Positions 1 to 64,000 of a stretch of 64,000 nucleotides of DNA are shown here, one piece after another. Under the pieces are notes generated by a model. That model saw only the letters and a program-made list of their open reading frames with translations. It made no database searches and was not told the origin of the DNA. The DNA lies in assembly GCA_040221175.1 (NCBI GenBank), contig JAVJVK010000004.1, forward strand, positions 186,001-250,000. Direction: 5' to 3'. The first letter of the stretch is position 1. Every line of letters begins with the position of its first letter. The DNA comes from Phycisphaerales bacterium (GTDB taxonomy: Bacteria; Planctomycetota; Phycisphaerae; Phycisphaerales; UBA1924). The position numbers were made by a program, and so were the translations under genes.

Positions 1-1
1 G

Positions 2-292
2 GTGATGCTCAAGGTCGGCCGCGCGCTCGATGCGCTCGCAGACAGCGGCATCGAGTGCCGGTCCATCCTCGCCGGCGGCGGCGTGACGGCCAACAGCCGC
101 CTGCGCAAGGAGCTGACGTCTCTGGCCGCCGAGCGCGGGCTCGTGCTGCGGTTGCCGAAGATGGAATACTGCCTGGACAACGCCGCGATGATCGCCGCGC
201 TGGGCGGGCTGCGCTTGCTCGCCGGCGAGCGCGACGATCTTACGTTACGCGCCCATCCCTCCAGCGATATCCCGGCGTTCACGGCCTTATGA
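2..292 (+). CDS. tsaD: TsaD C-terminal part (tRNA t6A synthesis), partial
   Basis: This is the last 96 codons of TsaD (Kae1/YgjD family), the catalytic subunit that transfers the threonylcarbamoyl group to A37 of ANN-decoding tRNAs in the cytoplasm. The visible part carries the family C-terminal signatures GGGVTANSRLR and YCLDNAAMIAALG, which close the ASKHA nucleotide-binding fold. The gene runs off the left edge, so the metal-binding HxxxH region is not visible. The stop TGA overlaps the ATG of the next gene (ATGA at 289-292), so the two are probably translationally coupled. Identification is secure from motif order and the C-terminal location. Confidence 0.9.
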   Translation: MMLKVGRALDALADSGIECRSILAGGGVTANSRLRKELTSLAAERGLVLRLPKMEYCLDNAAMIAALGGLRLLAGERDDLTLRAHPSSDIPAFTAL

Positions 293-852
293 GCGGCGAG
301 CCCCCGGACATCGACTACTTCGCCCAGCCCGAGCGGGTCGACCGCCCCGCCCATCCCGCGTCCCTTCCGGACGACGCCATCCTCGCCGACTGCACGCTGG
401 AGCGCGGCCGCATCGGCGGGCCGGGTGGCCAGCACCGCAACAAGGTCGAGACGGCCATCACGCTCACCCACCGGCCAACCGGCCAGAGCGCCCAGGCCGG
501 CGAGCGGCGCAGCCCGAAGGACAACCAGCGCATGGCGCTCCGCCGCCTGCGGCTCGCGCTGGCAACGCACGTTCGCGTGAGCGTCCCCGCCGGCGAGATC
601 CGCAGCGACCTGTGGCTGGAGCGCACGAAGGGCGGCAAGGTCGCCATCAACCCGAATCATCGCGATTTCCCGACGATGCTGGCCGAGGCGATGGACGTCG
701 TGTGGGCCGCGCGCATGGATATACGAAAAGCCGCCGCGCGCCTGCAGGTCAGCCGCACGCAACTGGTCAGGCTGATCGCGAAGCACCCGGCCGCGCTGGC
801 GGAAATGAACGCCGCCCGCGTGCAACGCAAGCTCCGCCCGCTGCACCCCTAG
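289..852 (+). CDS. Release-factor-like GGQ protein (ArfB/YaeJ-like)
   Basis: A 187-residue protein with the class I release-factor catalytic motif GGPGGQHRNKVET near residue 45, the loop that triggers peptidyl-tRNA hydrolysis. It lacks the domains that read stop codons in RF1/RF2, so it is likely a rescue or accessory factor rather than a decoding release factor. The C-terminal 45 residues (from about MDIRKAAARLQVSRTQL) are basic and resemble a small helix-turn-helix rather than the usual disordered ArfB tail. The ATG overlaps the tsaD stop, and I chose this start because the in-frame open stretch upstream lies inside tsaD. Function is inferred from family. Whether it acts on stalled ribosomes is not shown. 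Confidence 0.8.
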   Translation: MSGEPPDIDYFAQPERVDRPAHPASLPDDAILADCTLERGRIGGPGGQHRNKVETAITLTHRPTGQSAQAGERRSPKDNQRMALRRLRLALATHVRVSVPAGEIRSDLWLERTKGGKVAINPNHRDFPTMLAEAMDVVWAARMDIRKAAARLQVSRTQLVRLIAKHPAALAEMNAARVQRKLRPLHP

Positions 853-873
853 GTCCTCCGCCGCGGACCGCGG

Positions 874-1503
874 CTAGGCGACCGGCGGGCGGACGATGCG
901 GCGAGGTTCGCGCCGGGCCGCCAGCAGCAGCCCGCCCAGCACGGCCACGCCCGCCGGCGCTGGCACCACGCGGATGGTCGCCTCGCCCTCGGCGAAGTCG
1001 TCCAGACGAGACTCTTCCGAAAATTCCCAGGGGTCCGTGTGCACGTCGAAGCGAGTGGTCAGCGTCTCCAGTTCGACCGACAGGGGTGCCGCTACGTCCG
1101 TCGGGGCGGTGTACGTCACCTCCCAGAACGCCATGGGATTGGTCGGGTCGCCAAAAATACCCGCGCCAATGAACCCGTGCAACTGGCCGGCAATAATGCC
1201 GCCCACGCCCGCGCCGTCGATCACGCCAGCCGTCGCGCCCGGCCCGTCCATTGGTTGGATGAGGCTCGGCCCCTCCAGCCCCTGCGCCCCCGCCGAGGAC
1301 AGCAGCGACGTGGCCACCCAACTCATACAGAAGTCCCTCGCGTCGAAGTACGCCTCCATCCGCACCGTCGTCGACTGCCCCGGCTCCAGGACCGGGTCGT
1401 CCACCAGGATCGTGATGCCGTTGGCGGCGATCTGGGCGCCGGCCGCGCCGGCGGTCAGCAGCAGGGCCAGGGTGCTCAACATGCTCGATCGGGTGCGCGT
1501 CAT
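874..1503 (-). CDS. Exported protein with VPAPAG sorting tail, copy A
   Basis: A 209-residue protein starting with a signal peptide (MTRTRSSM followed by a hydrophobic stretch ending AGAQ). It ends with VVPAPAGVAVLGGLLLAARR, a motif-hydrophobic-arginine arrangement like the PEP-CTERM-type surface sorting tails common in planctomycetes. The middle has no domain I recognise; it is rich in beta-type sequence (ILVDDPVLEPGQSTTVRMEAYF). The start ATG at 1501-1503 follows a strong GGAGGAGG. It is a tandem paralogue of the gene at 1579-2175 and about 70 bp downstream of it, with conserved upstream DNA. Copy A continues past the arginines with RIVRPPVA, unlike copy B. Function unknown. Confidence 0.75.
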   Translation of the reverse strand: MTRTRSSMLSTLALLLTAGAAGAQIAANGITILVDDPVLEPGQSTTVRMEAYFDARDFCMSWVATSLLSSAGAQGLEGPSLIQPMDGPGATAGVIDGAGVGGIIAGQLHGFIGAGIFGDPTNPMAFWEVTYTAPTDVAAPLSVELETLTTRFDVHTDPWEFSEESRLDDFAEGEATIRVVPAPAGVAVLGGLLLAARREPRRIVRPPVA

Positions 1504-1578
1504 GGGCCGTCCTCCTCCCAACACCATACCGGACGTTCCGCCCGCGTGCCAGAAAAGCACGGCGCTCGGACGCCGCCT

Positions 1579-2175
1579 CTACCGCCGCCGCCCCGCCGCC
1601 ACCAGCAGCCCGCCCAGCACGACCACCCCCGCCGGCGCCGGCACCACGCGGATCGTCGCCTCGCCCTCGGCGAAGTCGTCCAGGCGGGATTCATACAAGT
1701 GTGAGTCGCGCTCCAGGTACACGAAGAACCCGCTGGTCTCGGTCGTCAGGCCGACATCGAACGCAGCGGCCACGTCGCTCGGGGCGGTGTACGTGGCCTC
1801 CCAGAACGCGATGGGGTTGCTCGGGTCGCCGTAGATCCCCCCCAGCATGTGCAACTGCCCGGCGATGATGCCGGTGACGCCGGCGCCGTCGATCACGCCC
1901 GCCGTCGTGCCCGGCCCGTCCATCGTGCCGAGCAGTCGCGGGCCCTCGAGCCCCTGCGCCCCGGCCGAGGACAGCAACGACGTGGCCACCGCACTCATGC
2001 AGTAGTCCCTGGCATCGAAGTACGCCTCCATCCGCACCGTCGTCGACTGCCCCGGCTCGAGCACCGGGTCGTCCACCAGGATCGTGATGCCGTTGGCGGC
2101 GATCTGGGCGCTGGCCGCGCCGGCGGCCAGCAGCAGGGCCAGGGCGCTCAGAGTGGTCGTCCGGGTGCGCGTCAT
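1579..2175 (-). CDS. Exported protein with VPAPAG sorting tail, copy B
   Basis: A 198-residue paralogue of the gene just downstream. It shares the signal peptide (MTRTRTTTLSALALLLAAGA...ASAQ), nearly the whole first half (IAANGITILVDDPVLEPGQ is identical) and the tail VVPAPAGVVVLGGLLVAAGRRR. The divergent part is around residues 130-170. The ATG at 2173-2175 is preceded by AGAGGAGGACC, matching the other copy. The two genes are very probably one recent duplication including the ribosome-binding region. An exported and tail-anchored or sorted location is inferred. No enzymatic domain is visible. Confidence 0.75.
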   Translation of the reverse strand: MTRTRTTTLSALALLLAAGAASAQIAANGITILVDDPVLEPGQSTTVRMEAYFDARDYCMSAVATSLLSSAGAQGLEGPRLLGTMDGPGTTAGVIDGAGVTGIIAGQLHMLGGIYGDPSNPIAFWEATYTAPSDVAAAFDVGLTTETSGFFVYLERDSHLYESRLDDFAEGEATIRVVPAPAGVVVLGGLLVAAGRRR

Positions 2176-2271
2176 GGGCGGTCCTCCTCTGAGCACCATA
2201 CCGGACGTTCCGCCCGCGAGCCAGCAATGCGCCACGGCCTTTTCCCGCGCGCTGACGGCCCCCGGCGGGCC

Positions 2272-2946
2272 CTACGCGGCGTCCTGGCCGCTCGTCCCGG
2301 CGCTGCGGCCCTGCGTTGTCGCCGTACGGACCGATCCCAGTTGCACCAGCAGCACGTCGCCGCGGACCAGGTGCCGGCCGTGCTGGGCGTCGATGGCGTA
2401 CTGCACCTCGCCCACGCCCACTTCGAGTGTTTCATCGGTGAACCGCTTGCTCGTGGTCGTGCCCAGGATGGTGTAGTCGCCCTCGCCGGGCAGCAGCCGC
2501 TTGACGATATAAAAAGTCCCCTGCGGCCCGCCGCCCTGCCACGAGACCTCGACCAGCCCGCCCTGGCGCACCACGAACCCGGCGTTGCTCGGGCGCTCGG
2601 GCGGCCCGGCGTCGCCCGGCCTGTCGCGCGGGCTCAGCCCCGCCAGGGCGTACACGCCCTCGTCCTCGGTCACGGCCGCGTGCGTCTTGATGGCGGCGAT
2701 GGCCGCGCGGGCGCGGTCCATCGTCCGGCGGATGCTCATCCGCCACGCCCGCGTCGCGGCCTTGGCCCGGCTGGCGGCCCGGTCGGCCTCGAGCCGCATC
2801 TGCCGGCTCTCCAGCACGAGGTCGCGGATCTCCTCGGCGAGCTCCTCGCCCAGGCCGATCGCCTCGGCGTGGTCGATCCACCGCTGGGTATGGGCCCCGA
2901 TCCAGTCCAGGGCGTCGGTGGGGTTGCGGGGCAGGTTCTCGGGCAT
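2272..2946 (-). CDS. Unknown protein with fibronectin-III-like C-terminus
   Basis: A 224-residue protein without a signal peptide. Residues about 1-110 are helical and charged (EELAEEIRDLVLESRQMRLEADRAASRAKAATRAW), consistent with a helical hairpin or short coiled coil. Residues about 135-215 read as a beta-sandwich of fibronectin type III character, with the typical GLVEVSWQG and FTDETLEVGVGEVQYAI strands. I chose the ATG at 2944-2946 (MPENLPRN); the open frame extends upstream but without convincing coding character. The gene stands alone on the minus strand, downstream of a 21-bp phased repeat array. I do not know its function. Confidence 0.65.
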   Translation of the reverse strand: MPENLPRNPTDALDWIGAHTQRWIDHAEAIGLGEELAEEIRDLVLESRQMRLEADRAASRAKAATRAWRMSIRRTMDRARAAIAAIKTHAAVTEDEGVYALAGLSPRDRPGDAGPPERPSNAGFVVRQGGLVEVSWQGGGPQGTFYIVKRLLPGEGDYTILGTTTSKRFTDETLEVGVGEVQYAIDAQHGRHLVRGDVLLVQLGSVRTATTQGRSAGTSGQDAA

Positions 2947-3070
2947 GGCTGGTGTCCTGTCTGGGTGTGGTCGGGAGCGCCCCGGGGCTTGGCGGGGCTT
3001 GCGGCAGCCCCCGCGTTCCCTTGCATCGACCGGCACGGCCGCCCGCTTGACTGCAAAACCCCACCGACGG

Positions 3071-3301
3071 CCAAGAACGCCCCGAACCGGCATGTTTTGC
3101 GCCCGTTTCGGTGTTTCAACGGGCCACGGACACTCTGAAACGCCCCGACTCCACGCGTCAACGGCCCATTTCCAAGCGTCAACGCCCCGTTGACGCGTCG
3201 CATCGGTGCGTTGACACGTCGCATCGGTGCGTTGACGCGTCGCATCGAATCATTGACGCGTGGGCGCGGGCCGTTGAAAGCCGTCTCGGGCCCGTTGCCG
3301 T
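3071..3301. repeat. 21-bp phased array with inverted centre
   Basis: This fills most of the 392-bp gap between two minus-strand genes. Forward units (GCGTCAACG type) begin at 3113, 3134 (weak), 3155 and 3176. Reverse units (CGTTGACGC type) begin at 3188, 3209, 3230, 3251, 3272 and 3293, every step being exactly 21 bp. The centre is a perfect 9-bp inverted repeat: GCGTCAACG at 3176-3184, then CCC, then CGTTGACGC at 3188-3196. Three units (3189-3251) are near-identical 21-mers; the outer ones are eroded. Both strands can be read as heptapeptide repeats (RRVNAPM on the minus strand, RRIGALT on the plus strand), so an eroded coding repeat is possible. No other feature was seen in 2947-3338. Confidence 0.7.
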
Positions 3302-3338
3302 GCCCCGATGGCTTCGCGGCGCACGCCAGTCGCTCCGC

Positions 3339-5312
3339 TCAGGGACCGCCGGGCGTCCCGGCGGCATCCGCCCCGCCCTCGCCGGCACGCCAGCGGGCCT
3401 CGGCGGCTTTGAGGAGGTCGATGATGCGCGCGAAGGCGTCCGGGTCGGTCTGCGAAGGGAAATGGGGGTTGTGGTTCGGGTGGCCGGCGGCCCGCTCGGC
3501 GCGGACGAGCAGCCAGGCCCGCAGCGTCTGGTCGTCCTCTTCGAGCGTGGGGTCGACGCCGGCGTTCAGCAGCAGCGCGACGGCATTCGCATCGGCCTCG
3601 AGCGCGGCGGGCAGCAATGCGTTGAAGCCCCGGCGTGCGGGCGTATTGGGATCGACGCCCAACTCGAGAAGGCGGGCGAGCATGGCCGGACCGCCGCGAA
3701 CGGTGGCCCGCGCGACCTCCTCGCCCTCGATGTGCAGCGACTCGATGGTCAACCCCGGCTGGCTGGCCAGCAGCGCGTCCAGCGCGGGCAGGGCGCCCTC
3801 CTCGATCGCCGATTCGACCAAGGGGACGATGCCCTCGACCGAAGGGGCCGGCCCGATCGCGAGCATGCGCCGCGTCAGGCCCAGGTCCTTCCGCTCGTGC
3901 CAACGCCAGGCCGCCGCGTCGGCCCGGACCGCGCCATCGAGGACGTCCGCCGGCCAGCGGGGATCCTCGGTCAGCCCGCGCTCGGCCAGCCCCTGAGCGA
4001 ACGCCGGGTCGTTGGCGCTCATCGCCGACGAGGCCGCGCTGCCCAGCACGAAGGGGTGATCGCCCAGGATCACCAGCGCCCGTGCGCGCGTGTCGTCGCT
4101 CGCGTAGACGAGCATGGAGGCCAGGTCGATGGGCAGTGGGCCCGCCGCCAGTTCGTCCAGGAGCCGCCGGGCGATCGCGTCGTGGCCGTGACGGATCGCC
4201 ATCGCCAGGGGCCCGCGCCCCCAGCCGTCGGCGGTGGTCGGGGCGCCCGCGTCCAGCAAGCGCTCGACCACGGCGGCGTGCCCGCGGGCCGCGGCCCACT
4301 CCAGCGTCGTCGTGTCGGTCAGGGCGCCGGGCAGGCCCCCGCGCCGGCGATGGACCACGCTGGCCGAAGCGCCGGCGGCCAGCAACCGCTCGACCTCGAC
4401 CAGGTCCCCTACCGCCGCGGCCCGGTGCAGCGGGGGCAGCCGATCGACGGCCATCGATCGGTGCAGCGTCAGCGCGGTGCTCGCGGTGACGACGAGGACG
4501 AGCGCCAGCGCCGCGCCGAGCACGGGCGCGCGGGCGGTGAGCAGCTCGGTCGTCGTCGTGCGCTCGTCGCGGGCGCGGCCGCACTCGGGGCAGGGCGCGC
4601 CGTTCGGCAGGCCGTCGCGGGCATGACCACAGCCAGCGCAGCGGTTCTTCCGTGCGCGTCGCCAGCGACGAAGCGGCCGCAGCGCGAGCAGCGGCGACAA
4701 CGCGACGAACCACACCGCCGCGAAGACCACCGTGTTCACCAGCAGGCCAACGGGCATCGGCCGCAGCGGCACGATCGGTCGCCGCCAGTGGGTGACCCAC
4801 GGGCGCACGACCGACGCCGCCTCGGGGCGACCAACCTCGTGCGGCAGCGGCCAGGCGTACGCCTCCGCCTCCACGCCCCCTCGCACGAACTCGCCGGGCA
4901 GGACGAGTTGGGTCGGCCCCGCGTGGCGCACCGCCCGCACGCAGCGCATCGGCCACCCGGCGCTCGCCTCCCACGCCATGTCCCGCGTCCGTTCCCGCGC
5001 GGGCGCGAACGGCCCGGGCTGGTCTTCGAGCTGGTGCCCCACGCTCCATGCGGGCAGCTGGACCGTCGCGCTGCGGTCCGGCGGCCGATCCCACAGGCTG
5101 AGCGGAATGAACGTCCGCCACGTCAGCGTCCGGTCGCGGCCGTGCTCGACCACCCACCCGCGCATCTCGGTCCGGCTGCCGACTGGCTCACCGGTCAGCA
5201 ACGTGTCGGGCCACGCCGAGCGATCCAGGAGCGCGCCCGCCCACGCGACGAGAAGGCTCGTGCACAGGCCCAGGGCGAGCAGCAGGATGGGCACGAACAC
5301 GAGCCGCCTCAC
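3339..5312 (-). CDS. Membrane protein with zinc ribbon and ankyrin repeats, copy 1
   Basis: A 657-residue protein with a GTG start (5310-5312) that overlaps the stop of the upstream paralogue (GTGA), the last gene of a seven-gene operon. Order of parts: an N-terminal membrane segment (RRLVFVPILLLALGL), about 160 residues of unknown fold, a second membrane segment near 190-210, a zinc ribbon near 220-245 (CAGCGHARDG...CPECGRARD), a third membrane segment near 260-280, then ankyrin repeats to the end (LPPLHRAAAVGDLVEVERLL, LEWAAARGHAAVVERLLDAGA and others). The hydrophobic segments predict that the ribbon is cytoplasmic and the ankyrin part is extracytoplasmic. Partners are unknown. Confidence 0.8.
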   Translation of the reverse strand: MRRLVFVPILLLALGLCTSLLVAWAGALLDRSAWPDTLLTGEPVGSRTEMRGWVVEHGRDRTLTWRTFIPLSLWDRPPDRSATVQLPAWSVGHQLEDQPGPFAPARERTRDMAWEASAGWPMRCVRAVRHAGPTQLVLPGEFVRGGVEAEAYAWPLPHEVGRPEAASVVRPWVTHWRRPIVPLRPMPVGLLVNTVVFAAVWFVALSPLLALRPLRRWRRARKNRCAGCGHARDGLPNGAPCPECGRARDERTTTTELLTARAPVLGAALALVLVVTASTALTLHRSMAVDRLPPLHRAAAVGDLVEVERLLAAGASASVVHRRRGGLPGALTDTTTLEWAAARGHAAVVERLLDAGAPTTADGWGRGPLAMAIRHGHDAIARRLLDELAAGPLPIDLASMLVYASDDTRARALVILGDHPFVLGSAASSAMSANDPAFAQGLAERGLTEDPRWPADVLDGAVRADAAAWRWHERKDLGLTRRMLAIGPAPSVEGIVPLVESAIEEGALPALDALLASQPGLTIESLHIEGEEVARATVRGGPAMLARLLELGVDPNTPARRGFNALLPAALEADANAVALLLNAGVDPTLEEDDQTLRAWLLVRAERAAGHPNHNPHFPSQTDPDAFARIIDLLKAAEARWRAGEGGADAAGTPGGP

Positions 5313-7231
5313 GGCGCGCCCTCGGCGTCGCGGAGCAGGTCGTGGATCTCCTTGGCGCCCGGCGTGCCGCCGCGGGCCGCCCACCAGCGCGTGCGGGGCG
5401 TGCGTCCGTCGGCGTCCTTCGCGCTGGCGTCGGCGCCAAGCTCCAGCAGCACGCGGACGTTGGCCGCGTCGCCCTTCCCGGCGGCCACGTGCAGGGCCGT
5501 CAACGAGACGTCGTTGCGCGCCTCCAGCGGCACGCCCAGCCCGACCAGCCGCTCGATGGCCCCGGGCGCCTCGCCGCCGAAGCACACGTGGTGCAGGGCC
5601 GTGTTGCCGATCCAGTCGCGCCACCGCAGGTCGACGCCCTCGGCCACGAGCACCTCGATGGCCGCCAGCGGGTCGGGCACGCGGCCCAGCAGGGAGACGA
5701 AGTCGTCACCCGCCGACCTGGCATCGAAGCCCCGGTCGAGCATGGCCTCGAGCAGGTCCTGGTCGCCCCAGCGGTACGCCGCGAGGGCCACGTCGCGCTC
5801 ATCGCGGAACGTGCCGGTCGTGCGGTCGAGCACCATCCGCCAGATGGCCTCGTCGCGCCCGGCCAGCGCGACGCTGAAGAGTTGCAGGCGCACCGTCCCG
5901 CGGCCCAGCGCGTCGACCTGGTCGAACATGGCCTCGAGCAGCGCGGTGTTGCCCCGCCAGGCCGCGATGGCGATGGGCGCGGGCGTGGTCTTGGGGTCGC
6001 TGGTGACCGAGGCGCCCGCGGCGATCAACCGCTCGGCGATGTCGTCGTGCCCGCACGCGACCGCCAGGGCCAGCGGCGAGCGCCGGTCGCCGAGCATGTC
6101 GTAGTACGCCCCCGCGCCGATGAGCTCGTCGACCACCTGCGTGTGGCCCCGCGCGGCGGCCCACTCGATGGGCCGGGCGCCCTGCATGGGGCTGACGTTC
6201 AGCGGCCGCAGGTCGGGCGCGTCCTTGTCGGCAAGGGCCCCCGCCGCCAGCAGCTCGCGCACGCGCTGGGCGTCGCCCTCGGCCGCGGCCCGGTGCATCG
6301 GCGGCAGGCGCTCGGCCGTGGCGATGCGCTGGGCGCCCACGGCGGCGACCCAGCCCACGACCAGCAGCAGGGCGAGTACTGGCAGGACGATCATGCCGCG
6401 CAGCACCCGCCGGGGCTTGGTTCCCCACTGGGTGTTGCACTCCGGGCATGTCACGGTCGGGTCGTCGACGGCGCCCAGGTCGTACCCGCAGCGCAGGCAC
6501 CGGCCCCGGCCCGCGCGCCGCCCGGTGCGCCAGCGCAGCCACAGGTGCACCGGCAGCATCAGCATTTGCAGGATGGCCAGCCAGACAAGAGCCCAGAACA
6601 CGGCGTTGACCGCAAGCCCCGCCCACATGGGCGTCAGTGGGATGGCGTGCTCGTCCTCGGTGTCCCAGTGCAGCATCGAGGCGTCGAACGAGGTCGAGCC
6701 CCACGGGTACACCCAATACGACGCGAGTACGCCGCCGCGGATGCGCTCGCCGGGCGTGTCGAGCCGGTCATCGCCGGCGACCCAGCGCACGCGCAGGCAC
6801 CGCACGGGCCACCCGGCCTCGCGTTCCTCGAAGCTGGGCAGGGCGTTGACCAGGAGGGCGATGGGCGCGGGCTCTTCGGGCGGCGGCCGCTGCGCACGGC
6901 TGAATCCGGGCACGTCGATCTCACCCCACGTGCGCTCTTCGGCATCGCTGCCCAGCGTGACGCGGCGGAGGTAGGCGTTCCGCGGGTCCGTGAACCATTC
7001 GTCCCGCCAGCCCCAACCCCATCGGCGGGTCAGCGTCGCGTCGGTCCACTGGGCGAGGCGCCACTGGTTGAGCTGGCCCACCTCGACCCGCGGCTCGTAG
7101 AACCATGCGCTGGTGAGCGGATTGCGCAGGTCGTAGCCGCGCCACATCGTGGCCGATGTCCACGCCACGCCGATGCTCGTCGCAAGCCCGAGGGCCAGGA
7201 GCAGGACAAGGATGACCATCACGCGGCGCAC
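5309..7231 (-). CDS. Membrane protein with zinc ribbon and ankyrin repeats, copy 2
   Basis: A 640-residue paralogue of the next gene downstream with the same architecture: first membrane segment (VMVILVLLLALGLATSIGVAW), an extracytoplasmic-type region, second membrane segment near 210-235, zinc ribbon near 240-268 (CLRCGYDLGAVDDPTVTCPEC), third membrane segment near 277-297, then ankyrin repeats to the C-terminus (RLPPMHRAAAEGDAQRVREL, IEWAAARGHTQVVDELIGAG, TALHVAAGKGDAANVRVLLE). The GTG at 7229-7231 was chosen because it aligns with the paralogue start and has AAGGA about 8 nt upstream; an ATG four codons later is possible. It lies 39 bp after the RND permease stop and is probably cotranscribed. 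Role unknown. Confidence 0.8.
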   Translation of the reverse strand: MRRVMVILVLLLALGLATSIGVAWTSATMWRGYDLRNPLTSAWFYEPRVEVGQLNQWRLAQWTDATLTRRWGWGWRDEWFTDPRNAYLRRVTLGSDAEERTWGEIDVPGFSRAQRPPPEEPAPIALLVNALPSFEEREAGWPVRCLRVRWVAGDDRLDTPGERIRGGVLASYWVYPWGSTSFDASMLHWDTEDEHAIPLTPMWAGLAVNAVFWALVWLAILQMLMLPVHLWLRWRTGRRAGRGRCLRCGYDLGAVDDPTVTCPECNTQWGTKPRRVLRGMIVLPVLALLLVVGWVAAVGAQRIATAERLPPMHRAAAEGDAQRVRELLAAGALADKDAPDLRPLNVSPMQGARPIEWAAARGHTQVVDELIGAGAYYDMLGDRRSPLALAVACGHDDIAERLIAAGASVTSDPKTTPAPIAIAAWRGNTALLEAMFDQVDALGRGTVRLQLFSVALAGRDEAIWRMVLDRTTGTFRDERDVALAAYRWGDQDLLEAMLDRGFDARSAGDDFVSLLGRVPDPLAAIEVLVAEGVDLRWRDWIGNTALHHVCFGGEAPGAIERLVGLGVPLEARNDVSLTALHVAAGKGDAANVRVLLELGADASAKDADGRTPRTRWWAARGGTPGAKEIHDLLRDAEGAP

Positions 7232-7270
7232 GGGGCATCCTTGGCCACCACCACGCGCCGGGCAGACCAC

Positions 7271-10200
7271 TTACGCAGGCTGGGGCGTGGCCCCCGCGAC
7301 CGGCGTATCGCCCGAGCGGGGCGAGCGCGCCAGCGCCCGGCGGGCGCCCACGCGCATGTCGATCACCAGGCTGAAGAGCAGCGGCGTGAGCAGGAGCGTG
7401 AACAGCGTGCTGACCAGCAACCCGCCCACGACGACCGAACCCAGGCCCCGGTACATCTCCGAGCCCGCGCCGGGGAACAGCACCAGGGGCAGCATGCCGC
7501 CCACGCTGGTGAGCGTGCCCATGAAGATGGGGCGGATGCGGCTGGTGGTGGCGCGGGCGATGGCCTCGTGGGCGTGCTCGACGTCGACCGCCGGGTCCTT
7601 GAGCGGGTCCTTCTCCATGAAGTTGAGGCTCTGGTGCACGATCAGGATCGCGTTGTTCACCACGATGCCCACCAGGATCACGAAGCCCAGGATCGTCAGC
7701 ACGTCCAGGTTCTGCGGGGCGATCGTCGGGTCGGCCGCCGACACGGCGTGCACCCACGCCAAGGCGGCGAACCCGCCCACCACGGCCAGCGGCACCGTGA
7801 ACATGATGACCAGCGGGTACAGGAAGCTCTCGAAGAGCGCGCACATCAGCAGGTACACCACCGCGAGCGCCCATACGAAACGGGCGGTCAGCATGGTCGG
7901 GTAGCTGGCCAGGCCGCCGAAGAGCAGCAGGAAGATGGCCCCCACCAGCACCAGGCCGATGGCCCCGTAGGCGTAGAAGAGCTTCTTGCGGCGCACGGCG
8001 ATCGCGAGCGTGACCACCGCGAGCGCCAGCCCGCCCACCTGGGCGATCCAGCCGAAGATCCACAGGGCCCGCGTGGGCGTGCCGGCAGCGGCGCCGTTGG
8101 TGGCTTCTCCGCCAAGCCCGAACATCGCCTGCTGCACCTCGTCGAGCTTGGCGGCGGTGCCCTCCATCCTGATGCGCATGGTCGAGTCGATCTGGCCGCT
8201 GGCGCGCAGGGGCGTGATGATCTCCTCGCGGATGACCTGGATGACTTCGGCCACCGGCACGCCCTCGGGCGGGCGCACGTTGATGGTGACGCTGGGCAGT
8301 TCCTCGACGCGGCTGATCTCCTGGGGGGCCAGGCCGCGTCTGATGTCCACCACGCTGTCGATGGGCACCACCGGACCGGCGGGCGTGGCGATGGGGATGC
8401 TGAGCATCTTCTCCATGTATTCCAGCCGGCCGCCGAAGGGCAGCATCACCAGGTCCACCTGCTCGCCGTCCAGCTGGTAGTCGCCCACGAAGACGCCGTC
8501 GAAGAGGCCTCGCACGGCGAGCCCGACGCCCTCGGTGGTCAGCCCCAGGTCTCGCCCGACGTTGTTGATCTCGGCGCGGACCTCGGGCTGCTCGAGCGTG
8601 AAGTTCGCCGGGCTGGGCTGGACGCGGCCGTACCCGTACTTGCCCGCCGCGGCCATGAAGGCCTGCTGGGCGACGCTCTTGACCTTGTCCAGGTTGGGCC
8701 CGCTGATCTCGATGTCGATTGTGCCGCCGCCCGCGGCGCCGCGGCCGAAGAGCGAAGCCTGGCTCGCGCCGCCAAAGATGTCGCTGTTGAGCTGGTTGAA
8801 CGTGTTGGTGAGGATCTGGCCAACGGGGATCACCACACGCTCGTTGGCGCTGGTCGCGCCGGCGAACATCTGCGTGCCGAAGGCGCCGATGAAGAAGTTC
8901 TCGATCGCCACCGGTTCGTACGCGGGCATCTCGCCCGTTTCGGGATCCGGCGCGTAGCCATACGGAATCTTGGGCAGGCCCGACGCATCGGTACCGCCGA
9001 TCTGCTGGGTGGTGTAGGGACCGACCTGCGCCTCCATGCGCTCGGCAAGTTCGGTGCGTGCTTCCACGCTCAGGCCCGGGGGCAGCAGCAGCCCGCCGAA
9101 GACCAGGTTGCGGTTACCCGCGGGCAGGTAGTCCAGCGGCGGCATGAGCACCCACGAGAGCAACAGGCTGGCCGCGGTGAGCACGACGATGGCGAGCGGA
9201 CGCAGCGTTGCGCCGCGCCAGGCGCCCATGAGCCACGCGATGCCGCGACCGAATGCCGCGGTTGCGGCCGTCCCGAGCGTTGCAAGCCCGCCCAACGAAC
9301 GGATGGCTCGCCCGGCCCGAGTCTTGGGTCGGCTCGGCTCGCCCAGCCACGCCGCGCTGGCCGAGGGAATCACCGTCAGGGAGACGATGAGCGAGAGCGA
9401 GACCGCGCCCACGATGGCCAGCGAGATATCGCGGAACAGCTGGCCCGCTTCTTCCTGGATGGTCAGGATGGGCACGAACACCACGACGGTGGTCAGGGTG
9501 GAGGCCAACACCGCACCCCAGACTTCCTTGGCGCCCTCGTATGCCGCGACGGCCGGCTTCTTGCCCATGGCGCGGTGGCGGTCGATGTTCTCGAGCACCA
9601 CGATCGCGTTGTCGACCACCATGCCCACCGCGAACGCCAGGCCTGCCAGCGAGATGACGTTCAGCGTACGCCCGAGCCCCAGCAGCACGAGGAACGTGCC
9701 GATGACAGAGATCGGGATGGCCAGGGCAATCACCAGCGTGGCGGGAACGCTTCGCAGGAAGATCAGCAGGACCAGGCCGGCCAGGATGCCGCCGATCCAC
9801 AGGTTCTCGAGCACCAGATCGATCGCCGAGCTGATGTACGTCGTCTCGTCATACACCTGCCGCATGCGCAGGTAGGGCCCGACCTCGGGGTGGAGGTTGG
9901 GCAGGATGTCCTGGCGGATCTGGTCGAGCTGCTCGCGCATATCCGTCATGACCTCGACCACGTTGGCGTCGGTCTGTCGCAATGCGTTGATGGCAAGGCA
10001 CGGCTGGCCGAGCGAGCGCACGAAGCCACGCGGCTTCTCATGGCTGAGCTCGACCGTGCCGATGTCGCGCAAGTAGACGGGCTTGCCATCGCGATAGGCC
10101 ACGATGGTGTCGAGCACCTGCTGCGGATCGCTGAACTGCCCGATCACCCGGACGCGATAGTCGCGCTTGCCCTCGGCGAGCGTCCCGGCCGAGACATTGC

Positions 10201-10858
10201 GGTTCTCGCCCCGCAGGGCGTCATAGACGTTGACGTGGTTGAGCCCGCGCTGGGCCATGGCGTAGGGATCAAGCAGGACGCGGACCTCGCGCTCCCGCCC
10301 GCCGTAAACGTTGACCTCCGCCACGCCGCCCACGCGCTCGAGGAACGGTCGGATCTCCCGATCCACCGGGTCGAACAGGGTCGTGATGTCGAAGTCCTTG
10401 AACCGGTCGATGTGCTCCGGATCGATGTCGATGATGATCCAGGCGATGGCGTTCTCGGGCCCGCCGCTCGTGTCGGCGATGATTGGTTCGTCGACCTCTT
10501 CGGGATAATCGGGCACCTGGCGGAGGGCGTCCGAGACCTCCTGGAGCGCCCGGTCGATGCTGGTGCCGATGTAGTACTCCAGCGTGATGGACGCCGAGCC
10601 CTCGCTGCTCAGGGAACGCATCGACTTGAGATTCGAGACGTTCTTGAGCTGCTCTTCCTGTTCCTTGGTGACCTCATCGACGACTTCCTGCGGGCTGCGG
10701 CCCGGCCAGTTGGTCGTCACGGTGATGATCGGCCGATCCACCGTGGGCGTAAGCTGGATCGGGATGGCGCCCATCCCGATCAGCCCGAACATGACGACGA
10801 TGAGAACGGCAACGACCACGCCCACCGGGCGCTGGATCGCAAGTCGAACGAAATCCAC
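7271..10858 (-). CDS. RND efflux permease
   Basis: A 1195-residue inner-membrane pump of the resistance-nodulation-division superfamily, drug/hydrophobe type. It would use the proton gradient to extrude substrates through a tripartite channel. The N-terminus (FVRLAIQRPVGVVVAVLIVV), the PTVDRPIITVTTNWPG entry and the motif GMVVDNAIVVLENIDRHRA are typical. The proton-relay position is VDN rather than the VDD of AcrB, as in many SwrC-type members. Two large periplasmic loops follow TM1 and TM7. The protein is longer than AcrB (about 1050), with extra sequence near residues 900-960. The start is GTG, three bases after the adaptor stop, with GGAGGGG before it. No outer-membrane TolC homologue is in this operon. 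Confidence 0.93.
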   Translation of the reverse strand: MDFVRLAIQRPVGVVVAVLIVVMFGLIGMGAIPIQLTPTVDRPIITVTTNWPGRSPQEVVDEVTKEQEEQLKNVSNLKSMRSLSSEGSASITLEYYIGTSIDRALQEVSDALRQVPDYPEEVDEPIIADTSGGPENAIAWIIIDIDPEHIDRFKDFDITTLFDPVDREIRPFLERVGGVAEVNVYGGREREVRVLLDPYAMAQRGLNHVNVYDALRGENRNVSAGTLAEGKRDYRVRVIGQFSDPQQVLDTIVAYRDGKPVYLRDIGTVELSHEKPRGFVRSLGQPCLAINALRQTDANVVEVMTDMREQLDQIRQDILPNLHPEVGPYLRMRQVYDETTYISSAIDLVLENLWIGGILAGLVLLIFLRSVPATLVIALAIPISVIGTFLVLLGLGRTLNVISLAGLAFAVGMVVDNAIVVLENIDRHRAMGKKPAVAAYEGAKEVWGAVLASTLTTVVVFVPILTIQEEAGQLFRDISLAIVGAVSLSLIVSLTVIPSASAAWLGEPSRPKTRAGRAIRSLGGLATLGTAATAAFGRGIAWLMGAWRGATLRPLAIVVLTAASLLLSWVLMPPLDYLPAGNRNLVFGGLLLPPGLSVEARTELAERMEAQVGPYTTQQIGGTDASGLPKIPYGYAPDPETGEMPAYEPVAIENFFIGAFGTQMFAGATSANERVVIPVGQILTNTFNQLNSDIFGGASQASLFGRGAAGGGTIDIEISGPNLDKVKSVAQQAFMAAAGKYGYGRVQPSPANFTLEQPEVRAEINNVGRDLGLTTEGVGLAVRGLFDGVFVGDYQLDGEQVDLVMLPFGGRLEYMEKMLSIPIATPAGPVVPIDSVVDIRRGLAPQEISRVEELPSVTINVRPPEGVPVAEVIQVIREEIITPLRASGQIDSTMRIRMEGTAAKLDEVQQAMFGLGGEATNGAAAGTPTRALWIFGWIAQVGGLALAVVTLAIAVRRKKLFYAYGAIGLVLVGAIFLLLFGGLASYPTMLTARFVWALAVVYLLMCALFESFLYPLVIMFTVPLAVVGGFAALAWVHAVSAADPTIAPQNLDVLTILGFVILVGIVVNNAILIVHQSLNFMEKDPLKDPAVDVEHAHEAIARATTSRIRPIFMGTLTSVGGMLPLVLFPGAGSEMYRGLGSVVVGGLLVSTLFTLLLTPLLFSLVIDMRVGARRALARSPRSGDTPVAGATPQPA

Positions 10859-10861
10859 GGG

Positions 10862-12064
10862 TCACGCCCCTCCGGCCGGATCGCCGCCCGTCGCGGCACC
10901 GGCGTCTTGCTCCCCCGAGCCTTGTGCGGCCTGCTGGTCGCTTGGAAGATTCACGATGTTGAGCGGTTGCATGGGGAACATTCGCTCGTTGCCTTCGACG
11001 ACCACCATGGCGCCCGGAGGCATCGCCCCCGCACGGATCGCCACGCGATCGCCGGCGGCGAACAGCCGCGTGACCCGGGCGGGTGCTGCAGCGAAACCGC
11101 CATCCTGCCCGGCAACGGCAAAGTACACGTACTCTCCCGCGTCGTCGCGCAACATGGCGTCCTTGTGCACCGTCAGCGTCGGCTCCGTCACGCCCGTGGG
11201 CGTCAGACCGATCACGCTCATGCCCGGGCGGAACCGTTCCTCTTCGTTCGCGAGGACAACCCGGACGGGAAACAGCCGGCTCCTCGGATCGGCATCGGGA
11301 ACGATCGTGAATCGCTCGGCCTCGACCTCGTCGCCCGTGGCCGGCACCCGGACGCGGACGCGACCATCCTCGCGCGTCAGGCGATCGATGAGCCGCTCGG
11401 GCACGTCGATCCATGCCTCGACGGTTTCGAGGGAAACCATCTCAGCGACGGTGTCTCCTCCCCCCAGCCACTGACCCGCTTCGGCCACGCGGCGCACGAT
11501 GCGGCCGCCGAACGGTGCCCGCACGATCATGTCTTCGACACGGGTCTGGGCCAGATCGACGAGCACCTCGTTGAGCACGACGTCTGCGCGGGCCGCGGCC
11601 AGCCTCGCCTCGGCGGCCTGGAGGTCGGTGCGGGCCTGGTCGACCTCGCGCTCGTTTCCGCCGCCGCGGTCAAACGTCTGCTGGACGCGCTCCAGGTCTC
11701 GCTTGGCGTTCTCGACGAGTGCTTCGCGTTCGGCAACCACGGCTTTTACGCTCTCGAGCACGGCGCGGGCGCGGCGGAGTTCGAGCGCAGCTCGCTTGTC
11801 ATCCAGTCGTGCGATGACTTGACCGGCTTGGACCTTGTCGCCCTCGCGCACCAGCACGTCAGCGACCAGTCCTTCTTCCTCGGCGGCCAGCACGCTCCGT
11901 CGGGCCGCACGTATCTGTCCGGTCGATTCGCGCCACGTCTCGAGCGGCTGGCTGCGGGCCTGGTCGATGCGCACCGTCGCGGGAGGCGCCTGTGCGAGAC
12001 CGACATCGATTCCGAAGAAGAACACCCCCAGCGCCGCCAAGAAGACGGCCGCATTCCATCGCAT
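10862..12064 (-). CDS. RND periplasmic adaptor (membrane fusion protein)
   Basis: A 400-residue adaptor of the HlyD/AcrA family that would bridge the downstream RND permease to an outer-membrane channel. It starts with a signal peptide (MRWNAAVFLAALGVFFFGIDVGLAQA). The lipoyl half-motifs are visible as EEEGLVADVLVREGDKVQAGQ and DMIVRAPFGGRIVRRVAEAGQ, with a helical hairpin between (RARAVLESVKAVVAEREALV). A beta-barrel and a membrane-proximal domain follow, then a low-complexity Gly/Ala/Asp tail. The ATG overlaps the TGA of the upstream DUF3299-like gene (ATGA) and has GGAGGA upstream, so the adaptor is coupled to the ABC/DUF3299 part of the operon. Confidence 0.9.
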   Translation of the reverse strand: MRWNAAVFLAALGVFFFGIDVGLAQAPPATVRIDQARSQPLETWRESTGQIRAARRSVLAAEEEGLVADVLVREGDKVQAGQVIARLDDKRAALELRRARAVLESVKAVVAEREALVENAKRDLERVQQTFDRGGGNEREVDQARTDLQAAEARLAAARADVVLNEVLVDLAQTRVEDMIVRAPFGGRIVRRVAEAGQWLGGGDTVAEMVSLETVEAWIDVPERLIDRLTREDGRVRVRVPATGDEVEAERFTIVPDADPRSRLFPVRVVLANEEERFRPGMSVIGLTPTGVTEPTLTVHKDAMLRDDAGEYVYFAVAGQDGGFAAAPARVTRLFAAGDRVAIRAGAMPPGAMVVVEGNERMFPMQPLNIVNLPSDQQAAQGSGEQDAGAATGGDPAGGA

Positions 12065-13488
12065 CAGTTGTCCTCCGAGGCTTGTCGCTTCGAGAGCGAC
12101 GCCCCCTCCATCAGATACATGCCGTACAGCCACTTGCCGCGAACGAACGGATCGACTTTCAAGCGTCCGCTCAAGACGCCAAACTGCGGCCGGCTCTCGA
12201 TCGGCGCCGCGAGCGATACTTCGATGGCATCATACGGGGTCGGGGGGACGCCGAGGCAGCATCCATCCCATGGATGCTGCATCAGGAGCAATTCGCTGAC
12301 AAATCGCTCGGCGAATGGGATTGCGAGGTTGCCCTCGAACCGCACCCACTGACCATCGAACATCGTCACCCGCTCGGGCAATACCAGTCGCCCGCGCGAG
12401 GGATTAAACGTCTCGCTCGCGGACACCAATAGATCCCACGGCAGCACGTAAGGATCGGCCTGCGTCCCCGCGCCGGGAACCGTAAAGCGATCATCGACAC
12501 GCAGTTGTCCGTCCACGACTTCGATCTGGGCGGGTCGAACGTCGAACCCGGCGAACTTCTCGGGCGCCGGGCCAAAGCCCTCCGGCCGCGGCATCGCACG
12601 GATTTCGGCCCAGAGGTCTTCGGTTTCGGGCGGCGGCCGGGTCGACTCAACGCTCGTACCTGCCGTCCACTCTGTCAGCGTAAGTCCGGGTAGAGGATCC
12701 ACGCGCAGCAATCGCTCGGCGCCAAACGCCTGAGCCTGCCCGTCGGGCCCGCGCGCGACGTACCCGGCGAGCTTGCCGGTCTCGTTCAGCAACGCCGCGC
12801 CCAGACGCTCCGACGTGACAGGCTCGGCGAGCACCACGCGGACGACCTGATCCATCACGCGAACCCGTGCGACGCGGAGCACCTCGGTCGCGTGACTGGG
12901 ATCTTCGGCGCCCGGATTCGTGGGACGGTCGATCAAGAGCAGCTTCTCGTCGGGAAACGGCTCGAGGATGGCAATCTGGAAGCCGCGCATCAATTCGCTG
13001 GGCAGATCGACGGTGAGCAGCACAAGATCGATTTCCGGAACGTCGGCGACGATGCGCTCGATTTCGAAGCGCTGGCCGGTGTCCAGGACGACTTCGCCCC
13101 GAACCGCACCCTCGACCACCGACCTGGGTGCTGCCAGGCGCCCGGGCCCGACGAAGAAGCCCGTAACAACCTTCGGCGTCTGGGCATCGGGCGCGAACAG
13201 TTCAACGCTCGCGACGGCCGGGGCGTAGAGCGGAGCCATCGCGCTCAATCCGAGATCCTGGTGCTGGGCGCTCTGGGCGACCTGTTCGCGGACCGACGCC
13301 GACTCGATGGCTTCGGTCGTGCGTCCAACCGGAATGACGTCGACGTCGGCCTCGGTCGGTCCGCTGGAATGCCGCGACGAGCTTGCCTCGAATACCGCGA
13401 TTCCTGCCACCGCAACCACCACCAGCGCGACGAAACCTCCGACGAAGACCGCCGGCGGTACCTTTCTCTCGTTCCCTTGGTTCATCAT
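12064..13488 (-). CDS. Degenerate trypsin-like protein with DUF3299-like domain
   Basis: A 474-residue membrane-anchored protein with one N-terminal membrane segment (residues about 12-33). Residues about 85-255 follow the S1C (HtrA-like) trypsin fold: GFFVGPGRLAAPRSVVEGA is where the catalytic His should be and has Ser, EIDLVLLTVD keeps the Asp, and GAALLNETGKLAGYV is where the Ser should be and has Leu. It is therefore probably a pseudo-protease. Residues about 336-470 resemble DUF3299 (MFDGQWVRFEGNLAIPF ... CCLGVPPTPYDAIEVSL). In my memory of proteobacterial genomes, DUF3299 proteins sit beside an ABC ATPase and an FtsX-type permease, as here. Ten bases separate it from the permease stop; its TGA overlaps the adaptor ATG. 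The fusion is an inference from sequence patterns. Confidence 0.65.
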   Translation of the reverse strand: MMNQGNERKVPPAVFVGGFVALVVVAVAGIAVFEASSSRHSSGPTEADVDVIPVGRTTEAIESASVREQVAQSAQHQDLGLSAMAPLYAPAVASVELFAPDAQTPKVVTGFFVGPGRLAAPRSVVEGAVRGEVVLDTGQRFEIERIVADVPEIDLVLLTVDLPSELMRGFQIAILEPFPDEKLLLIDRPTNPGAEDPSHATEVLRVARVRVMDQVVRVVLAEPVTSERLGAALLNETGKLAGYVARGPDGQAQAFGAERLLRVDPLPGLTLTEWTAGTSVESTRPPPETEDLWAEIRAMPRPEGFGPAPEKFAGFDVRPAQIEVVDGQLRVDDRFTVPGAGTQADPYVLPWDLLVSASETFNPSRGRLVLPERVTMFDGQWVRFEGNLAIPFAERFVSELLLMQHPWDGCCLGVPPTPYDAIEVSLAAPIESRPQFGVLSGRLKVDPFVRGKWLYGMYLMEGASLSKRQASEDN

Positions 13489-13498
13489 GCCCGTAAGG

Positions 13499-14797
13499 CT
13501 AGCCCAGCGGCCGGAGGTGTTCCGCCACAGGGGTCCGATAGGCCAGTATCGCGGGCGCCACGCCTGCCAGGGCGGCCAAGGCCACGGCGGCGATGCCCAC
13601 CATCCCGAACGCTGCCGGGGAAACCGCGGGCTCCACGACCAGCCCCAACTGCACCCGCAACCCCCAGGAGACCGCCAGGCCGCCGAGCACGCTCATGCCC
13701 ACGCCCACGACGGCGCCCGCCGCCCCCAGCAAGATGGCCTCGGCCAGCACCCACCCAACGATCCGCCCTCGGCTTGCACCCAGCACACGAAACGTCGCGA
13801 TCTCCCGTCGGCGCATCTGCCCGGCCGAATAGAGCGCGAGCATGATCGATACAGCGCCCGATACGAGCACGACGAACGCAACGGCGATTAGGAGTCGATC
13901 GACCCGACTGACGATCCGGAACAGGGTGTCGATCTCCGCAGCCGGCGAAGCCACCGTCAGCGACGGATTCCGTCGCAACTCGCTGGCCAACTCTGCGACG
14001 GCTGAACTCGCCTGGCGGCCCTCGCGCACCACGCCGCGCAGATACACGCCCGTCACGAGTCTGTCGGCGGCACTGAGGTCGTCCTCGCCTACGCGTCCGG
14101 CGGCCCCGCCCGACTCACGATCGCGCTTGTCCTGGGCGTGGATGATCCACCCCGAAGCGAGATCGCTGAAGATCACGCGGTCATGCGGCGTGCCGCTGAG
14201 CTCGAGCACGCCAACGACTTCGTACGAGAAGCCTTGGTGCACGAATCCCGCCCCGGCGAGTCCACACGTCAGTTGTATTTCGTCGCCGACTCGAAGGCCT
14301 GTTTCCCGAGCGACGCGCGAGCCGAGTACGACCTCAAAGCGTCCTTCGAGGCGCCGACCCTCGGTGATCTTCCAACGACCGCGCTCTTCGTCACGCTCCG
14401 GGTCGTAGGCCGCGTCCGGGCTGAAGAGTTCGAAGAAGTCCGGCTCGACCGCCATAACCGGGTAATTCTCGAACGAGTCGCCCTGCTGGATCGGCAGGGC
14501 ATATGCCACGCGAGGGTCTCGCTGGAGTTGCTGCACCTGGAGCCAGGTCATCGCGCGACTGGGCGTCCCGGCATGGAACACCGAGTTCAACACGCTGACC
14601 AACGGCGATGGCTCGGCCGAAACGACCAGGTGCATGTTGCCCGCGCCGCGTTCGAGGGTCTGCCGCGTCGCGTCACGCATGCTCAGGATGGTCAGCAGCA
14701 GCCCGACGGCGATCGCCACGGTGAGGGTCGTCGTGACGGTCTGGAACCGCCGGGCAAGCAGGGAGCCCAGCACCACTCTCGAACCACGCAAAGCCAT
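13499..14797 (-). CDS. FtsX/MacB-type ABC transporter permease
   Basis: A 432-residue permease with the MacB/LolE layout: one N-terminal membrane segment (TVTTTLTVAIAVGLLLTILS), a large extracytoplasmic domain of about 230 residues, then three C-terminal membrane segments (LLIAVAFVVLVSGAVSIMLA, the GWVLAEAILLGAAGAVVGVG stretch, and a last one ending LAYRTPVAEHLRPLG). The coupling helix REIATFRVLGASRGRIVGWV is characteristic of FtsX domains. These transporters usually perform mechanical work on periplasmic substrates rather than classical transport. The ATG overlaps the stop of the ATPase gene (ATGA at 14796-14799 region), so the pair forms one complex. Confidence 0.88.
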   Translation of the reverse strand: MALRGSRVVLGSLLARRFQTVTTTLTVAIAVGLLLTILSMRDATRQTLERGAGNMHLVVSAEPSPLVSVLNSVFHAGTPSRAMTWLQVQQLQRDPRVAYALPIQQGDSFENYPVMAVEPDFFELFSPDAAYDPERDEERGRWKITEGRRLEGRFEVVLGSRVARETGLRVGDEIQLTCGLAGAGFVHQGFSYEVVGVLELSGTPHDRVIFSDLASGWIIHAQDKRDRESGGAAGRVGEDDLSAADRLVTGVYLRGVVREGRQASSAVAELASELRRNPSLTVASPAAEIDTLFRIVSRVDRLLIAVAFVVLVSGAVSIMLALYSAGQMRRREIATFRVLGASRGRIVGWVLAEAILLGAAGAVVGVGMSVLGGLAVSWGLRVQLGLVVEPAVSPAAFGMVGIAAVALAALAGVAPAILAYRTPVAEHLRPLG

Positions 14798-15486
14798 CAG
14801 GCCGGCCCTGCCGCATGGATGCCCGCCAACGAGGCCAGATCCTCGACGCGTTCGAAGTGCGACGAAGCGGAGGGGTCATGACTCACGCAGAGCAACGCGG
14901 CCCCCGCTTCGGCACACGCTTCCTTCACGAGTTCGATCGCCGCATCCGCGTTTTCAGGATCGAGACTCGCCGTCGGCTCATCGGCCAGCACGAGCGTCGG
15001 GCGTGCCGCGACCGCCCTCGCAACCGCCACGCGTTGCTGCTGCCCGACGCTCAGTTCTTCCGGCCGTGCATCCACGCGTTCGATGCCCAGACGCTCGAGG
15101 AGTGCCGAGGCTCTGGCTGCGTGCTCGCTCTTGGGGATATCCGAGAACATCATCCCTGCCAGAACGTTTTCCCGTGCGCTAAAGCCGTGCAAAAGATTGA
15201 ACGTCTGGAACACCACGCCCAGATGCCGGCCCCGGAAGTGATCGCGGGCCGCACCGCGGAGGGCGTGCAGGTGTTGCCCAGCGATCTCAACCCGGCCAAG
15301 CGACGGCTCCAGCAACCCGGCGATGAGCCCCAGCAGCGTGGTCTTCCCGCTACCCGACCGACCCCGCAGCAAGGCCATCTCGCCCGCGCCCAACTCGAAG
15401 CGATCAACGCGAACGACCGGCGGGGCGTCGATCGCCCGCCGGTCGTAGCGGAAGCTCAAGTCTTCGATACGCAGGGCTGTGGCCAT
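14797..15486 (-). CDS. ABC transporter ATP-binding protein (MacB/LolD type)
   Basis: A 229-residue ABC ATPase, the motor of the downstream FtsX-type permease. It has Walker A GRSGSGKTT at 42-50, the signature LSVGQQQRVAVARA from 145, Walker B LVLADEPTASLD at about 165-176 and the switch histidine in CVSHD. The signature has Val in place of the common Gly (LSGGQ). It is the first gene of the minus-strand operon that continues through DUF3299, RND adaptor, RND permease and two ankyrin proteins. No strong Shine-Dalgarno is visible before the ATG. The region upstream to the hydrolase stop is only 25 bp, so transcription may begin further upstream. Confidence 0.92.
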   Translation of the reverse strand: MATALRIEDLSFRYDRRAIDAPPVVRVDRFELGAGEMALLRGRSGSGKTTLLGLIAGLLEPSLGRVEIAGQHLHALRGAARDHFRGRHLGVVFQTFNLLHGFSARENVLAGMMFSDIPKSEHAARASALLERLGIERVDARPEELSVGQQQRVAVARAVAARPTLVLADEPTASLDPENADAAIELVKEACAEAGAALLCVSHDPSASSHFERVEDLASLAGIHAAGPA

Positions 15487-15511
15487 GGGCCAAGCTTACG
15501 CACGTGAGCGA

Positions 15512-17698
15512 TTACTCGACCCGGAACTCCACGTCGTCCAAGCCGATCCGACCCTCGGTCGAGCCGAACCCGGGCCCGAATTCGAAGCGCACCTGCTCCA
15601 CGTCGCTCAGGTCGATGTCCGTGCCATCCCGCAGGAAGTCCGCGAGTCTGATGGTGATGGTCTCGAACTCGTTCGACCAACCGTCAGAGCCAGTAGGGCT
15701 TCCCGTACGCTGGTACACCTCTTCGATGCCCCCGCCGTACGCCCCGATGTTGATCGAGCTGCGCCCGCCCGAGCCATCCACGAGCGTTACCGTGAAGGTC
15801 AGGTCCTCCAATGCGGCCGCCGTCTCGGGCGCCCGGCTGATCTGGCACGCCCGGAAGCTCAGCGACGCGAAATCGCTGACGTCGCGATGGATCGGCAGCA
15901 GCGTGTACGCGAACGATGCCGGCACGCCGTCCCACCCGAAGGTCACCCCGTTCGAACTGTCAATGGAACTGGGCCTGTTCCGGCTCATGCCGTTCATCGG
16001 CTGCGAGGGATTCCACGTGTACGTGCTATCCAGATCACGCATCAGTCCTTCGAACACGCCGAAGACGTCGAACGAAATGGATGCGCCGCTGCTGGCCAGC
16101 GTGGTCGAGCCCTGGCTCTGGAAGTCATCGACCACGGAGTCGCTGCCGCCGCGGGCGGGCCGATACTCGTTGTCGACCACCGTGCTGTCGTTGATGGCCG
16201 GGAAGTCCAGGCTCTCCCACTGCCGCTCGTTCACGTCGCGGGCCGGCTCGTTGCCCCGCACGTAGAGTTGGATGAGCGCCAGCCAGTCGATGAGCGCCAC
16301 GCGCTGCACCTCGGGCCGGCCGATCTCGGTGCCGGCAGGGCCAACGAAGTCATTGAACCCACAGCAGTTGAAGTCATTGTGGTCGGCGCCCTGGATGTAG
16401 GTCACCTGCTTGTTGCCCGTGCCGCGCTCGTAGATCGCAAATGGCTTGCTACCGCTGGCCACGCTGCCGCGCACGTCACCGTCCGACGAGCCATAAATCA
16501 GGTGGAAGTTCGAGTTGCCCGGCCGGGCCCGGATACCGAAGTCCGTCGGCGCGATGCTCGAGACCACGAGGATGTCTTCGAGCACGTAGTTCACCGGGCT
16601 GTAGCTGCCCGTCACGATGCGGTCATACGCACGAGCCACGCCCTCCCCACCGCGGCTGTGGCCGATCCACACCGTTCGACTCTGGTCGAGCCGGCCGTCC
16701 AGCGCACCGCCAGCGATCGTGTCGAGGTTGCCGAAGAAGTAGTCGGTGTGCGTCAGCGTCGTGGTCGAGGCCGTCTCGATGCCCGGCACGGTGTCGTTCT
16801 GGTGGCTCATCACGACCCAGCCGTGGCTGGCGAAGTGGTCGTGCATGTAGTCGTACCAGCGATAGTCCTGACCGTTGCCGTGGCTGATGATGACCACGGG
16901 CACGTCGCTGCGGCTGGCGATATCGCTGGGATAGGTCAGCCGCTGCTGGTTGCGCGAGCTCGGAATTCCCGGGAAGGTCGCCGTGTACGTCTCGACGCGC
17001 GTAAATGCCGCCGGCCCGAGCGTCGTCAGGTCCTTGAAGAGCCAGAAGCCCACGTCGTCGTAGCCGTCGATCAGGTCGCCACCATCGAGCATGCCATTGC
17101 GGTTGACGTCGATCACGACGTCGTAGGGCACGCCGATGCTCTCGCCAGCATCAGCGTTCAGGAACGCCGTTCCGCCCATCATGGCGATGTTGTCGGCCGT
17201 CGAGGCCCCACCGCCAAACGTCGCCGGCTGCGCCAGCCCCCGCGCGTCGATGAGCATCGGATCGGACGTCCACTCCGAGGCGTCCTTGTCTTCGACCAAG
17301 TAGACGTCCACCGTGCCGCCGGGCACCGTGGCGCGCGAAGGGTCGATCGCCACAGAGATCACCTGACCCGCATTGAACGCCCGGACATAGTCGGCATGCG
17401 GAAACTGATCCAGCGCCACGGAGGCGAGTTGAACGATCTGAAAGTCATCCGAGCAGCCGAGCGTAAAGAGGTTCTGGAACTCGAGAAAGTCGAAGATGTC
17501 CAATCGACCGTTACCGTCGAAGTCGGCCCGCAGGTCACCCGCGTCGAACAGGTTCTGGAACGCCAGGAAATCGAACACGGTCAATTCACCGTCGCCGTCG
17601 ATGTCCGCCGGACAGCCGGACTGGGCCATCGCGGCCGGACCGGCCAGCATTCCAGCCGCCACCGCCAGCATCGCGGCGGTTCGTGTGGTGATTCGCAT
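15512..17698 (-). CDS. Exported alpha/beta hydrolase with N-terminal dockerin module, copy 1
   Basis: A 728-residue exported protein. It has a signal peptide (ends AAMAQ), then a dockerin/EF-hand pair at about residues 29-83 (CPADIDGDGELTVFDFLAF and ADFDGNGRLDIFDFLEF, closing with GC). A central alpha/beta hydrolase domain carries the strand VPVVIISHGNG, the nucleophile elbow WIGHSRGGEG (Ser348), a likely acid in GSSDGD (Asp406) and the histidine in GADHNDFN (His440). It is close in feel to PAF-acetylhydrolase or cutinase-like esterases. A C-terminal beta domain ends GRIGLDDVEF, like a carbohydrate-binding jelly roll. AGAGGAG precedes the ATG. It is a tandem paralogue of 17761-19923. Substrate unknown; a polymer ester is plausible. 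Confidence 0.8.
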   Translation of the reverse strand: MRITTRTAAMLAVAAGMLAGPAAMAQSGCPADIDGDGELTVFDFLAFQNLFDAGDLRADFDGNGRLDIFDFLEFQNLFTLGCSDDFQIVQLASVALDQFPHADYVRAFNAGQVISVAIDPSRATVPGGTVDVYLVEDKDASEWTSDPMLIDARGLAQPATFGGGASTADNIAMMGGTAFLNADAGESIGVPYDVVIDVNRNGMLDGGDLIDGYDDVGFWLFKDLTTLGPAAFTRVETYTATFPGIPSSRNQQRLTYPSDIASRSDVPVVIISHGNGQDYRWYDYMHDHFASHGWVVMSHQNDTVPGIETASTTTLTHTDYFFGNLDTIAGGALDGRLDQSRTVWIGHSRGGEGVARAYDRIVTGSYSPVNYVLEDILVVSSIAPTDFGIRARPGNSNFHLIYGSSDGDVRGSVASGSKPFAIYERGTGNKQVTYIQGADHNDFNCCGFNDFVGPAGTEIGRPEVQRVALIDWLALIQLYVRGNEPARDVNERQWESLDFPAINDSTVVDNEYRPARGGSDSVVDDFQSQGSTTLASSGASISFDVFGVFEGLMRDLDSTYTWNPSQPMNGMSRNRPSSIDSSNGVTFGWDGVPASFAYTLLPIHRDVSDFASLSFRACQISRAPETAAALEDLTFTVTLVDGSGGRSSINIGAYGGGIEEVYQRTGSPTGSDGWSNEFETITIRLADFLRDGTDIDLSDVEQVRFEFGPGFGSTEGRIGLDDVEFRVE

Positions 17699-17760
17699 AT
17701 CTCTGACTCCTCTACTCCCCCGAGGTGTTTCGTGATGACGCTCGTCGGTGACGTATTCGC

Positions 17761-19923
17761 TCAGGGCAGCAGGCGGACGTCGTCTAACCCAATGCGACCG
17801 GTCTCCGACCCGTGGCTGGGCCCAAAACGCAGCCGGATCGTCTCGATGTTCCCAAGGTCCAGCGTCCGGCCGTCGCGCGTGAAGTCAACCAGTCGGATGC
17901 GGATGGTCTCGAACTCGTTCTGCCAGCCAGGGGCGCTCGTGCCATAGTCCCTGCGAGGATACGGATCACGCACGCCCGCGTATCCAGCGGTGGACACCGC
18001 GCTCGCGTTGCCATCGCCATCGATCAACTCCACGGTGAAGAACGTGTCGTTGAGCGAAATAGTGGTCAGCGGGTGCCGCGTGGACTGGGCCGCCCGGAGG
18101 CTCAGGCTGCCCAGTGCGCTGAGGTCCCGCTGGCCTGCGGGCAGTGCAAACGCATAGGTCGCGTCGTCCCCTTCCCACTCGAACACAACGCCGGCGGTCG
18201 TATCACTGGCCGAGCCACTGGCGCGCGTCATGCCGTTCATCGGATCGGTTGCCACGGCGGTGAAATCGGAGTTGCGGTCTTCCAGCCGTCCCTCGGTCAA
18301 CGAGGAGACATCGAACGAGACCGCCGCCCCACTGCTGGCAACGAGCGAAGAGGGTTCGCTCTGGTAGTCATCGATCACGACGCCCACGGCAGGCCCCGGA
18401 TTGTGCTCGCGGATGATCTTCGAACTCTGGGCGATGCTCGGCGACTGCAACGAGGTCTGGTGACGCCAGATGAACTCCTCGGCCCAGCCGTTGTCGCGCA
18501 GGTATCGCTCGGCCAGCGCCAGCCACGTGGCGTTGGCGATGCGCTGCCCTTCGGCGCGACCGATCTCCGTGCCCGGAGGACCCGTGAAGTCATTAAAGCC
18601 GCAGCAGTTGAAGTCGTTGTGGTCGGCGCCGTGTACATACGTCACCTGCTTCGAGCCCGTGCCGCGTTCGTAGAGTTGGAAGCTCTGGCGATCATCGCGA
18701 TGCGGGCAACCGCACACGTCGCCATCGGCTGCACCGAACAGCAGATGGTAGTTCTGGTCATGGATCTGGCTGGTCGTGCCCTGCCACACCGTGGGCGCGA
18801 TGCTGCTGGTGACCTTGAAGTCGCTCAGCGAATAGTGCGTCGGCACGTACACGCCGTCCACGATCTTGCTCGTCGCCCGGACCACGCCCTCACCGCCGCG
18901 GCTGTGGCCGATCCACATCACCCGGCTGGTATCAACCCGGCCGGCCAGGTCGGGCGCGAACGCGGCGTAGTTGCCCAGGAACGCGTCGGCATGCCGAAGC
19001 ATGCTGTCACTGGCCGCCTCGATGCCGGGTATCGTGTCGTTCTGATGGCTCATGACCACGTAGCCGTGGCTGGCCAGGTGCTGCTGCACGTAGTCGTACC
19101 AGCGATAATCATGCCCATTGCCGTGCGCGATGATGACCACCGGCATGTCGGTCAGGCTCGGATCGTCGGGATACACCAGCAATTCGCGGACGCGATGCGA
19201 GGGCAGGCCGGGCCAACTCACCGCATAGTCACGCGATGGAGCCCGGTCGTACGGGCCAAGCCGCGTCAGGTCCTTGGCATACCAGATGCCCGTGTCGTCG
19301 CCAAGGCCATCGATGACGTCTCCCGGCGAGAGCATGCCGTCGCGATCGGCGTCGATGACCACGTCGTACCCGGCCGCAACACGCGATTCGGTTTCGGCCG
19401 GGGCAAGCAGGGCCGTCGAATTCAACGCGAAGACGTTGGCCTGGAATGCGCCGCCGGGAAACGTCAGGCTCTGCGGACCCGTGGCTCGGGCATCGACGAG
19501 CGCCGGATCGGCGATCCACTCCGATTCACTCCGCGCCGGAACCACGTACACGTCGACCGGCACGCCAACGAGCGTCGCATGTTCGCTCGGGTCGATCGCA
19601 ATCGAAGCCGTCTGTCCGACTACGAACGTCCCGACGATCTCGATGTGCGGATACCCGCTCCGTGCTCGCCCCAACAGTTCGGCGCCCTGCACGGCGGACG
19701 GACATCCGGCATCGAATGCGTTCTGGTATGCCAGGAAATCGAACAGCGTCAGGTCGCCATCGCCGTCGAAATCAGCGATGGGATCTCCGGCGTCGAAGAA
19801 GTTCTGGAACGCCAGGAAGTCGAAGATGGTCAACGAGCCATCGCCGTCGAGGTCCGCTGGGCATGCGTTGCTGACGGATGCGAGGCCGGCAATAGCCAGC
19901 ACGGCAAGGACGGTTCTGCGCAT
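17761..19923 (-). CDS. Exported alpha/beta hydrolase with N-terminal dockerin module, copy 2
   Basis: A 720-residue paralogue of the next gene downstream, 62 bp away. It has a signal peptide (MRRTVLAVLAIAGLASVSNA), a dockerin pair at about 21-75 (CPADLDGDGSLTIFDFLAF and ADFDGDGDLTLFDFLAY, closing with GC), then the hydrolase domain with MPVVIIAHGNG, nucleophile WIGHSRGGEG (Ser341), acid in GAADGD (Asp400) and GADHNDFNCCGFNDF with His435. The jelly-roll-like tail ends SETGRIGLDDVRLLP. The calcium loops look more canonical here than in copy 1. Whether the dockerins bind any cohesin is unknown; none is visible in the window. The two genes may be cotranscribed and probably act on related substrates outside the cell. 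Confidence 0.8.
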   Translation of the reverse strand: MRRTVLAVLAIAGLASVSNACPADLDGDGSLTIFDFLAFQNFFDAGDPIADFDGDGDLTLFDFLAYQNAFDAGCPSAVQGAELLGRARSGYPHIEIVGTFVVGQTASIAIDPSEHATLVGVPVDVYVVPARSESEWIADPALVDARATGPQSLTFPGGAFQANVFALNSTALLAPAETESRVAAGYDVVIDADRDGMLSPGDVIDGLGDDTGIWYAKDLTRLGPYDRAPSRDYAVSWPGLPSHRVRELLVYPDDPSLTDMPVVIIAHGNGHDYRWYDYVQQHLASHGYVVMSHQNDTIPGIEAASDSMLRHADAFLGNYAAFAPDLAGRVDTSRVMWIGHSRGGEGVVRATSKIVDGVYVPTHYSLSDFKVTSSIAPTVWQGTTSQIHDQNYHLLFGAADGDVCGCPHRDDRQSFQLYERGTGSKQVTYVHGADHNDFNCCGFNDFTGPPGTEIGRAEGQRIANATWLALAERYLRDNGWAEEFIWRHQTSLQSPSIAQSSKIIREHNPGPAVGVVIDDYQSEPSSLVASSGAAVSFDVSSLTEGRLEDRNSDFTAVATDPMNGMTRASGSASDTTAGVVFEWEGDDATYAFALPAGQRDLSALGSLSLRAAQSTRHPLTTISLNDTFFTVELIDGDGNASAVSTAGYAGVRDPYPRRDYGTSAPGWQNEFETIRIRLVDFTRDGRTLDLGNIETIRLRFGPSHGSETGRIGLDDVRLLP

Positions 19924-20061
19924 GGGTACTCTCCCCGGCGAGTCGGAGGTATGCGGGACGGCCTTGGCCCCGCTGCACAGATTACAGCAGCCGGGCTGCG
20001 ACCGCGACGCAAAAATCCGAAAAAGTGGCTCTGGTGCTCGAAAAACGCATCGGGCCCGGCC

Positions 20062-21240
20062 CTACGCGTTCCCCAATGCCCCCAGGCGGTCCAGCGCGAA
20101 CGTGCTCGCCAGCGGATCCGCATCCGGGCCGTCCAGCATCGCCGACACCGCACCGGCCGCTGTCCGATAAGCCAGGGACATCCCATGCCCGGTAAACCCG
20201 CCACAGAACCAGACGGCCCCGTCGTCGCCAACTGGGCCCACCAGCGGCATGCCGTCGGGAGAGAAGCCCATGGTGCCCGCCCATCGTGCCGTGATCCGGA
20301 TGGGCTTATCCAGCAGCATGCGCGCGAATGACTCGATGGCCTCCTGCACCTCCGGCGTCGCGCCGTCCTCCAGCGTGCGCTCGTGCTGCGCAAAACGATC
20401 GCGGCAGCCGCCGACCACGATGGTCCCGTCGGGCGTCTGACGAATGTACTCATGCCCACGATTGACGTAGTACGCGTAGTCCAGGCGCGCACCCTCGGCC
20501 GAGAGCGCCAGCATCTGGCCCCGGTTGGGCCGAACCGCAGCCGCCAATTGCGGTAGCAGTGAACCAACGTATGCGTTGGTGCACACCAGAACCCGGCGAC
20601 AGCGGACATTCGTCGAGCCCGTTCGCACCATGCATGGTGCTCGATCTCCGGGCGATCGCTCGATGGTGTGGACTTCCTGGCCGGCCAGAACGGCCGCGCC
20701 GAGCTTCGACGCGAGGAGCGCAACGAGCTCCGAGGGATTGATCGTCGCGTCGCCCGGATTCACCAGACCGAGAAGCGGAAGTTCGCTTGCCCAGGCGCTG
20801 TCGCCGCCAGACTCGACCAGCAGCACCCCAAAGCCATCGTCCTGCAACAGCCTGGCGGACGCGACCAGATCATCGGCTTCGGCCTGTTCAAGCGCAAGCA
20901 GGCAACTTGGCGTGTGGCGATACGACGCGAAATCACCCGCGCCCTCGGATCTCAGCCCGCGAAGGTTCTCTTCGCTCCACCGCCAGATGTACTGGGCCGC
21001 CTCGGCGCCCAGGGTTTCACGCGCAACCTTGTAGCTCTCGGCCATGCCGCGCATCAGGAAGCCCGCATTCCGGGCGCTCGCGCCCGAGCCTGGCACATGC
21101 CGTTCAAGCACCACAACGGACAAGCCGCGGCGCATCAGATGCAGCGCCGCGGACAAGCCGCACACACCACCCCCGACGACCGCGACATCGGCGTCGATGA
21201 GTTGTGGCTTCGAAGATCGCTGCCAGTACGAAACGGTCAT
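20062..21240 (-). CDS. FAD-dependent amine/amino-acid oxidoreductase
   Basis: A 392-residue flavoprotein of the DAO family (DadA/GlpD/sarcosine oxidase type). The FAD dinucleotide-binding fold is at the N-terminus (DADVAVVGGGVCGLSAALHL), followed by the typical SGASARNAGFLMRG, which usually contacts the flavin. A second glycine-rich stretch (WAGTMGFSPDGMPLVGPVGD, then WFCGGFTGHGMSLAYRTA) is the DAO C-terminal cap. Such enzymes oxidise secondary amines or D-amino acids; the substrate cannot be read from sequence. It follows a small Cys/His-rich membrane protein by 25 bp, probably the same transcript. The 138 bp downstream to the next gene show nothing clear. Confidence 0.85.
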   Translation of the reverse strand: MTVSYWQRSSKPQLIDADVAVVGGGVCGLSAALHLMRRGLSVVVLERHVPGSGASARNAGFLMRGMAESYKVARETLGAEAAQYIWRWSEENLRGLRSEGAGDFASYRHTPSCLLALEQAEADDLVASARLLQDDGFGVLLVESGGDSAWASELPLLGLVNPGDATINPSELVALLASKLGAAVLAGQEVHTIERSPGDRAPCMVRTGSTNVRCRRVLVCTNAYVGSLLPQLAAAVRPNRGQMLALSAEGARLDYAYYVNRGHEYIRQTPDGTIVVGGCRDRFAQHERTLEDGATPEVQEAIESFARMLLDKPIRITARWAGTMGFSPDGMPLVGPVGDDGAVWFCGGFTGHGMSLAYRTAAGAVSAMLDGPDADPLASTFALDRLGALGNA

Positions 21241-21265
21241 CTGGCGTCAGCCAGAGGCCGGCCGG

Positions 21266-21463
21266 TCAGGCGGAGGCCAGGCGGGTGGCGCGGAGGTTCC
21301 ACAGGCTTCGGCCGGCGTACACGAGCAGGCCTGCGCCGAGCGCGACCGCCAGCAGGGTCGGCACGGAAAGCGAGAAGCCCGCGGCGTGGACGGCCACGCA
21401 GTCGGTGCAGAAGCCGGCATGGGCGTGCGAAGCGTGGCAACCGTGGGTCGAGCAAATGTGCAT
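21266..21463 (-). CDS. Small Cys/His-rich membrane protein
   Basis: A predicted 65-residue protein. The first 28 residues are rich in metal-type ligands (HICSTHGCHASHAHAGFCTDC: four Cys and five His), followed by one hydrophobic segment (SVPTLLAVALGAGLLVYAG) and a short basic tail. GGAG lies 7 nt before the ATG at 21461-21463. The gene sits between the rpmG terminator and the FAD oxidoreductase and is probably the first gene of that short operon. I do not recognise a family; a metal-binding membrane peptide is a reasonable reading. Small size keeps confidence moderate. Confidence 0.5.
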   Translation of the reverse strand: MHICSTHGCHASHAHAGFCTDCVAVHAAGFSLSVPTLLAVALGAGLLVYAGRSLWNLRATRLASA

Positions 21464-21604
21464 CGTGCGTCTCCGTATGGCGCCCCGGGCGTCATTGCTT
21501 CGGGGAGGATCGAGTGTACCGCGTCGAGAATCCAGTTTCAAGAACGGACGCCTCTCCAATCGGCAATCCGGAATTCGAAGTGGAGCAGAATCTTGGTCGT
21601 TGCG

Positions 21605-21644
21605 CTCAAAAACACACCGCGGCGAGCTTTCGGGCTCGCCGCGG
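21605..21644 (-). terminator. Rho-independent terminator after rpmG
   Basis: A perfect 11-bp stem, CCGCGGCGAGC (21617-21627) with GCTCGCCGCGG (21634-21644), and a 6-nt loop. Read on the minus strand it is followed by GTGTTTTTGAG. It lies about 33 bp past the rpmG stop and ends the tRNA-Thr/tuf/rpmG transcript. Confidence 0.8.
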
Positions 21645-21676
21645 CGCCTTGGTTCGCGGGAAGTAGCCGGAAGGGG

Positions 21677-21859
21677 CTACTTGCGCTTGATCTTGTGGAG
21701 GGTGTGCTTTCGCAGTCGGGGGCAATACTTGTTGATGCCCTCCTTCATGCCCTCGGGCAACCCACCACGGACGTTGACCGAGGTGCGGTAGTTGAGGTCG
21801 CCGGTCTCGCTGCACTGGAGCCAGACGTATTCGCGGGCAGCGCCCTTCTTCTTAGCCAT
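21677..21859 (-). CDS. rpmG: Ribosomal protein bL33, zinc-free form
   Basis: A 60-residue large-subunit protein. The core YVWLQC...LNYRTSVN and the ending KYCPRLRKHTLHK are diagnostic. Of the four zinc cysteines of the C+ form only Cys16 and Cys46 remain (their partners are Thr19 and Leu49), so this is a C-minus version that should fold without zinc. It also has an insertion around GGLPEGMKEGI. It follows tuf by 35 bp, the classical tuf-rpmG order, and is followed by a strong terminator. The usual next genes secE and nusG are not here. Confidence 0.93.
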   Translation of the reverse strand: MAKKKGAAREYVWLQCSETGDLNYRTSVNVRGGLPEGMKEGINKYCPRLRKHTLHKIKRK

Positions 21860-21894
21860 GGGTCACGTCCTCTTGGGCACAAGCCGAAAGGTGC

Positions 21895-23097
21895 TTACTC
21901 GATGATCTCGGTGACGACGCCCGAACCGATGGTGCGGCCACCTTCGCGAACAGCGAAGCGGAGGCCGGCCTCCATGGCGACGGGCTTGCCCTCGAGGTCG
22001 ACCTCGATCTCGACGTTGTCGCCGGGCATGCACATCTCGGCGCCGCCCAGCAGCTTCACCGATCCGGTCACGTCGGTAGTCCGCATGTAGAACTGCGGCT
22101 TGTAGCCCGAGAAGAACGGGGTGTGGCGGCCGCCCTCTTCCTTGGTCAGCACGTAAACCTCACCCTTGAACTTGCGGTGGGTGTTGATGCTGCCGGGCTT
22201 GACGATGACCTGGCCGCGCTGGATGTCGTTCTTCTCAACGCCGCGGAGCAGCAGGCCGCAGTTGTCGCCGGCCATGCCCTCTTCCATGGACTTGTTGAAC
22301 ATCTCGACGCCGGTGATGGTGGTCTTCAGCGGCTCAGCACGGAGGCCGACGACCTCGGCGGCATCGCCGACCTTGATCACGCCACGCTCGATGCGGCCGG
22401 TGGCCACGGTACCGCGGCCCTTGATGCTGAAGACGTCCTCGACCGCCATCAGGAAGGGCTTGTCGGCCTCACGGGGCGGCTCAGGGATGTAGCTGTCCAA
22501 CGCGTCGAACAACTCGTCGACGCCCTTGTTGGCAGCGTCATCGGCGGGGTTCTCGACGGCGGCCTTCGCGGTGATGTGCACGATGGGCGTGTCGTCGCCG
22601 GGGAAGTCGTACTTGCTCAGCAGGTCGCGAACTTCCATCTCGACGAGCTCGAGCAACTCGGGATCGTCGACCAGGTCGACCTTGTTGAGCGCGACCACGA
22701 TGTAGGGCACGCCCACCTGGCGGGCCAGCAGCACGTGCTCGCGGGTCTGGGGCATGGGACCATCGGCGGCCGACACCACCAGGATGGCGCCGTCCATCTG
22801 AGCGGCGCCGGTGATCATGTTCTTCACGTAGTCGGCGTGGCCCGGGCAGTCCACGTGGGCGTAGTGGCGGTTGTCGGTCTCGTACTCGACGTGCGACGAG
22901 TGGATCGTCACGGTCTTGGACGAGTCACGGACGGTACCGCCCTTGGTGATCTCGGCGTAGCTCTTGGCCTTGCCGCCGCGCTTGGTGGCCGAGCGAGCGG
23001 CCATGGCGGCCGTCAGGGTGCTCTTGCCGTGGTCGATGTGACCGATCGTGCCGACGTTCACGTGCGGCTTGGTCCGCTCGAAGACATCTTTTGCCAT
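21895..23097 (-). CDS. tuf: Elongation factor Tu
   Basis: A 400-residue GTPase that brings aminoacyl-tRNA to the ribosome. The P-loop is GHIDHGKST (19-27; most bacteria have GHVDHGKTT), G3 is DCPGHADY (82-89) and G4 is NKVD. Switch I is unusual: where most bacteria have RGITI this protein has KTVTI (60-64), preceded by KGGTVRDSS. The Mg-coordinating threonine is kept. The rest (domains 2 and 3, ending [15 protein letters not shown]) is ordinary. It follows tRNA-Thr by about 250 bp, with a TATAAT-like element inside that leader. Only one tuf is visible in the window. Confidence 0.97.
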
Positions 23098-23265
23098 CGC
23101 CGTCTACCTCCAGCATTGCCTCGTCGTCGGCCGCCCCGCTGTAAGGGCGTCTGGCCGACCGGTTCCTCATGAATCACAGCCGGAATCCACACGGAACCGG
23201 CGATGTCTGCCTGTTGCTCGGCGGTCGTCCGAGCCCTCGAACCCGCCCAATTAGAAGCGGGCAGG

Positions 23266-23271
23266 ATTATA
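23266..23271 (-). promoter_or_regulatory. Possible -10 element for tuf
   Basis: A perfect TATAAT on the minus strand, about 170 bp before the tuf start, in the leader between tRNA-Thr and tuf. No good -35 hexamer sits 16-18 bp upstream, so this is only a candidate for a secondary tuf promoter. Confidence 0.35.
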
Positions 23272-23348
23272 GACTGTTCCAGACCCCGAATCGGGCCACG
23301 TCGCCCGCCACCCCGAGAGGCTCCCCGCTCGGGTCGGAAGGCTGCCAA

Positions 23349-23420
23349 AGCCGCTGGTGAGACTTGAACTCACGACCTCACCCTTACCAAGGGTGCGCTC
23401 TACCACTGAGCTACAGCGGC
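23349..23420 (-). tRNA. tRNA-Thr (anticodon GGT)
   Basis: A minus-strand cloverleaf with acceptor GCCGCTG/CAGCGGC, D arm GCTC...GAGC, anticodon stem with loop CTTGGTAAG giving anticodon GGU, and T arm with GTTCAAGTC. No CCA is encoded. Placement directly before tuf matches the thrT-tufB arrangement of many bacteria, so the tRNA and tuf probably share a transcript. Confidence 0.93.
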
Positions 23421-23475
23421 GCCAAGGGCTTCCCCCCGACGGGCGGGAAGATTGCTCACCCAACGGCGAGCCAAC

Positions 23476-23503
23476 ATCGTACGCCACGGCATATCGGCGT
23501 CAA
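23476..23503 (-). promoter_or_regulatory. Sigma-70-like promoter for tRNA-Thr/tuf
   Basis: On the minus strand, -35 TTGACG (23498-23503), a 16-bp spacer and -10 TACGAT (23476-23481), about 56 bp before the tRNA 5' end. The -35 overlaps the stop end of the neighbouring exporter gene. The same TTGACG and 16-bp spacing recur before rpsJ. Confidence 0.55.
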
Positions 23504-25404
23504 CCCGACGGGCCGTCGCTTTGCGTATCGGTCGTTTCGTCGCCGCCCAACAGCTGTGTTCGGGCCAGGTCCTGATAGAGCTCGCACCGGGCCATCAACT
23601 CCCCGTGCGTCCCCACGTCGACCACCTGCCCGGCCCGGAGCACCACGATCCGGTCCGCCCGCCGGACCGTGCTCAGCCGGTGGGCCACCACCACCGTCGT
23701 CCGCCCCTGGCTGAACTCGTCCATGGCCTCATTGATCCGGGCCTCCGAGCCCGCATCGATCATGCTGGTGGCCTCATCGAGGATCAGGATCGCTGGGTCC
23801 CGCAGGATGGCCCGGGCGATCGCCAGACGCTGCCGCTGACCGCCCGAGAGCGAGGTGCCTCGCTCGGCAATCTCGGCCCGGATGCCCCCGGGCATCTGCT
23901 CAACGAACTCGGTGGCCCGGGCCCGGTCGAGGGCCGAGCGCACCTCGTCATCGGTCGCCGTGGGCTTGCCGTAGGCGACGTTGTCTCGGACGGTGCCCTC
24001 GAAGAGCACCGTTTCCTGGCTCACCACGCCGACCTGCTTGCGAAGGGACCGCACCGAGACGCGCTTCAGATCGTGGCCGTCGACGAGCACCGAGCCCGAT
24101 TCGGGGTCGTACATGCGATACAGCAGGCCCAGCAAGGTGGTCTTGCCCGAGCCGTTGGGCCCAACGATCGCGACGCGTTCACCGTGGTTGATGGTGAGGC
24201 TCACGCCATTGACCGCGGGCGAGCGCGCGCCGGGATATCGCACCGCCACGTCCTTGAGTTCGATGGTCTGGTTGTGGCGGGGCAGACGCTCGAGCCCAGG
24301 CTCGTGGCCCGGCTCTACGCTGGCGTGCAGCAGTTCCTCGAGACGCTCGGCTGCGCCCGCGGAAGTCTGCATGTCGTTGAGCAGGCCCGTCAGGGGCTTG
24401 AGCGCGGCACCACCCAGCGCCAGGCCCGCCAGCACCTTGATGAAGTCCGGCACTTCGAGCTTGCCCTCGGTGATGGCCCAGAAGGCGACCAGCACCAGCA
24501 CCACCAGGATGAACACCGTCAGCACCTCGACGAAGGGCTTGGATAGCGCCCGGGCCGTGCGCGCCTTGAGCATCTGGTGGTACACCCGGCGGTTGGCCAG
24601 GCTGAATCGATGGGCCTCGCGCCGCTCGGCGGTGTATGCCTTGACCACCCGGAGGGCCTGGGCCGACTCGGTGGCGATCGACAGTAGTTCAGCCCGGTGC
24701 CCCATCGCCGCTTTGGACGCACGCTTGATGCGGCGGCCGAAGTAGCGGATAACGCCCCATACCGCCGGGGCGATGACCAGCGCCAGCAGCGAGAGCTTCC
24801 AGTTGATGATGAACGCGAACACGAGCGCGCCCAGGCCCTTGGTCACCTGCGTCACGGCCTTGCTCAGAAGCGCCTCGAACCCATAGGCGAGCTGATCGGC
24901 GTCAGTAATCAGGCGGCTGACCGCGTCCGAGCCATCCACCGGGCCGGGTGGGGTTGCGGCGCCGGGCTCTCCCACGCTCCGCTGAGCGGCCAACAGCGGC
25001 ATGAACAACAGCGAGCGAAACGCCTTTCGGCGAACACGCATGACCGTCCTGTGGACCACCGTCAGCGCGAGGAACGAGTGCGTGAACTGGAACAACCCCG
25101 CGGCCACCGCCAGAACCGCGATCACCACCACCAGGAAGACGATGCTGGGCCAGGCGTTCTCGGGAAGTTGCTCGACGAACCATGTCGGAAACGCCCACCC
25201 GCCTGACTCGGCCGCATCCGAATTGTGGTCCAGAGCGATCTGCCGGAGGCCTTGCTGTTCCTCGAACAACCCGTCGATGATGGGCGAAGATGTCAACAAG
25301 CCGCCCGACAGACTGCCGCCCGACAGCACGGCACAGAGCAGGGCCAGGACGATGCGTCCCTTGAAGTCCAGCATGAGCTTGGCGAGGCGCCAGAAGGCGG
25401 GCAT
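23500..25404 (-). CDS. MsbA-like ABC exporter (membrane plus ATPase)
   Basis: A 634-residue half-transporter with an N-terminal six-helix membrane domain and a C-terminal ATPase. Walker A is GPNGSGKTTLLGLL, the Q-loop VGVVSQETVLFEG, the signature LSGGQRQRLAIARAI and Walker B ILILDEATSMID, with the H-loop in VVVAHRLST. It would act as a homodimer exporting a lipid or hydrophobic compound. Between the first two membrane segments is a long extracytoplasmic stretch (EEQQGLRQIALDHNSDAAESGG), larger than usual. The ATG at 25402-25404 (MPAFWRLAKLML) was chosen from the family start; the open frame extends about 45 codons upstream. It stands alone, divergent from the LEPR protein. Confidence 0.9.
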   Translation of the reverse strand: MPAFWRLAKLMLDFKGRIVLALLCAVLSGGSLSGGLLTSSPIIDGLFEEQQGLRQIALDHNSDAAESGGWAFPTWFVEQLPENAWPSIVFLVVVIAVLAVAAGLFQFTHSFLALTVVHRTVMRVRRKAFRSLLFMPLLAAQRSVGEPGAATPPGPVDGSDAVSRLITDADQLAYGFEALLSKAVTQVTKGLGALVFAFIINWKLSLLALVIAPAVWGVIRYFGRRIKRASKAAMGHRAELLSIATESAQALRVVKAYTAERREAHRFSLANRRVYHQMLKARTARALSKPFVEVLTVFILVVLVLVAFWAITEGKLEVPDFIKVLAGLALGGAALKPLTGLLNDMQTSAGAAERLEELLHASVEPGHEPGLERLPRHNQTIELKDVAVRYPGARSPAVNGVSLTINHGERVAIVGPNGSGKTTLLGLLYRMYDPESGSVLVDGHDLKRVSVRSLRKQVGVVSQETVLFEGTVRDNVAYGKPTATDDEVRSALDRARATEFVEQMPGGIRAEIAERGTSLSGGQRQRLAIARAILRDPAILILDEATSMIDAGSEARINEAMDEFSQGRTTVVVAHRLSTVRRADRIVVLRAGQVVDVGTHGELMARCELYQDLARTQLLGGDETTDTQSDGPSG

Positions 25405-25653
25405 GGGCTGGGAGTATTGCCGAGGGCGGCCGTCGGAGCAACGCAAACGACCGACATAGCCTCGGCGACTGGCCATGGCAGGCCATCCCGGGTCCGCCAA
25501 GGCCTGCGATGGCCACGACTTGCAAGCCACCAATGCCACGGCCGGGTTGCGGCGAACGAATGCCCCGATGGCACACGATTTGAAGTATTTTCAGCCAGGG
25601 TTCGGTGCTCTTGGTAGACGAGCGCCCGAATCCCACCTCAGGAGGATCTTTCC

Positions 25654-27120
25654 ATGCGACCCAACCAGAACCCGACAGCCAGCCGTAGCCGTGCAAACGT
25701 CGGAGGCGACTTCGACCTTCAGCCGCTCGAGCCTCGCGTACTGCTCAGCGGCGTTTCCGTGCTGCCCGAGGCATTGTTCATGCCCGAAGGATTCAGTTCG
25801 CCCACCGCCGTGCAAGTGGTCGAACTGGCCTACGCCGACGACAGCGGCAGCGCCGACTGGCAGCTCTGGGCCCACTACGAACGCGAGGGTGCCGGCGACG
25901 AGATCGTGTGTATCGCACAGGGCACCCTCGGCGCAGGCGACACCGACCGCGTGGCCGTCTGGGGCGATGGCGCCGCGCTGGTGCGGCCCGACGAGCCCTA
26001 CAGCCTGGTGCTGCGCAGCAGCACCGACGACGTGACGGCCCTGCTGCGCCACAGCGACTTCGGGGCCCAGACGGCCCAGTACTTCAGCGATCGCAGCGAC
26101 GACGACTTCACGCTCGCCGGGGTTCGTCGAGACGATGATTCATCGCGCGACTTCGTGGTCTTCTTCAACAGCAACGACGACGACGTGACCGTGCAACTCG
26201 AGCTGCGCGACGACTCGGGCAACACGTACCGTTATACCGCGCTGGTCGAGGCCCAGCGCCGCGGCGGCTGGAACATCCAGCAGTTGCCTGATCTGCCCGA
26301 GGGCGTGTACCAGGCCCGCGTCAGCAGCGATAGCACGATCGTGCTCGGGGGCACGCGATACGCACTGGAGCGCCAATCGGCCACCATCGAACTTCCCGCC
26401 CAGACAACCGCCCGCGCGGGCGTGATCCTGGACGCGGAGTTCGACACCGACGACGACGACCGCGACGACACGTTCCTCTTCATCGCCAACCCCGGCAGCA
26501 CCGACGTCGAGGTCCGCTTCCGCGCCTTCGCGGGCGACGATGGCCCGCTCTTTGGCCCGACCACGTTCACCGTGAACGTATCGGCCGGCGGCTCGGAGCG
26601 CCTCTCGCTTCGGGGCGAGGGCTTCACCGACGACGACGACGACGTCACGCTCGCCTACGTGGCCGATGCGCCGGTGGCCATCAACGTCATCAGCGAGCGT
26701 CGCAGCCAGCTCGCCTTCTACCAGCCCGAGACGCGCGCCAGCGACGCGTGGTTCTTCGACCAGGGCCTGATCGAGGAGATCGACGACGACGAGATCGAGA
26801 CCGAGGACGTGCTGCTGTTCAACCCCACGGGAAGCTCGGTGGACGTGACCATCACCTTCACCTTCTCCGATGGCACCCGCATCGTCGAGACCAAGAGCCT
26901 GGCGTCGCTGGAGGTCGAGGACGTCGACGGCGAGATCGAGTTCGACGAGGGCTTCAGCTTCCCCACCGAGGGGCTGGACTTCACCATCAGCATCACCAGC
27001 ACCGGCCCCGTCGTGGCCATGCTCGAGCACTGGAACCCCCTGGGCCGGGCGCTGCAGAACACCGCCCTGGGCGTGCCCACGGGCACGGTCCTCGACCTGG
27101 TGGACATCGCGGTGTTCTGA
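25654..27120 (+). CDS. LEPR-motif exported protein, Asp-rich
   Basis: A 488-residue protein with no classical signal peptide but with the planctomycete N-terminal motif FDLQPLEPRVLLSG (about residues 20-33), which marks large exported or surface proteins in this phylum. The body is beta-rich and very acidic, with DDDD clusters (for example near 265 and 330) that may bind calcium. No catalytic domain is visible. AGGAGG lies 8 nt before the ATG. It is divergent from the ABC exporter and is followed directly by a pstB fragment. Surface location is inferred from the motif; function unknown. Confidence 0.75.
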   Translation: MRPNQNPTASRSRANVGGDFDLQPLEPRVLLSGVSVLPEALFMPEGFSSPTAVQVVELAYADDSGSADWQLWAHYEREGAGDEIVCIAQGTLGAGDTDRVAVWGDGAALVRPDEPYSLVLRSSTDDVTALLRHSDFGAQTAQYFSDRSDDDFTLAGVRRDDDSSRDFVVFFNSNDDDVTVQLELRDDSGNTYRYTALVEAQRRGGWNIQQLPDLPEGVYQARVSSDSTIVLGGTRYALERQSATIELPAQTTARAGVILDAEFDTDDDDRDDTFLFIANPGSTDVEVRFRAFAGDDGPLFGPTTFTVNVSAGGSERLSLRGEGFTDDDDDVTLAYVADAPVAINVISERRSQLAFYQPETRASDAWFFDQGLIEEIDDDEIETEDVLLFNPTGSSVDVTITFTFSDGTRIVETKSLASLEVEDVDGEIEFDEGFSFPTEGLDFTISITSTGPVVAMLEHWNPLGRALQNTALGVPTGTVLDLVDIAVF

Positions 27121-27121
27121 T

Positions 27122-27354
27122 CTCGAAGGCCAACGAGCTGATCAAAACGAGCTGATCCGGGAGATCGCCGAGCGCTCCACCGTGCCCATCGTGACCCACA
27201 CCATGCGGCAGGCCATGCGCGTGAGCGACGACACCGCCTTGACACGGCCTTCATGGACCTGGGCCGCCTGGTCGAGTACGGCCCCACCAGCGGCATCTTC
27301 CGCCGGCCGATCCTGACCGAGACCGAGGAGTACGTGACGGGGCGGTTCGGCTGA
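27122..27354 (+). pseudogene. pstB 3' remnant with frameshift
   Basis: The 3' end of a phosphate ABC transporter ATPase gene. Frame one reads [31 protein letters not shown], matching the PstB H-loop (IVTHNMQQAARVSD). After a frameshift another frame reads [19 protein letters not shown] ... EEYVTGRFG and ends at TGA 27352-27354, the typical PstB C-terminus. The shift coincides with an 11-bp near-exact tandem duplication (GACACCGCCTT at 27230-27240, GACACGGCCTT at 27241-27251). A 12-bp repeat AACGAGCTGATC (27132, 27146) marks the left border. Walker A and the signature are absent, so this is a dead fragment filling the 303-bp gap. Confidence 0.85.
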
Positions 27355-27423
27355 GGCGGGTTTCTGCCACCCGTTGGTGTGATTTCTCTTGCGTTTGCCT
27401 CGTGACTCCGTCATACTCCTGGT

Positions 27424-28827
27424 ATGGGAAGCTCCAAGCCCATCCTGCCTTCGCTTGCGTGCCTTCTGGCCTGCTCGGGTTCGACCCTCGCCCAGTGCGA
27501 TGCCGAACGCCTGGTCCGCGCTCCGGAGGAAACCGGCTCGTTCGGACTCCAGGTGCACGTGGACGACCGCTGGCTGATCGTGGGCGACTGGACGGCCTAC
27601 ACCGCGTGCTCGACCCCCGACCCCTTCGCGTGCAGCGGGGGCGCGACGTTCGTGTACGAGCGGGAAGGCGACCAATGGGTATTTCTCCAGAAGATCGTGC
27701 CCGGCGACATCGCAGCGTTCGATCAGTTCGGCAGCTTCGCCATCGATGGCGATCGGATGCTCATCCCCACGCCGCGGAAGTTCTCCGACCCACGCCTGGG
27801 GCGCGTAGACGTGTACGACTACGTCGAGTCGGCCGGGCAATGGGTCGAGACCGATCGCTTCTACCCGCCCGACACGCCCGAGGCCGACGCGGCCTTCGCG
27901 GCGCCCATCGCCCTGGGCGGCAGCCTGGCCCTGGCGGTGCAGGGCGACCTGATCCATCGGTACGTCCAGGGCGCCGAGGGCTGGGAATATCGCGAGAGCT
28001 TTGGGGCTCCAGATGGACTGCCGTCGGATGCGAACTTCGGCCAGCAGGTCGAGATTGATGGGGATTGGGTGTTCGTCGCGGCACCGCTGGACAGCACGCA
28101 CGACGATCGTCATGGATCGGTATACGTGTATCGGCGCAACGCTGATGATTCGCTGACGTTCACTCAGAAATTGCTGCCTCCCGGCGACTCGATATCACTG
28201 GCCTACTACGGACTGTGGATCGCATCCAGCGAAGGAGAGGTGGCCATTGCAGCTCCGGGCCAGTCTCGCACATTTTCTGGGCAAGGAGCCGTGTTTACGT
28301 ATGAGCTTGTCGGCGGGCAGTGGACACTGAGTCAGGAGCTTGCATGCAGCGACAGCGCGACCAGCGGCGTATTTGGCGCGGGTTTGGCCTTCCACGCTGA
28401 TACTTTGGTGGCCGGAACATGGCGGAATTGGGACTTTACAAGTTACGTCTTCCAGCGCGGCGGCAACGGCCAGTGGCGCGAGGTGGCGAAGCTGACACCC
28501 GACGACGCCACGCCCGAGGGCTGGTTCGCCGACGGCTTCGGGCAACGGGCCGCCACCGATGGCCGGCACGTGGTCTACGGCGTGCCCGGGGAGCGGACGA
28601 CGCGGTCGCCGGTCATCCGCACGGGCGCGGTGTATGCGTTCGACCTCGACTGCGAGATCTGCGAAGCCGACCTCGACGCCGACGGCGCGCTCACCATCTT
28701 CGACTTCCTGATGTTCGCCAACCTCTTCGACGCTGGCGACCCCCAGGCCGACTTCGACGGCGACGGCGAGCTGACGATCTTCGACTTCCTGGCGTTCCAG
28801 ACGGCGTTCGACGCGGGGTGCGCGTAG
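27424..28827 (+). CDS. FG-GAP-like exported protein with C-terminal dockerin module
   Basis: A 467-residue exported protein with a signal peptide (MGSSKPILPSLACLLACSGSTLAQC). About seven repeats of the type FGxxVxIDGDWxxVAAP...G.VYVYxR follow (for example DANFGQQVEIDGDWVFVAAP), suggesting a beta-propeller of FG-GAP character. The C-terminus is a dockerin pair (CEADLDADGALTIFDFLMF and ADFDGDGELTIFDFLAF) closing FDAGCA. The same module sits at the N-terminus of the hydrolases at 15.5-19.9 kb. No obvious Shine-Dalgarno precedes the ATG. A cell-surface role is inferred. The gene follows the pstB remnant and precedes a terminator-like hairpin. Confidence 0.75.
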   Translation: MGSSKPILPSLACLLACSGSTLAQCDAERLVRAPEETGSFGLQVHVDDRWLIVGDWTAYTACSTPDPFACSGGATFVYEREGDQWVFLQKIVPGDIAAFDQFGSFAIDGDRMLIPTPRKFSDPRLGRVDVYDYVESAGQWVETDRFYPPDTPEADAAFAAPIALGGSLALAVQGDLIHRYVQGAEGWEYRESFGAPDGLPSDANFGQQVEIDGDWVFVAAPLDSTHDDRHGSVYVYRRNADDSLTFTQKLLPPGDSISLAYYGLWIASSEGEVAIAAPGQSRTFSGQGAVFTYELVGGQWTLSQELACSDSATSGVFGAGLAFHADTLVAGTWRNWDFTSYVFQRGGNGQWREVAKLTPDDATPEGWFADGFGQRAATDGRHVVYGVPGERTTRSPVIRTGAVYAFDLDCEICEADLDADGALTIFDFLMFANLFDAGDPQADFDGDGELTIFDFLAFQTAFDAGCA

Positions 28828-28871
28828 GCTGGGGGGGCGTCTGGGTATCGAGCCCCTGTCATGCCGCAAAG

Positions 28872-28894
28872 GAGCCCCACGCGGGGCTCGTTCT
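28872..28894 (+). terminator. Terminator-like hairpin
   Basis: GAGCCCC (28872-28878), loop ACGC, GGGGCTC (28883-28889), then GTTCT, about 45 bp after the stop of the propeller-dockerin gene. The stem is strong and the T-tract short, so confidence is moderate. Confidence 0.5.
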
Positions 28895-28965
28895 GTGCGC
28901 GGGCGTCCGCCGGGGCTCGCGTGGCCGGGGGCGCGTTCCTGGTGGCCCCCTGAACGGCTCGGGTC

Positions 28966-29151
28966 AAGCCCGGAAAGCCTCAGGCCAAGCCCGGAGAGCC
29001 TCAGGTCAAGCCCGGAAGGCCCCAGGCCAAGCCCGGAGAGGCTCAGATCAAGCCCGGAAAGCCCCAGGCCAAGCCCGGAGAGGCTCAGATCAAGCCCGGA
29101 AGGCCCCAGGCCAGGCCCGGAGCGTCCCAGATCAAGCCCGGAAAGCCTCCC
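28966..29151. repeat. 21-bp minisatellite, about nine units
   Basis: Units begin at 28966, 28987, 29008, 29029, 29050, 29071, 29092, 29113 and 29134 (last one partial), exactly 21 bp apart, consensus AAGCCCGGARRGCYYCAGRYC. From the third unit they alternate between endings GGCC and GATC, giving a 42-bp higher-order repeat. It is open in several frames (heptapeptides like SPESLRP or QARKAPG) but has no start or coding context, so I treat it as non-coding. It lies in the 733-bp gap 28828-29560. Confidence 0.9.
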
Positions 29152-29189
29152 TTCGAGGTCCTGCGCGCCGATGACCGTGCCCCGGGCCG

Positions 29190-29460
29190 GGGAGAAGCTG
29201 CCCCGGGGGGCGGGACACGTTCTTTTGACTGGGGGGCACGGGCCTTGCCGGGGGTTGCCCGGTGGCCCGTGCGCGGTGCACGGTCGCCCGGGGGCGATGC
29301 CCGGTCGCCGGCGGGGGGCGACCGGTGGCCGGGGGCGATCGCCCGGTGGCCGGCGGGCGAGGGCGAACCGGCCGGAGCCGGGGCGACAATCGGCCGATGG
29401 CCCGTTGGGACACCCGACGCGGGCCATGGGCCGGGCCGGGGGCCGGGCCGGGGGCGATGC
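29190..29460. repeat. GC-rich low-complexity stretch
   Basis: The remainder of the 28828-29560 gap is built from imperfect repeats of GGCCCGG, CCGGTGGCC and GGGGCGATCGCCC (the last a 12-bp palindrome at 29333-29344). Open frames here give Arg/Pro/Gly-only peptides, so they are not genes. No promoter is evident for the gene that starts at 29561. Confidence 0.55.
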
Positions 29461-29560
29461 CCTTCCTTTCGGCCACGGCATGGCGGAGGCTGGAGCAACT
29501 CTTGGCCCGCTGGGCGCCCGCACGGGCCGTTCCTGCCCCCGATGGCCGATAGCCTTGGGC

Positions 29561-30547
29561 ATGCCCACCGCGAACCGCACTTCGATCGCCTTCGCCCTGG
29601 CCGGCCTGCTCGCCATGCCTGGGTTTTCCCTTGCCCAGGACGCCCCGGCCGGTGGCCAGCCAGCGGAGAACCCACCGGCCGGAGATGTTGCCCACCCCGG
29701 GCCCCCCGAGCTGCCCGAGGCCATCCGCGAGTTGCTCCTGGGGGTCAGCGAGCCTGGCGCGACCGGCATGGGGGTGCTCGCCGTCGAGGGGTCGGTCCTG
29801 CCCGAGCGCCCTGGGCTGCTGCGCCGCACGCCGTATGGCGAGTGGGCATTCGTGTTCATGGGGGAGGACGACCAGCCCAAGGCCATGGTCTTGCTGCCCT
29901 GCCGCCAGCTCGAACGCATGATCGAGTCGGTCGAGTCTGCCGCCGCGCCGGCCGTCCGGGTCACCGGGGCCCTCACGGCCTACGACAGGGTGAACTACCT
30001 CTTGCCGACGAACTATGCGATCATCACGGCTCCCACCGTTACGCCGGTGGATACGCCGGTGGACGAAGAACGCGACGACGATGGCCAGGGCGCCGATCCG
30101 ATGAGCCGCATCGACCCCCGCTTGCGCGCGATCGCCGAGGAACTGGAGTCCGGCCGGCGCCGCGCGCGCTCGCTGGAAGCGCCGTCGGTCTCGCCCCCGG
30201 CCTTGCGCGAGTCGTCCGACGGCGACGGCGCCGACGAGCAGGAACTCATCGAGCGGGAAGGCCTCCAGGAAGGTGATCGGCTGCTTCGACGCCGAGCGAG
30301 ACTCGAACGCCAGCGAGGGCTCTGGGTCCTCGCCTTCGACCAGGATGCCGATGCCCCGCGAGACGATGCGCCGCTTCTCGTGCTGCCGAACAGTTCCCTT
30401 CGCGCCATGGAGCGGGCGATCGAGCGATACGGCGATCAGGTCGCGTTCGAGGTCAGCGGCACGATCTACCGCTACGGCCGCCAGCCCTACGTACTCATCT
30501 CGATGCAGTTCGCCCAGCCGCTCGAAGGGCTCAAGCCCCGCGGCTAG
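29561..30547 (+). CDS. Exported protein of unknown function
   Basis: A 328-residue protein with a signal peptide (MPTANRTSIAFALAGLLAMPGFSLAQ), a Pro/Gly linker, then two related segments: residues about 75-150 (WAFVFMGEDDQPKAMVLLPC, LERMIESVE) and about 245-325 (LWVLAFDQDADAPRDDAPLLVLPNS, LRAMERAIERYG). Each is followed by a beta-rich part with YDRVNYLLPTNYAII or YGRQPYVLISMQFA. The protein therefore looks like an internal duplication joined by a charged helical linker (REEL/ESGRRRARSLE). The ATG at 29561 was chosen for the signal peptide, although the frame is open far upstream. Family not recognised. Confidence 0.7.
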   Translation: MPTANRTSIAFALAGLLAMPGFSLAQDAPAGGQPAENPPAGDVAHPGPPELPEAIRELLLGVSEPGATGMGVLAVEGSVLPERPGLLRRTPYGEWAFVFMGEDDQPKAMVLLPCRQLERMIESVESAAAPAVRVTGALTAYDRVNYLLPTNYAIITAPTVTPVDTPVDEERDDDGQGADPMSRIDPRLRAIAEELESGRRRARSLEAPSVSPPALRESSDGDGADEQELIEREGLQEGDRLLRRRARLERQRGLWVLAFDQDADAPRDDAPLLVLPNSSLRAMERAIERYGDQVAFEVSGTIYRYGRQPYVLISMQFAQPLEGLKPRG

Positions 30548-30551
30548 CGCG

Positions 30552-32357
30552 TCATCCCGGTGGCGTCGACGGTGGCGGAGCTTCTTCCGGCGCCAACTCG
30601 GGCTCGGCTTGTGATTCGGCCGGCTCCGCCCTGCGCTCGGGCAGATTCAAGAGCGACCGGGCGCGAGCAAGGTCCCGGTCTCCGGCGGGACCATCGGCGA
30701 AGTCTTCCCGGCGAGGCGTGCCGAGAATCGCACGAATCGCCAATGGGTGACCCACGAGTGTTTGCGATGCGGCCAATCGCTCGGGCATCGGAAGCAATCG
30801 AGCCAACGCCACGGTAATTGGCAGAGACTCGGCCGACTGCGCATCCATCGGTACACGCATCTCCAGCATCGCAACGCGGCGGAGCGAGGGCGCCCAGGGC
30901 TTGTGGATTGCGACCGCGTCGGCCGCACGCTGGAGCAGCGACGGGTCGGCCTCGGCTGCCAGAAGCAGGTCGTTTACGTGCGTGGCATCGGGCAACAGGG
31001 CCTCCACCGTGGCACGTCGAATCTCTGGCCTTGGCGAGAACAAGAGCGAACGCAAGACGTCGCGATCGGTTCGATCGCCAAGGCGAGCGAGTACGTGTAC
31101 GCCCGCGGGCGTCAGGGCCGATGCGTTCTGCGGGTCGATCTGCGCCAGCACCCGCTCCCGCTGCTCCACCGATGGCTCGAATCCGGCTTCCAACAGGCTC
31201 GCGACGGCGCGGATGGCCGCGACACGCGTCGGCTCGCCATGCTCGAGCCATCGGAGCACGGCATCGATCGCCGTTGCATCGGGCGACCGTCGGTAAGCGC
31301 GAAGCATCACGGCCGCAACGTCTGGGTTCGCTTCCCGTCGCAATGCGACGCTTAAACGAGCGGCGGAGCCTTCGGGCACGATGCGATCGACCAGGACGGC
31401 TGCCGCCTGGCGGATGTCGGCTTCGGGATCATCGAGCAATCGAACGACAGCCGCGGATACCTCCGGCACGGGTGCAACGCCGCGCTCCAGGTCCCGCAGC
31501 AACAAGTCGGTCGCCGCCAGCCGGATGGCCGCTTCGGAATCGGCCAGCATGCGAGCCAGCGCGGCGGGGCGGTCGGCCGCCGGCAACGCGGCGTACAGGC
31601 GGCGGGACGAATCAACCAGGGCGCGAAGCAGGTCTCGCTCACGCTGATCGAGTCGTTCGGCGCGGGTCCGCAGGCCATCGACCAGCATGGATCGCCAGGC
31701 AATGGGCGGCAGGTGTCGATGCCGCGCAAGCCACTGACGCCAGGCCTCGGGAGACTGCCCGAGGTCTGCCCGTCCGGACAGGCTCACCAACGCATCGACG
31801 ATCTCAGAGCGTTCGTCTACGGGCGAAGACTCGAGCCAGCCGACGAGCACTTCCGCGGCCGCCGGATCGCTCGATCTGGAGAGCAACGTGACGCACACAA
31901 ACCTTGCGTCGGATGACATGTCCGCGGGCGCCGTCACGCGGGCGCCGTTCTGACCATCCACGGGCCGACTTGCACGCACGATGGCCGACGCGAGTGCCTC
32001 GGCGGCTTCGGGCGAGGACGCGGCTTCATCGAGCAGCCTCAGCGACGCTGCCGGTTCTTCGGCAAGCCATGCCTGGGGCAACGAGAGGCTGGCGTCGGCC
32101 GCGAACCGTTGGAGCACCTCTCGGGCTGCTTGCCGGCGGGCGTCTGGTTCCGCCGCCGAGGCGAGCAGTGCCGCGGGGTCGAAGGCCTGGGCGGGCGCGT
32201 CGTCGGACAGCGGCGGATCGACCGGCGAGGCGGTCGTCTCGGCTTGGGAAGATCCCATCGCCGCCCCAGCAAGCAAAGCGACCAGCACGGTTGGCAACAC
32301 CCCCCGCATCCTCAACGGGCGTCGTCGAATTTCCTTGCCATCCCACGGTTGCATCAT
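30552..32357 (-). CDS. Exported HEAT-repeat-like helical protein
   Basis: A roughly 601-residue protein with an N-terminal membrane/signal segment (RMRGVLPTVLVALLAGAAMG) and then an all-helical body of HEAT-like repeats (AAAVLVDRIVPEGSAARLSVAL, AVVRLLDDPEADIRQAAAVL, VLRWLEHGEPTRVAAIRAV). HEAT repeats form a scaffold for protein binding; no catalytic motif is visible. The tail is Glu/Pro-rich. Start is uncertain: ATGs at 32357, 32354 and 32309 are possible, and one at 32516 lies three bases after the upstream stop, which would allow coupling but would bury the signal segment. It is probably cotranscribed with the membrane protein upstream. Confidence 0.7.
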   Translation of the reverse strand: MMQPWDGKEIRRRPLRMRGVLPTVLVALLAGAAMGSSQAETTASPVDPPLSDDAPAQAFDPAALLASAAEPDARRQAAREVLQRFAADASLSLPQAWLAEEPAASLRLLDEAASSPEAAEALASAIVRASRPVDGQNGARVTAPADMSSDARFVCVTLLSRSSDPAAAEVLVGWLESSPVDERSEIVDALVSLSGRADLGQSPEAWRQWLARHRHLPPIAWRSMLVDGLRTRAERLDQRERDLLRALVDSSRRLYAALPAADRPAALARMLADSEAAIRLAATDLLLRDLERGVAPVPEVSAAVVRLLDDPEADIRQAAAVLVDRIVPEGSAARLSVALRREANPDVAAVMLRAYRRSPDATAIDAVLRWLEHGEPTRVAAIRAVASLLEAGFEPSVEQRERVLAQIDPQNASALTPAGVHVLARLGDRTDRDVLRSLLFSPRPEIRRATVEALLPDATHVNDLLLAAEADPSLLQRAADAVAIHKPWAPSLRRVAMLEMRVPMDAQSAESLPITVALARLLPMPERLAASQTLVGHPLAIRAILGTPRREDFADGPAGDRDLARARSLLNLPERRAEPAESQAEPELAPEEAPPPSTPPG

Positions 32358-32519
32358 GGCAGCATATGCCCGTTGCGAATCAACTCCCTCTTTCGGGCCA
32401 CCAGCGACGGGCCCAACACTCGATTCATGCGAGAATTCGCCCCGGGGAGCGCAGGCGACTTCGCCGCGGAAGAATGGTTCTCGTACGCCGTCGCCCGCCG
32501 CCGGGATCGCCCTCATGGA

Positions 32520-33494
32520 TCAGGCGGACTGATCTTCGTTCCCAGCTTCCTCGCGGCGAATCGTGGCCCTCGCCTCGATCGCACGGTGGATGGCTTCGGC
32601 CTGGGGCGCCGCGTCCCAGCAACTGGCCCGATCTTCCCGATCCACCACTTCTCGCAACGTAAGCACCGTTTGCGTCAGTGCCGACCAGAGCACCGCAAGG
32701 GCGACGAACACCCCCACCGTGCTGGGCAGCCAGACCAATCGGGGCGCGGGATCGAAGCCGGCGGTCGCGGCCGCCGTGGCGAGCCCCACCAGGAAGATCG
32801 CAGCAAGGGTGGCGATGCCCGCCGCGAACAGGCTCAGCCCCAACAGGGCCAGAGACAAGCCGGGCCGGGCAATGAGGTGCGCCGCCGCTCGCTGGATGGC
32901 GTCGGGGGCATCGGCGTCGTTCGTTGCGATGGCCGGAATGGCAAGGAGCAGCATCAACGTGGCGAGCACGACGGCCAGGAGACCAACCAGGACCACGAGC
33001 GCGCCAAGCGTGGCTCCGAACCCGCCGCCGATCCACCCCCCCAGGGTCGAGCCGAGCCATGCGCCGAGCATGGCGCCCAGCAGCGCCGCGACGTACGTCG
33101 ATACGCAAAGGCCGGCGCTGGCAAGCATCGTCGGCAGCGCGCCCCAGACCTCGGCCCGGGTGGGCCGGGCGGCGATGGTGCGAGCGGCAATCGTGCCGCA
33201 CACGCAGGCGACCAGCACGATCCAGAGCAACCGGACCCACGCCCAGACGACGGCGCCGACGCCGGCATCACCCAGCCAGGGCAGCAGGTCGGTCAGGCCA
33301 AGCGGCAGCGCCCACGAGACGGCCAACGCCGCCACCGCCGCCAGCGCGAGCGTGAGCGGGTGCAGGGCGAGTCCACCGGCACGACAGACGAACGCGGTCG
33401 ACTCGGCCAGTTCCGTCCAGGATCCCGGCTCGGCGATCGACCACGGATGGGCCGAGCGGTCGCTCTGGTCGAATTCGGGCGGTCTGGTCGGCAT
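32520..33494 (-). CDS. Multi-pass membrane protein, unknown
   Basis: A 324-residue protein with about six hydrophobic segments (for example LTLALAAVAALAVSWALPL, LLWIVLVACVCGTIAA, TLGALVVLVGLLAVVLATLMLLLA, LALLGLSLFAAGIATLAAIFLVG). A Gly-rich stretch (LLGAMLGAWLGSTLGGWIGG) lies in the middle. It resembles the broad YIP1/DUF-type planctomycete membrane proteins but I cannot assign a family. The ATG at 33492-33494 has GGGGAGA upstream. It is divergent from the gene at 33646, and the 151 bp between should hold both promoters. Confidence 0.65.
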   Translation of the reverse strand: MPTRPPEFDQSDRSAHPWSIAEPGSWTELAESTAFVCRAGGLALHPLTLALAAVAALAVSWALPLGLTDLLPWLGDAGVGAVVWAWVRLLWIVLVACVCGTIAARTIAARPTRAEVWGALPTMLASAGLCVSTYVAALLGAMLGAWLGSTLGGWIGGGFGATLGALVVLVGLLAVVLATLMLLLAIPAIATNDADAPDAIQRAAAHLIARPGLSLALLGLSLFAAGIATLAAIFLVGLATAAATAGFDPAPRLVWLPSTVGVFVALAVLWSALTQTVLTLREVVDREDRASCWDAAPQAEAIHRAIEARATIRREEAGNEDQSA

Positions 33495-33645
33495 CGTGGG
33501 TGGTCTCCCCCTTTTTCCGCTGGATGCTCCGATCCTTGGCCTCCAGAGGGTCGAAGTGGCCGACGGAGCGGCAACAATCAAACATCGGATCGGGTTCTCC
33601 CCTCTCGCCGTTCGTCTGGCGAGGGCCGAGCCCGCCGGAGTACGC

Positions 33646-34497
33646 ATGGTCGACGCAACGATTCGCTGGACTCTTTACATCGTCTCGTTGGTCGTCGTCG
33701 GGCCCGTTGCGGGCATGCTGATGCGGCTGACCAACGCGCCCGATGGCTCGGCCGGAACGCCCTTGGCGTCCTCCAGCCCGGTCGTCGGCGCCGTCTGCCT
33801 GATCCTCGGCGCGGTCCTGGCGGCTGCCATCGGCGGCTTTGCCGCGTGGCGCTGCGGGCTTCGGCCCGGGCTGACCTGCGCGGGCATCGTGGTGGCGTGG
33901 ATGGCCGGAATGTCGGCGAGCACCCAGTCTGCCATTTCCGCCTTCGGCGAGGGCCCCTGGGGCCTGCTCGTCGTCGAGGGCGTGGTGGTGGCCGCGTGCC
34001 TGGTGGGCATCGGCGTGGTCATCACGCTGGCGGCCCAGCGGCACGTGCCGGTTCCGGGCGAGCACATCACGGCCCAGTCCGCCGAAGCGATGGAAGCCGA
34101 GAAGACGCTGACGTTCTCTGGCCGCTCGGCGGGCGCGATGGCCATCGCCGCGGCCGGCGGCGCGGCGGCCGCATGGTTCCTGGCGGTAACCGACCTCAAG
34201 GGGCAGGTCATCGCCGCCGCGGCCCTGGCCGCCATCGTCATCGCCGTGCTCGCCAAGCTCGTGGACCTGAAGACCCCCGCGGTGGGCGCCATCGGCGCGG
34301 CGGCCCTGCTGGCCGTCGTGGCGCCCGCCTACGCCTACGCCACCGTCGCCGCCGACACCGCCCTGGCGGCCGCCTACGCCCAGGCCCTGCCGGGCATCGT
34401 CCGCATCACGCCCCTCGATTGGGCCGCGGGCGCCCTGCTCGGCACGCCGCTGGGCCTGGCCTGGGCCGCGTCCATCGTCAAGCGAGCCGAGCACTGA
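33646..34497 (+). CDS. Small-residue-rich membrane protein, unknown
   Basis: A 283-residue protein with roughly seven hydrophobic segments made mostly of Ala, Gly and Val (YIVSLVVVGPVAGMLM, VVGAVCLILGAVLAAAIGG, LLVVEGVVVAACLVGIGVVI, AIAAAGGAAAAWFLAV and so on). A soluble stretch near 140-160 (EHITAQSAEAMEAEKTLTF) separates two halves. No functional motif seen. It precedes folE2 by 75 bp and could be cotranscribed with it. ATG chosen at 33646 as the first one giving a membrane start. Confidence 0.6.
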   Translation: MVDATIRWTLYIVSLVVVGPVAGMLMRLTNAPDGSAGTPLASSSPVVGAVCLILGAVLAAAIGGFAAWRCGLRPGLTCAGIVVAWMAGMSASTQSAISAFGEGPWGLLVVEGVVVAACLVGIGVVITLAAQRHVPVPGEHITAQSAEAMEAEKTLTFSGRSAGAMAIAAAGGAAAAWFLAVTDLKGQVIAAAALAAIVIAVLAKLVDLKTPAVGAIGAAALLAVVAPAYAYATVAADTALAAAYAQALPGIVRITPLDWAAGALLGTPLGLAWAASIVKRAEH

Positions 34498-34572
34498 TCG
34501 TCTACGGAGGGCCGGGTCCTGCCGGCCCATTTGCAAGGCATATTCGTGTGCCGTGAGAGGTTGATATTGAGC

Positions 34573-35373
34573 ATGACCCAGAAGCCCGCCGACGCCGCCA
34601 TGCCCGACATGCAGTCGAGCGCCGACCCGCGTGAGATCGCCATCGACCGCGTGGGCGTCCGCGAGGTCGTGTATCCCATCCGCCTGCGCACGCGGGCGGG
34701 CGGCGAGCAGGGCTCGATCGCCAACATCTCCATGTACGTGGCCCTGCCCCACACCCAGAAGGGCACGCACATGAGCCGCTTCATCGAGGTGCTCGAGGCC
34801 CACGCCTGCGAGCCCATCACGCCCGAAGAGTTCCCCGGCATCGCGCGAGCGATTCGCGACCGCCTGAACGCCAAGGAGGCCCACATCGAGGCCGGCTTCG
34901 TCTACTTCGTCAAGAAGAAGGCGCCCGTCACCGGCATCGAGAGCCTGATGGACTACAAGGTGACGTTCGCCTGCACCGCCAACGGCGACGACGACTTCGT
35001 CATGACCGTCGCCGCGCCCGCGACGAGCCTCTGCCCGTGCAGCAAGGAGATTTCCGAGTACGGCGCCCACAACCAGCGCTGCGAGATCACCGCCAGTGTC
35101 CGGTTTACGGGCGAGATGTGGATCGAGGACCTCGTCGAGATCTGCGAGGGTGCGAGTTCATTGGAGGTCTTCGCCCTGCTCAAGCGGCCCGACGAGAAGT
35201 ACGTGACCGAGCACGCCTACGACAATCCCAAGTTCGTCGAGGACATCATCCGCGACCTGGCCATCGCGCTGGACAAGGACGACCGCGTGCGCTGGTACGC
35301 CATCAGCAGCGAGAACTTCGAGAGCATCCACAGCCACAACGCGTATGCGGAGCTGGAGCGCGACAAGCGCTGA
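34573..35373 (+). CDS. folE2: GTP cyclohydrolase FolE2
   Basis: A 266-residue type IB GTP cyclohydrolase that makes dihydroneopterin triphosphate for folate (and possibly queuosine-type) synthesis. The conserved GVREVVYPI, the PHTQKGTHMSRF motif and SLCPCSKEISEYGAHNQR with the metal-binding Cys are diagnostic. FolE2 accepts metals other than zinc and in many bacteria replaces zinc-dependent FolE under zinc limitation. No FolE is visible here to compare. The ATG at 34573 was preferred over upstream in-frame codons because family alignment begins soon after. It is convergent with the small lipoprotein gene. Confidence 0.93.
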   Translation: MTQKPADAAMPDMQSSADPREIAIDRVGVREVVYPIRLRTRAGGEQGSIANISMYVALPHTQKGTHMSRFIEVLEAHACEPITPEEFPGIARAIRDRLNAKEAHIEAGFVYFVKKKAPVTGIESLMDYKVTFACTANGDDDFVMTVAAPATSLCPCSKEISEYGAHNQRCEITASVRFTGEMWIEDLVEICEGASSLEVFALLKRPDEKYVTEHAYDNPKFVEDIIRDLAIALDKDDRVRWYAISSENFESIHSHNAYAELERDKR

Positions 35374-35454
35374 GATACTCTCGGATTCGAAGAACTTCCT
35401 TTCCCTGCTCAACTCGACCGAGTTAGACGTCTCGCTCAATAATGCGTCACATTG

Positions 35455-35838
35455 TTAGCGGCGCTGTGGATTGCTATCGAACTTGGACGCTTTGATCGAA
35501 GCGCGGTAGTGCTCGAATTCGCGATCGTTCATGAGATCGACGAATTCGACAACGCCATAACGATCGGTGTGCACGACAACCCTCGGTTCCAGATACACCA
35601 GCATGAACCCGTCCGTCCGCCACGGAGGCATCTGCTCACCCGGTCGTCGAGATCGCGCAATGTCGCCTGACTGCTCGAGCAACTGGTCAGGCGGCCCGAA
35701 GCTGCGGAACAACTCTGAGAGCGGGGCGCCCTCCAGATTCTTTACGGTGCGAATCGGCCATGCTCCGCTTCGGCTCGTGCATCCCAGAAGCCCTTCAAGA
35801 AGCACAAGCCACGGAAGCATCAGGACGAATCTGCGCAT
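35455..35838 (-). CDS. Small lipoprotein
   Basis: A 127-residue predicted lipoprotein: MRRFVLMLPWLVLLEGLLGC has a lipobox LLGC, so lipid attachment at Cys20 is expected. The segment LEGAPLSELFRSFGPPDQLL resembles the SmpA/BamE-type pattern found in small outer-membrane lipoproteins, but the match is short. The C-terminal part (FMLVYLEPRVVVHTDRYGVVEFVDLMND) is beta-like. The gene follows the ribosomal superoperon terminator, so it has its own expression. Base composition is less GC-biased than in its neighbours. Confidence 0.65.
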   Translation of the reverse strand: MRRFVLMLPWLVLLEGLLGCTSRSGAWPIRTVKNLEGAPLSELFRSFGPPDQLLEQSGDIARSRRPGEQMPPWRTDGFMLVYLEPRVVVHTDRYGVVEFVDLMNDREFEHYRASIKASKFDSNPQRR

Positions 35839-35880
35839 CGCCCAAAGACTATGCGTTGACAGGATGTCTCGAGCTACCAA

Positions 35881-35906
35881 CAAAAACCCACGTCTCACGA
35901 CGTGGG
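35881..35906 (-). terminator. Terminator of the ribosomal superoperon
   Basis: CCCACGTC (35887-35894), loop TCAC, GACGTGGG (35899-35906): a perfect 8-bp stem. On the minus strand it is followed by TTTTTGTTGG. It lies about 30 bp after the rplQ stop. Confidence 0.85.
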
Positions 35907-35936
35907 CTCGTCTTCGTCCAGCGAAACTGACTTCTC

Positions 35937-36641
35937 TTAGGACTCCGAAGACTCGCCCGACTCTTCCGCCTTGGCCTCGGGCTCGGCCGTCGCCGTCGCG
36001 GCTTCGGCCTTCTTCTCGCCGGCCTTCTCGCCGCCACGGTCCTTGCGAAGCTTCGCGTTGTACGCGCTGCGCTTGTCGGCCTGGCGGCGGCGGCGGCTGG
36101 GGTTGCCGCCGATCTCCGGGCCCTCCTCGGCGCCGACGAACTGGATCACGCACATCTCGGTGGCGTCGCCCAGCCGGTGGTAGCCGATGCGGACGATGCG
36201 GGTGTAGCCGCCCTGGCGGTCCTCGAAGCGCGGGGCGACGTTCTCGAAGATGTGCCGAACGAGCCTGGGGGCCTTGCGCAGCTCGCCGTAGCGGTTGCGC
36301 TCGACCTGGTCGCCGCTTGGGATATCGAAGAACTTCTCGGTGCGCTCGCGCTGGTCGGCGATGCGCTGCCTGAAGGCCTCGTCGGCGCCCTTGGGCACGT
36401 ACATCCAGTCGAAGGCCTTGCGGTCTCGCCCGAGCATGGCGATGACCTGCCGGCGGCTGTGCAGGTCGCCCTTCTTGGCCTTGGTGATGATCTTCTCGAC
36501 CAGCGGCTGGAGGGCCTTGGCCTTGGGCACGCTCGTGACGATCTGGCCGTGCTCGAAGAGGGAGGCGGCCATGTTGCGCAGCATCGCCTCGCGGTGCGAG
36601 CGGGTGCGGCCGAGCTTGAAGCCTGCTTTGCGGTGACGCAT
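35937..36641 (-). CDS. rplQ: Ribosomal protein bL17, enlarged
   Basis: A 234-residue large-subunit protein, almost twice the usual 117-130. The ordinary start (MRHRKAGFKLGRTRSHREAMLRN...) and the ordinary end (RFEDRQGGYTRIVRIGYHRLGD) are intact. Between them, residues about 75-125 are an extra charged helical insertion (PKGADEAFRQRIADQRERTE). A tail of about 65 residues follows, basic first (NPSRRRRQADKRSAYNAKLRK) then Glu/Ala-rich. It is the last gene of the superoperon, 207 bp after rpoA, and precedes a strong terminator. Confidence 0.95.
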   Translation of the reverse strand: MRHRKAGFKLGRTRSHREAMLRNMAASLFEHGQIVTSVPKAKALQPLVEKIITKAKKGDLHSRRQVIAMLGRDRKAFDWMYVPKGADEAFRQRIADQRERTEKFFDIPSGDQVERNRYGELRKAPRLVRHIFENVAPRFEDRQGGYTRIVRIGYHRLGDATEMCVIQFVGAEEGPEIGGNPSRRRRQADKRSAYNAKLRKDRGGEKAGEKKAEAATATAEPEAKAEESGESSES

Positions 36642-36848
36642 GACGGGAGTCCTTCAAAGAGCCGCAAGGGGCTCGAGAGCCAATTGGCCCGCCGGGGGCG
36701 ATCTCCGCCGCCGGCCGGGTCGAGATTCTAGGCCGCCTGTCTGCCAGCAAACAGCCCGGTGGAGCCGCGATAACGCGGCCAGAGAGCCCGGAAACGCCGG
36801 ATCCGAGAGAGCGAGTGTGCGGCCGGAGGCCGCTACGGAGCGCTCGAA

Positions 36849-37859
36849 TTAGAGCTGCACCACCTCGGGCGCGTAGCCCTCGGGCAGGTCCATGCCCAGC
36901 TCCAGGCCCATCTCGGACAGCTTCTTCTTGACCTCACGCAGGCTCGTGCGGCCGAAGCTGCGGAGCTTGAGCAGCTCGCTCTCGGTCTGCATGATGACCT
37001 GGCCGACGGTGTAGAGCTTGGCGCTCTCCAGGCAGTTGCTGGCCCGGACGGAGAGCTCCAACTCGCTGATGGGCAGGTTGAGCTTGCGGATGAGCCCCTC
37101 GTCGACGCCGGCGGCCGCGGCGGCCTCCTCGCTGACGCGCTCCTGGCCCAGCTCGAAGTACTGGACGAAGGGGTTCAGGTGCTTGCGGAGGATCTTGCCG
37201 GCCTCGACCAGCGACATCTCGGGCGTGATCGTGCCGTCGGTCCAGATGTCCATCGACAGCTTGTCGTAGTTGGTGCGCTGGCCCACGCGGGTGTCCTCGA
37301 CGTGGTAGCGCACGCGGTGCACGGGGCTGAAGATCGAGTCGACGGCGATCAGGCCGATGTCCTGCTCGTCGCGGCGGCTCAGGTGCTCGGCGGCGGGAAC
37401 GTAGCCGCGGCCCTTGGCCACGTGCAGCTCCATCTCGAAGTCGACCTCGCTGGTGAGCGTGCAGAGCACCAGGTCCTTGTTGACGATGGTGACGTTGGTG
37501 TCGGCCTCGATCAGGTCGGCGGTGACCTCGCCGGGGCCCTGGGCGGCCAGGTGCATGACGCGGGGCTCGTCGCCCTCGAGCTTCAGGACGAGATTCTTGA
37601 TGTTCAGCACGATGTCGGTGACATCCTCGAGCACGCCGGGCAGCGTCTCGAACTCGTGGCTGGCGCCCTTGATCTTGACGGCCGTGACGGCGGCGCCCTC
37701 GATCGAGCTGAGCAGGATGCGCCGCAGGCTGTTGCCGATGGTCGTGCCGAAGCCGCGCTCGAAGGGCTCGACGGTGAAGCGACCAAAGGTCGTGTTGTTG
37801 AACTTGGGATCGGACACCACATGGGTGGGCAATTCGAGACCACGCCAGCGAACACGCAT
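36849..37859 (-). CDS. rpoA: RNA polymerase alpha subunit
   Basis: A 336-residue alpha subunit. The N-terminal assembly domain shows FTVEPFERGFGTTIGNSLRR and ILLSSIEGAAVTAVKI. The C-terminal domain ends LRSFGRTSLREVKKKLSEMG, the UP-element and activator-binding helix-hairpin-helix. The ATG at 37857-37859 gives MRVRWRGLELP and has AGAGG about 7 nt upstream; an ATG two codons earlier is too close to that site. It follows rpsK with a 192-bp gap where rpsD normally sits. Confidence 0.97.
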   Translation of the reverse strand: MRVRWRGLELPTHVVSDPKFNNTTFGRFTVEPFERGFGTTIGNSLRRILLSSIEGAAVTAVKIKGASHEFETLPGVLEDVTDIVLNIKNLVLKLEGDEPRVMHLAAQGPGEVTADLIEADTNVTIVNKDLVLCTLTSEVDFEMELHVAKGRGYVPAAEHLSRRDEQDIGLIAVDSIFSPVHRVRYHVEDTRVGQRTNYDKLSMDIWTDGTITPEMSLVEAGKILRKHLNPFVQYFELGQERVSEEAAAAAGVDEGLIRKLNLPISELELSVRASNCLESAKLYTVGQVIMQTESELLKLRSFGRTSLREVKKKLSEMGLELGMDLPEGYAPEVVQL

Positions 37860-38051
37860 GGGCATACCTCTTTCTGCTCGAGCGAGCACGGGTCGGTGGT
37901 TGGCGGATCAGGCCTGCGCCCAGCGGCTCTCGGATCCGCCCGCCGCCACCGACCCGGGTGGCGGGCGTTCCTGCTGTCCGCGGACGCTTCGTTTCAGACA
38001 AGCCGGTCCGGGGCTTTCGGGCCACGGGCCGGGACGTTCAAATGGATCGAA

Positions 38052-38429
38052 TCAGACGCGGCGCTTCTTCGGCGGGCGGCAGCCGTTGTGGGGCACCGGG
38101 GTGTGGTCCTCGATGGCCGTCACGCGGATGCCGGTGGAGACCACGCCGTTGACGGCGGCCTCGCGGCCACCGCCGGTGCCGCGGATGCGGACTTCGGCCT
38201 CGCTCATGCCCATCTTGCGGACCTTCTGGCCCACGCTCTCGCCCGCGCGGGTGGCGGCGAAGGGCGTGGCCTTGCGGGCGCCCTTGAAGCCGATGGTTCC
38301 GGCCGAATCCCAGGCGAGCGTCTCGCCGTTGGTATCGGTGATGGTGATCATCGTGTTGTTGCTGGTTGCCTTGACGTGGATGATGCCACGGACGACGTTC
38401 TTGCGGACCTTCTTGGTCTTCTTGGCCAT
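38052..38429 (-). CDS. rpsK: Ribosomal protein uS11
   Basis: A 125-residue small-subunit protein of the platform. The signatures NNTMITITDTNGETLAW and the ending IEDHTPVPHNGCRPPKKRRV are typical. The length is normal. It lies 85 bp after rpsM. rpsD, normally next, is absent at this locus. Confidence 0.97.
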   Translation of the reverse strand: MAKKTKKVRKNVVRGIIHVKATSNNTMITITDTNGETLAWDSAGTIGFKGARKATPFAATRAGESVGQKVRKMGMSEAEVRIRGTGGGREAAVNGVVSTGIRVTAIEDHTPVPHNGCRPPKKRRV

Positions 38430-38514
38430 ATGCGATTCGCTCCAATCGCTTCCACTTTGGGTTCCCGGCTAGCCGGGCTGGAAGCTGGCGATGAGTGTGA
38501 TGCCCGACAGGGCC

Positions 38515-38892
38515 TTAGCCCTTGACGCCCTTCTTGCCGGCCACGGTCTTCTTGCGGCCCTTGCGGGTGCGGGCGTTGCAGCGGGTGCGCTGGCCGTGCA
38601 CGGGCAGGCCCCGGCGGTGACGCTCGCCGCGATAGGCGCGGGTGTCCTTGAGCCGCTGGATGTTCTGGCCCACCTGGCGGCGCAGGGCGCCCTCGACCAG
38701 GTAGTTGTTGTCGATGATCGCACCGATCTGGGCGACTTCCTGCTCGGTCAGGTCGTTCGCGCGGCGGTTGGGGTCGATCTGCGCCTCGGTCAGGATGTCC
38801 GCTGCGTACTTCGGCCCGATGCCATGCACGTACTGCAGGGCGTAGTAGATCTTCTTGCGGTCTGGGATGTCAATACCTGCGATACGCGGCAC
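38515..38892 (-). CDS. rpsM: Ribosomal protein uS13
   Basis: A 125-residue small-subunit head protein that contacts the large subunit. It starts at GTG (38890-38892), giving [13 protein letters not shown], with AGGGAG about 7 nt upstream. The helix-two-turn-helix [18 protein letters not shown] and the basic tail [19 protein letters not shown] are typical. It lies 38 bp downstream of rpmJ. Confidence 0.96.
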
Positions 38893-38930
38893 GCGTGCAC
38901 TCCCTGGCCCCGGGCCAGTTCAGAGGTTTC

Positions 38931-39047
38931 TCAGCCCTGGCGCTGCTTGAAGCGGGGGTTCTTCTTGTTGATGATGTAGACCCGGCCGCGACGGCGCACG
39001 ATCTGGCAGTCCTTCGACCGCCGCTTGACACTTGCTTTCACCTTCAT
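38931..39047 (-). CDS. rpmJ: Ribosomal protein bL36, zinc-free form
   Basis: A 38-residue protein, too short for most ORF calls: [20 protein letters not shown], then [18 protein letters not shown]. The canonical zinc ligands Cys11, Cys14, Cys27 and His33 are here Ser, Cys, Asn and Phe, so only Cys14 survives and the protein should not bind zinc. GAGGTG precedes the ATG. It sits between map and rpsM; infA, its usual partner, is missing. Confidence 0.95.
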
Positions 39048-39164
39048 CGGGCACCTCGCACTGACAATGGCCTACCGACAGGGCAGACAACGATACCATC
39101 ACGCACCCAGGCACGGCCCGGTGCGAAGAGGATTGTACCCGGCTGCCCCGCTGGAGTCATCAAT

Positions 39165-39932
39165 TCAGGCCCCGCCGAGCACACGGATTCCGTCGTTTTC
39201 GACGGCAATCATGGCTTCCCTTGCGGCCGAGGGGGCGCCGTCGGCCGTCCGGATAGCCCAACCATCCTCCGAATCGATGGTATTCCCGTCGCCCGTGGTG
39301 ACCGCCGGCTCCAGCGTGAAAACCATGCCCGGGCGAAGAACCACCGGCGGGTCCCCGGGCTCGGGCACCAGGGGTAGGACGGGAAGTTCGTGGGGGGCGA
39401 AGCCGATGCCGTGGCCGGCCAAGCCGCAGACCAGCCGAACGCCGTTGGTCCTGGCGGACTCAGCCATCGCCCGAGTGACCTCCGTCCACGCTGCGCCGGG
39501 CCGAATTTCAGCCAAGCCAACATCCCATACCGCGTCGAGGGCGTCGAGCAGCGGATGCCCCCCACCGCCGACGACGATCGTCTCGGCAACGTCGGCGTGC
39601 CAGCCGTCCAGGGACAGCATGAGGTCGATGGTGACGACCTGGCCCCGACGAAGCGGCTCATTGTCCGGGCGGCCGTGGGTAACCACGTCGTCGACACTTA
39701 TCGAGCAGGCGAAGCCGAACCCGTCGATGTCCGCCATTGCCGACTTCGCACCCGCGGCGTCGATTCGTTCCAGGCACAGGGCCTCGAGTTCGAGCGCGTA
39801 CACGCCGGATCGAGCTCGTGAGATCAAGTCGTCGAGCACGCCTCGCGCACGAAACGCCGCGCCCGAGAGCGCGGCGAAATCAGATTGCGTGTACAGCTGT
39901 GGTCCCCGGAGCCTGGAACCTGTCCTGATCAC
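39165..39932 (-). CDS. map: Type I methionine aminopeptidase
   Basis: A 255-residue enzyme that removes the initiator Met from nascent proteins. The five metal ligands are visible: Asp103, Asp114 (TIDLMLSLDGWHADVAET), His174 (GHGIGFAPHELP), Glu208 (FTLEPAV) and Glu245 (MIAVENDG); His86 is in the substrate pocket (VVTHGRPDN). The start is GTG and overlaps the secY stop (GTGA), so it is coupled to secY. adk, which often lies between them, is absent. Sequence outside the pocket is rather divergent from the usual enzyme. Confidence 0.93.
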   Translation of the reverse strand: MIRTGSRLRGPQLYTQSDFAALSGAAFRARGVLDDLISRARSGVYALELEALCLERIDAAGAKSAMADIDGFGFACSISVDDVVTHGRPDNEPLRRGQVVTIDLMLSLDGWHADVAETIVVGGGGHPLLDALDAVWDVGLAEIRPGAAWTEVTRAMAESARTNGVRLVCGLAGHGIGFAPHELPVLPLVPEPGDPPVVLRPGMVFTLEPAVTTGDGNTIDSEDGWAIRTADGAPSAAREAMIAVENDGIRVLGGA

Positions 39933-41335
39933 CTCGGCCCGCGGAGCTTGGGCCCCTTGCCGGTGCCGTCCTGGCCGCCGAGGAAGCCTGCGTAGTTCCG
40001 CATGAGCAGATTGGCCTCGATTCGCTGGACGAAGTCGAGGATTACCGCAACCACGATGAGCAGGCCCGTGCCGCCAAGGAACTGGGTGACGTGGAAAGGC
40101 ACGCCCATGGCAACGCTCACCAGCATCGGCAGCACCGCGATGACCGCCAGGAACGCGCCGCCGACGTATGTCAGCCGCTCCATGACTGCCTCGAGATACT
40201 CGGCCGTTCGCGGACCGGGACGCAGGCCCGGGATGAATGAGCCGTGATCGCGCATCTGCTTGCTGATCTCTTCAGGGTTGAACTGGATGGTGATCCAGAA
40301 GTAGCTGAAGAAGTACACCATGATGACGTGCAGCATGATGTAGGGGAACTGGCCGTAGTTGAGCGCATCGCCGAACCAGTTCGATAGCGTGAACAGGATG
40401 CCGCCGCTCTGCTGGGTGGCCTCCGAGATGCCGCTGAAGATGACCGATGGGAAGATCATCAGCGAGCTGGCAAAGATGATGGGCATCACGCCGCCGTGGT
40501 TCACGCGCAGGGGCAGGTAGCTGCGCTGACCGCCGTAGGTGCGGCGGCCGCGGGTGTGCTTGGCCTGCTGGATGGGGATGCGACGCTGGGCGACGGTCAT
40601 GAGCACCGAGCCGGCGACGACGCCCACGAAGCCGCCGACCAGCAGGATGATGCCGATCCAGTTCAGGCCATCGGGGGCTTGCGGGTCGAAGTTGCTGTAC
40701 ACCCAGCCCACGGCCATGGGCATGCCGGCCAGGATGCTGGCCATGATGATCATGCTCATGCCGTTGCCGATACCGTGGCGGTCGATCTGCTCGCCCAGCC
40801 ACATGAGGAACACCGTGCCGGCGGTAAGGACCGAGACGCCCATGACCCACCACAGCGGGCTCTGGCGCCACTGGCCGTAGACGATCATCTCGCCGCCCGG
40901 GCCGGCCTGCTGGCTGATGTAGTAGAGCCAACCGATGGCCTGCACGATGCACAGGCCGACGGTCGCGTAGCGCGTCCACTCCTGGATCTTCTGCTGGCCG
41001 GTCGGGCCCTCTTCCTTGAGCGCCTTCAGGCTTGGCAGCACCGAGCCGAGGAGCTGGAAGATGATGGCCGCGGAGATGTAGGGCATGATGCCCAGCCCGA
41101 AGATGGTCGACTGTGAAAGCGACCCGCCACTGAACACCGACATGAAGCTCATGGCGCGGCCGAGGGCCCCGCCGGCCTCCTGCTGGAGCTCGGCCGACAG
41201 CGAGAGTGCTTCCTGGTTGACGCCCGGCAGGGGGATCCACATGCCGATTCGATAGACCGCCAGCATGCCCAGGGTGAAGAGCACCTTGGTGCGCAGCTCG
41301 GCGATGCGGAACACGTTGAGCAGGGCCTGGATCAT
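39929..41335 (-). CDS. secY: Protein translocase SecY
   Basis: A 468-residue ten-helix channel of the Sec translocon. The start (LLNVFRIAELRTKVLFTLGML, with PLPGVNQEAL), the plug region, GERITEFGN-equivalent WLGEQIDRHGIGNGMSMIIM, and the cytosolic loop QRRIPIQQAKHTRGRR are diagnostic. The final loop and tail (YAGFLGGQDGTGKGPKLRGPR) are normal. The gene lies 90 bp after rplO, with no rpmD or adk near. Confidence 0.97.
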   Translation of the reverse strand: MIQALLNVFRIAELRTKVLFTLGMLAVYRIGMWIPLPGVNQEALSLSAELQQEAGGALGRAMSFMSVFSGGSLSQSTIFGLGIMPYISAAIIFQLLGSVLPSLKALKEEGPTGQQKIQEWTRYATVGLCIVQAIGWLYYISQQAGPGGEMIVYGQWRQSPLWWVMGVSVLTAGTVFLMWLGEQIDRHGIGNGMSMIIMASILAGMPMAVGWVYSNFDPQAPDGLNWIGIILLVGGFVGVVAGSVLMTVAQRRIPIQQAKHTRGRRTYGGQRSYLPLRVNHGGVMPIIFASSLMIFPSVIFSGISEATQQSGGILFTLSNWFGDALNYGQFPYIMLHVIMVYFFSYFWITIQFNPEEISKQMRDHGSFIPGLRPGPRTAEYLEAVMERLTYVGGAFLAVIAVLPMLVSVAMGVPFHVTQFLGGTGLLIVVAVILDFVQRIEANLLMRNYAGFLGGQDGTGKGPKLRGPR

Positions 41336-41425
41336 CGATCCTCCGCCGGCTCTGGCGCCGGCACTCGGCGGCCGGCCCCATCCGAAGCCAGCCGCGCGGC
41401 CGGCCAGAGGGGTCGGCCCGAGGCG

Positions 41426-42007
41426 TTACTTCTTGGCCTTGGCCGCCTGGCGACGCTCGAGATTCGGGCGACGCAGTTTCTTGGTCAGGTTCTTGGGGGT
41501 CTTGTCATCGCTGTTGCGATCCACTCCGCGGACACGATCACGACGCGTGCCGCTTTCGGTCACGGCTCCGCCGGCATCCTCGATGATCTTGCGGGCCGAG
41601 CCACTGACGCGGCTGACGTTCACGGTCAGCTTGGTTTTCAGGCCACCCTCGGGCACGTTGCCCAGGATCTTGACGTCGCGGCTGGTGTCGCGGATCAGGC
41701 CGGCATCGATCAGCGACTTGGCGTTGATCTCGCCGCCGTTCTTGAAGTTCTCGTGCTCGACGATGTCCTTGATGTTGACGATCCAGAACAGCGTCTTGAA
41801 CTTGACGTTCGTGAAGCCGAACTTGGGCATCGTGCGGAACATCGGCATCTGACCACCCTCGAACTGGTGGAGGGTCGAATGGCCCTTGCGGCTGCCGGCG
41901 CCCTTCTGGCCCCGGCCGGCGCGCTTGCCGCCGCTGCCCTGTCCGCGGCCGACGCGCTTGCGCTGCTTGTAGCGACCCGCTTGGGACGTGATCTCGTGGA
42001 TCATCAT
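41426..42007 (-). CDS. rplO: Ribosomal protein uL15
   Basis: A 193-residue large-subunit protein. The Gly/Arg-rich N-terminus (KRVGRGQGSGGKRAGRGQKG) and the FEGGQMPMFRTMPKFGFTN motif are diagnostic. The C-terminal tail is longer than usual and basic (DRVRGVDRNSDDKTPKNLTK). Either of two adjacent ATGs (42007 or 42004) could start it; AGGAG lies upstream. rpmD (uL30), which normally comes between rpsE and rplO, is missing: only 48 bp separate them. Confidence 0.95.
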   Translation of the reverse strand: MMIHEITSQAGRYKQRKRVGRGQGSGGKRAGRGQKGAGSRKGHSTLHQFEGGQMPMFRTMPKFGFTNVKFKTLFWIVNIKDIVEHENFKNGGEINAKSLIDAGLIRDTSRDVKILGNVPEGGLKTKLTVNVSRVSGSARKIIEDAGGAVTESGTRRDRVRGVDRNSDDKTPKNLTKKLRRPNLERRQAAKAKK

Positions 42008-42055
42008 GGCTTCAAAACTCCTGGCCCGCCCGAGGCGTTGGCCCGTCGAGATCAA

Positions 42056-42667
42056 TCAATTATCGTTGGCCTTGTCGGCATCGTCGGAAGAGTCGCTGGT
42101 GTCGGCCGCCTCGGTGCTGACGCCGATGCCAGCCCCCGTCAGGGCGCGTGCACGCTCGATGCGCTGCTCGATTACCGAGTCGCCCAGGTCGACGCCGCGG
42201 CGCTCGGCCACGTCCTCGATGAGCCGAAGCTTCGCGAGTCCATCGATCACGGCCTTGACGACGTTGAGCTTGTTGCCCGAGCCCAGGCTCTTGGTGATGC
42301 AGTCGCTGTAGCCGGCCATCTCGAGCACGGCGCGGACGGTAGCGCCTGCGACAATACCCGTACCGGGCGTGGCGGGGATCAGGCGGATCTTCGAAGCCGA
42401 GAAGCTCGTCTCGATCTCGTGGGGCACGGTGGTGCCCAGCCGCTTGACGCTCACCATGCTGCGGCGGGCCTTGCGCTGGGCCTTCTCGATCGCCACGGGC
42501 ACTTCCGTGCTCTTGGCGTAGCCGTAGCCCACCTTGCCCTGGCGATCGCCCACGACCACGAGCGCTCCAAAGCTGAAGCGGCGGCCACCCTTCACCGTTG
42601 CGGCGGTGCGGTAGATGTTGACCGTGGTCGATTCGATCTGCCCGGCTTCGTCGATCATCTCAGGCAT
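42056..42667 (-). CDS. rpsE: Ribosomal protein uS5
   Basis: A 203-residue small-subunit protein involved in decoding accuracy. RTAATVKGGRRFSFGALVVVGD and GKVGYGYAKSTEVPVAIEKA form the N-terminal RNA-binding domain, and PGTGIVAGATVRAVLEMAGY the second. The C-terminal 25 residues are acidic and disordered (STEAADTSDSSDDADKANDN), which is unusual for a ribosomal protein. The ATG at 42667 is chosen from family alignment. Confidence 0.96.
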   Translation of the reverse strand: MPEMIDEAGQIESTTVNIYRTAATVKGGRRFSFGALVVVGDRQGKVGYGYAKSTEVPVAIEKAQRKARRSMVSVKRLGTTVPHEIETSFSASKIRLIPATPGTGIVAGATVRAVLEMAGYSDCITKSLGSGNKLNVVKAVIDGLAKLRLIEDVAERRGVDLGDSVIEQRIERARALTGAGIGVSTEAADTSDSSDDADKANDN

Positions 42668-42722
42668 TGAGCGCCCTCGTTTCCATATCCGCGGGGTGGC
42701 TCGCGTGAGCACCCCGAATGCG

Positions 42723-43085
42723 TCAGAACTTCAATCCGCCCTCGCGGGCCGCGTCGGCCAGCGCCTGTACACGCCCGTGGTAGCGGAACCCGCCACGGTC
42801 GAAGACCACCTTCTCGACACCCTTGGCCTTGGCCCGCTCGGCAATGAGCTTGCCCACGGCCTTGGCGGCCTCGGCGTTGCCGGTGGCCTCGCCCTTGAAC
42901 CCCTTGTCCATCGTCGAGGCGGCGCAGATGGTCGTGCCGTCCAGATCGTTGACAACCTGGGCGTACACGTGCCGCAGCGAGCGATAGATGCTCAGGCGCG
43001 GGATCTCGCCCGTGCCCGAAACGCGCTTGCGGATGCCGATGCGGCGGCGGGTTCGGCGTGCTTGCTTGGCTTGCTGCCTGTCCAT
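42723..43085 (-). CDS. rplR: Ribosomal protein uL18
   Basis: A 120-residue 5S-rRNA-binding protein. [39 protein letters not shown] and [20 protein letters not shown] are typical. Normal length. It lies 77 bp after rplF and 55 bp before rpsE. Confidence 0.96.
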
Positions 43086-43162
43086 TGCGTCAGAACCTCA
43101 AAGAGAACCGGAACACCTGTCGAATCACATGCACGATCGGAGCAATCGGGAAACCGCGGGCA

Positions 43163-43714
43163 TCACGCGCCGGCGGTCTTGCCCTCCTTGCGGATGATCG
43201 TCTCGTCGCTGTACTTGATGCCCTTGCCATTGTACGGCTCGGGCTTGCGGACTGCGCGGACCTCGGCGGCAAACTGGCCGACGGCCTGCTTGTCGAAGCC
43301 GCTCACCGTGACGGTCTGCTTCTCCACCTTCACGTCCACGCCCTGGGGGATGGTCTTGAAGATGGGGTTGGCGAATCCCACGATGAGCTTCAGGCGGTTG
43401 CCTTCCACCGCGGCGGTGTAGCCCACGCCCTGGACCTCGAGAACCTTGGTGTATCCCTGGCTGACGCCCTGGATGTTGTTCTCGACGATCGAGCGGCTGG
43501 TACCCCACAGGCTCTTGGCCTTGCGGTCGCCTTCCTTGCCCTCGGGCACGGCGAAGGACAGCGTCTGCTCACCTTCGTCCCAGGCAACGCTCACCAGAGG
43601 ATGCACCTCATGGGTCAGCGATCCCTTGGAACCCTCGACGCGCACGGTCTGACCGTCGACGTTGACCTTGACGCCCTTGGGCACGGAGATGGGCTTCTTG
43701 CCGATGCGTGACAT
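43163..43714 (-). CDS. rplF: Ribosomal protein uL6
   Basis: A 183-residue large-subunit protein with the start MSRIGKKPISVPKGVKV and the C-terminal signature RKPEPYNGKGIKYSDE. Two related domains are present as expected. GAGGAGG lies upstream of the ATG. Normal length. Confidence 0.96.
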   Translation of the reverse strand: MSRIGKKPISVPKGVKVNVDGQTVRVEGSKGSLTHEVHPLVSVAWDEGEQTLSFAVPEGKEGDRKAKSLWGTSRSIVENNIQGVSQGYTKVLEVQGVGYTAAVEGNRLKLIVGFANPIFKTIPQGVDVKVEKQTVTVSGFDKQAVGQFAAEVRAVRKPEPYNGKGIKYSDETIIRKEGKTAGA

Positions 43715-43770
43715 TGCGAATCAACCTCCTCGGCGTGCCGGATTGCCGGCCGCCGATCATTGCCCCTGGC

Positions 43771-44169
43771 TTACTGGACCACCGCCAGCAGTTCGCCGCC
43801 CACGCGCTCGTTGCGGCACTTGCGATCGCTCATCACGCCCCGGCTGGTAGACACCACGGCGATGCCCATGCCCTGCAGCGGACGCGGCAGCTTCTCGACG
43901 CTGCTGTATACGCGGCGACCAGGCTTGCTCACGCGAGTGAGCGAGGCAATCAGCGGCTCGCCAGCCGAGCCGTACCGCAGCGACACCCGCAGGATGCCTT
44001 GGCGGCCGTCCTCGACCACTTCGAAGCCTTCGACGTAGCCCTCGTCCTGGAGGACCTGAGCGACGCCACGGCACACCTTGCTGTTCAGGCAGTCCACCTG
44101 GCGGCTGCGGTTGCGCAGGCCGTTGCGGATCCGCGTGAGCATGTCCGAGATCGGATCGTTGACCGACAT
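43771..44169 (-). CDS. rpsH: Ribosomal protein uS8
   Basis: A 132-residue small-subunit protein that binds helix 21 of 16S rRNA. MSVNDPISDMLTRIRNGLRN starts it, and GIAVVSTSRGVMSDRKCRN is the conserved C-terminal motif. A slightly unusual feature is the ending VGGELLAVVQ. The start at 44169 matches the family. Confidence 0.95.
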   Translation of the reverse strand: MSVNDPISDMLTRIRNGLRNRSRQVDCLNSKVCRGVAQVLQDEGYVEGFEVVEDGRQGILRVSLRYGSAGEPLIASLTRVSKPGRRVYSSVEKLPRPLQGMGIAVVSTSRGVMSDRKCRNERVGGELLAVVQ

Positions 44170-44287
44170 CGTTTCCGATGACCTCCTGCCCGGCCCCACG
44201 GGGCTCGAGCCTTACCTGACCGCCGTTGCCGCCCGTCGTGGGCGCCGGCGCGTGTGCCTGACGAAAGAGTCTTGTCGCCCGCCGAAC

Positions 44288-44473
44288 TTACCAGCTTGCC
44301 TTGCGCATGCCCGGAATCTTGCCCTCGTGGGCAAGCTTGCGGAGCATGATGCGGCTGATGCGGAACTTGCGGTACACCCCGCGAGACCGCCCGGTCAGCT
44401 CGCACCGGCGCACCGTCCGAGTCGAGAACTTGGGCGTCTTGTTGCTCTTTGCGATCTGTGCCTTGGTCGCCAT
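44288..44473 (-). CDS. rpsN: Ribosomal protein uS14, short type without zinc site
   Basis: A 61-residue protein of the short S14 class. The short class normally binds zinc through Cys24, Cys27, Cys40 and Cys43; here these are Cys24, Thr27, Ser40 and Met43 (RRCELTGR ... FRISRIML). It therefore combines the short length of the zinc type with loss of the zinc site. The rest ([24 protein letters not shown]) is typical. Order rplE-rpsN-rpsH is the usual one. Confidence 0.94.
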
Positions 44474-44527
44474 ACTTCTACTTCACTCCCGGCGGCCCTG
44501 TCGGCCGCCTTGGTGGTTGGATCTCTT

Positions 44528-45172
44528 TCAGCTGGCCTTCTTCTTCGGCGGCGCGGGCTTGCGGAAGGGCATGCCCAGGCTCTCGAGCACGGCCCTGCTC
44601 TTGGCCTTGTCCGAGTTGCGGAAGACGAAGTTGATGTTCATGCCGTGCGTGAACGTCACGTTCGCCATATTGATTTCGGGGAACACGCCCTGCTCGTTCA
44701 GGCCCAGCGAGTAGTTGCCAGCCTTGTCGAACGAAGTCTCCGAAACGCCACGGAAGTCCTTGATTCGAGGCGTTGCGAGGTTGATGAAGCGATCGAGGAA
44801 GTCCCACATGCGATCACCACGCATCGTGACCATCGCCGAGGTTTCCATGCCCTCGCGAACCTTGAAGTTCGAGACGCTCTTCTTGGCCTTGACCACCACG
44901 GGCTTCTGGCCGGTGATCTGCGTCAGCGTGTCGATCACAGTCGAGCGGATGTTCGGCGGAATCTTCGGACCATCCAGGAAGCGTCCCATGTTCACGTTGA
45001 TCACGATGCGATCGAGCACGGGCATGGCCATGGGGTTGGACACGCCGAACTGCTTGGTGATCTCGGAACGCGCCTCTTCGAGGTAGCGCTTCCGCAACCG
45101 CTGCATGCCCTCGCGGGGCGCGGCCGCCGCCTTGATGGCGGGATCGTCCTGATTGGGCTTGTTCTTAGCCAT
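44528..45172 (-). CDS. rplE: Ribosomal protein uL5
   Basis: A 214-residue 5S-rRNA-binding protein. RIVINVNMGRFLDGPK, ITGQKPVVVKAKKSVSNFKVREG, VTMRGDRMWDFLDR and FPEINMANVTFTHGMNINFVF are diagnostic. There are an extra N-terminal stretch of about 20 residues and a short Pro/Lys tail (PAPPKKKAS), so it is longer than the usual 180. Confidence 0.96.
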   Translation of the reverse strand: MAKNKPNQDDPAIKAAAAPREGMQRLRKRYLEEARSEITKQFGVSNPMAMPVLDRIVINVNMGRFLDGPKIPPNIRSTVIDTLTQITGQKPVVVKAKKSVSNFKVREGMETSAMVTMRGDRMWDFLDRFINLATPRIKDFRGVSETSFDKAGNYSLGLNEQGVFPEINMANVTFTHGMNINFVFRNSDKAKSRAVLESLGMPFRKPAPPKKKAS

Positions 45173-45204
45173 CTCGTATCAGTCCTTCCGAAGAACCGCG
45201 TGGG

Positions 45205-45564
45205 TTACAGGGTGTCCTTGCTTGCCGACTCGCCGCCCTTGCGCCGGGCCTGGACGGACAGGACCTTTCCGCCCCGCACCGCCACGCGCTGCTTCTTTCC
45301 ATCGTCGCCCGTCGGGAAGCGCACCCGCGTGGGCTTGCCGTCGACCGCCGGACTTAAGTTTGAGATGTGGAAGGGCGCTTCCTTCGTGACGCGGCCGCCC
45401 TCGGGGTTGATTCGCGTGGGCTTGACGTTCCGCGTGCGAAGGTTGAGCCCCTTCACGTACACGCGATCGCGAGCCGTATCGACCCGCATCACCTCACCCG
45501 TACGGCCCTTGTGGTCGCCGCTGGTCACGATCACGTTGTCACCCTTGCGGATATGACGCGCCAT
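45205..45564 (-). CDS. rplX: Ribosomal protein uL24
   Basis: A 119-residue large-subunit assembly protein with the KOW motif KGDNVIVTSGDHKGRTGEVM and GLNLRTRNVKPTRINPEGG. The ATG overlaps the rplN stop (TAATG), indicating coupling. Normal length. Confidence 0.95.
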   Translation of the reverse strand: MARHIRKGDNVIVTSGDHKGRTGEVMRVDTARDRVYVKGLNLRTRNVKPTRINPEGGRVTKEAPFHISNLSPAVDGKPTRVRFPTGDDGKKQRVAVRGGKVLSVQARRKGGESASKDTL

Positions 45565-45950
45565 TACACCACCTCCGGAGCAAGCGACACGATCTTCATG
45601 TAGTTCTTCTCGCGAAGCTCGCGGGCCACCGGCCCGAAGATGCGCGTGCCGCGGGGGTTGCCATCAGGGTTGATGAGCACCACGGCGTTGCTGTCGAACT
45701 TCACGTACGAGCCATCGGGGCGACGCGTGTTGCGGGCGGTCCGCACCACAACGGCCTTGGACATGTCGCCGGGCTTGATGTCGGCGCCGGGCAGGGCCTT
45801 CTTGACCGAGATGAGCACGCGATCGCCCACGCCGGCCGCCGGGCGGGTGTTGTTCCCGCTGGCGCTGGTCCGGCCGTAGACGCGGATGACGTAGGCCACC
45901 TTGGCCCCCGAGTTATCCGCGACTTCGCATCGTGATTCTTGCTGAAGCAT
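45564..45950 (-). CDS. rplN: Ribosomal protein uL14
   Basis: A 128-residue large-subunit protein. [17 protein letters not shown], the [19 protein letters not shown] motif and [20 protein letters not shown] are diagnostic. Its stop overlaps the rplX start by one base. Confidence 0.96.
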
Positions 45951-46022
45951 GGCTTGCTACTTCCTACGTGCCCAACACGGGCGTGCGAGACTTGGGTCGG
46001 ACCCTCAACGGCGCGGGCTCGT

Positions 46023-46313
46023 TCAGCCCGGTGTGTGCTCCAGAACGCGGGCGAGCTTCCAGGACTTGGTCTTGCTCATGGGCCGGCACGGCACGACTTC
46101 GACACGGTCCCCCACCTGGGCCTGGTTGCCCTCGTCGTGGGCGTGGAGGACGGTTCGCCGGCGGACGTACTTGCCGTACTTGGGGTGCTTGGCCACGTAG
46201 CTGACGACGACCTTGATGGTCTTGTCGCGGCCGGCGGTCGTCACCTCGCCCACGCGGGCGCCCTTGGCCTTCTCGCCGGTGGTCTGGGTCGTGCTGGCGG
46301 TGTTGTCGCTCAT
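46023..46313 (-). CDS. rpsQ: Ribosomal protein uS17
   Basis: A 96-residue small-subunit protein with an OB fold (RVGEVTTAGRDKTIKVVVSY, YVRRRTVLHAHDEGN, GDRVEVVPCRPMSKTKSW). A 15-residue Thr-rich N-terminal extension (SDNTASTTQTTGEKAKGA) precedes the fold. Confidence 0.95.
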   Translation of the reverse strand: MSDNTASTTQTTGEKAKGARVGEVTTAGRDKTIKVVVSYVAKHPKYGKYVRRRTVLHAHDEGNQAQVGDRVEVVPCRPMSKTKSWKLARVLEHTPG

Positions 46314-46361
46314 ACGTTCACGTTCTCTTCTAGTCGGTGTGCCGAACCGCGATACCTGCTG

Positions 46362-46565
46362 TTAGCTGGCCTTCTTTGCGTGCTGCCTGGCCGAACGCTC
46401 GGTCATCAGGCGGGCGATGTCCTTGCGGGTCTTGGAGAACTCGCTGTTGTCCTCGACCTTCTCGGTGGCCGCCTGTACGCGCAGCTGGAACAGACGCTTG
46501 CGCAGCCGGACGAGCTCGGCCTGGATCTCGTTGTTGTCGAGCTTGCGAACTTCTTCGCCGGTCAT
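46362..46565 (-). CDS. rpmC: Ribosomal protein uL29
   Basis: A 67-residue two-helix protein at the tunnel exit. EVRKLDNNEIQAELVRLRKR and LFQLRVQAATEKVEDNSEFS are typical. Normal length; located between rplP and rpsQ as usual. Confidence 0.94.
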   Translation of the reverse strand: MTGEEVRKLDNNEIQAELVRLRKRLFQLRVQAATEKVEDNSEFSKTRKDIARLMTERSARQHAKKAS

Positions 46566-46631
46566 GACGCCTTCTCCAACTGCGTGCCCCTCGAGGCCCG
46601 CGATTCATTCCAGGGACTCAAACCCGTCCTA

Positions 46632-47060
46632 TCAACCCACCGTGGTGCGACGCTTGACGAATCGGCAGCGGATGGGCATCTTCATGGCCATGCGCTTCAT
46701 CGCCTCGCGAGCCATCTCTTCGGGCACTCCGGCCAGCTCGTAGAGCATCGTCCCCGGGCGAACCCGAGCTGCCCAATAGTCCACGTCGGCCTTGCCCTTA
46801 CCCATGCGCTGCTCGAGGGGCTTCTTGCTCACCGGCTTGTCAGGAAACACGCGGATGAACAGCTTGCCCTGACGCTTGAGGAAGTGCGTCGACGCGATGC
46901 GTCCGGCCTCGATCTGGTTGCTCTTGAGCCAGCAGCCCTCGAGCGCCTGGAGCCCGTAGTCGCCGAACGCGACGTAGTTGCCCTTGGTCGCCTTGCGATC
47001 GCGGACGCGGCGGAACTCCTTGCGGAACTTCACTCGCTTTGGGATCTTATACGGTGGCAT
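46632..47060 (-). CDS. rplP: Ribosomal protein uL16
   Basis: A 142-residue large-subunit protein near the A site. LFIRVFPDKPVSKKPLEQRM, GKGKADVDYWAARVRPGTM and the IEAGR motif are diagnostic. The stretch GLQALEGCWLKSNQIEAGR replaces the usual RG-rich loop, and the N-terminus (PPYKIPKRVKFRKEFRR) is slightly longer than normal. Confidence 0.95.
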   Translation of the reverse strand: MPPYKIPKRVKFRKEFRRVRDRKATKGNYVAFGDYGLQALEGCWLKSNQIEAGRIASTHFLKRQGKLFIRVFPDKPVSKKPLEQRMGKGKADVDYWAARVRPGTMLYELAGVPEEMAREAMKRMAMKMPIRCRFVKRRTTVG

Positions 47061-47114
47061 CGATCAAACCCTTCCTGGCGGCCTCCGAACGCTTCGGATG
47101 ACCGAGTGTCTTGC

Positions 47115-47822
47115 TTACCTGCGGCCCCGGCTGCGAACGCGGGCGCCCGCGGCCTTCGAGGTGGTCTCTTCGTCCTGGGCCTCGTACTCACCCTTGTAGA
47201 TCCACACCTTCACGCCGATGCGGCCGGCAGTGGTGCGGGCTTCCTCGAAGCCGTAGTCGATGTTCGCCTGCAACGTCGAGAGCGGCAGTGCTCCCAGACG
47301 CACGTCCAGGCGGCGGCTCATCTCGGCGCCGCCCAGGCGACCGGAAATCTGGATCTTCACGCCCTTGGCGCCATTCTGCATCACACTCTCAGCACGCATC
47401 TTCACCACGCGGCGGAAGCTGCTGCGCCGGCTGAGCTGTTCGGCCACGTTGGCAGCCACGAGCTGGGCGCTCATGTCGGGGTTCTTGATCTCGATGATCT
47501 TGATCGAGACCTTGCGGCCGGTCATGAGCTGGAGCTCTTCGGTCATCCGCTCGACCTCAGCGCCCTTGGGGCCGATCACCACGCCCGGGCGAGCCGTACG
47601 GATGAGCACGACCAATTCCTCGCGGGTGCGCTCGATCTCCACGCTCGCGACGGCGGCGTGGGGGCGACCCGGGTTGCGGTTGAGCCGCTTGTCCAGGTAC
47701 TCGCGGATCTTCTGGTCTTCGACCAGCAACTCGCCGTAGATCGCCTTGGGGGCGTACCAGCGGCTGCGGTGGGCTTCGGTGACTCCCAGGCGGAAGCCGA
47801 AGGGGTGGATCTTCTGTCCCAT
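47115..47822 (-). CDS. rpsC: Ribosomal protein uS3
   Basis: A 235-residue small-subunit protein at the mRNA entry. MGQKIHPFGFRLGVTEAHRS starts it. The KH-domain motif VIGPKGAEVERMTEEL is intact (VIGxxG), and the C-terminal ARTTAGRIGVKVWIYKGEYE is typical. The ATG overlaps the rplV stop (TAATG). Confidence 0.97.
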   Translation of the reverse strand: MGQKIHPFGFRLGVTEAHRSRWYAPKAIYGELLVEDQKIREYLDKRLNRNPGRPHAAVASVEIERTREELVVLIRTARPGVVIGPKGAEVERMTEELQLMTGRKVSIKIIEIKNPDMSAQLVAANVAEQLSRRSSFRRVVKMRAESVMQNGAKGVKIQISGRLGGAEMSRRLDVRLGALPLSTLQANIDYGFEEARTTAGRIGVKVWIYKGEYEAQDEETTSKAAGARVRSRGRR

Positions 47823-48367
47823 TACGCTCGCTCCTGGACGCCCACGGTAATGTGGCTGGTCTGCTTGATGATCGGGTGGGCCCGGCCGCGGTCCTTGGGG
47901 CGGAATCGCTTGATCTGAGGGCCCTCGTCGACGCGGCTCTCCACGACGAACAACTCGGTCACGTCCGCGTCGGCCTGCTCGGCGTCGGCAATGGCCGCGT
48001 TCAGGGCCTTTGACATGTTGTCCGAAGCACGCTTCTGGCTGAAGTTCAGCAGGTTGAGCGCCTCGTCCACGGACTTGCCGCGGATCAGGTCGGCAACCAG
48101 CCGAGCCTTCTGCGTGCTGCCGCGGTGGAAGCGGACCTCGCTGACGAAGCGGGCGATGTCCCGCGGCTCGGCGTTAACTACGCGGGCCAGGGCACGAATA
48201 TGCGCCGCCTTGCACGTGGGCTTGGGGCGGCCCGCCAGCCAATTGCGCACGGCGCTCTCGGCCTTGGCGCCCGGCAGCCCGAGCGGACGGACAGCCTCGG
48301 CGAGGGCCTCGACGCTGGCGCCGGCCTCGTCGGCAAACTTCTTGAGTTGATCGCTACGCAGTCTCAC
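47822..48367 (-). CDS. rplV: Ribosomal protein uL22 with XRE-like HTH extension
   Basis: A 181-residue protein in which the normal uL22 (VRFHRGSTQKARLVADLIRG to IKQTSHITVGV) begins only near residue 78. The first 75 residues look like an XRE/Cro-type helix-turn-helix: DQLKKFADEAGASVEALAEA, then AESAVRNWLAGRPKPT, then AAHIRALARVVNAEPRDIARF. This order (helix, recognition-like helix, helix) matches the usual lambda-repressor-like pattern. The start is GTG (48365-48367) with GGAG 8 nt upstream. The only other in-frame start codon before the uL22 core is a GTG inside the extension at 48247, without a Shine-Dalgarno, so the extension seems to be translated with uL22. Flanking genes rpsS and rpsC are normal. 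Confidence 0.93.
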   Translation of the reverse strand: MRLRSDQLKKFADEAGASVEALAEAVRPLGLPGAKAESAVRNWLAGRPKPTCKAAHIRALARVVNAEPRDIARFVSEVRFHRGSTQKARLVADLIRGKSVDEALNLLNFSQKRASDNMSKALNAAIADAEQADADVTELFVVESRVDEGPQIKRFRPKDRGRAHPIIKQTSHITVGVQERA

Positions 48368-48447
48368 CGATGGATCTCCGAAGTCGTCCGTTTCCTGTCA
48401 CGCATCGAATCGAAAAGTCACGAATCCGCTCTTGCCTCAGGCCGGGC

Positions 48448-48732
48448 CTACTTGCCCGACTTGATGCCTTCCTTCTTGTTCGTGTGGCCCCGGAAGGTGC
48501 GCGTCAGCGAGAACTCGCCGAGCTTGTGGCCCACCATGTCCTCGGTCACGAACACCTCCAGGAAGGCACGGCCGTTGTGCACCTGGAACGTGTGGCCCAC
48601 GAACTCGGGCACGATCGTGCTCCGCCGGGCCCAGGTTTTGATGGGCTCGCGCTCGCCCGACTCCTGCTGCTTCATCACCTTCGTGTACAGCTTCTCGTCG
48701 ACGAACGGACCCTTCTTGAGGCTACGACCCAT
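48448..48732 (-). CDS. rpsS: Ribosomal protein uS19
   Basis: A 94-residue small-subunit head protein. [39 protein letters not shown] and the [20 protein letters not shown] motif are diagnostic. Normal length, between rplB and rplV. Confidence 0.97.
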
Positions 48733-48792
48733 GCTTCACGCTCCTGCCAGTGCTTCCAACACTCGTCCGAATCACCTGTGCCCCTGCCACAC

Positions 48793-49653
48793 TCACTTGG
48801 ACAGCTGCCCGTACCGCTTGCTGCGGCGGCGACGGATGATCAGCTGCGTGCTGTACTGCTTCTTGTTACGGGTGCCACCGCCCTTGGCGTCCACGCCCGT
48901 CGGGCTCACCGGTGTGCGGTTGCCCTTGCTTCGGCCCTCACCGCCGCCCAGCGGGTGGGCGTGGTGGCTCTTGGCCACGCCGCGGGTGATCGGCCGGCGG
49001 CCCAGGTGCCGCGTCAGGCCGGCCTTGCCCAGGCGGCGGTTCTGGTGGTCGCTGTTTCCAACGGCCCCCACCACGGCCCGGCAGTCCAGGCTCACGCGAC
49101 GCGTCTCGCCCGAGGGCATCACCAGGGTGGCGTACTTGCCCTCGCGGTTGGTCAGGCGGGCGGACGAACCGGCCGAGCGGCACATCTGGGCGCCCTTACC
49201 CGGGGCCAACTCGATGCAGTGCACTTCCATGCCCGAGGGGATGTACCGCAGCGGCATGCAGTTACCAACCGTCGGCTCCACGGCCGAATCGCTGGACGTC
49301 AGCACGGTCATGCCCGTCTTCATGCCCTTGGGGGCAATGACGTAGCGCTTCACGCCGTCGGCATACTCGATCAGCGCGATATGGCTGGTTCGGTTGGGAT
49401 CGTACTCGATGCCCACGACCTTGCCGGCGATGCCGTCGCGGTCCTTGCGCTTGAAGTCGATCTTGCGGTACATGCGCTTCGCGCCGCCGCCACGACCCCG
49501 GACGGTGATCACGCCGGTGTGGTTACGACCGCCCGTCTTCTTCAGCGGGCTGAGCAGCGCCTTTTCCGGACGCTTCTTGTCGACCTCGACGTGGAGGTTG
49601 ACCGAGGCGTTGCGCCGGCCGGGCGAGGTTGGTTTGTAGACTCGGATGGCCAT
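48793..49653 (-). CDS. rplB: Ribosomal protein uL2
   Basis: A 286-residue large-subunit core protein needed for subunit association and peptidyl transfer. KKTGGRNHTGVITVRGRGGG, YDPNRTSHIALIEYADG, LAPGKGAQMCRSAGSSARL and the catalytic-centre loop GVAKSHHAHPLGGGEGRSKG are diagnostic. The universally conserved His of HPLGGGEG is present. Normal length for this protein. Confidence 0.97.
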   Translation of the reverse strand: MAIRVYKPTSPGRRNASVNLHVEVDKKRPEKALLSPLKKTGGRNHTGVITVRGRGGGAKRMYRKIDFKRKDRDGIAGKVVGIEYDPNRTSHIALIEYADGVKRYVIAPKGMKTGMTVLTSSDSAVEPTVGNCMPLRYIPSGMEVHCIELAPGKGAQMCRSAGSSARLTNREGKYATLVMPSGETRRVSLDCRAVVGAVGNSDHQNRRLGKAGLTRHLGRRPITRGVAKSHHAHPLGGGEGRSKGNRTPVSPTGVDAKGGGTRNKKQYSTQLIIRRRRSKRYGQLSK

Positions 49654-49691
49654 TGAAAATCTCCGATACTCAGTCGTTGCCTACGCCCGAT

Positions 49692-49970
49692 TCAGAACAG
49701 GTCGATGGTCTGGCCCTCGGCCAGCCGAACGATGGCTTTCTTGGTCGGCGGCGCCTGCACGTAACCGTACTTCAGGCGACGCTCGCGGTTCTTGCGAACC
49801 TGGGTGGTGATGCCCAGCACGCTCACGCCATAGAGCGATTCGACGGCACGCTTGATGCTCGTCTTGTCGGCCCGGCGGTCCACCAGGAAGGTGTAGCGGT
49901 TCTCGTCGGCCATGGCGGCGGTGCTGCGCTCGGTGACGATGGGCTTCTTGATCACGGTGCTCGGGTGCAT
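49692..49970 (-). CDS. rplW: Ribosomal protein uL23
   Basis: A 92-residue tunnel-exit protein that docks trigger factor and SRP. VIKKPIVTERSTAAMADENR, YTFLVDRRADKTSIKRAVE and KYGYVQAPPTKKAIVRLAEG are diagnostic. The ATG overlaps the rplD stop (ATGA). Confidence 0.95.
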   Translation of the reverse strand: MHPSTVIKKPIVTERSTAAMADENRYTFLVDRRADKTSIKRAVESLYGVSVLGITTQVRKNRERRLKYGYVQAPPTKKAIVRLAEGQTIDLF

Positions 49971-50677
49971 CAGGCGGCCTCCCCTTCACTCGTCTTGGCC
50001 TGGGCGGCGTCGCGGCCGCGGGGCTCGAGCTTGGCGTCCTTGCCCGTCTGCGTGTGCGGACCGGCCAGGAAGGCTTCAAGTTCGCTCTTCTCGATGATCA
50101 CGTAGCGGCTGTTGAGCAGGTTCCAGGCCGTGAGCTGATCGCTGCGGCACATGGTGATGTCGTCGATGTTGCGAGCGCTCAGGCGGGCATCAACGGCGCC
50201 CTCGGACAAGGCCAGCAGCACCGTGCGATCGATCTTGAGCGCCTTGAGCAGGTCGGCCATCGCCTTGGTCGAAGGCTTGTCGAAGCTCAGGCTGTCGACG
50301 ATCCGCACCTCGTTGTCCACCAGCTTGGCCAGCAGGGCGTTGAGATTGGCCTTGCGACGCATCTTTTTGGGCATTGACAGGTGGTAGTCCTCGCGGGTGC
50401 GACGCTTTTCGTGCGCGTGGCCACCCTTGCGGAACTGCGGGGCCTTCTTGTTGCCGTGGCGTGCACGACCCGTGCCCTTCTGCTTGTAGATCTTGCGCGT
50501 CGAGCCGGCGACATCGCCGCGGCCCTTCGTGCGGGCAGAGCCCTGACGCAGGTTAGCGTGGTAGCAGACGTAGGCCTGCTTGATCAACTGAGGGTTCAGG
50601 GAACCGCCCAGGATGGCTTCGTCGATCGACATCGAGCCGACCGAATCGCCTTGCATGTTGTAGACCGGCACATCCAT
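49970..50677 (-). CDS. rplD: Ribosomal protein uL4
   Basis: A 235-residue large-subunit assembly protein. VCYHANLRQGSARTKGRGDV, STRKIYKQKGTGRARHGNKK and PQFRKGGHAHEKRRTREDY form the tunnel-lining loop. The C-terminal extension (HTQTGKDAKLEPRGRDAAQA and on) is longer than usual. In E. coli, L4 represses its own operon through the S10 leader. Here rplD is preceded by an unusual 283-bp gap after rplC. Confidence 0.96.
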   Translation of the reverse strand: MDVPVYNMQGDSVGSMSIDEAILGGSLNPQLIKQAYVCYHANLRQGSARTKGRGDVAGSTRKIYKQKGTGRARHGNKKAPQFRKGGHAHEKRRTREDYHLSMPKKMRRKANLNALLAKLVDNEVRIVDSLSFDKPSTKAMADLLKALKIDRTVLLALSEGAVDARLSARNIDDITMCRSDQLTAWNLLNSRYVIIEKSELEAFLAGPHTQTGKDAKLEPRGRDAAQAKTSEGEAA

Positions 50678-50960
50678 CGTGCTCGCTCCTGACGCCTGTG
50701 CGACCCTCTTGAAAACCGAGGAGGAGTCGCCTGCCGCACCGGCCCACTCCTGTTGGGAGTCTTGCTCCCCACCTGGCCGACGCAGCCAGGCGGGAATGGG
50801 CTCGGATCAGACTCGGCCGTCTGTTCCACGGGGCCTTGCCGAACGAGCGAGGCCCCAACCTGTTTGTCCATACCCGGCGGTTTCGCTTGGTGCGACCTTC
50901 CGGGCCGCCCCATCGCCGTCGTTTCCCGACGAAAGGGCGTCCATCATTCCGCGTGCCCCA
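50678..50960 (-). other. Long leader-like gap before rplD
   Basis: These 283 bp separate rplC from rplD, whereas other gaps upstream of rpsK are mostly below 110 bp. No ORF of credible composition is present. Several inverted repeats are visible, such as CTGGC...GCCAG near 50775-50795 and ACTCC...GGAGT near 50746-50761. I see no clean terminator. It may hold an internal promoter or an RNA element for ribosomal protein feedback. Confidence 0.4.
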
Positions 50961-51662
50961 TCAGCCTGAAGCGGCCTGCTGGGCGGCGGCCTTGCTCGGC
51001 CGCAGTCGAATCGCCGGACGAATGTGGACCACACCGCCATTGGCGCCAGGCACGGGGCCCTTCACCAGCAGCAGGTTACGGTCCGCCTCGACCCGAACAA
51101 CGTCGAGGTTGCGAACGGTGACGCGCTCGTTGCCCATCTGGCCGTTCATCTTCTTGCCCTTCTTGATCCGGCCGCTCATACCAGCGTTATTGGCATGGCC
51201 GCCGATCGAGCCGGGCGAACGGTGCTTGCGCTCCACGCCGTGGGTGGCGCGCATGCCCTTGAAGTTGTGCCGCTTCATGGTGCCGGCAAAGCCCTTGCCC
51301 TTGCTGGTGCCCGACACGTCCACGAACTTGTAGTTCTGGAAGTGGTCGACCGTGATGGTCTGGCCCAGCTCGAACTCGCCGGCCTCGGCCTCGTCCATGC
51401 GGTATTCCACGTGGACGGCCTTGGGACCGGTTCCGGCCTTGTTGTCGTGGCCCATGATCTGGAAGGTCGAACGGCGGGGGCGGGCGTCTTGGCCACCGAT
51501 CTGGATGGCCGAATAGCCATCACGCTCGGGGGTGCGCACCTGGGTGACCACCGCGGGCTCCACCTCGATCGCCGTCACGGGAATGGACACGCCGTCCTGA
51601 TAGACGCGCGTCATGCCGATCTTGCGACCGATGAGCCCCAGCTTGTCGTTTCCGCCTGCCAT
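50961..51662 (-). CDS. rplC: Ribosomal protein uL3
   Basis: A 233-residue large-subunit assembly protein. GLIGRKIGMTRVYQDGVSIP starts it, and the KGKGFAGTMKRHNFKGMRAT motif and MSGRIKKGKKMNGQMGNERV are diagnostic; the methylated Gln region is ordinary. Normal length plus a short basic tail. The ATG at 51662 has AAGGTGG upstream. Confidence 0.96.
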   Translation of the reverse strand: MAGGNDKLGLIGRKIGMTRVYQDGVSIPVTAIEVEPAVVTQVRTPERDGYSAIQIGGQDARPRRSTFQIMGHDNKAGTGPKAVHVEYRMDEAEAGEFELGQTITVDHFQNYKFVDVSGTSKGKGFAGTMKRHNFKGMRATHGVERKHRSPGSIGGHANNAGMSGRIKKGKKMNGQMGNERVTVRNLDVVRVEADRNLLLVKGPVPGANGGVVHIRPAIRLRPSKAAAQQAASG

Positions 51663-51754
51663 GGTCTGTTCCACCTTGCTTCATGGCTCTCGGAGTGCCC
51701 GGGCCAGAGGAAGCGATGATTCCCGTCTGATGCTGACGCCTGCGAACGGGTCCG

Positions 51755-52063
51755 TCAGGCCTTGATCTTCACGAACACGCCCGCGGGCACCACCAGCCGA
51801 TTCAACGCCTCGACCGTGCGGGCGTTGGGCTCGTGGATGTCGATGATCCGCTTATGCGTGCGGATCTCGAACTGCTCGCGGCTCTTTTTGTCAATGAACG
51901 GACCACGGAGAACCGTGTACCGCTCGATGCGAGTCGGCAGGGGGACCGGACCGGCTACGCGAGCATTGGTCCGCTTGGCGTGGTCCACGATCTCCCGAGC
52001 CGAAGCATCGAGGGCGATGTGGTCGTACGCTTCCATCCGAATTCGAATGCGACCGCCTTGCAT
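51755..52063 (-). CDS. rpsJ: Ribosomal protein uS10
   Basis: A 102-residue small-subunit protein and first gene of the superoperon; in E. coli it also acts as NusE in antitermination. [39 protein letters not shown] and [20 protein letters not shown] are diagnostic. The ATG at 52063 is preceded by AGGAGG at about 11 nt. A promoter-like element lies about 110 bp upstream. Confidence 0.96.
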
Positions 52064-52174
52064 GAGCCGGCCAACCTCCTGCCTGCTGGGTTTCGCGTCA
52101 ACCGTCCGGCAACCCCGAACGGCACTGACCCGCACCAGAAGGGGCCGCAGCCCCCCGCCACCGGCGCGGAGAGA

Positions 52175-52202
52175 AGGATAGATCGTCGCGGATCCCCGTC
52201 AA
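52175..52202 (-). promoter_or_regulatory. Promoter of the ribosomal superoperon
   Basis: On the minus strand, -35 TTGACG (52197-52202), a 16-bp spacer and -10 TATCCT (52175-52180), giving a leader of about 105 nt before rpsJ. The hexamers and spacing match the tRNA-Thr/tuf promoter. The rest of the 242-bp divergent gap shows nothing further. Confidence 0.55.
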
Positions 52203-52305
52203 CTGCCCAGCGACAGGAATGTGAAGATCGGGCGATCTTGCCACGTATCCTATCCTTTAAGACAGAGACGCCACGCAGCGACGCGTTCGACCCAAGGAGG
52301 GGCGC

Positions 52306-53784
52306 ATGACTTGTCCGGCACCGGCCCGATTGATCAGATTCGCCCTGCTCACGCTGTCGCTTGCGGCCGCGTTTGCACTGCAGTGCCGGGCTTGGGGGCA
52401 ACAAAGCGGGCCCTCGAGCATCATCATGTCGAACGACCCGGTGGCCCTGGACCCGGTCGGTCTGGAGATCCAGATCCCAGAAGATGCCACGGCGTTTCGC
52501 GCTGATCGCGGGGATATACCTACGATCGAGGTCAGCCCCACCCTGGGCCACTGGTTCCTGCTCGTCCAGGCTCCGCAGCGCCGCGCCGCCCGGCCGAGCG
52601 ACGCCCAGACGCAGGTCGGCGGGAATCTCCGGGTCGACGACCTGACCGATCGCGTGCTCGACAACCTCATGGGCAGCTATCGGGTGGATCAGACTGGCAC
52701 CGAGACCATCGAGAGCCGGGCCCGGGTGCTACTCCGCGAAACCGGCCTGACGGTCGCGGGGCGGCCCGCTTCGAGGTTCTACGTGGCGTTTCCCGAAGCA
52801 GACCGCGAGCGCGTTCGGATGTACACGCTCGTCGACGCGGGCGCCGGTCAGATGGTGAGCTTCGACCTCATGTGCGACCCGCGCGACGAGCGTGAGGCCC
52901 GTATGGCCTATCTGGCGGTGCTCGCCAGCGCCCAGTTTTCGGGCAACACCGAAATTGCCGCGGCGCGGGCCGTCGCCCTCGAAACGACCGAGGCGCTCAT
53001 CGGCTCGCTGACCGAAGCGGACTACCTCGAGGCACTTGACCAGATCGACGGCCGCTGGGATCGGCTGAGCGATGCCTCCGGGACGGGCCTGGAAATGGAC
53101 GACACCGAGCGGGGCTATCGGCGCATCCGTACCTGGAAGGGGCATCGAGGCGAGATCAATCCCGAACGCAGCAGGGAGTCCTGGTCGCAGGAAGAGCAGG
53201 AAGAGGGCTATCTCGTCCGCATGGATGGTCGGATGATCGAACGAACCCTTGGCGGCACGTGGAACATCATCGACACTCGAATCATCTGCTTCATGAGCCC
53301 GGATCGGAGCAAGGAGGCCTGGACCGCCTCGACGACCTTCCGCCAGGGAGAGCAGAAGCCCATCGTGAACACCGAATTCGGCGTTCGCGTGGGCGAAGAA
53401 ATGCGGGTCGCCCGCCGCGGCATCACTTCGAACACCTTCCAGCCGGCCGTGCCGCCCCGCGGGTACGTGAACCAGGTGGAGTTCTATCTGTTGCCCCAGT
53501 TGCTCATCGGACAAGGCGCCAAGGCGAGCTATGGCGTGTATGCATACGCCAGCGGTGACACGAGCGTCCGCTACCGCCAGTTCGACCTCGAGGAGGGCGC
53601 CGGCGCCGCGTCGTGGCAACTGAGCACCGAACTGGGCGACGAGGCAAGATCCGTCTCGCTGTACGACGAAAACGCCGAGTTCCTTGGCAGCGACCGAGGC
53701 GATGGATCGCAGTGGACGCCCTCGAGCCAGCGTGACCTGCTGGATCTGTGGCAACGCAAGGGCCTGCCGACGAGCACTCGATGA
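52306..53784 (+). CDS. Exported protein of unknown function
   Basis: A 492-residue protein with a signal peptide (LIRFALLTLSLAAAFALQCRA). The middle has a beta-rich repetitive character: GLEIQIPEDATAFRADRGDI, LTVAGRPASRFYVAFPEA, RMYTLVDAGAGQMVSFDLMC. The C-terminal half includes WEASTTFRQGE-like strands (WTASTTFRQGEQKPIVNTEF), similar to surface proteins of the phylum. AAGGAGG lies 7 nt before the ATG. It precedes ruvB by 68 bp and is divergent from rpsJ. I do not recognise the family. Confidence 0.65.
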   Translation: MTCPAPARLIRFALLTLSLAAAFALQCRAWGQQSGPSSIIMSNDPVALDPVGLEIQIPEDATAFRADRGDIPTIEVSPTLGHWFLLVQAPQRRAARPSDAQTQVGGNLRVDDLTDRVLDNLMGSYRVDQTGTETIESRARVLLRETGLTVAGRPASRFYVAFPEADRERVRMYTLVDAGAGQMVSFDLMCDPRDEREARMAYLAVLASAQFSGNTEIAAARAVALETTEALIGSLTEADYLEALDQIDGRWDRLSDASGTGLEMDDTERGYRRIRTWKGHRGEINPERSRESWSQEEQEEGYLVRMDGRMIERTLGGTWNIIDTRIICFMSPDRSKEAWTASTTFRQGEQKPIVNTEFGVRVGEEMRVARRGITSNTFQPAVPPRGYVNQVEFYLLPQLLIGQGAKASYGVYAYASGDTSVRYRQFDLEEGAGAASWQLSTELGDEARSVSLYDENAEFLGSDRGDGSQWTPSSQRDLLDLWQRKGLPTSTR

Positions 53785-53852
53785 CGGTCGCCCCGAGCGA
53801 CCGAACGAACCTATAACTCACGCATTGCACACTTCCGGGCAAGGAGTCGCCC

Positions 53853-54905
53853 ATGGCCCTGGATCGCGTCATCGCCCCCACCGCCACGGACACCGCCGAC
53901 GAGCACGCCGGCTGGGCGCTTCGCCCCCAGCGGTTGGCCGAGTACGTCGGGCAGCGTGACACGCTCGAGCGGCTCGCCATCGCGGTGCAGGCAGCCCGCG
54001 GCCGCGGCGAGTCACTCGACCACGTGCTGCTGCACGGCCCGCCCGGGCTGGGCAAGACCACCCTGGCCCACGTCATTGCTGCCGAGATGGGGACGAAGGT
54101 GCACGTCACCAGCGGACCGGCGCTGTCCCGCGGCACGGACCTGGTGGCAGCGCTGACGCGGCTGGAGTCGGGCGACGTGTTGTTCATCGATGAGATCCAC
54201 CGCACGCCGGCGGCTGTCGAAGAGTTCGTCTACCCAGCCATGGAGGATTTTCGGGTCGATGTCACGCTCGATGCCGGCCTCAATGCTCGGACGGTGCAGA
54301 TCAAATGCAAGCCATTCACGCTGATCGGCGCCACCACGCGGGCCGGCCTCCTGAGCGCTCCGCTGCGCAGCCGCTTCGGCCTGATTCATCACCTGCGGTT
54401 TTATGAAGTCGCCGAACTGGCAGCCATCGTGGAACGCAGCGCGGGCCTGCTGGGACTGAAGATCGAAGCGTCCGCCATCGATGCGATCGCCCGCCGCAGC
54501 CGCGGAACTCCCCGCATCGCCAATCGCCTGCTTCGCCGCGTACGAGACTTTGCATCGGTTCGTGCCGATGGCACCGCGACGGCCGCGACCGTCGACGAGG
54601 CGCTGTCGCTCGAGGGCGTCGACGCGCTCGGCCTGGACGAACTGGACCGCGGCTACCTCCGGACCATCGGCACGACCTACAAGGGCGGACCGGTCGGCCT
54701 GGAGGCACTCGCCGCCACGATGAACGAGGACCCGGGTACGCTGGAGGACATGGTCGAGCCCTTCCTCCTGAAATTGGGCTTCGTCGCCCGCCACCGGCGC
54801 GGCCGGGAGCTGACCGAAGCCGGCGCCTCACACGTGGGCGTCGACGCCCCGGTCAAGCCGGCCACGGACGCTTCACCGCTCTTTGACGACGAGCGGAGCG
54901 CGTGA
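53853..54905 (+). CDS. ruvB: Holliday junction helicase RuvB
   Basis: A 350-residue AAA+ motor that drives branch migration with RuvA. Walker A is GPPGLGKTT (62-70), Walker B LFIDEIH (110-116), and the sensor/arginine-finger region GATTRAGLLSAPLRSRFG is intact. The C-terminal winged-helix domain is present (LDELDRGYLRTIGTTYKGGP, PFLLKLGFVARHRRGRELT). GCAAGGAG precedes the ATG. ruvA and ruvC are not adjacent, which is common. tRNA-Gly follows by 36 bp. Confidence 0.96.
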   Translation: MALDRVIAPTATDTADEHAGWALRPQRLAEYVGQRDTLERLAIAVQAARGRGESLDHVLLHGPPGLGKTTLAHVIAAEMGTKVHVTSGPALSRGTDLVAALTRLESGDVLFIDEIHRTPAAVEEFVYPAMEDFRVDVTLDAGLNARTVQIKCKPFTLIGATTRAGLLSAPLRSRFGLIHHLRFYEVAELAAIVERSAGLLGLKIEASAIDAIARRSRGTPRIANRLLRRVRDFASVRADGTATAATVDEALSLEGVDALGLDELDRGYLRTIGTTYKGGPVGLEALAATMNEDPGTLEDMVEPFLLKLGFVARHRRGRELTEAGASHVGVDAPVKPATDASPLFDDERSA

Positions 54906-54941
54906 CGGGCGGGATCCAGGCATAGAATCGTCGCACCGCTG

Positions 54942-55013
54942 GCGGGTGTAGTTCAGTGGTAGAACGTCAGCTTCCCAAGCTGAATGTCGCCGGTTCGAGT
55001 CCGGTCACCCGCT
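54942..55013 (+). tRNA. tRNA-Gly (anticodon CCC)
   Basis: Acceptor GCGGGTG/CACCCGC, D arm GTTC...GAAC, anticodon stem TCAGC/GCTGA with loop TTCCCAA (anticodon CCC), T arm GCCGG TTCGAGT CCGGT. CCA is not encoded. Convergent with nagZ, 44 bp away. Confidence 0.95.
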
Positions 55014-55057
55014 TTCCCCTCCATATCCCTGGATGCGAAGTTCGCGGGGTCGTCGGC

Positions 55058-56074
55058 TTATGCCAGCGACCGGACGCGTTCACGCGACAACCTCGATCGG
55101 GCAGTGAGCCCGTCGATTTTCGGGTACACGCTTTCCATCGCTTTGACGACGTCCGGGGCATACTCGCCCCTGGCCGAGTTGCAAGCGTGCACGAGCACGT
55201 CGGCGCCGGCCTCCACGCCCAGTCGGATCGTCTCCTCGAGCGACCAACGTGCTCGCACGCCCTCCATGTCAAGCGCATCGGTAAACACCGGACCGGCAAA
55301 CCCGAGCTCCTCGCGGAGCAGCCCGGTCGTCACCGCGTACGACAACGAAGCCGGAAGGTCCGCATCGATGGCGTCCAGCAAGAGGTGCCCCGTCATCACG
55401 CCCACACGCTCATCCGTCAGCAAGCGGTAGGGTGCCAACTCGCGTTGGCGCTCCCAACTCCGCGAGATATCGACCAAGTTGTGATGCGAGTCGAGAGACG
55501 CTGACCCATGCCCGGGGAAGTGCTTAAGCACGCAACGCACCTCATGCTCCTGGTGCGCTCGAATGACACGCTTTGCACACGCCACGACCTCATCGGGATC
55601 AATCGAGAAAGACCTGCCGAGCGCCCCGATGACCGGCGACGCGGGATCGACGTTCACATCAACGCACGGTACGAAGTTGAGGTCGATGCCTACACCGCGG
55701 AGCGCGCCCGCCATCGTGAGCGATTGCGATTCCTGCTCGTTCACCGTCAGAGATGCGAACTCTCGCGGCGAGGGCCAGCTCGCGAAACCGTGCGCATGCG
55801 AAAGTCGCTGCACACGGCCACCCTCCTGGTCGATCGCAACCAGTACATCGTCGCCAAGTCGCGATCGCACGTAATTGGTGAGCATCCGGAGTTGCCCGGG
55901 CGATCGCACGTTTCGTTGACCTCCAGTGGCGAGATCGCGATCGAACAGGATCACCATCCGCACGCCCGCATGGGCGCAGGCATTGAGATCTTCCTCCAGC
56001 CCCGGTTCGCCCGGTGTTGCGCCGCGGATGCCCAGCATCATCATCGAGCCGACGTCGCGTAGCGCCGCGTTCAT
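55058..56074 (-). CDS. nagZ: GH3 beta-N-acetylglucosaminidase NagZ
   Basis: A 338-residue cytoplasmic-type glycosidase that splits GlcNAc from anhydroMurNAc products of peptidoglycan turnover. GH3 signatures are present: AIDQEGGRVQRL (80-91), KHFPGHG (184-190), the acid/base region DSHHNLVD with His197, and the nucleophile Asp266 in FTDALDMEGV. There is no signal peptide. The ATG overlaps the symporter stop (ATGA), making it the last gene of the anmK-murQ-symporter-nagZ operon. Convergent with tRNA-Gly. Confidence 0.92.
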   Translation of the reverse strand: MNAALRDVGSMMMLGIRGATPGEPGLEEDLNACAHAGVRMVILFDRDLATGGQRNVRSPGQLRMLTNYVRSRLGDDVLVAIDQEGGRVQRLSHAHGFASWPSPREFASLTVNEQESQSLTMAGALRGVGIDLNFVPCVDVNVDPASPVIGALGRSFSIDPDEVVACAKRVIRAHQEHEVRCVLKHFPGHGSASLDSHHNLVDISRSWERQRELAPYRLLTDERVGVMTGHLLLDAIDADLPASLSYAVTTGLLREELGFAGPVFTDALDMEGVRARWSLEETIRLGVEAGADVLVHACNSARGEYAPDVVKAMESVYPKIDGLTARSRLSRERVRSLA

Positions 56075-57522
56075 CGCTGCGGGCCCTTGATGAGCGAACA
56101 GACCACGAGACTCACGAGGAATCCGCCGAGCATGCGCCAGCCCAGCGACGGAGCCGGATCGACCACGAACTGCAGCACCGCGACGGTGCCCGCCCCACAA
56201 ATCAACGCGTATATGACCGTCAGAGCGCTCCCGCGGCCAAGCAGCAGCGTCGATACGAACACGCCCAGCAGCCCCGCGTAGGCGTAGATCATCACGCCCA
56301 GGGCGAAGGGAATCAGCCCTTCGCCCTTTCCGCCCTCGGCGAGCACGAAGACACACGCCATTATGATCAACGCCGAGCCGCAGAGCGCGTTGACGATTCG
56401 GGCGGTGCGAGCGCCGGGGTCGTTCTTGCCAAACCCCAGATCGACGACCACCGAGCTCGACATCGCGTTGAGCGCCGAATCGGTGCTGCTCATCGCGGCG
56501 GCGAACAGACCGGCGACCAGCAGCCCCCGTAGTCCCGTCGGGAGATCGTCGAGGATGAACGCGAGGTACACCCCGCGTGTATCGCCCTCCACCACCGCGC
56601 CGCCCGAGGCGTCGCGCACGAACAGCAGCAGCCCCACGCATAGGAACAGCCCGACGACGAGCGTCCCAAGCAGGCTCGACGCGATGAGCGACCACGCCGC
56701 CCGGGGCGCGCTCCGCGAAGTCAGGAGCCGTTGCGCGAGATCCTGGTCGGTGCCAAATGCCGCGGCGTTGAAGAGCGTCAGCCCCAGCAACACCGCCCAC
56801 AGCGTAAAGGGAGAACCGAGATCCCACGACAGGTCGATCAGCACGAGCTTATCGCCCGTCGGGTCAGCGTCGGCAATCGCCCCGGGCAGGTCGCTCGGCA
56901 CGACGCCGATCTGCCCCACGAGAACCCAGATGCTCGCGACCACCGCGACGACCATCACCAGGGCCTGCAGCGCGTCCGTCCAGATGACGGCCTTGATTCC
57001 GCCCCAAGACGTATAGATTAATGCCAGTGCTCCCAGGGCCACGACGCTCGCCAGCAGGTGACCGATCGCCAAGTCGCCGAACACGATGAGGCTGCACGGC
57101 ACCGCCGCGATATAGAGCCGCGAACCGCTCGCGAGCAGGCGTCCGAGCAGGAACGCCGCGGCACAGGATTTCTGTGCGAGTACCCCGTGCCGTGCGCCGA
57201 TGGGCTCGTACACCGTCGTCGCTCGCGCCGCGTAGAACTTTGGCAGGAACAGCCACGCCACCAGCACCGCCCCGAGCACCGACGCGATCGATGCGGAGAG
57301 GTATGTCAGGTTCGACGCGTACGACTGCTGCGGCCCGCCGATGAATGTGGCGCCCGAGACCGACGTGGCGACGACCGAAACTGCGATCGCCCACGCCGGC
57401 ACCCGCCGATCGCCCGTGTATAGCGCCTCGGCGCTTCGCACCCGCCGGGCCGCGAGCCAGCCGATCGCCAGTACCGCCAGGGCGTACGCCGCGAAGACAA
57501 CGAAGTCGAAGGCCGTTAGCAC
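56071..57522 (-). CDS. SSS-family sodium:solute symporter
   Basis: A 483-residue transporter with about 13 membrane segments of the sodium:solute symporter family (NanT/SGLT-like). Visible motifs are the N-terminal segment FAAYALAVLAIGWLAARR, the sodium-site region VSGATFIGGPQQSY, and MSSTDSALNAMSSSVVVDL in TM8, typical of the family. The start GTG at 57520-57522 overlaps the murQ stop and has GGGAGG just upstream; a TTG at 57534 is also possible. Between murQ and nagZ its substrate is probably an amino sugar or muramic-acid derivative; this is inference from context. Confidence 0.88.
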   Translation of the reverse strand: MLTAFDFVVFAAYALAVLAIGWLAARRVRSAEALYTGDRRVPAWAIAVSVVATSVSGATFIGGPQQSYASNLTYLSASIASVLGAVLVAWLFLPKFYAARATTVYEPIGARHGVLAQKSCAAAFLLGRLLASGSRLYIAAVPCSLIVFGDLAIGHLLASVVALGALALIYTSWGGIKAVIWTDALQALVMVVAVVASIWVLVGQIGVVPSDLPGAIADADPTGDKLVLIDLSWDLGSPFTLWAVLLGLTLFNAAAFGTDQDLAQRLLTSRSAPRAAWSLIASSLLGTLVVGLFLCVGLLLFVRDASGGAVVEGDTRGVYLAFILDDLPTGLRGLLVAGLFAAAMSSTDSALNAMSSSVVVDLGFGKNDPGARTARIVNALCGSALIIMACVFVLAEGGKGEGLIPFALGVMIYAYAGLLGVFVSTLLLGRGSALTVIYALICGAGTVAVLQFVVDPAPSLGWRMLGGFLVSLVVCSLIKGPQR

Positions 57523-58430
57523 GACGCCTCCCAATCCAGCGCACTCCGCAGGCTTCCGCCCGATGCCTCGAGCATCGCCTCCGCGTCGTCTCTCGAAATG
57601 CGCCGCGAGCGCATAACCACCGCCGTCTTCACGTGCCCACCGGCCTCGTCGAGCAGCACGAGGGCCTCTTCGCGCGATCCACCGACCAGACGTACCACGA
57701 TCCGTGCCGCCCGGTCACGAAGCTTGTCGTTCTTGGCGCTCACGTCCACCATGAGCCCGTCGTGCACCTTGCCCAGACGCACCATCAGGGCGGTCGAGAT
57801 CATGTTGAGCACGAGCTTCGTCGCGGTCCCAGCCTTCAGCCGCGTCGAACCCGCCAGCACCTCAGGCCCCGTGTGGATACGGATCACGTGATCCGCGGCA
57901 TGATCTTCCGGAAGGCTTCCGCACGTCACCAGAGCCGTCAGTGCACCCCGCGAGCGCGCTATGTGCAGCGCCCCAAGCGGGTAGGGCGTGGTTCCGCCCG
58001 CAGTCAGCCCCACAACGGTATCGAGCCGGCTCAGGTTGAGCCGATCCAACTCGTCCTGGGCGCCCTGCGGATCGTCTTCGAGCGACTCGCTCGAACGACG
58101 TAGAGCGGCATCGCCGCCGGCGATGATCCCAATGACGCGAGACGGGTCCACCAGGAAGGTCGGCGGGCACTCCGAGGCATCCAGTACGCCGAGGCGACCC
58201 GACGTTCCGGCTCCAACATAAATCAGGCGCCCGCCCGCCCGGAACCTCGGCACGACCTCCTCCACCAACGCGGCGATGCGCTCGGTCTCGGCGCGCACCG
58301 CACGAGCCGCGCGTTCATCCTCTTCGGACATCAACGCCAGCAACTCCGAGGTCGGCAGCGCATCCAGACCATCGCTTCGCGGATGCACGCCCTCCGTGGG
58401 CACGTCCGAACGATCCGGCGGCGCCTTCAT
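57516..58430 (-). CDS. murQ: N-acetylmuramic acid 6-phosphate etherase
   Basis: A 304-residue cytoplasmic SIS-domain lyase that splits the lactyl ether of MurNAc-6-phosphate to GlcNAc-6-phosphate and lactate. The family motif GAGTSGRLGVLDASECPP (73-90) with the catalytic Glu87 is present, and the second acid is in SESLEDDPQGAQ. VGLTAGGTTPYPLGAL and KAGTATKLVLNMISTALMVR are typical. The ATG overlaps the anmK stop (ATGA), so it is coupled. Confidence 0.95.
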   Translation of the reverse strand: MKAPPDRSDVPTEGVHPRSDGLDALPTSELLALMSEEDERAARAVRAETERIAALVEEVVPRFRAGGRLIYVGAGTSGRLGVLDASECPPTFLVDPSRVIGIIAGGDAALRRSSESLEDDPQGAQDELDRLNLSRLDTVVGLTAGGTTPYPLGALHIARSRGALTALVTCGSLPEDHAADHVIRIHTGPEVLAGSTRLKAGTATKLVLNMISTALMVRLGKVHDGLMVDVSAKNDKLRDRAARIVVRLVGGSREEALVLLDEAGGHVKTAVVMRSRRISRDDAEAMLEASGGSLRSALDWEASC

Positions 58431-59506
58431 GGTCGCACTCCGATCCACGATCCTTCGGTCATCAGCGGCCCCTTCCGCCCGGTGATCGGGGCTTGGGTGT
58501 AGATGACGCCATCGAGCGCGAGCAGTCCAAGAACCGCGATGCACGCCGCCTCGCGTTCCTGCGCGTCAATGCCGAACGCATCAGTTGTCCGGCATGGACC
58601 GACAACATCCTGAATCGCGCGCAAGAGTGCAGCGTTCCGAACTCCACCGCCAGCGAGTACGGCTGCGCCCGTGGCCCGCACCCGCTCGCCGATCACGGTG
58701 CCCACCGCCCGGGCGGCACTGGCCAGCAGGTCTTGCCCAGCCAGCGAGGCGTAACGGTCCACCCATGCCCCACACTCATCACCCGTGCCGAGCGACCGTT
58801 CACCCGAAGATTGCGCACGGAGCATGTCCAGCAGCGAGCCAACCGCGTCAGCGTCGGGCGTCCCCGCCAGGGCGGCTCGCCCGTCCACGTCGTACGACTC
58901 ATCCAATGCCCGTCTAGCGCAGGCGTCGAGGACCTGATTGCAGGCACATACGTCGTACCCACGCACGCCCTCGGGACCCGAACCAGCGGGCAACGTGGTG
59001 ACATTGCAGAACCCGCCCAGGTTCACGATCGCGCGGTCTTCGTCCTCGGAGCGAAACAACACCCAGTCGGCAATCGGGGTGATCGGGGCGCCCTGGCCGC
59101 CCGCCGCAAGGTCGGCGCCGCGAAGGTCGTGCAGCACCGGGCAACCCAGCCGCTGAGCGACTGGCCATGGGTTGATGAGCTGCATGGAGACTGGGGGCGC
59201 GTGAACGATCGTCTGGCCCGGTAAGACGCACACCGATAGCTCAACATCCGCCGAGTCGAGCAACTCTCCCACCACCTGGGCATGCAGCTTCCCGAACTCC
59301 AGCGCGAGGCTCGAAAACTCCCCGGCGGTCATCGGCGTGCCGCTCGCGGCCGCCCGGAGCCCGTCGGAGAGATCGCCAAGCCCCGATCCGACGTGTCCGA
59401 CCGTGTGCACGCGTAGTTCCAAACCAGTTCCCGATGCCTTCACGAGGACGGCGTCGAGCCCGTCGAGGCTCGTCCCGGTCATGCAGCCTATCGCGTAGCG
59501 CACCAT
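58427..59506 (-). CDS. anmK: Anhydro-N-acetylmuramic acid kinase
   Basis: A 359-residue kinase that opens and phosphorylates anhydroMurNAc to MurNAc-6-phosphate, the substrate of MurQ. It belongs to the ASKHA fold; GCMTGTSLDGLDAVLV (7-22) is the ATP-binding start (usually GxMSGTSxDGxD), and LAGGGVRNAALLRAI is the second nucleotide motif. PGQTIVHAPPVSMQLINPW carries the sugar-binding region. First gene of the operon; the start was set at MVRYAIGCMTG. Confidence 0.94.
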   Translation of the reverse strand: MVRYAIGCMTGTSLDGLDAVLVKASGTGLELRVHTVGHVGSGLGDLSDGLRAAASGTPMTAGEFSSLALEFGKLHAQVVGELLDSADVELSVCVLPGQTIVHAPPVSMQLINPWPVAQRLGCPVLHDLRGADLAAGGQGAPITPIADWVLFRSEDEDRAIVNLGGFCNVTTLPAGSGPEGVRGYDVCACNQVLDACARRALDESYDVDGRAALAGTPDADAVGSLLDMLRAQSSGERSLGTGDECGAWVDRYASLAGQDLLASAARAVGTVIGERVRATGAAVLAGGGVRNAALLRAIQDVVGPCRTTDAFGIDAQEREAACIAVLGLLALDGVIYTQAPITGRKGPLMTEGSWIGVRP

Positions 59507-59641
59507 CGGGACTGTATCGGCGACCGCCCCCTTGCGCCCCCAACCCGGCCCGTCTTTGGCATGGCCAGTTCTGCCGCCGAACCTCGCAGCGTTGACTCCG
59601 GCCAAGGGACGTGGTCCGCGTGGATGGACTCGGGGCGGCGC

Positions 59642-60340
59642 TCACTGCCCCGCAGGGCAGTGCTGCGCGACCTCTTCGGCGCGGCGCGCGGCCGCGAGCC
59701 GAGACCCGAGTTCTGCCGCGTCATGCAGGGCCTGTTCACGCGAGCGTTCGTGCCGTTCATCGTGGAACTCCTGATACTCCGAGGCGATCTCGTAGATGTC
59801 CTCGGGCGCGATGCCGAGCAGACGAGTCGCAACCGTCCGAAGGTGTGGATTCAAGTGGTTCCACCCGTCGCGAACGCCGCCCGGCTCGAAGCCGAACTCC
59901 CCCCTCGAGGAAAGCACGACGAGCGACTTGCCGCTGAGCGTGCTCTGGATCGGGAAGTTCCCCCGCCGACGATCGAACGAGAACGTCTGCCCGACCCGGA
60001 TGATCTGGTCGATCCACGCCTTCAAGGACGCAGGGAGTCCATAGTTGTAGAGTGGCGCGCCAAGCACGAGAACGTCTGCCTTCCGGACCTCTTCAATGAG
60101 GGCCGTCGATTCTGCGAGGGCATTCCTCATCTCCGGCGTCCGATCTTCGCCCGGCGTAAACGCCGCTCGGATCCAGGCCTCGCTCACCGCAGCGGGCGGC
60201 CGCTGGCCAACATCTCTGAGCGTGACCTGAGCATCCGGCTCGCTGATGCGCCACGCCTCAATGAACCGGTCGGCCATCTGGCGGGTGATCGAACGATCGA
60301 GGCTTGCGCTGGCGTCGACTCGGAGCAAGGCGGTCATCAT
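59642..60340 (-). CDS. AzoR-like FMN-dependent NADH oxidoreductase
   Basis: A 232-residue flavodoxin-fold protein of the AzoR family, which reduces quinones and azo compounds with NAD(P)H. LLRVDASASLDRSITRQMAD is the FMN phosphate-binding start, and GAPLYNYGLPASLKAWIDQI and SSRGEFG are typical FMN contacts. AAGGAG precedes the double ATG. The 190 bp to the upstream isochorismatase contain no gene. Expression with the TetR-linked genes is possible. Confidence 0.85.
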   Translation of the reverse strand: MMTALLRVDASASLDRSITRQMADRFIEAWRISEPDAQVTLRDVGQRPPAAVSEAWIRAAFTPGEDRTPEMRNALAESTALIEEVRKADVLVLGAPLYNYGLPASLKAWIDQIIRVGQTFSFDRRRGNFPIQSTLSGKSLVVLSSRGEFGFEPGGVRDGWNHLNPHLRTVATRLLGIAPEDIYEIASEYQEFHDERHERSREQALHDAAELGSRLAAARRAEEVAQHCPAGQ

Positions 60341-60530
60341 GGCTCTCCTTCGTGCCTGGGGTTGGTGAACGCGTGTGGTGATCGAGCAGACATCACCTCA
60401 CGGCGATATGCGGAACTCGCATTCGCCCCGCTCAGGGCTTCATCTCGCGGGTTCGGATGGTTCCGCGAATCGGCCGACGAGGCGTGTCCGCCGCGCCAGC
60501 CGAGGGGGAAGAGGAGAGTGATGCTCGTGG

Positions 60531-61736
60531 CTACTCGGCGAACTCGCTGAAAAGCCCGGGCCAGTTGGCATTGGCCCGTTCGACGCTGCCCTCGAAATCG
60601 GCGTTGAACTTCTCCAGGATTTCGGCGTTGACGTTCAGGTACAGCTTGCCGTTGCGCACCTGTGCCGTGGTGATGTCGACCGGCAGCAGGATGCCCAGCG
60701 ACACGCCGTAGGCACAGAACCCGCCGTACTGCGGTGCGAACCGATCCGGATTAGCCAGGAAGCGGTCGCGATTACGCTCCGATGCGAAGAGGTACGTAGC
60801 GCCCGCGTGCTCGCCTCGGATCATCGGCGAGCCGTTCAGCGGCGTGTCGCCCTCGAAGAAGCTGACCGGGTCGAAGCCCGCCAGGCCGATGCCGCTGGCG
60901 CCCGACGTATTGACCAGGTTGCCACGAGCCGCGCCGATCTTCGCGACCGCTTCATCGGTGCTCCAGACGTCGCTGGCGATCATGCGGTAGTTGACGAACG
61001 CTGCTTCGAACCCGTCGTAGCCGGGCAACTTGGCGGCAGCCGTCGCGTCAGACACGATGGCAACCTCGAAGCCTTCCTCGATCAGGTCTCGCATGTGCGA
61101 CTCGACGCACAGGTTGGCCGACATGCCGGCAATCACGACCTGGCTGATTCCCGCCTTGCGCAGCTGCAGCGCCAGATCGTTCGACTCGGGACCGTAGACC
61201 TTGTGCGGCCCGACGATGATGGTTTCGCCGTCCTCGATGTAGGGCTTGTACTGCTCGAGCCAGTCGGCGCCCGAACCCTTGATGCCTTCGGTGTCCAGCG
61301 GGCCGGCGCGATCGAACATGCCGATGTCGTGCATCAACCGCTCGAGCGCCCCCTCGAACTGCCACTGGTGGTCGTGCGGGTAGTAGTAGTGCGGGCTGAT
61401 AACCACCTGCGCGTCGGCGCCTTTAGCCGCCTTGAACAGCCGCTCGATGTTGTCGACCGTGCCGTTCTCGGTCACGCTCTGGCCGACCACCCCCCAGGCC
61501 ACGCCATCAGGGCTGAGAAAGTCGTTCTGCGGATCGATTACCAGCACGGCAAAGCGACCAGGCGCCAGCTCCAAGCCGGGGCGGGGAATGGGCGCATCCT
61601 CTCGAGGTCCGTCGATGTAGTGAACGTGGCCGGCATGGTCGGCGTGAGCCCCGTCCTGGGCAAGCAGGTCGTACGGAGCCGCGACGAGGCAGGCAATCGC
61701 GGCGAGCTTTACGGCGAAGGTCTTGCGGTTGGACAT
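60531..61736 (-). CDS. Exported isochorismatase-family hydrolase fused to YHS domain
   Basis: A 401-residue exported protein. A signal peptide (TFAVKLAAIACLVAAPYDLLAQ) is followed by a His-rich linker, then a cysteine-hydrolase domain of the isochorismatase/nicotinamidase type: Asp68 in LVIDPQNDF, a lysine in GPHKVYG, and the Cys in MSANLCVESHMRD form the expected triad. Residues about 285-345 are a YHS domain (GFDPVSFFEGDTPLNGS, then YLFASERNRDRF...NPDRFAPQYGGFCAYGV), usually a metal-binding module. AGGAG lies 7 nt before the ATG at 61736. Substrate unknown. Confidence 0.85.
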   Translation of the reverse strand: MSNRKTFAVKLAAIACLVAAPYDLLAQDGAHADHAGHVHYIDGPREDAPIPRPGLELAPGRFAVLVIDPQNDFLSPDGVAWGVVGQSVTENGTVDNIERLFKAAKGADAQVVISPHYYYPHDHQWQFEGALERLMHDIGMFDRAGPLDTEGIKGSGADWLEQYKPYIEDGETIIVGPHKVYGPESNDLALQLRKAGISQVVIAGMSANLCVESHMRDLIEEGFEVAIVSDATAAAKLPGYDGFEAAFVNYRMIASDVWSTDEAVAKIGAARGNLVNTSGASGIGLAGFDPVSFFEGDTPLNGSPMIRGEHAGATYLFASERNRDRFLANPDRFAPQYGGFCAYGVSLGILLPVDITTAQVRNGKLYLNVNAEILEKFNADFEGSVERANANWPGLFSEFAE

Positions 61737-61826
61737 CTTCAAACTCCTGGTCGTTGCTTATTGTGTCTGAGTCGGGTGCAGAACATCGCGGCAGGACACC
61801 CTCCGGCCGCGCGGGTATTGGTCCGT

Positions 61827-62321
61827 TCAACGCACGGCGGGAATGCCTGGGTGGTCCTGGGGGCGGGGACCGGGCGCACTCCAGCGGAAGCGACGCTGCC
61901 GCTCGAGGATGGGCACGTCGTTGATGCTGGCTTCGCGGCGACGCATCAAGCCGGCCTCATCGAACTCCCACAGCTCGTTGCCATAGCTGCGGAACCACTG
62001 GCCCTCGCCATTGCGCCACTCGTACTGGAAGCGGACGGCGATGCGATTCTCGCGAAAGCCCCAGAGCGCCTTGGCGAGCCGGTAGTCCAGCTCCCTTGCC
62101 CACTTGTTGCTCAGGAAGGACTTGATCTCGTTTCGGCCACGCAGGAACGTGTCTCGGTTGCGCCACTCGCTGTCGGGCGAGTAGGCCATCGCCACGCGTT
62201 GGGGGTCACGGCTGTTCCAGGCATCCTCGGCCGCACGCACCTTTGCGGTGGCCGTCTCGAGCGTGAAGGGCGGCACGAGCTTCTTGGAAGTCCCGGCGGC
62301 GGGCTGAACGGCGGGGTTCAT
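61827..62321 (-). CDS. NTF2-like protein (DUF1348 type)
   Basis: A 164-residue protein of the NTF2/SnoaL fold. [40 protein letters not shown] and [20 protein letters not shown] are typical of the DUF1348 group. Such proteins bind or convert small molecules in a cone-shaped pocket. AGGAG precedes the ATG at 62321. It is divergent from the TetR gene, with two operator-like palindromes between. Confidence 0.85.
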
Positions 62322-62374
62322 GGGGGTCTCCTGTCTTGGCCGCCCACCCCACAAGGGTTGGACGACAGAGAACT

Positions 62375-62392
62375 ATACTGACTGATCAGTAT
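62375..62392. promoter_or_regulatory. TetR operator candidate 1
   Basis: ATACTGA-CTGA-TCAGTAT, a perfect 7-bp inverted repeat with a 4-bp spacer, 54 bp before the NTF2-like gene. Its half-site recurs at 62516. Confidence 0.6.
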
Positions 62393-62515
62393 GTATCAAC
62401 GTCTGGCCAGCAAGAAAATTCGGCCTGGGCACAGCAAAAAGCGCAAGTATCCCAGAATCAGGAGTTTATAGGGGCTAATTTTTTTGGAAGGAAGCCGTCC
62501 AAGATCCAATTATCT

Positions 62516-62533
62516 ATACTGGTTGGTCAGTCT
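62516..62533. promoter_or_regulatory. TetR operator candidate 2
   Basis: ATACTGGTTGGTCAGTCT, an imperfect palindrome sharing the ATACTG and CAGT half-sites with the first, 28 bp before the tetR start. Suggests autoregulation. Confidence 0.5.
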
Positions 62534-62560
62534 TTATGCCAACCATCGAAGGAGCCACGC

Positions 62561-63160
62561 TTGCCCCCCAGCCGCCGAGACGAACTCATCGATGCCGCCA
62601 TGCGGGTCTTCTACAAGTACGGCTTCCACGCCACAAGCCTGGACGACATCCAGAAAGAGGGCGGCATCAGCCGCATGACCCTCTACAACCACTTCAAGTC
62701 CAAGGACGAGCTCATCGTCGCGGCCATGCGTCGACGCGACGAGATCTTCCGCAATCGACTCATGAAGTTCGTCGATGCCAACGCCAAGACGCCTCGCGAG
62801 CGCATCCTCGCGGTCTTCGACTTCCACGCCGACTGGTTCGACGGCGACGAGTTCTGCGGCTGCATGTTCATCAACGCCGCCGCCGAGTTCTCCGTCGCCC
62901 AGTCCGCGCCGCGTCGATTGGCGGCGGATCACAAGCAGGACATCGTGCAGTATCTGCGAGAGCTGTGCGCCGCGGCCGGCATCGAAGACCCCGGCGAAGT
63001 AGCAGATCAACTCAACATCCTGCTCGAGGGCGCGATCGTCACCGCACGCGTAGTCGGGCAGGTCGCCAACGGAGGCGCCGAGCCGGCAACCGCGGCCCAC
63101 CTAGCCCGGCGCATGGCGGTCGACGTGCTGGACCGCGCGGGCGTGCCGAGCGACGCCTAA
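62561..63160 (+). CDS. TetR-family transcriptional regulator
   Basis: A 199-residue repressor. The N-terminal helix-turn-helix (RRDELIDAAMRVFYKYGFHA, TSLDDIQKEGGISRMTLYNH, FKSKDELIVAAM) is canonical; the ligand-binding half contains CGCMFINAAAEF. The start is TTG at 62561-62563, six nt after AAGGAG; no ATG fits. Two palindromes lie upstream, between it and the divergent NTF2-like gene, so it probably controls both. Its stop overlaps the stop of the convergent DJ-1 gene by three bases. Confidence 0.92.
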   Translation: MPPSRRDELIDAAMRVFYKYGFHATSLDDIQKEGGISRMTLYNHFKSKDELIVAAMRRRDEIFRNRLMKFVDANAKTPRERILAVFDFHADWFDGDEFCGCMFINAAAEFSVAQSAPRRLAADHKQDIVQYLRELCAAAGIEDPGEVADQLNILLEGAIVTARVVGQVANGGAEPATAAHLARRMAVDVLDRAGVPSDA

Positions 63161-63978
63161 CGATCCGCTTCCTCGGCCGCGATGCGCACGACGGCCTGAG
63201 CCGCACCCCGGGCCGACGCGGGATTCTGCCCCGTCACCATGCGGCCATCGACGACGACGTTCTCTTCGAAGTTGCCCGCCCCGACGAACTCGGCTCCAAG
63301 CTCACGAAGCCGAGTCTCGAGCAGGAAGGGCACCGCGTCAGTTAACTCCACCGCGTCTTCCTCGGCATTGGTAAACCCCGTGACGCGGCGGCCGGCGATC
63401 AGCGGCTGGCCGTCCTTGCCCCGCAGGTTCACCAGGGCGGCCGGGCCGTGGCAGACCGCGGCGAGGACGCCCCCGCTCTCGTACACCCCCTCGGCCGTCT
63501 CGCGTAGGCCCGGGCCGTCTGGAAAGTCCCACATCGTCCCGTGGCCGCCGGCGAAGAAGATCGCCTCGAAGGCGCTGGCCTTCATGCTCGTCAGCCGGGC
63601 CGTGCCTGGCACGACCATGCCGTCCTTGCTCTCGCGCGCGAACTTGTCCAGGAATCGCTGGCTCTCCTCGTCGACGTTCTCCAGGCTCCTGGGGTCGATG
63701 GGCGCCTGGCCACCCTTGGGGCTCGCGAGCACGACGATCCAGCCCGCCTCGTTGAAGACGTGCCAGGGGTGGGCCGCCTCGGACAGATAAAAGCCCGTGG
63801 GCTCGCCGGTGTCGCCCGGCCCCCCACCCAGTTGGTCATGGTTGGTCAGCACCAGCAGCACGGCGGGCCGGGCGTCGCTGGGGGCCAGCTTGCCGCTCTG
63901 GCAGCCTGTGAGCGCCCCGGCACACGCCATGGCTACGAGCAGGGACAGGGCGAGGCGGAACGTCCGGATAGGCAGCAT
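63157..63978 (-). CDS. DJ-1/PfpI-family lipoprotein
   Basis: A 273-residue protein with a lipoprotein signal (LVAMACAGALTGC, lipid on Cys26). The DJ-1/PfpI (HchA-like) core has the nucleophile Cys175 in AAVCHGPAAL, the supporting Glu59 in GEPTGFYLSE, and HGTMWDFPDG. This subgroup includes glyoxalase III/chaperone enzymes that act on reactive aldehydes. The lipobox suggests a periplasmic location, unusual for this family. Only 22 bp of upstream DNA are in the window. Confidence 0.88.
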   Translation of the reverse strand: MLPIRTFRLALSLLVAMACAGALTGCQSGKLAPSDARPAVLLVLTNHDQLGGGPGDTGEPTGFYLSEAAHPWHVFNEAGWIVVLASPKGGQAPIDPRSLENVDEESQRFLDKFARESKDGMVVPGTARLTSMKASAFEAIFFAGGHGTMWDFPDGPGLRETAEGVYESGGVLAAVCHGPAALVNLRGKDGQPLIAGRRVTGFTNAEEDAVELTDAVPFLLETRLRELGAEFVGAGNFEENVVVDGRMVTGQNPASARGAAQAVVRIAAEEADR

Positions 63979-64000
63979 CGGGGGCCTCCAAGGGCAACGA

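Follow-up and report, generated by a model that had tools for sequence, protein, structure and literature searches.

The analysed DNA, called the window here, is a stretch of 64,000 nucleotides from contig JAVJVK010000004.1 of a Phycisphaerales bacterium, and its minus strand carries the S10 operon. According to our reading of the open reading frames (ORFs), the genes are presumably uS10, uL3, uL4, uL23, uL2, uS19, uL22, uS3, uL16, uL29, uS17, uL14, uL24, uL5 and further genes in this order. The order is the usual one, and relatives were found for the 12 genes besides uL22 that were used as queries. The uL22 gene (rplV) runs on the minus strand from the GTG at 48367 to the stop codon at 47822–47824 and encodes 181 residues. 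An earlier note on this DNA described it as a fusion gene inside the S10 operon, and the ORF order bears this out, with rpsS on its 5′ side and rpsC on its 3′ side (Table 1). The gap between rpsS and the uL22 gene is 80 nt, and the stop codon of the latter overlaps the ATG of rpsC by one base. A promoter- or terminator-like site was sought in the rpsS–uL22 gap (48367–48460), and none was seen.

The sequence directly 5′ of the GTG is CTTCGGAGATCCATCG, and it contains the good Shine–Dalgarno (SD) sequence claimed for this start (GGAG, Table 1). Start codons were also assigned in 89 aligned uL22 genes with the N-terminal extension described below, by rule and in 15 cases by hand; this set was selected for having the extension and includes the window gene. 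A start at a similar position is possible in 89/89 (GTG in 47, ATG in 42), and an SD-like match of 3–4 nt precedes the upstream start in 85 of the 89. The earlier note saw no supported alternative start before the uL22 core, and the window gene is without a 4-nt SD sequence at any internal start near the core. At the first gene of the operon, the start of uS10 (listed as 51755–52135) is probably the ATG at 52063, which follows AGGAGG, rather than the listed GTG at 52135. On the opposite strand beside the operon, the ORF at 53853–54905 (+) reads like RuvB.

Table 1. Positions of the uL22 gene features and of the adjacent genes in the window
Feature	Position	Strand	Basis
rpsS (uS19), gene 5′ of uL22	48448..48732	-	ORF list
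Shine–Dalgarno GGAG, 8 nt 5′ of the uL22 GTG	48376..48379	-	read off the sequence
N-terminal extension, residues 1–71, predicted five-helix XRE/Cro-type HTH fold	48155..48367	-	AlphaFold2; structure matches; Pfam HTH_31 below cut-off; dN/dS about 0.20
Predicted helix 2 of the HTH, residues 19–29	48281..48313	-	DSSP on the model
Predicted helix 3 ('recognition' helix), residues 33–44, with N42 and W43 inside	48236..48271	-	DSSP on the model; alignment of 89
uL22 core, residues 72–181	47825..48154	-	TIGR01044, 112.9 bits; VIA-align, Z 17 to bacterial uL22 chains
rpsC (uS3), gene 3′ of uL22	47115..47822	-	ORF list

Fold of the extension

The window protein exceeds the cut-offs of both uL22 models, TIGR01044 (112.9 bits vs 73.65) and PF00237 (113.3 bits vs 28). 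By VIA-align, window residues 72–180 correspond to residues 1–110 of solved bacterial uL22 chains with a Z of about 17. As residue 1 of the solved chains is aligned to window residue 72, the extension consists of 71 residues and the core is complete. The protein thus shares with bacterial uL22 (rplV; TIGR01044) the complete core, the fold and the rpsS–rpsC position, whereas the ordinary protein starts at window residue 72 and the window protein adds the predicted 71-residue helix-turn-helix (HTH) domain in front.

Using the alignment of the 89 extended proteins, with the window protein first, as the input of AlphaFold2, the whole protein was predicted with a pLDDT of 94.8 and a pTM of 0.85. 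The pLDDT values of the two blocks are 95 and 97, and the confidence is high across the junction. A structure prediction of the N-terminal residues, which the earlier note had proposed as a check, was run on residues 1–77 alone and also gave the HTH fold (pLDDT 94.3). According to DSSP on the model, the helices of the extension comprise residues 5–15, 19–29, 33–44, 54–63 and 68–71, and they show a lambda-repressor-like arrangement. The segment AESAVRNWLAG, which had been picked out as the recognition-helix region, is located in and just after predicted helix 3.

In the VIA-align search with the extension, XRE-type regulators lead (4jqd_E with Z 9.7, rmsd 4.1 and 70 aligned residues; 7t8i_A with Z 9.1, rmsd 2.1 and 63 aligned residues), and the HTH parts of phosphonate enzymes are close behind (3rzz, Z 8.8). 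The Foldseek matches are weak, with a best E of 0.023 and none below 0.001, and HepD entries form the top rows. Among the matches listed, nearly all belong to one fold class. A Z of 8–10 is insufficient alone for so small a helical domain; the sequence matches agree with the HTH fold. Pfam HTH_31 matches residues 6–73 of the window protein (E 0.0024, 18.6 bits), and with residues 1–77 alone the match improves to E 3.5e-4 and 21.2 bits, still below the curated cut-off of 27. At E ≤ 0.1, HTH_31 is matched by 47 of the 89 aligned members (best 4.4e-7), HTH_26 by 26 and HTH_3 by 21. When ten other members were checked, none exceeded any HTH cut-off (best HTH_3, 21.9 vs 23 bits); HTH_3 or HTH_31 was found at E ≤ 0.01 in three of them, and seven were without such a match. 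Because no Pfam HTH cut-off is reached, our claim concerns an XRE/Cro-type fold and does not extend to any curated XRE family. The extension is confidently predicted to adopt a five-helix lambda-repressor-like (XRE/Cro-type) HTH fold. The earlier description of about 75 residues before the uL22 core as a Cro/XRE-type domain therefore stands, with 71 residues and the fold predicted by AlphaFold2 and VIA-align.

The pattern NW-x-x-G-x-x-x-P after helix 3 occurs in XRE proteins. The window domain has this pattern and the predicted five-helix fold in common with XRE/Cro-C1 HTH domains (HTH_31, HTH_3; C.Csp231I 4jqd/3lfp, SinR and ImmR). It differs from them in being fused to a ribosomal protein, in scoring below the Pfam HTH cut-offs and in forming its own family. 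In the model, helix 68–71 passes directly into the first uL22 strand (72–82) without a flexible linker. As the junction is short and rigid, the HTH should be held at a fixed place.

Other uL22 proteins with additions were compared. The 'L22/unknown domain fusion protein' (NF008917/PRK12279) also consists of uL22 and an added domain. The PRK12279 model has 311 positions and its uL22 part matches at 13–106; its added part is thus on the other side of uL22. The window protein scores 54 bits against this model, vs the equivalog cut-off of 526, and membership was rejected. Chloroplast and mitochondrial uL22 likewise have lineage-specific terminal extensions (PMC5071890, PMC7560712), but the available parts of these two sources describe no HTH fold for them.

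Distribution, conservation and history

A profile of the extension alone was searched against 397 sampled genomes of the class Phycisphaerae, and 137 were positive at E ≤ 1e-5, in open frames of 143–299 residues. The earlier note had proposed to look for the same extension in other rplV genes of the class, and close relatives in the window's family (f1) have it. The match falls on uL22 wherever the place of uL22 was known. One match per genome was found in 136 of the 137; the exception, G704, has two, near the starts of contigs C63 and C192, perhaps an assembly duplicate. At the same threshold no stand-alone relative of the extension was found among the 397 genomes, and at looser limits there were weak, mostly partial matches to the domain from E 4.6e-4 upward. 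The extension is also present in nine metagenome-assembled genomes titled Phycisphaerae, Phycisphaeraceae, Phycisphaerales or Planctomycetota, and the class is named Phycisphaerae here on that basis.

Nine families have the extension (f1, f4, f13, f18, f20, f23, f24, f26 and f27). According to the search tables, 88/88 of their genomes with a uL22 match carry it; two f20 genomes (G142 and G245) are without any uL22 match. In a search of 61 genomes, the match began at query residue 6 or earlier in 36/37 genomes of f1, and the one miss (G026, 82% complete) has no uL22 match at all. All six f4 genomes have a match reaching into the extension. In the 18 genomes of f2, f3, f5 and f6, the matches start at query residue 54 or later. 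Seven sequences were left out of the 89-row alignment, namely L050, L051, L052, L055 and L056 (repeat genomes), L094, in which an open frame is present without a homologous extension, and L096. In L096 (G051, f4), the extension is split by a frameshift with its halves in different frames; the assembly has two contigs, and the split may be a sequencing error or real decay.

In the phylum sample, 372/392 genomes have a uL22 match. Among the matches listed, which reach down to about 113 bits, 22 cover the extension and all are in the class; extended uL22 genes score at least 188 bits, well above that value. The profile of the extension alone matched 22/382 phylum genomes at E ≤ 0.001; in 20 of them, all from the class, the match is uL22, and in the other two it is partial and lies elsewhere. 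One of the two is in the class and not at uL22 (G049). The other, the sole match outside the class at this threshold (G496:C20:42461-42604), covers positions 20–66 of 77 with E 4.6e-6 in an open frame of 912 residues. Extended uL22 outside the class Phycisphaerae was not found in the phylum sample.

The selection on the extension was estimated by the Nei–Gojobori method using 21 pairs from seven genomes of the window's genus. In the extension the median dN/dS is 0.20, against 0.07 in the core, and the extension is under purifying selection. Because of this selection and its presence in all 88 uL22-bearing genomes of the nine families, the extension is not a chance feature. In the 89 sequences, the most conserved columns are W43 (89), N42 (88), P50 (88), A39 (85), A61 (85), L22 (84) and G30 (80). 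The net charge of the extension has a median of +4 and ranges from -2 to +10. Of all columns of the domain, position 37 has the highest entropy (3.41 bits overall), and it is also the most variable of the columns compared inside each clade (H = 3.09 bits both in f1 and in the large clade defined below). When helix 3 is lined up with classical repressors, the base contacts would lie, on our assumed mapping, at residues 37, 38 and 42.

When eleven ribosomal proteins other than uL22 were concatenated and a tree of 61 rows was built from them, the extended genomes fell in three places: f1, f4, and a large clade of f13, f18, f20, f23, f24, f26 and f27. The fork joining f1, f4, f2 and f3 is open in this tree, and the starred branches force only two changes. 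A single clade of all extended genomes was rejected by the concatenated proteins (p 6e-39) and weakly by the uL22 core (p 0.015); the whole uL22 gene was thus not simply passed between the groups. One clade of f1 and f4 was not rejected (p 0.31 with the uL22 core, 0.09 with the concatenated proteins), nor was the order f1–f6 by the uL22 core (p 0.22).

The extensions were also compared between the clades. Their profiles match each other at 40–78 bits (20–75 for the three-row f4 profile), and the best background ORF scores 17.6 bits; this background of 1145 ORFs was drawn from 35 loci, the G049 locus included, and 30 of the loci had been chosen for an HTH_3 match, in ten genomes. The hhalign probabilities between the extensions of the clades are 99.3–99.7%, uncalibrated against other XRE profiles. 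In a tree of the extension, which has few columns, each clade forms one side of a branch with support of 89–98. Judged by these sequence comparisons, the extensions of all clades belong to a single family that is distinct from the sampled XRE loci. The occurrence of one extension family in two or three separate clades suggests that the extension is old, with later losses or transfer. A single old gain would need six losses on the concatenated-protein tree. The history may be one old gain with losses, or the 5′ part of the gene may have been transferred at an early time.

Role of the extension

The protein uL22 is found universally and forms part of the wall of the exit tunnel. We consider that the HTH–uL22 is most likely (at a probability of about 0.6) a fixed lineage-specific part of the 50S subunit which touches rRNA and works like the HTH of MBF1/EDF1 rather than as a sequence-specific repressor. 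Ranked after this reading are a docking module only, a DNA regulator and an untranslated extension; this ranking reflects our judgement and was not computed.

The ribosome-part reading can be described as follows. An XRE/Cro-type HTH would have been fused long ago to the uL22 N-terminus in an ancestor of several Phycisphaerae lineages. The extended uL22 would be assembled into the 50S subunit as any uL22 is, and the HTH would then be positioned close to the tunnel exit on the outer surface. For comparison, the uL22m extensions of the Neurospora mitoribosome, N-terminal helices included, lie in the lower tunnel and the exit region according to the available part of PMC7560712. The basic face of the HTH would touch 23S rRNA, alone or with neighbouring proteins, and the domain would act as the Cro-type HTH of MBF1/EDF1 does on 18S rRNA. 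In the available part of PMC7486125, the Cro-type HTH of EDF1/Mbf1 is held between h16 and h33 of 18S rRNA. A Cro-type HTH, predicted in the window protein, is common to both systems; that of MBF1/EDF1 works on the ribosome bound to rRNA, and a ribosome placement of the window domain is our proposal. MBF1/EDF1 of archaea and eukaryotes is a factor of its own on the small subunit and has an additional MBF1 domain or zinc ribbon at its N-terminus; the same source states that it is not found in bacteria (PMC7486125). In the window protein no MBF1 domain or zinc ribbon precedes the HTH, and the first helix starts at residue 5.

The intact core, the rigid junction modelled with high confidence, the single match in 136 of the 137 genomes, the median charge of +4, the variable position 37 and the lack of a common operator-like repeat before rpsJ in four genomes support the reading as a ribosome part, as do the precedents of Neurospora uL22m, EDF1/Mbf1 and the docking of enzymes on bacterial uL22. 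Against it stand a net charge that falls as low as -2 and the lack of a partner change that tracks the extension in 23S rRNA length, the peptide deformylase tail or the neighbouring ribosomal proteins. A ribosomal protein may also carry an extension with a passive role.

Compensating changes in the surroundings of uL22 were sought. After alignment of 23S rRNA with that of E. coli, the length in none of the 25-nt bins distinguished the six extended genomes from the five non-extended ones. Fourteen genomes had been searched; G059 (no 23S), G067 (fragments) and the second copies of G076 and G102 were left out, and one partial sequence was added. The extended genome G076 (L241, L252) has about 290 nt inserted near E. 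coli 1851–1875, and its second 23S copy, which is 99.3% identical over the whole length, thus has the insert as well. Most of E. coli 1501–1525 is absent in the aligned sequences of f1 (L247, L248, L249), f4 (L242) and f2 (L244), and most of 276–300 is absent only in the three f1 sequences. In the C-terminal ends of 12 neighbouring ribosomal proteins, no length change separates extended from non-extended genomes; the medians are 13 vs 0 for uS3 and -0.5 vs 4 for uL29, with overlapping ranges.

Second in order is the reading of the HTH as a protein–protein module only, which we regard as doubtful. In this reading, a targeting, chaperone, hibernation or anti-stalling factor specific to the lineage would dock on the HTH at the tunnel exit, and the HTH would bind no nucleic acid. 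The phosphonate enzymes HppE, HepD and MPnS are among the closest folds, with HepD leading in Foldseek, and to our knowledge their HTH-like domains bind no DNA. Furthermore, bacterial uL22 already docks peptide deformylase and methionine aminopeptidase, as given in the available part of PMC9099147. However, a candidate partner was not found, and the net charge, positive in most members, is more in keeping with RNA. In peptide deformylase, the C-terminal tail, its known uL22-docking part, does not track the extension: in 30 matches from 29/30 genomes (none in G040), the distance from HExxH to the stop is 34–42 residues in 16/17 copies of extended genomes (22 in the second copy of G234) and 33–51 in the 13 non-extended copies. 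No publication turned up when the literature was searched for a deformylase groove of uL22.

The earlier note had also raised a link between ribosome assembly and transcription control. In its direct form, free unassembled uL22 would bind DNA via the HTH and act as a repressor of its own S10 operon or of further ribosomal genes; a surplus of ribosomal protein would then stop its own synthesis. In other bacteria, ribosomal proteins are well known to control their own operons, mostly at the RNA level. The predicted XRE-type fold keeps the helix-turn-helix geometry, and the gene is itself a member of the S10 operon. Against these points, the usual base-contact position 37 (on the mapping assumed above) is the most variable column, and the junction between HTH and uL22 is short and rigid. 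Upstream of rpsJ, a comparison by eye of the window and three other genomes of the genus revealed a promoter-like and leader sequence common to all four and no common operator-like inverted repeat. Eight inverted repeats are present in the window at 52100–52420, and the three other genomes were searched for the two that lie closest to the promoter-like region. Neither is kept there in the alignment: one is absent in all three, and of the other an arm-like 9-mer occurs once somewhere in L052. The family members L053, L055, L057 and L058 align poorly before rpsJ. The comparison speaks weakly against a shared operator there, and not against DNA binding in general. From the missing common repeat and the variable position 37, which are the outcomes of two small and indirect tests, the link to transcription control does not find support, and repression by free uL22 appears improbable. 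Recruitment for rRNA binding, the other suggestion of the earlier note, would fit better.

A wider proposal is that the HTH carried by uL22 is a nucleic-acid regulator when unassembled or at certain tunnel-exit states, and that binding of DNA or mRNA couples ribosome supply or nascent-chain events to expression. We consider this a long shot; if true, an XRE-type regulator would itself be a universal ribosomal protein. Finally, translation beginning near the uL22 core, with the extension as an illusion of reading frame or annotation, can hardly be the case: an in-frame start codon lies -12 to +7 residues from the core start in 62/89 genes and is preceded by a 4-nt SD in 9/89, but 80/89, the window's included, are without such an SD, and the SD-like matches at the upstream start, the median dN/dS of 0.20, the invariant W43 and the predicted HTH fold all stand against it.

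The fusion and the conservation of HTH–uL22 are solid, and the extension is probably an addition to the surface of the ribosome. Our literature searches, with most subscription journals and bioRxiv preprints outside their coverage, returned no description of an HTH-extended uL22. For a machine as conserved as the ribosome, the gain of an entire folded domain on uL22 and its retention across many families amount to a large change. As extended and non-extended families occur within one class, they offer a clean system for studying the occupants of the tunnel exit. The finding suggests how an XRE-type domain can become a part of the ribosome in bacteria, in parallel to MBF1 in archaea and eukaryotes.
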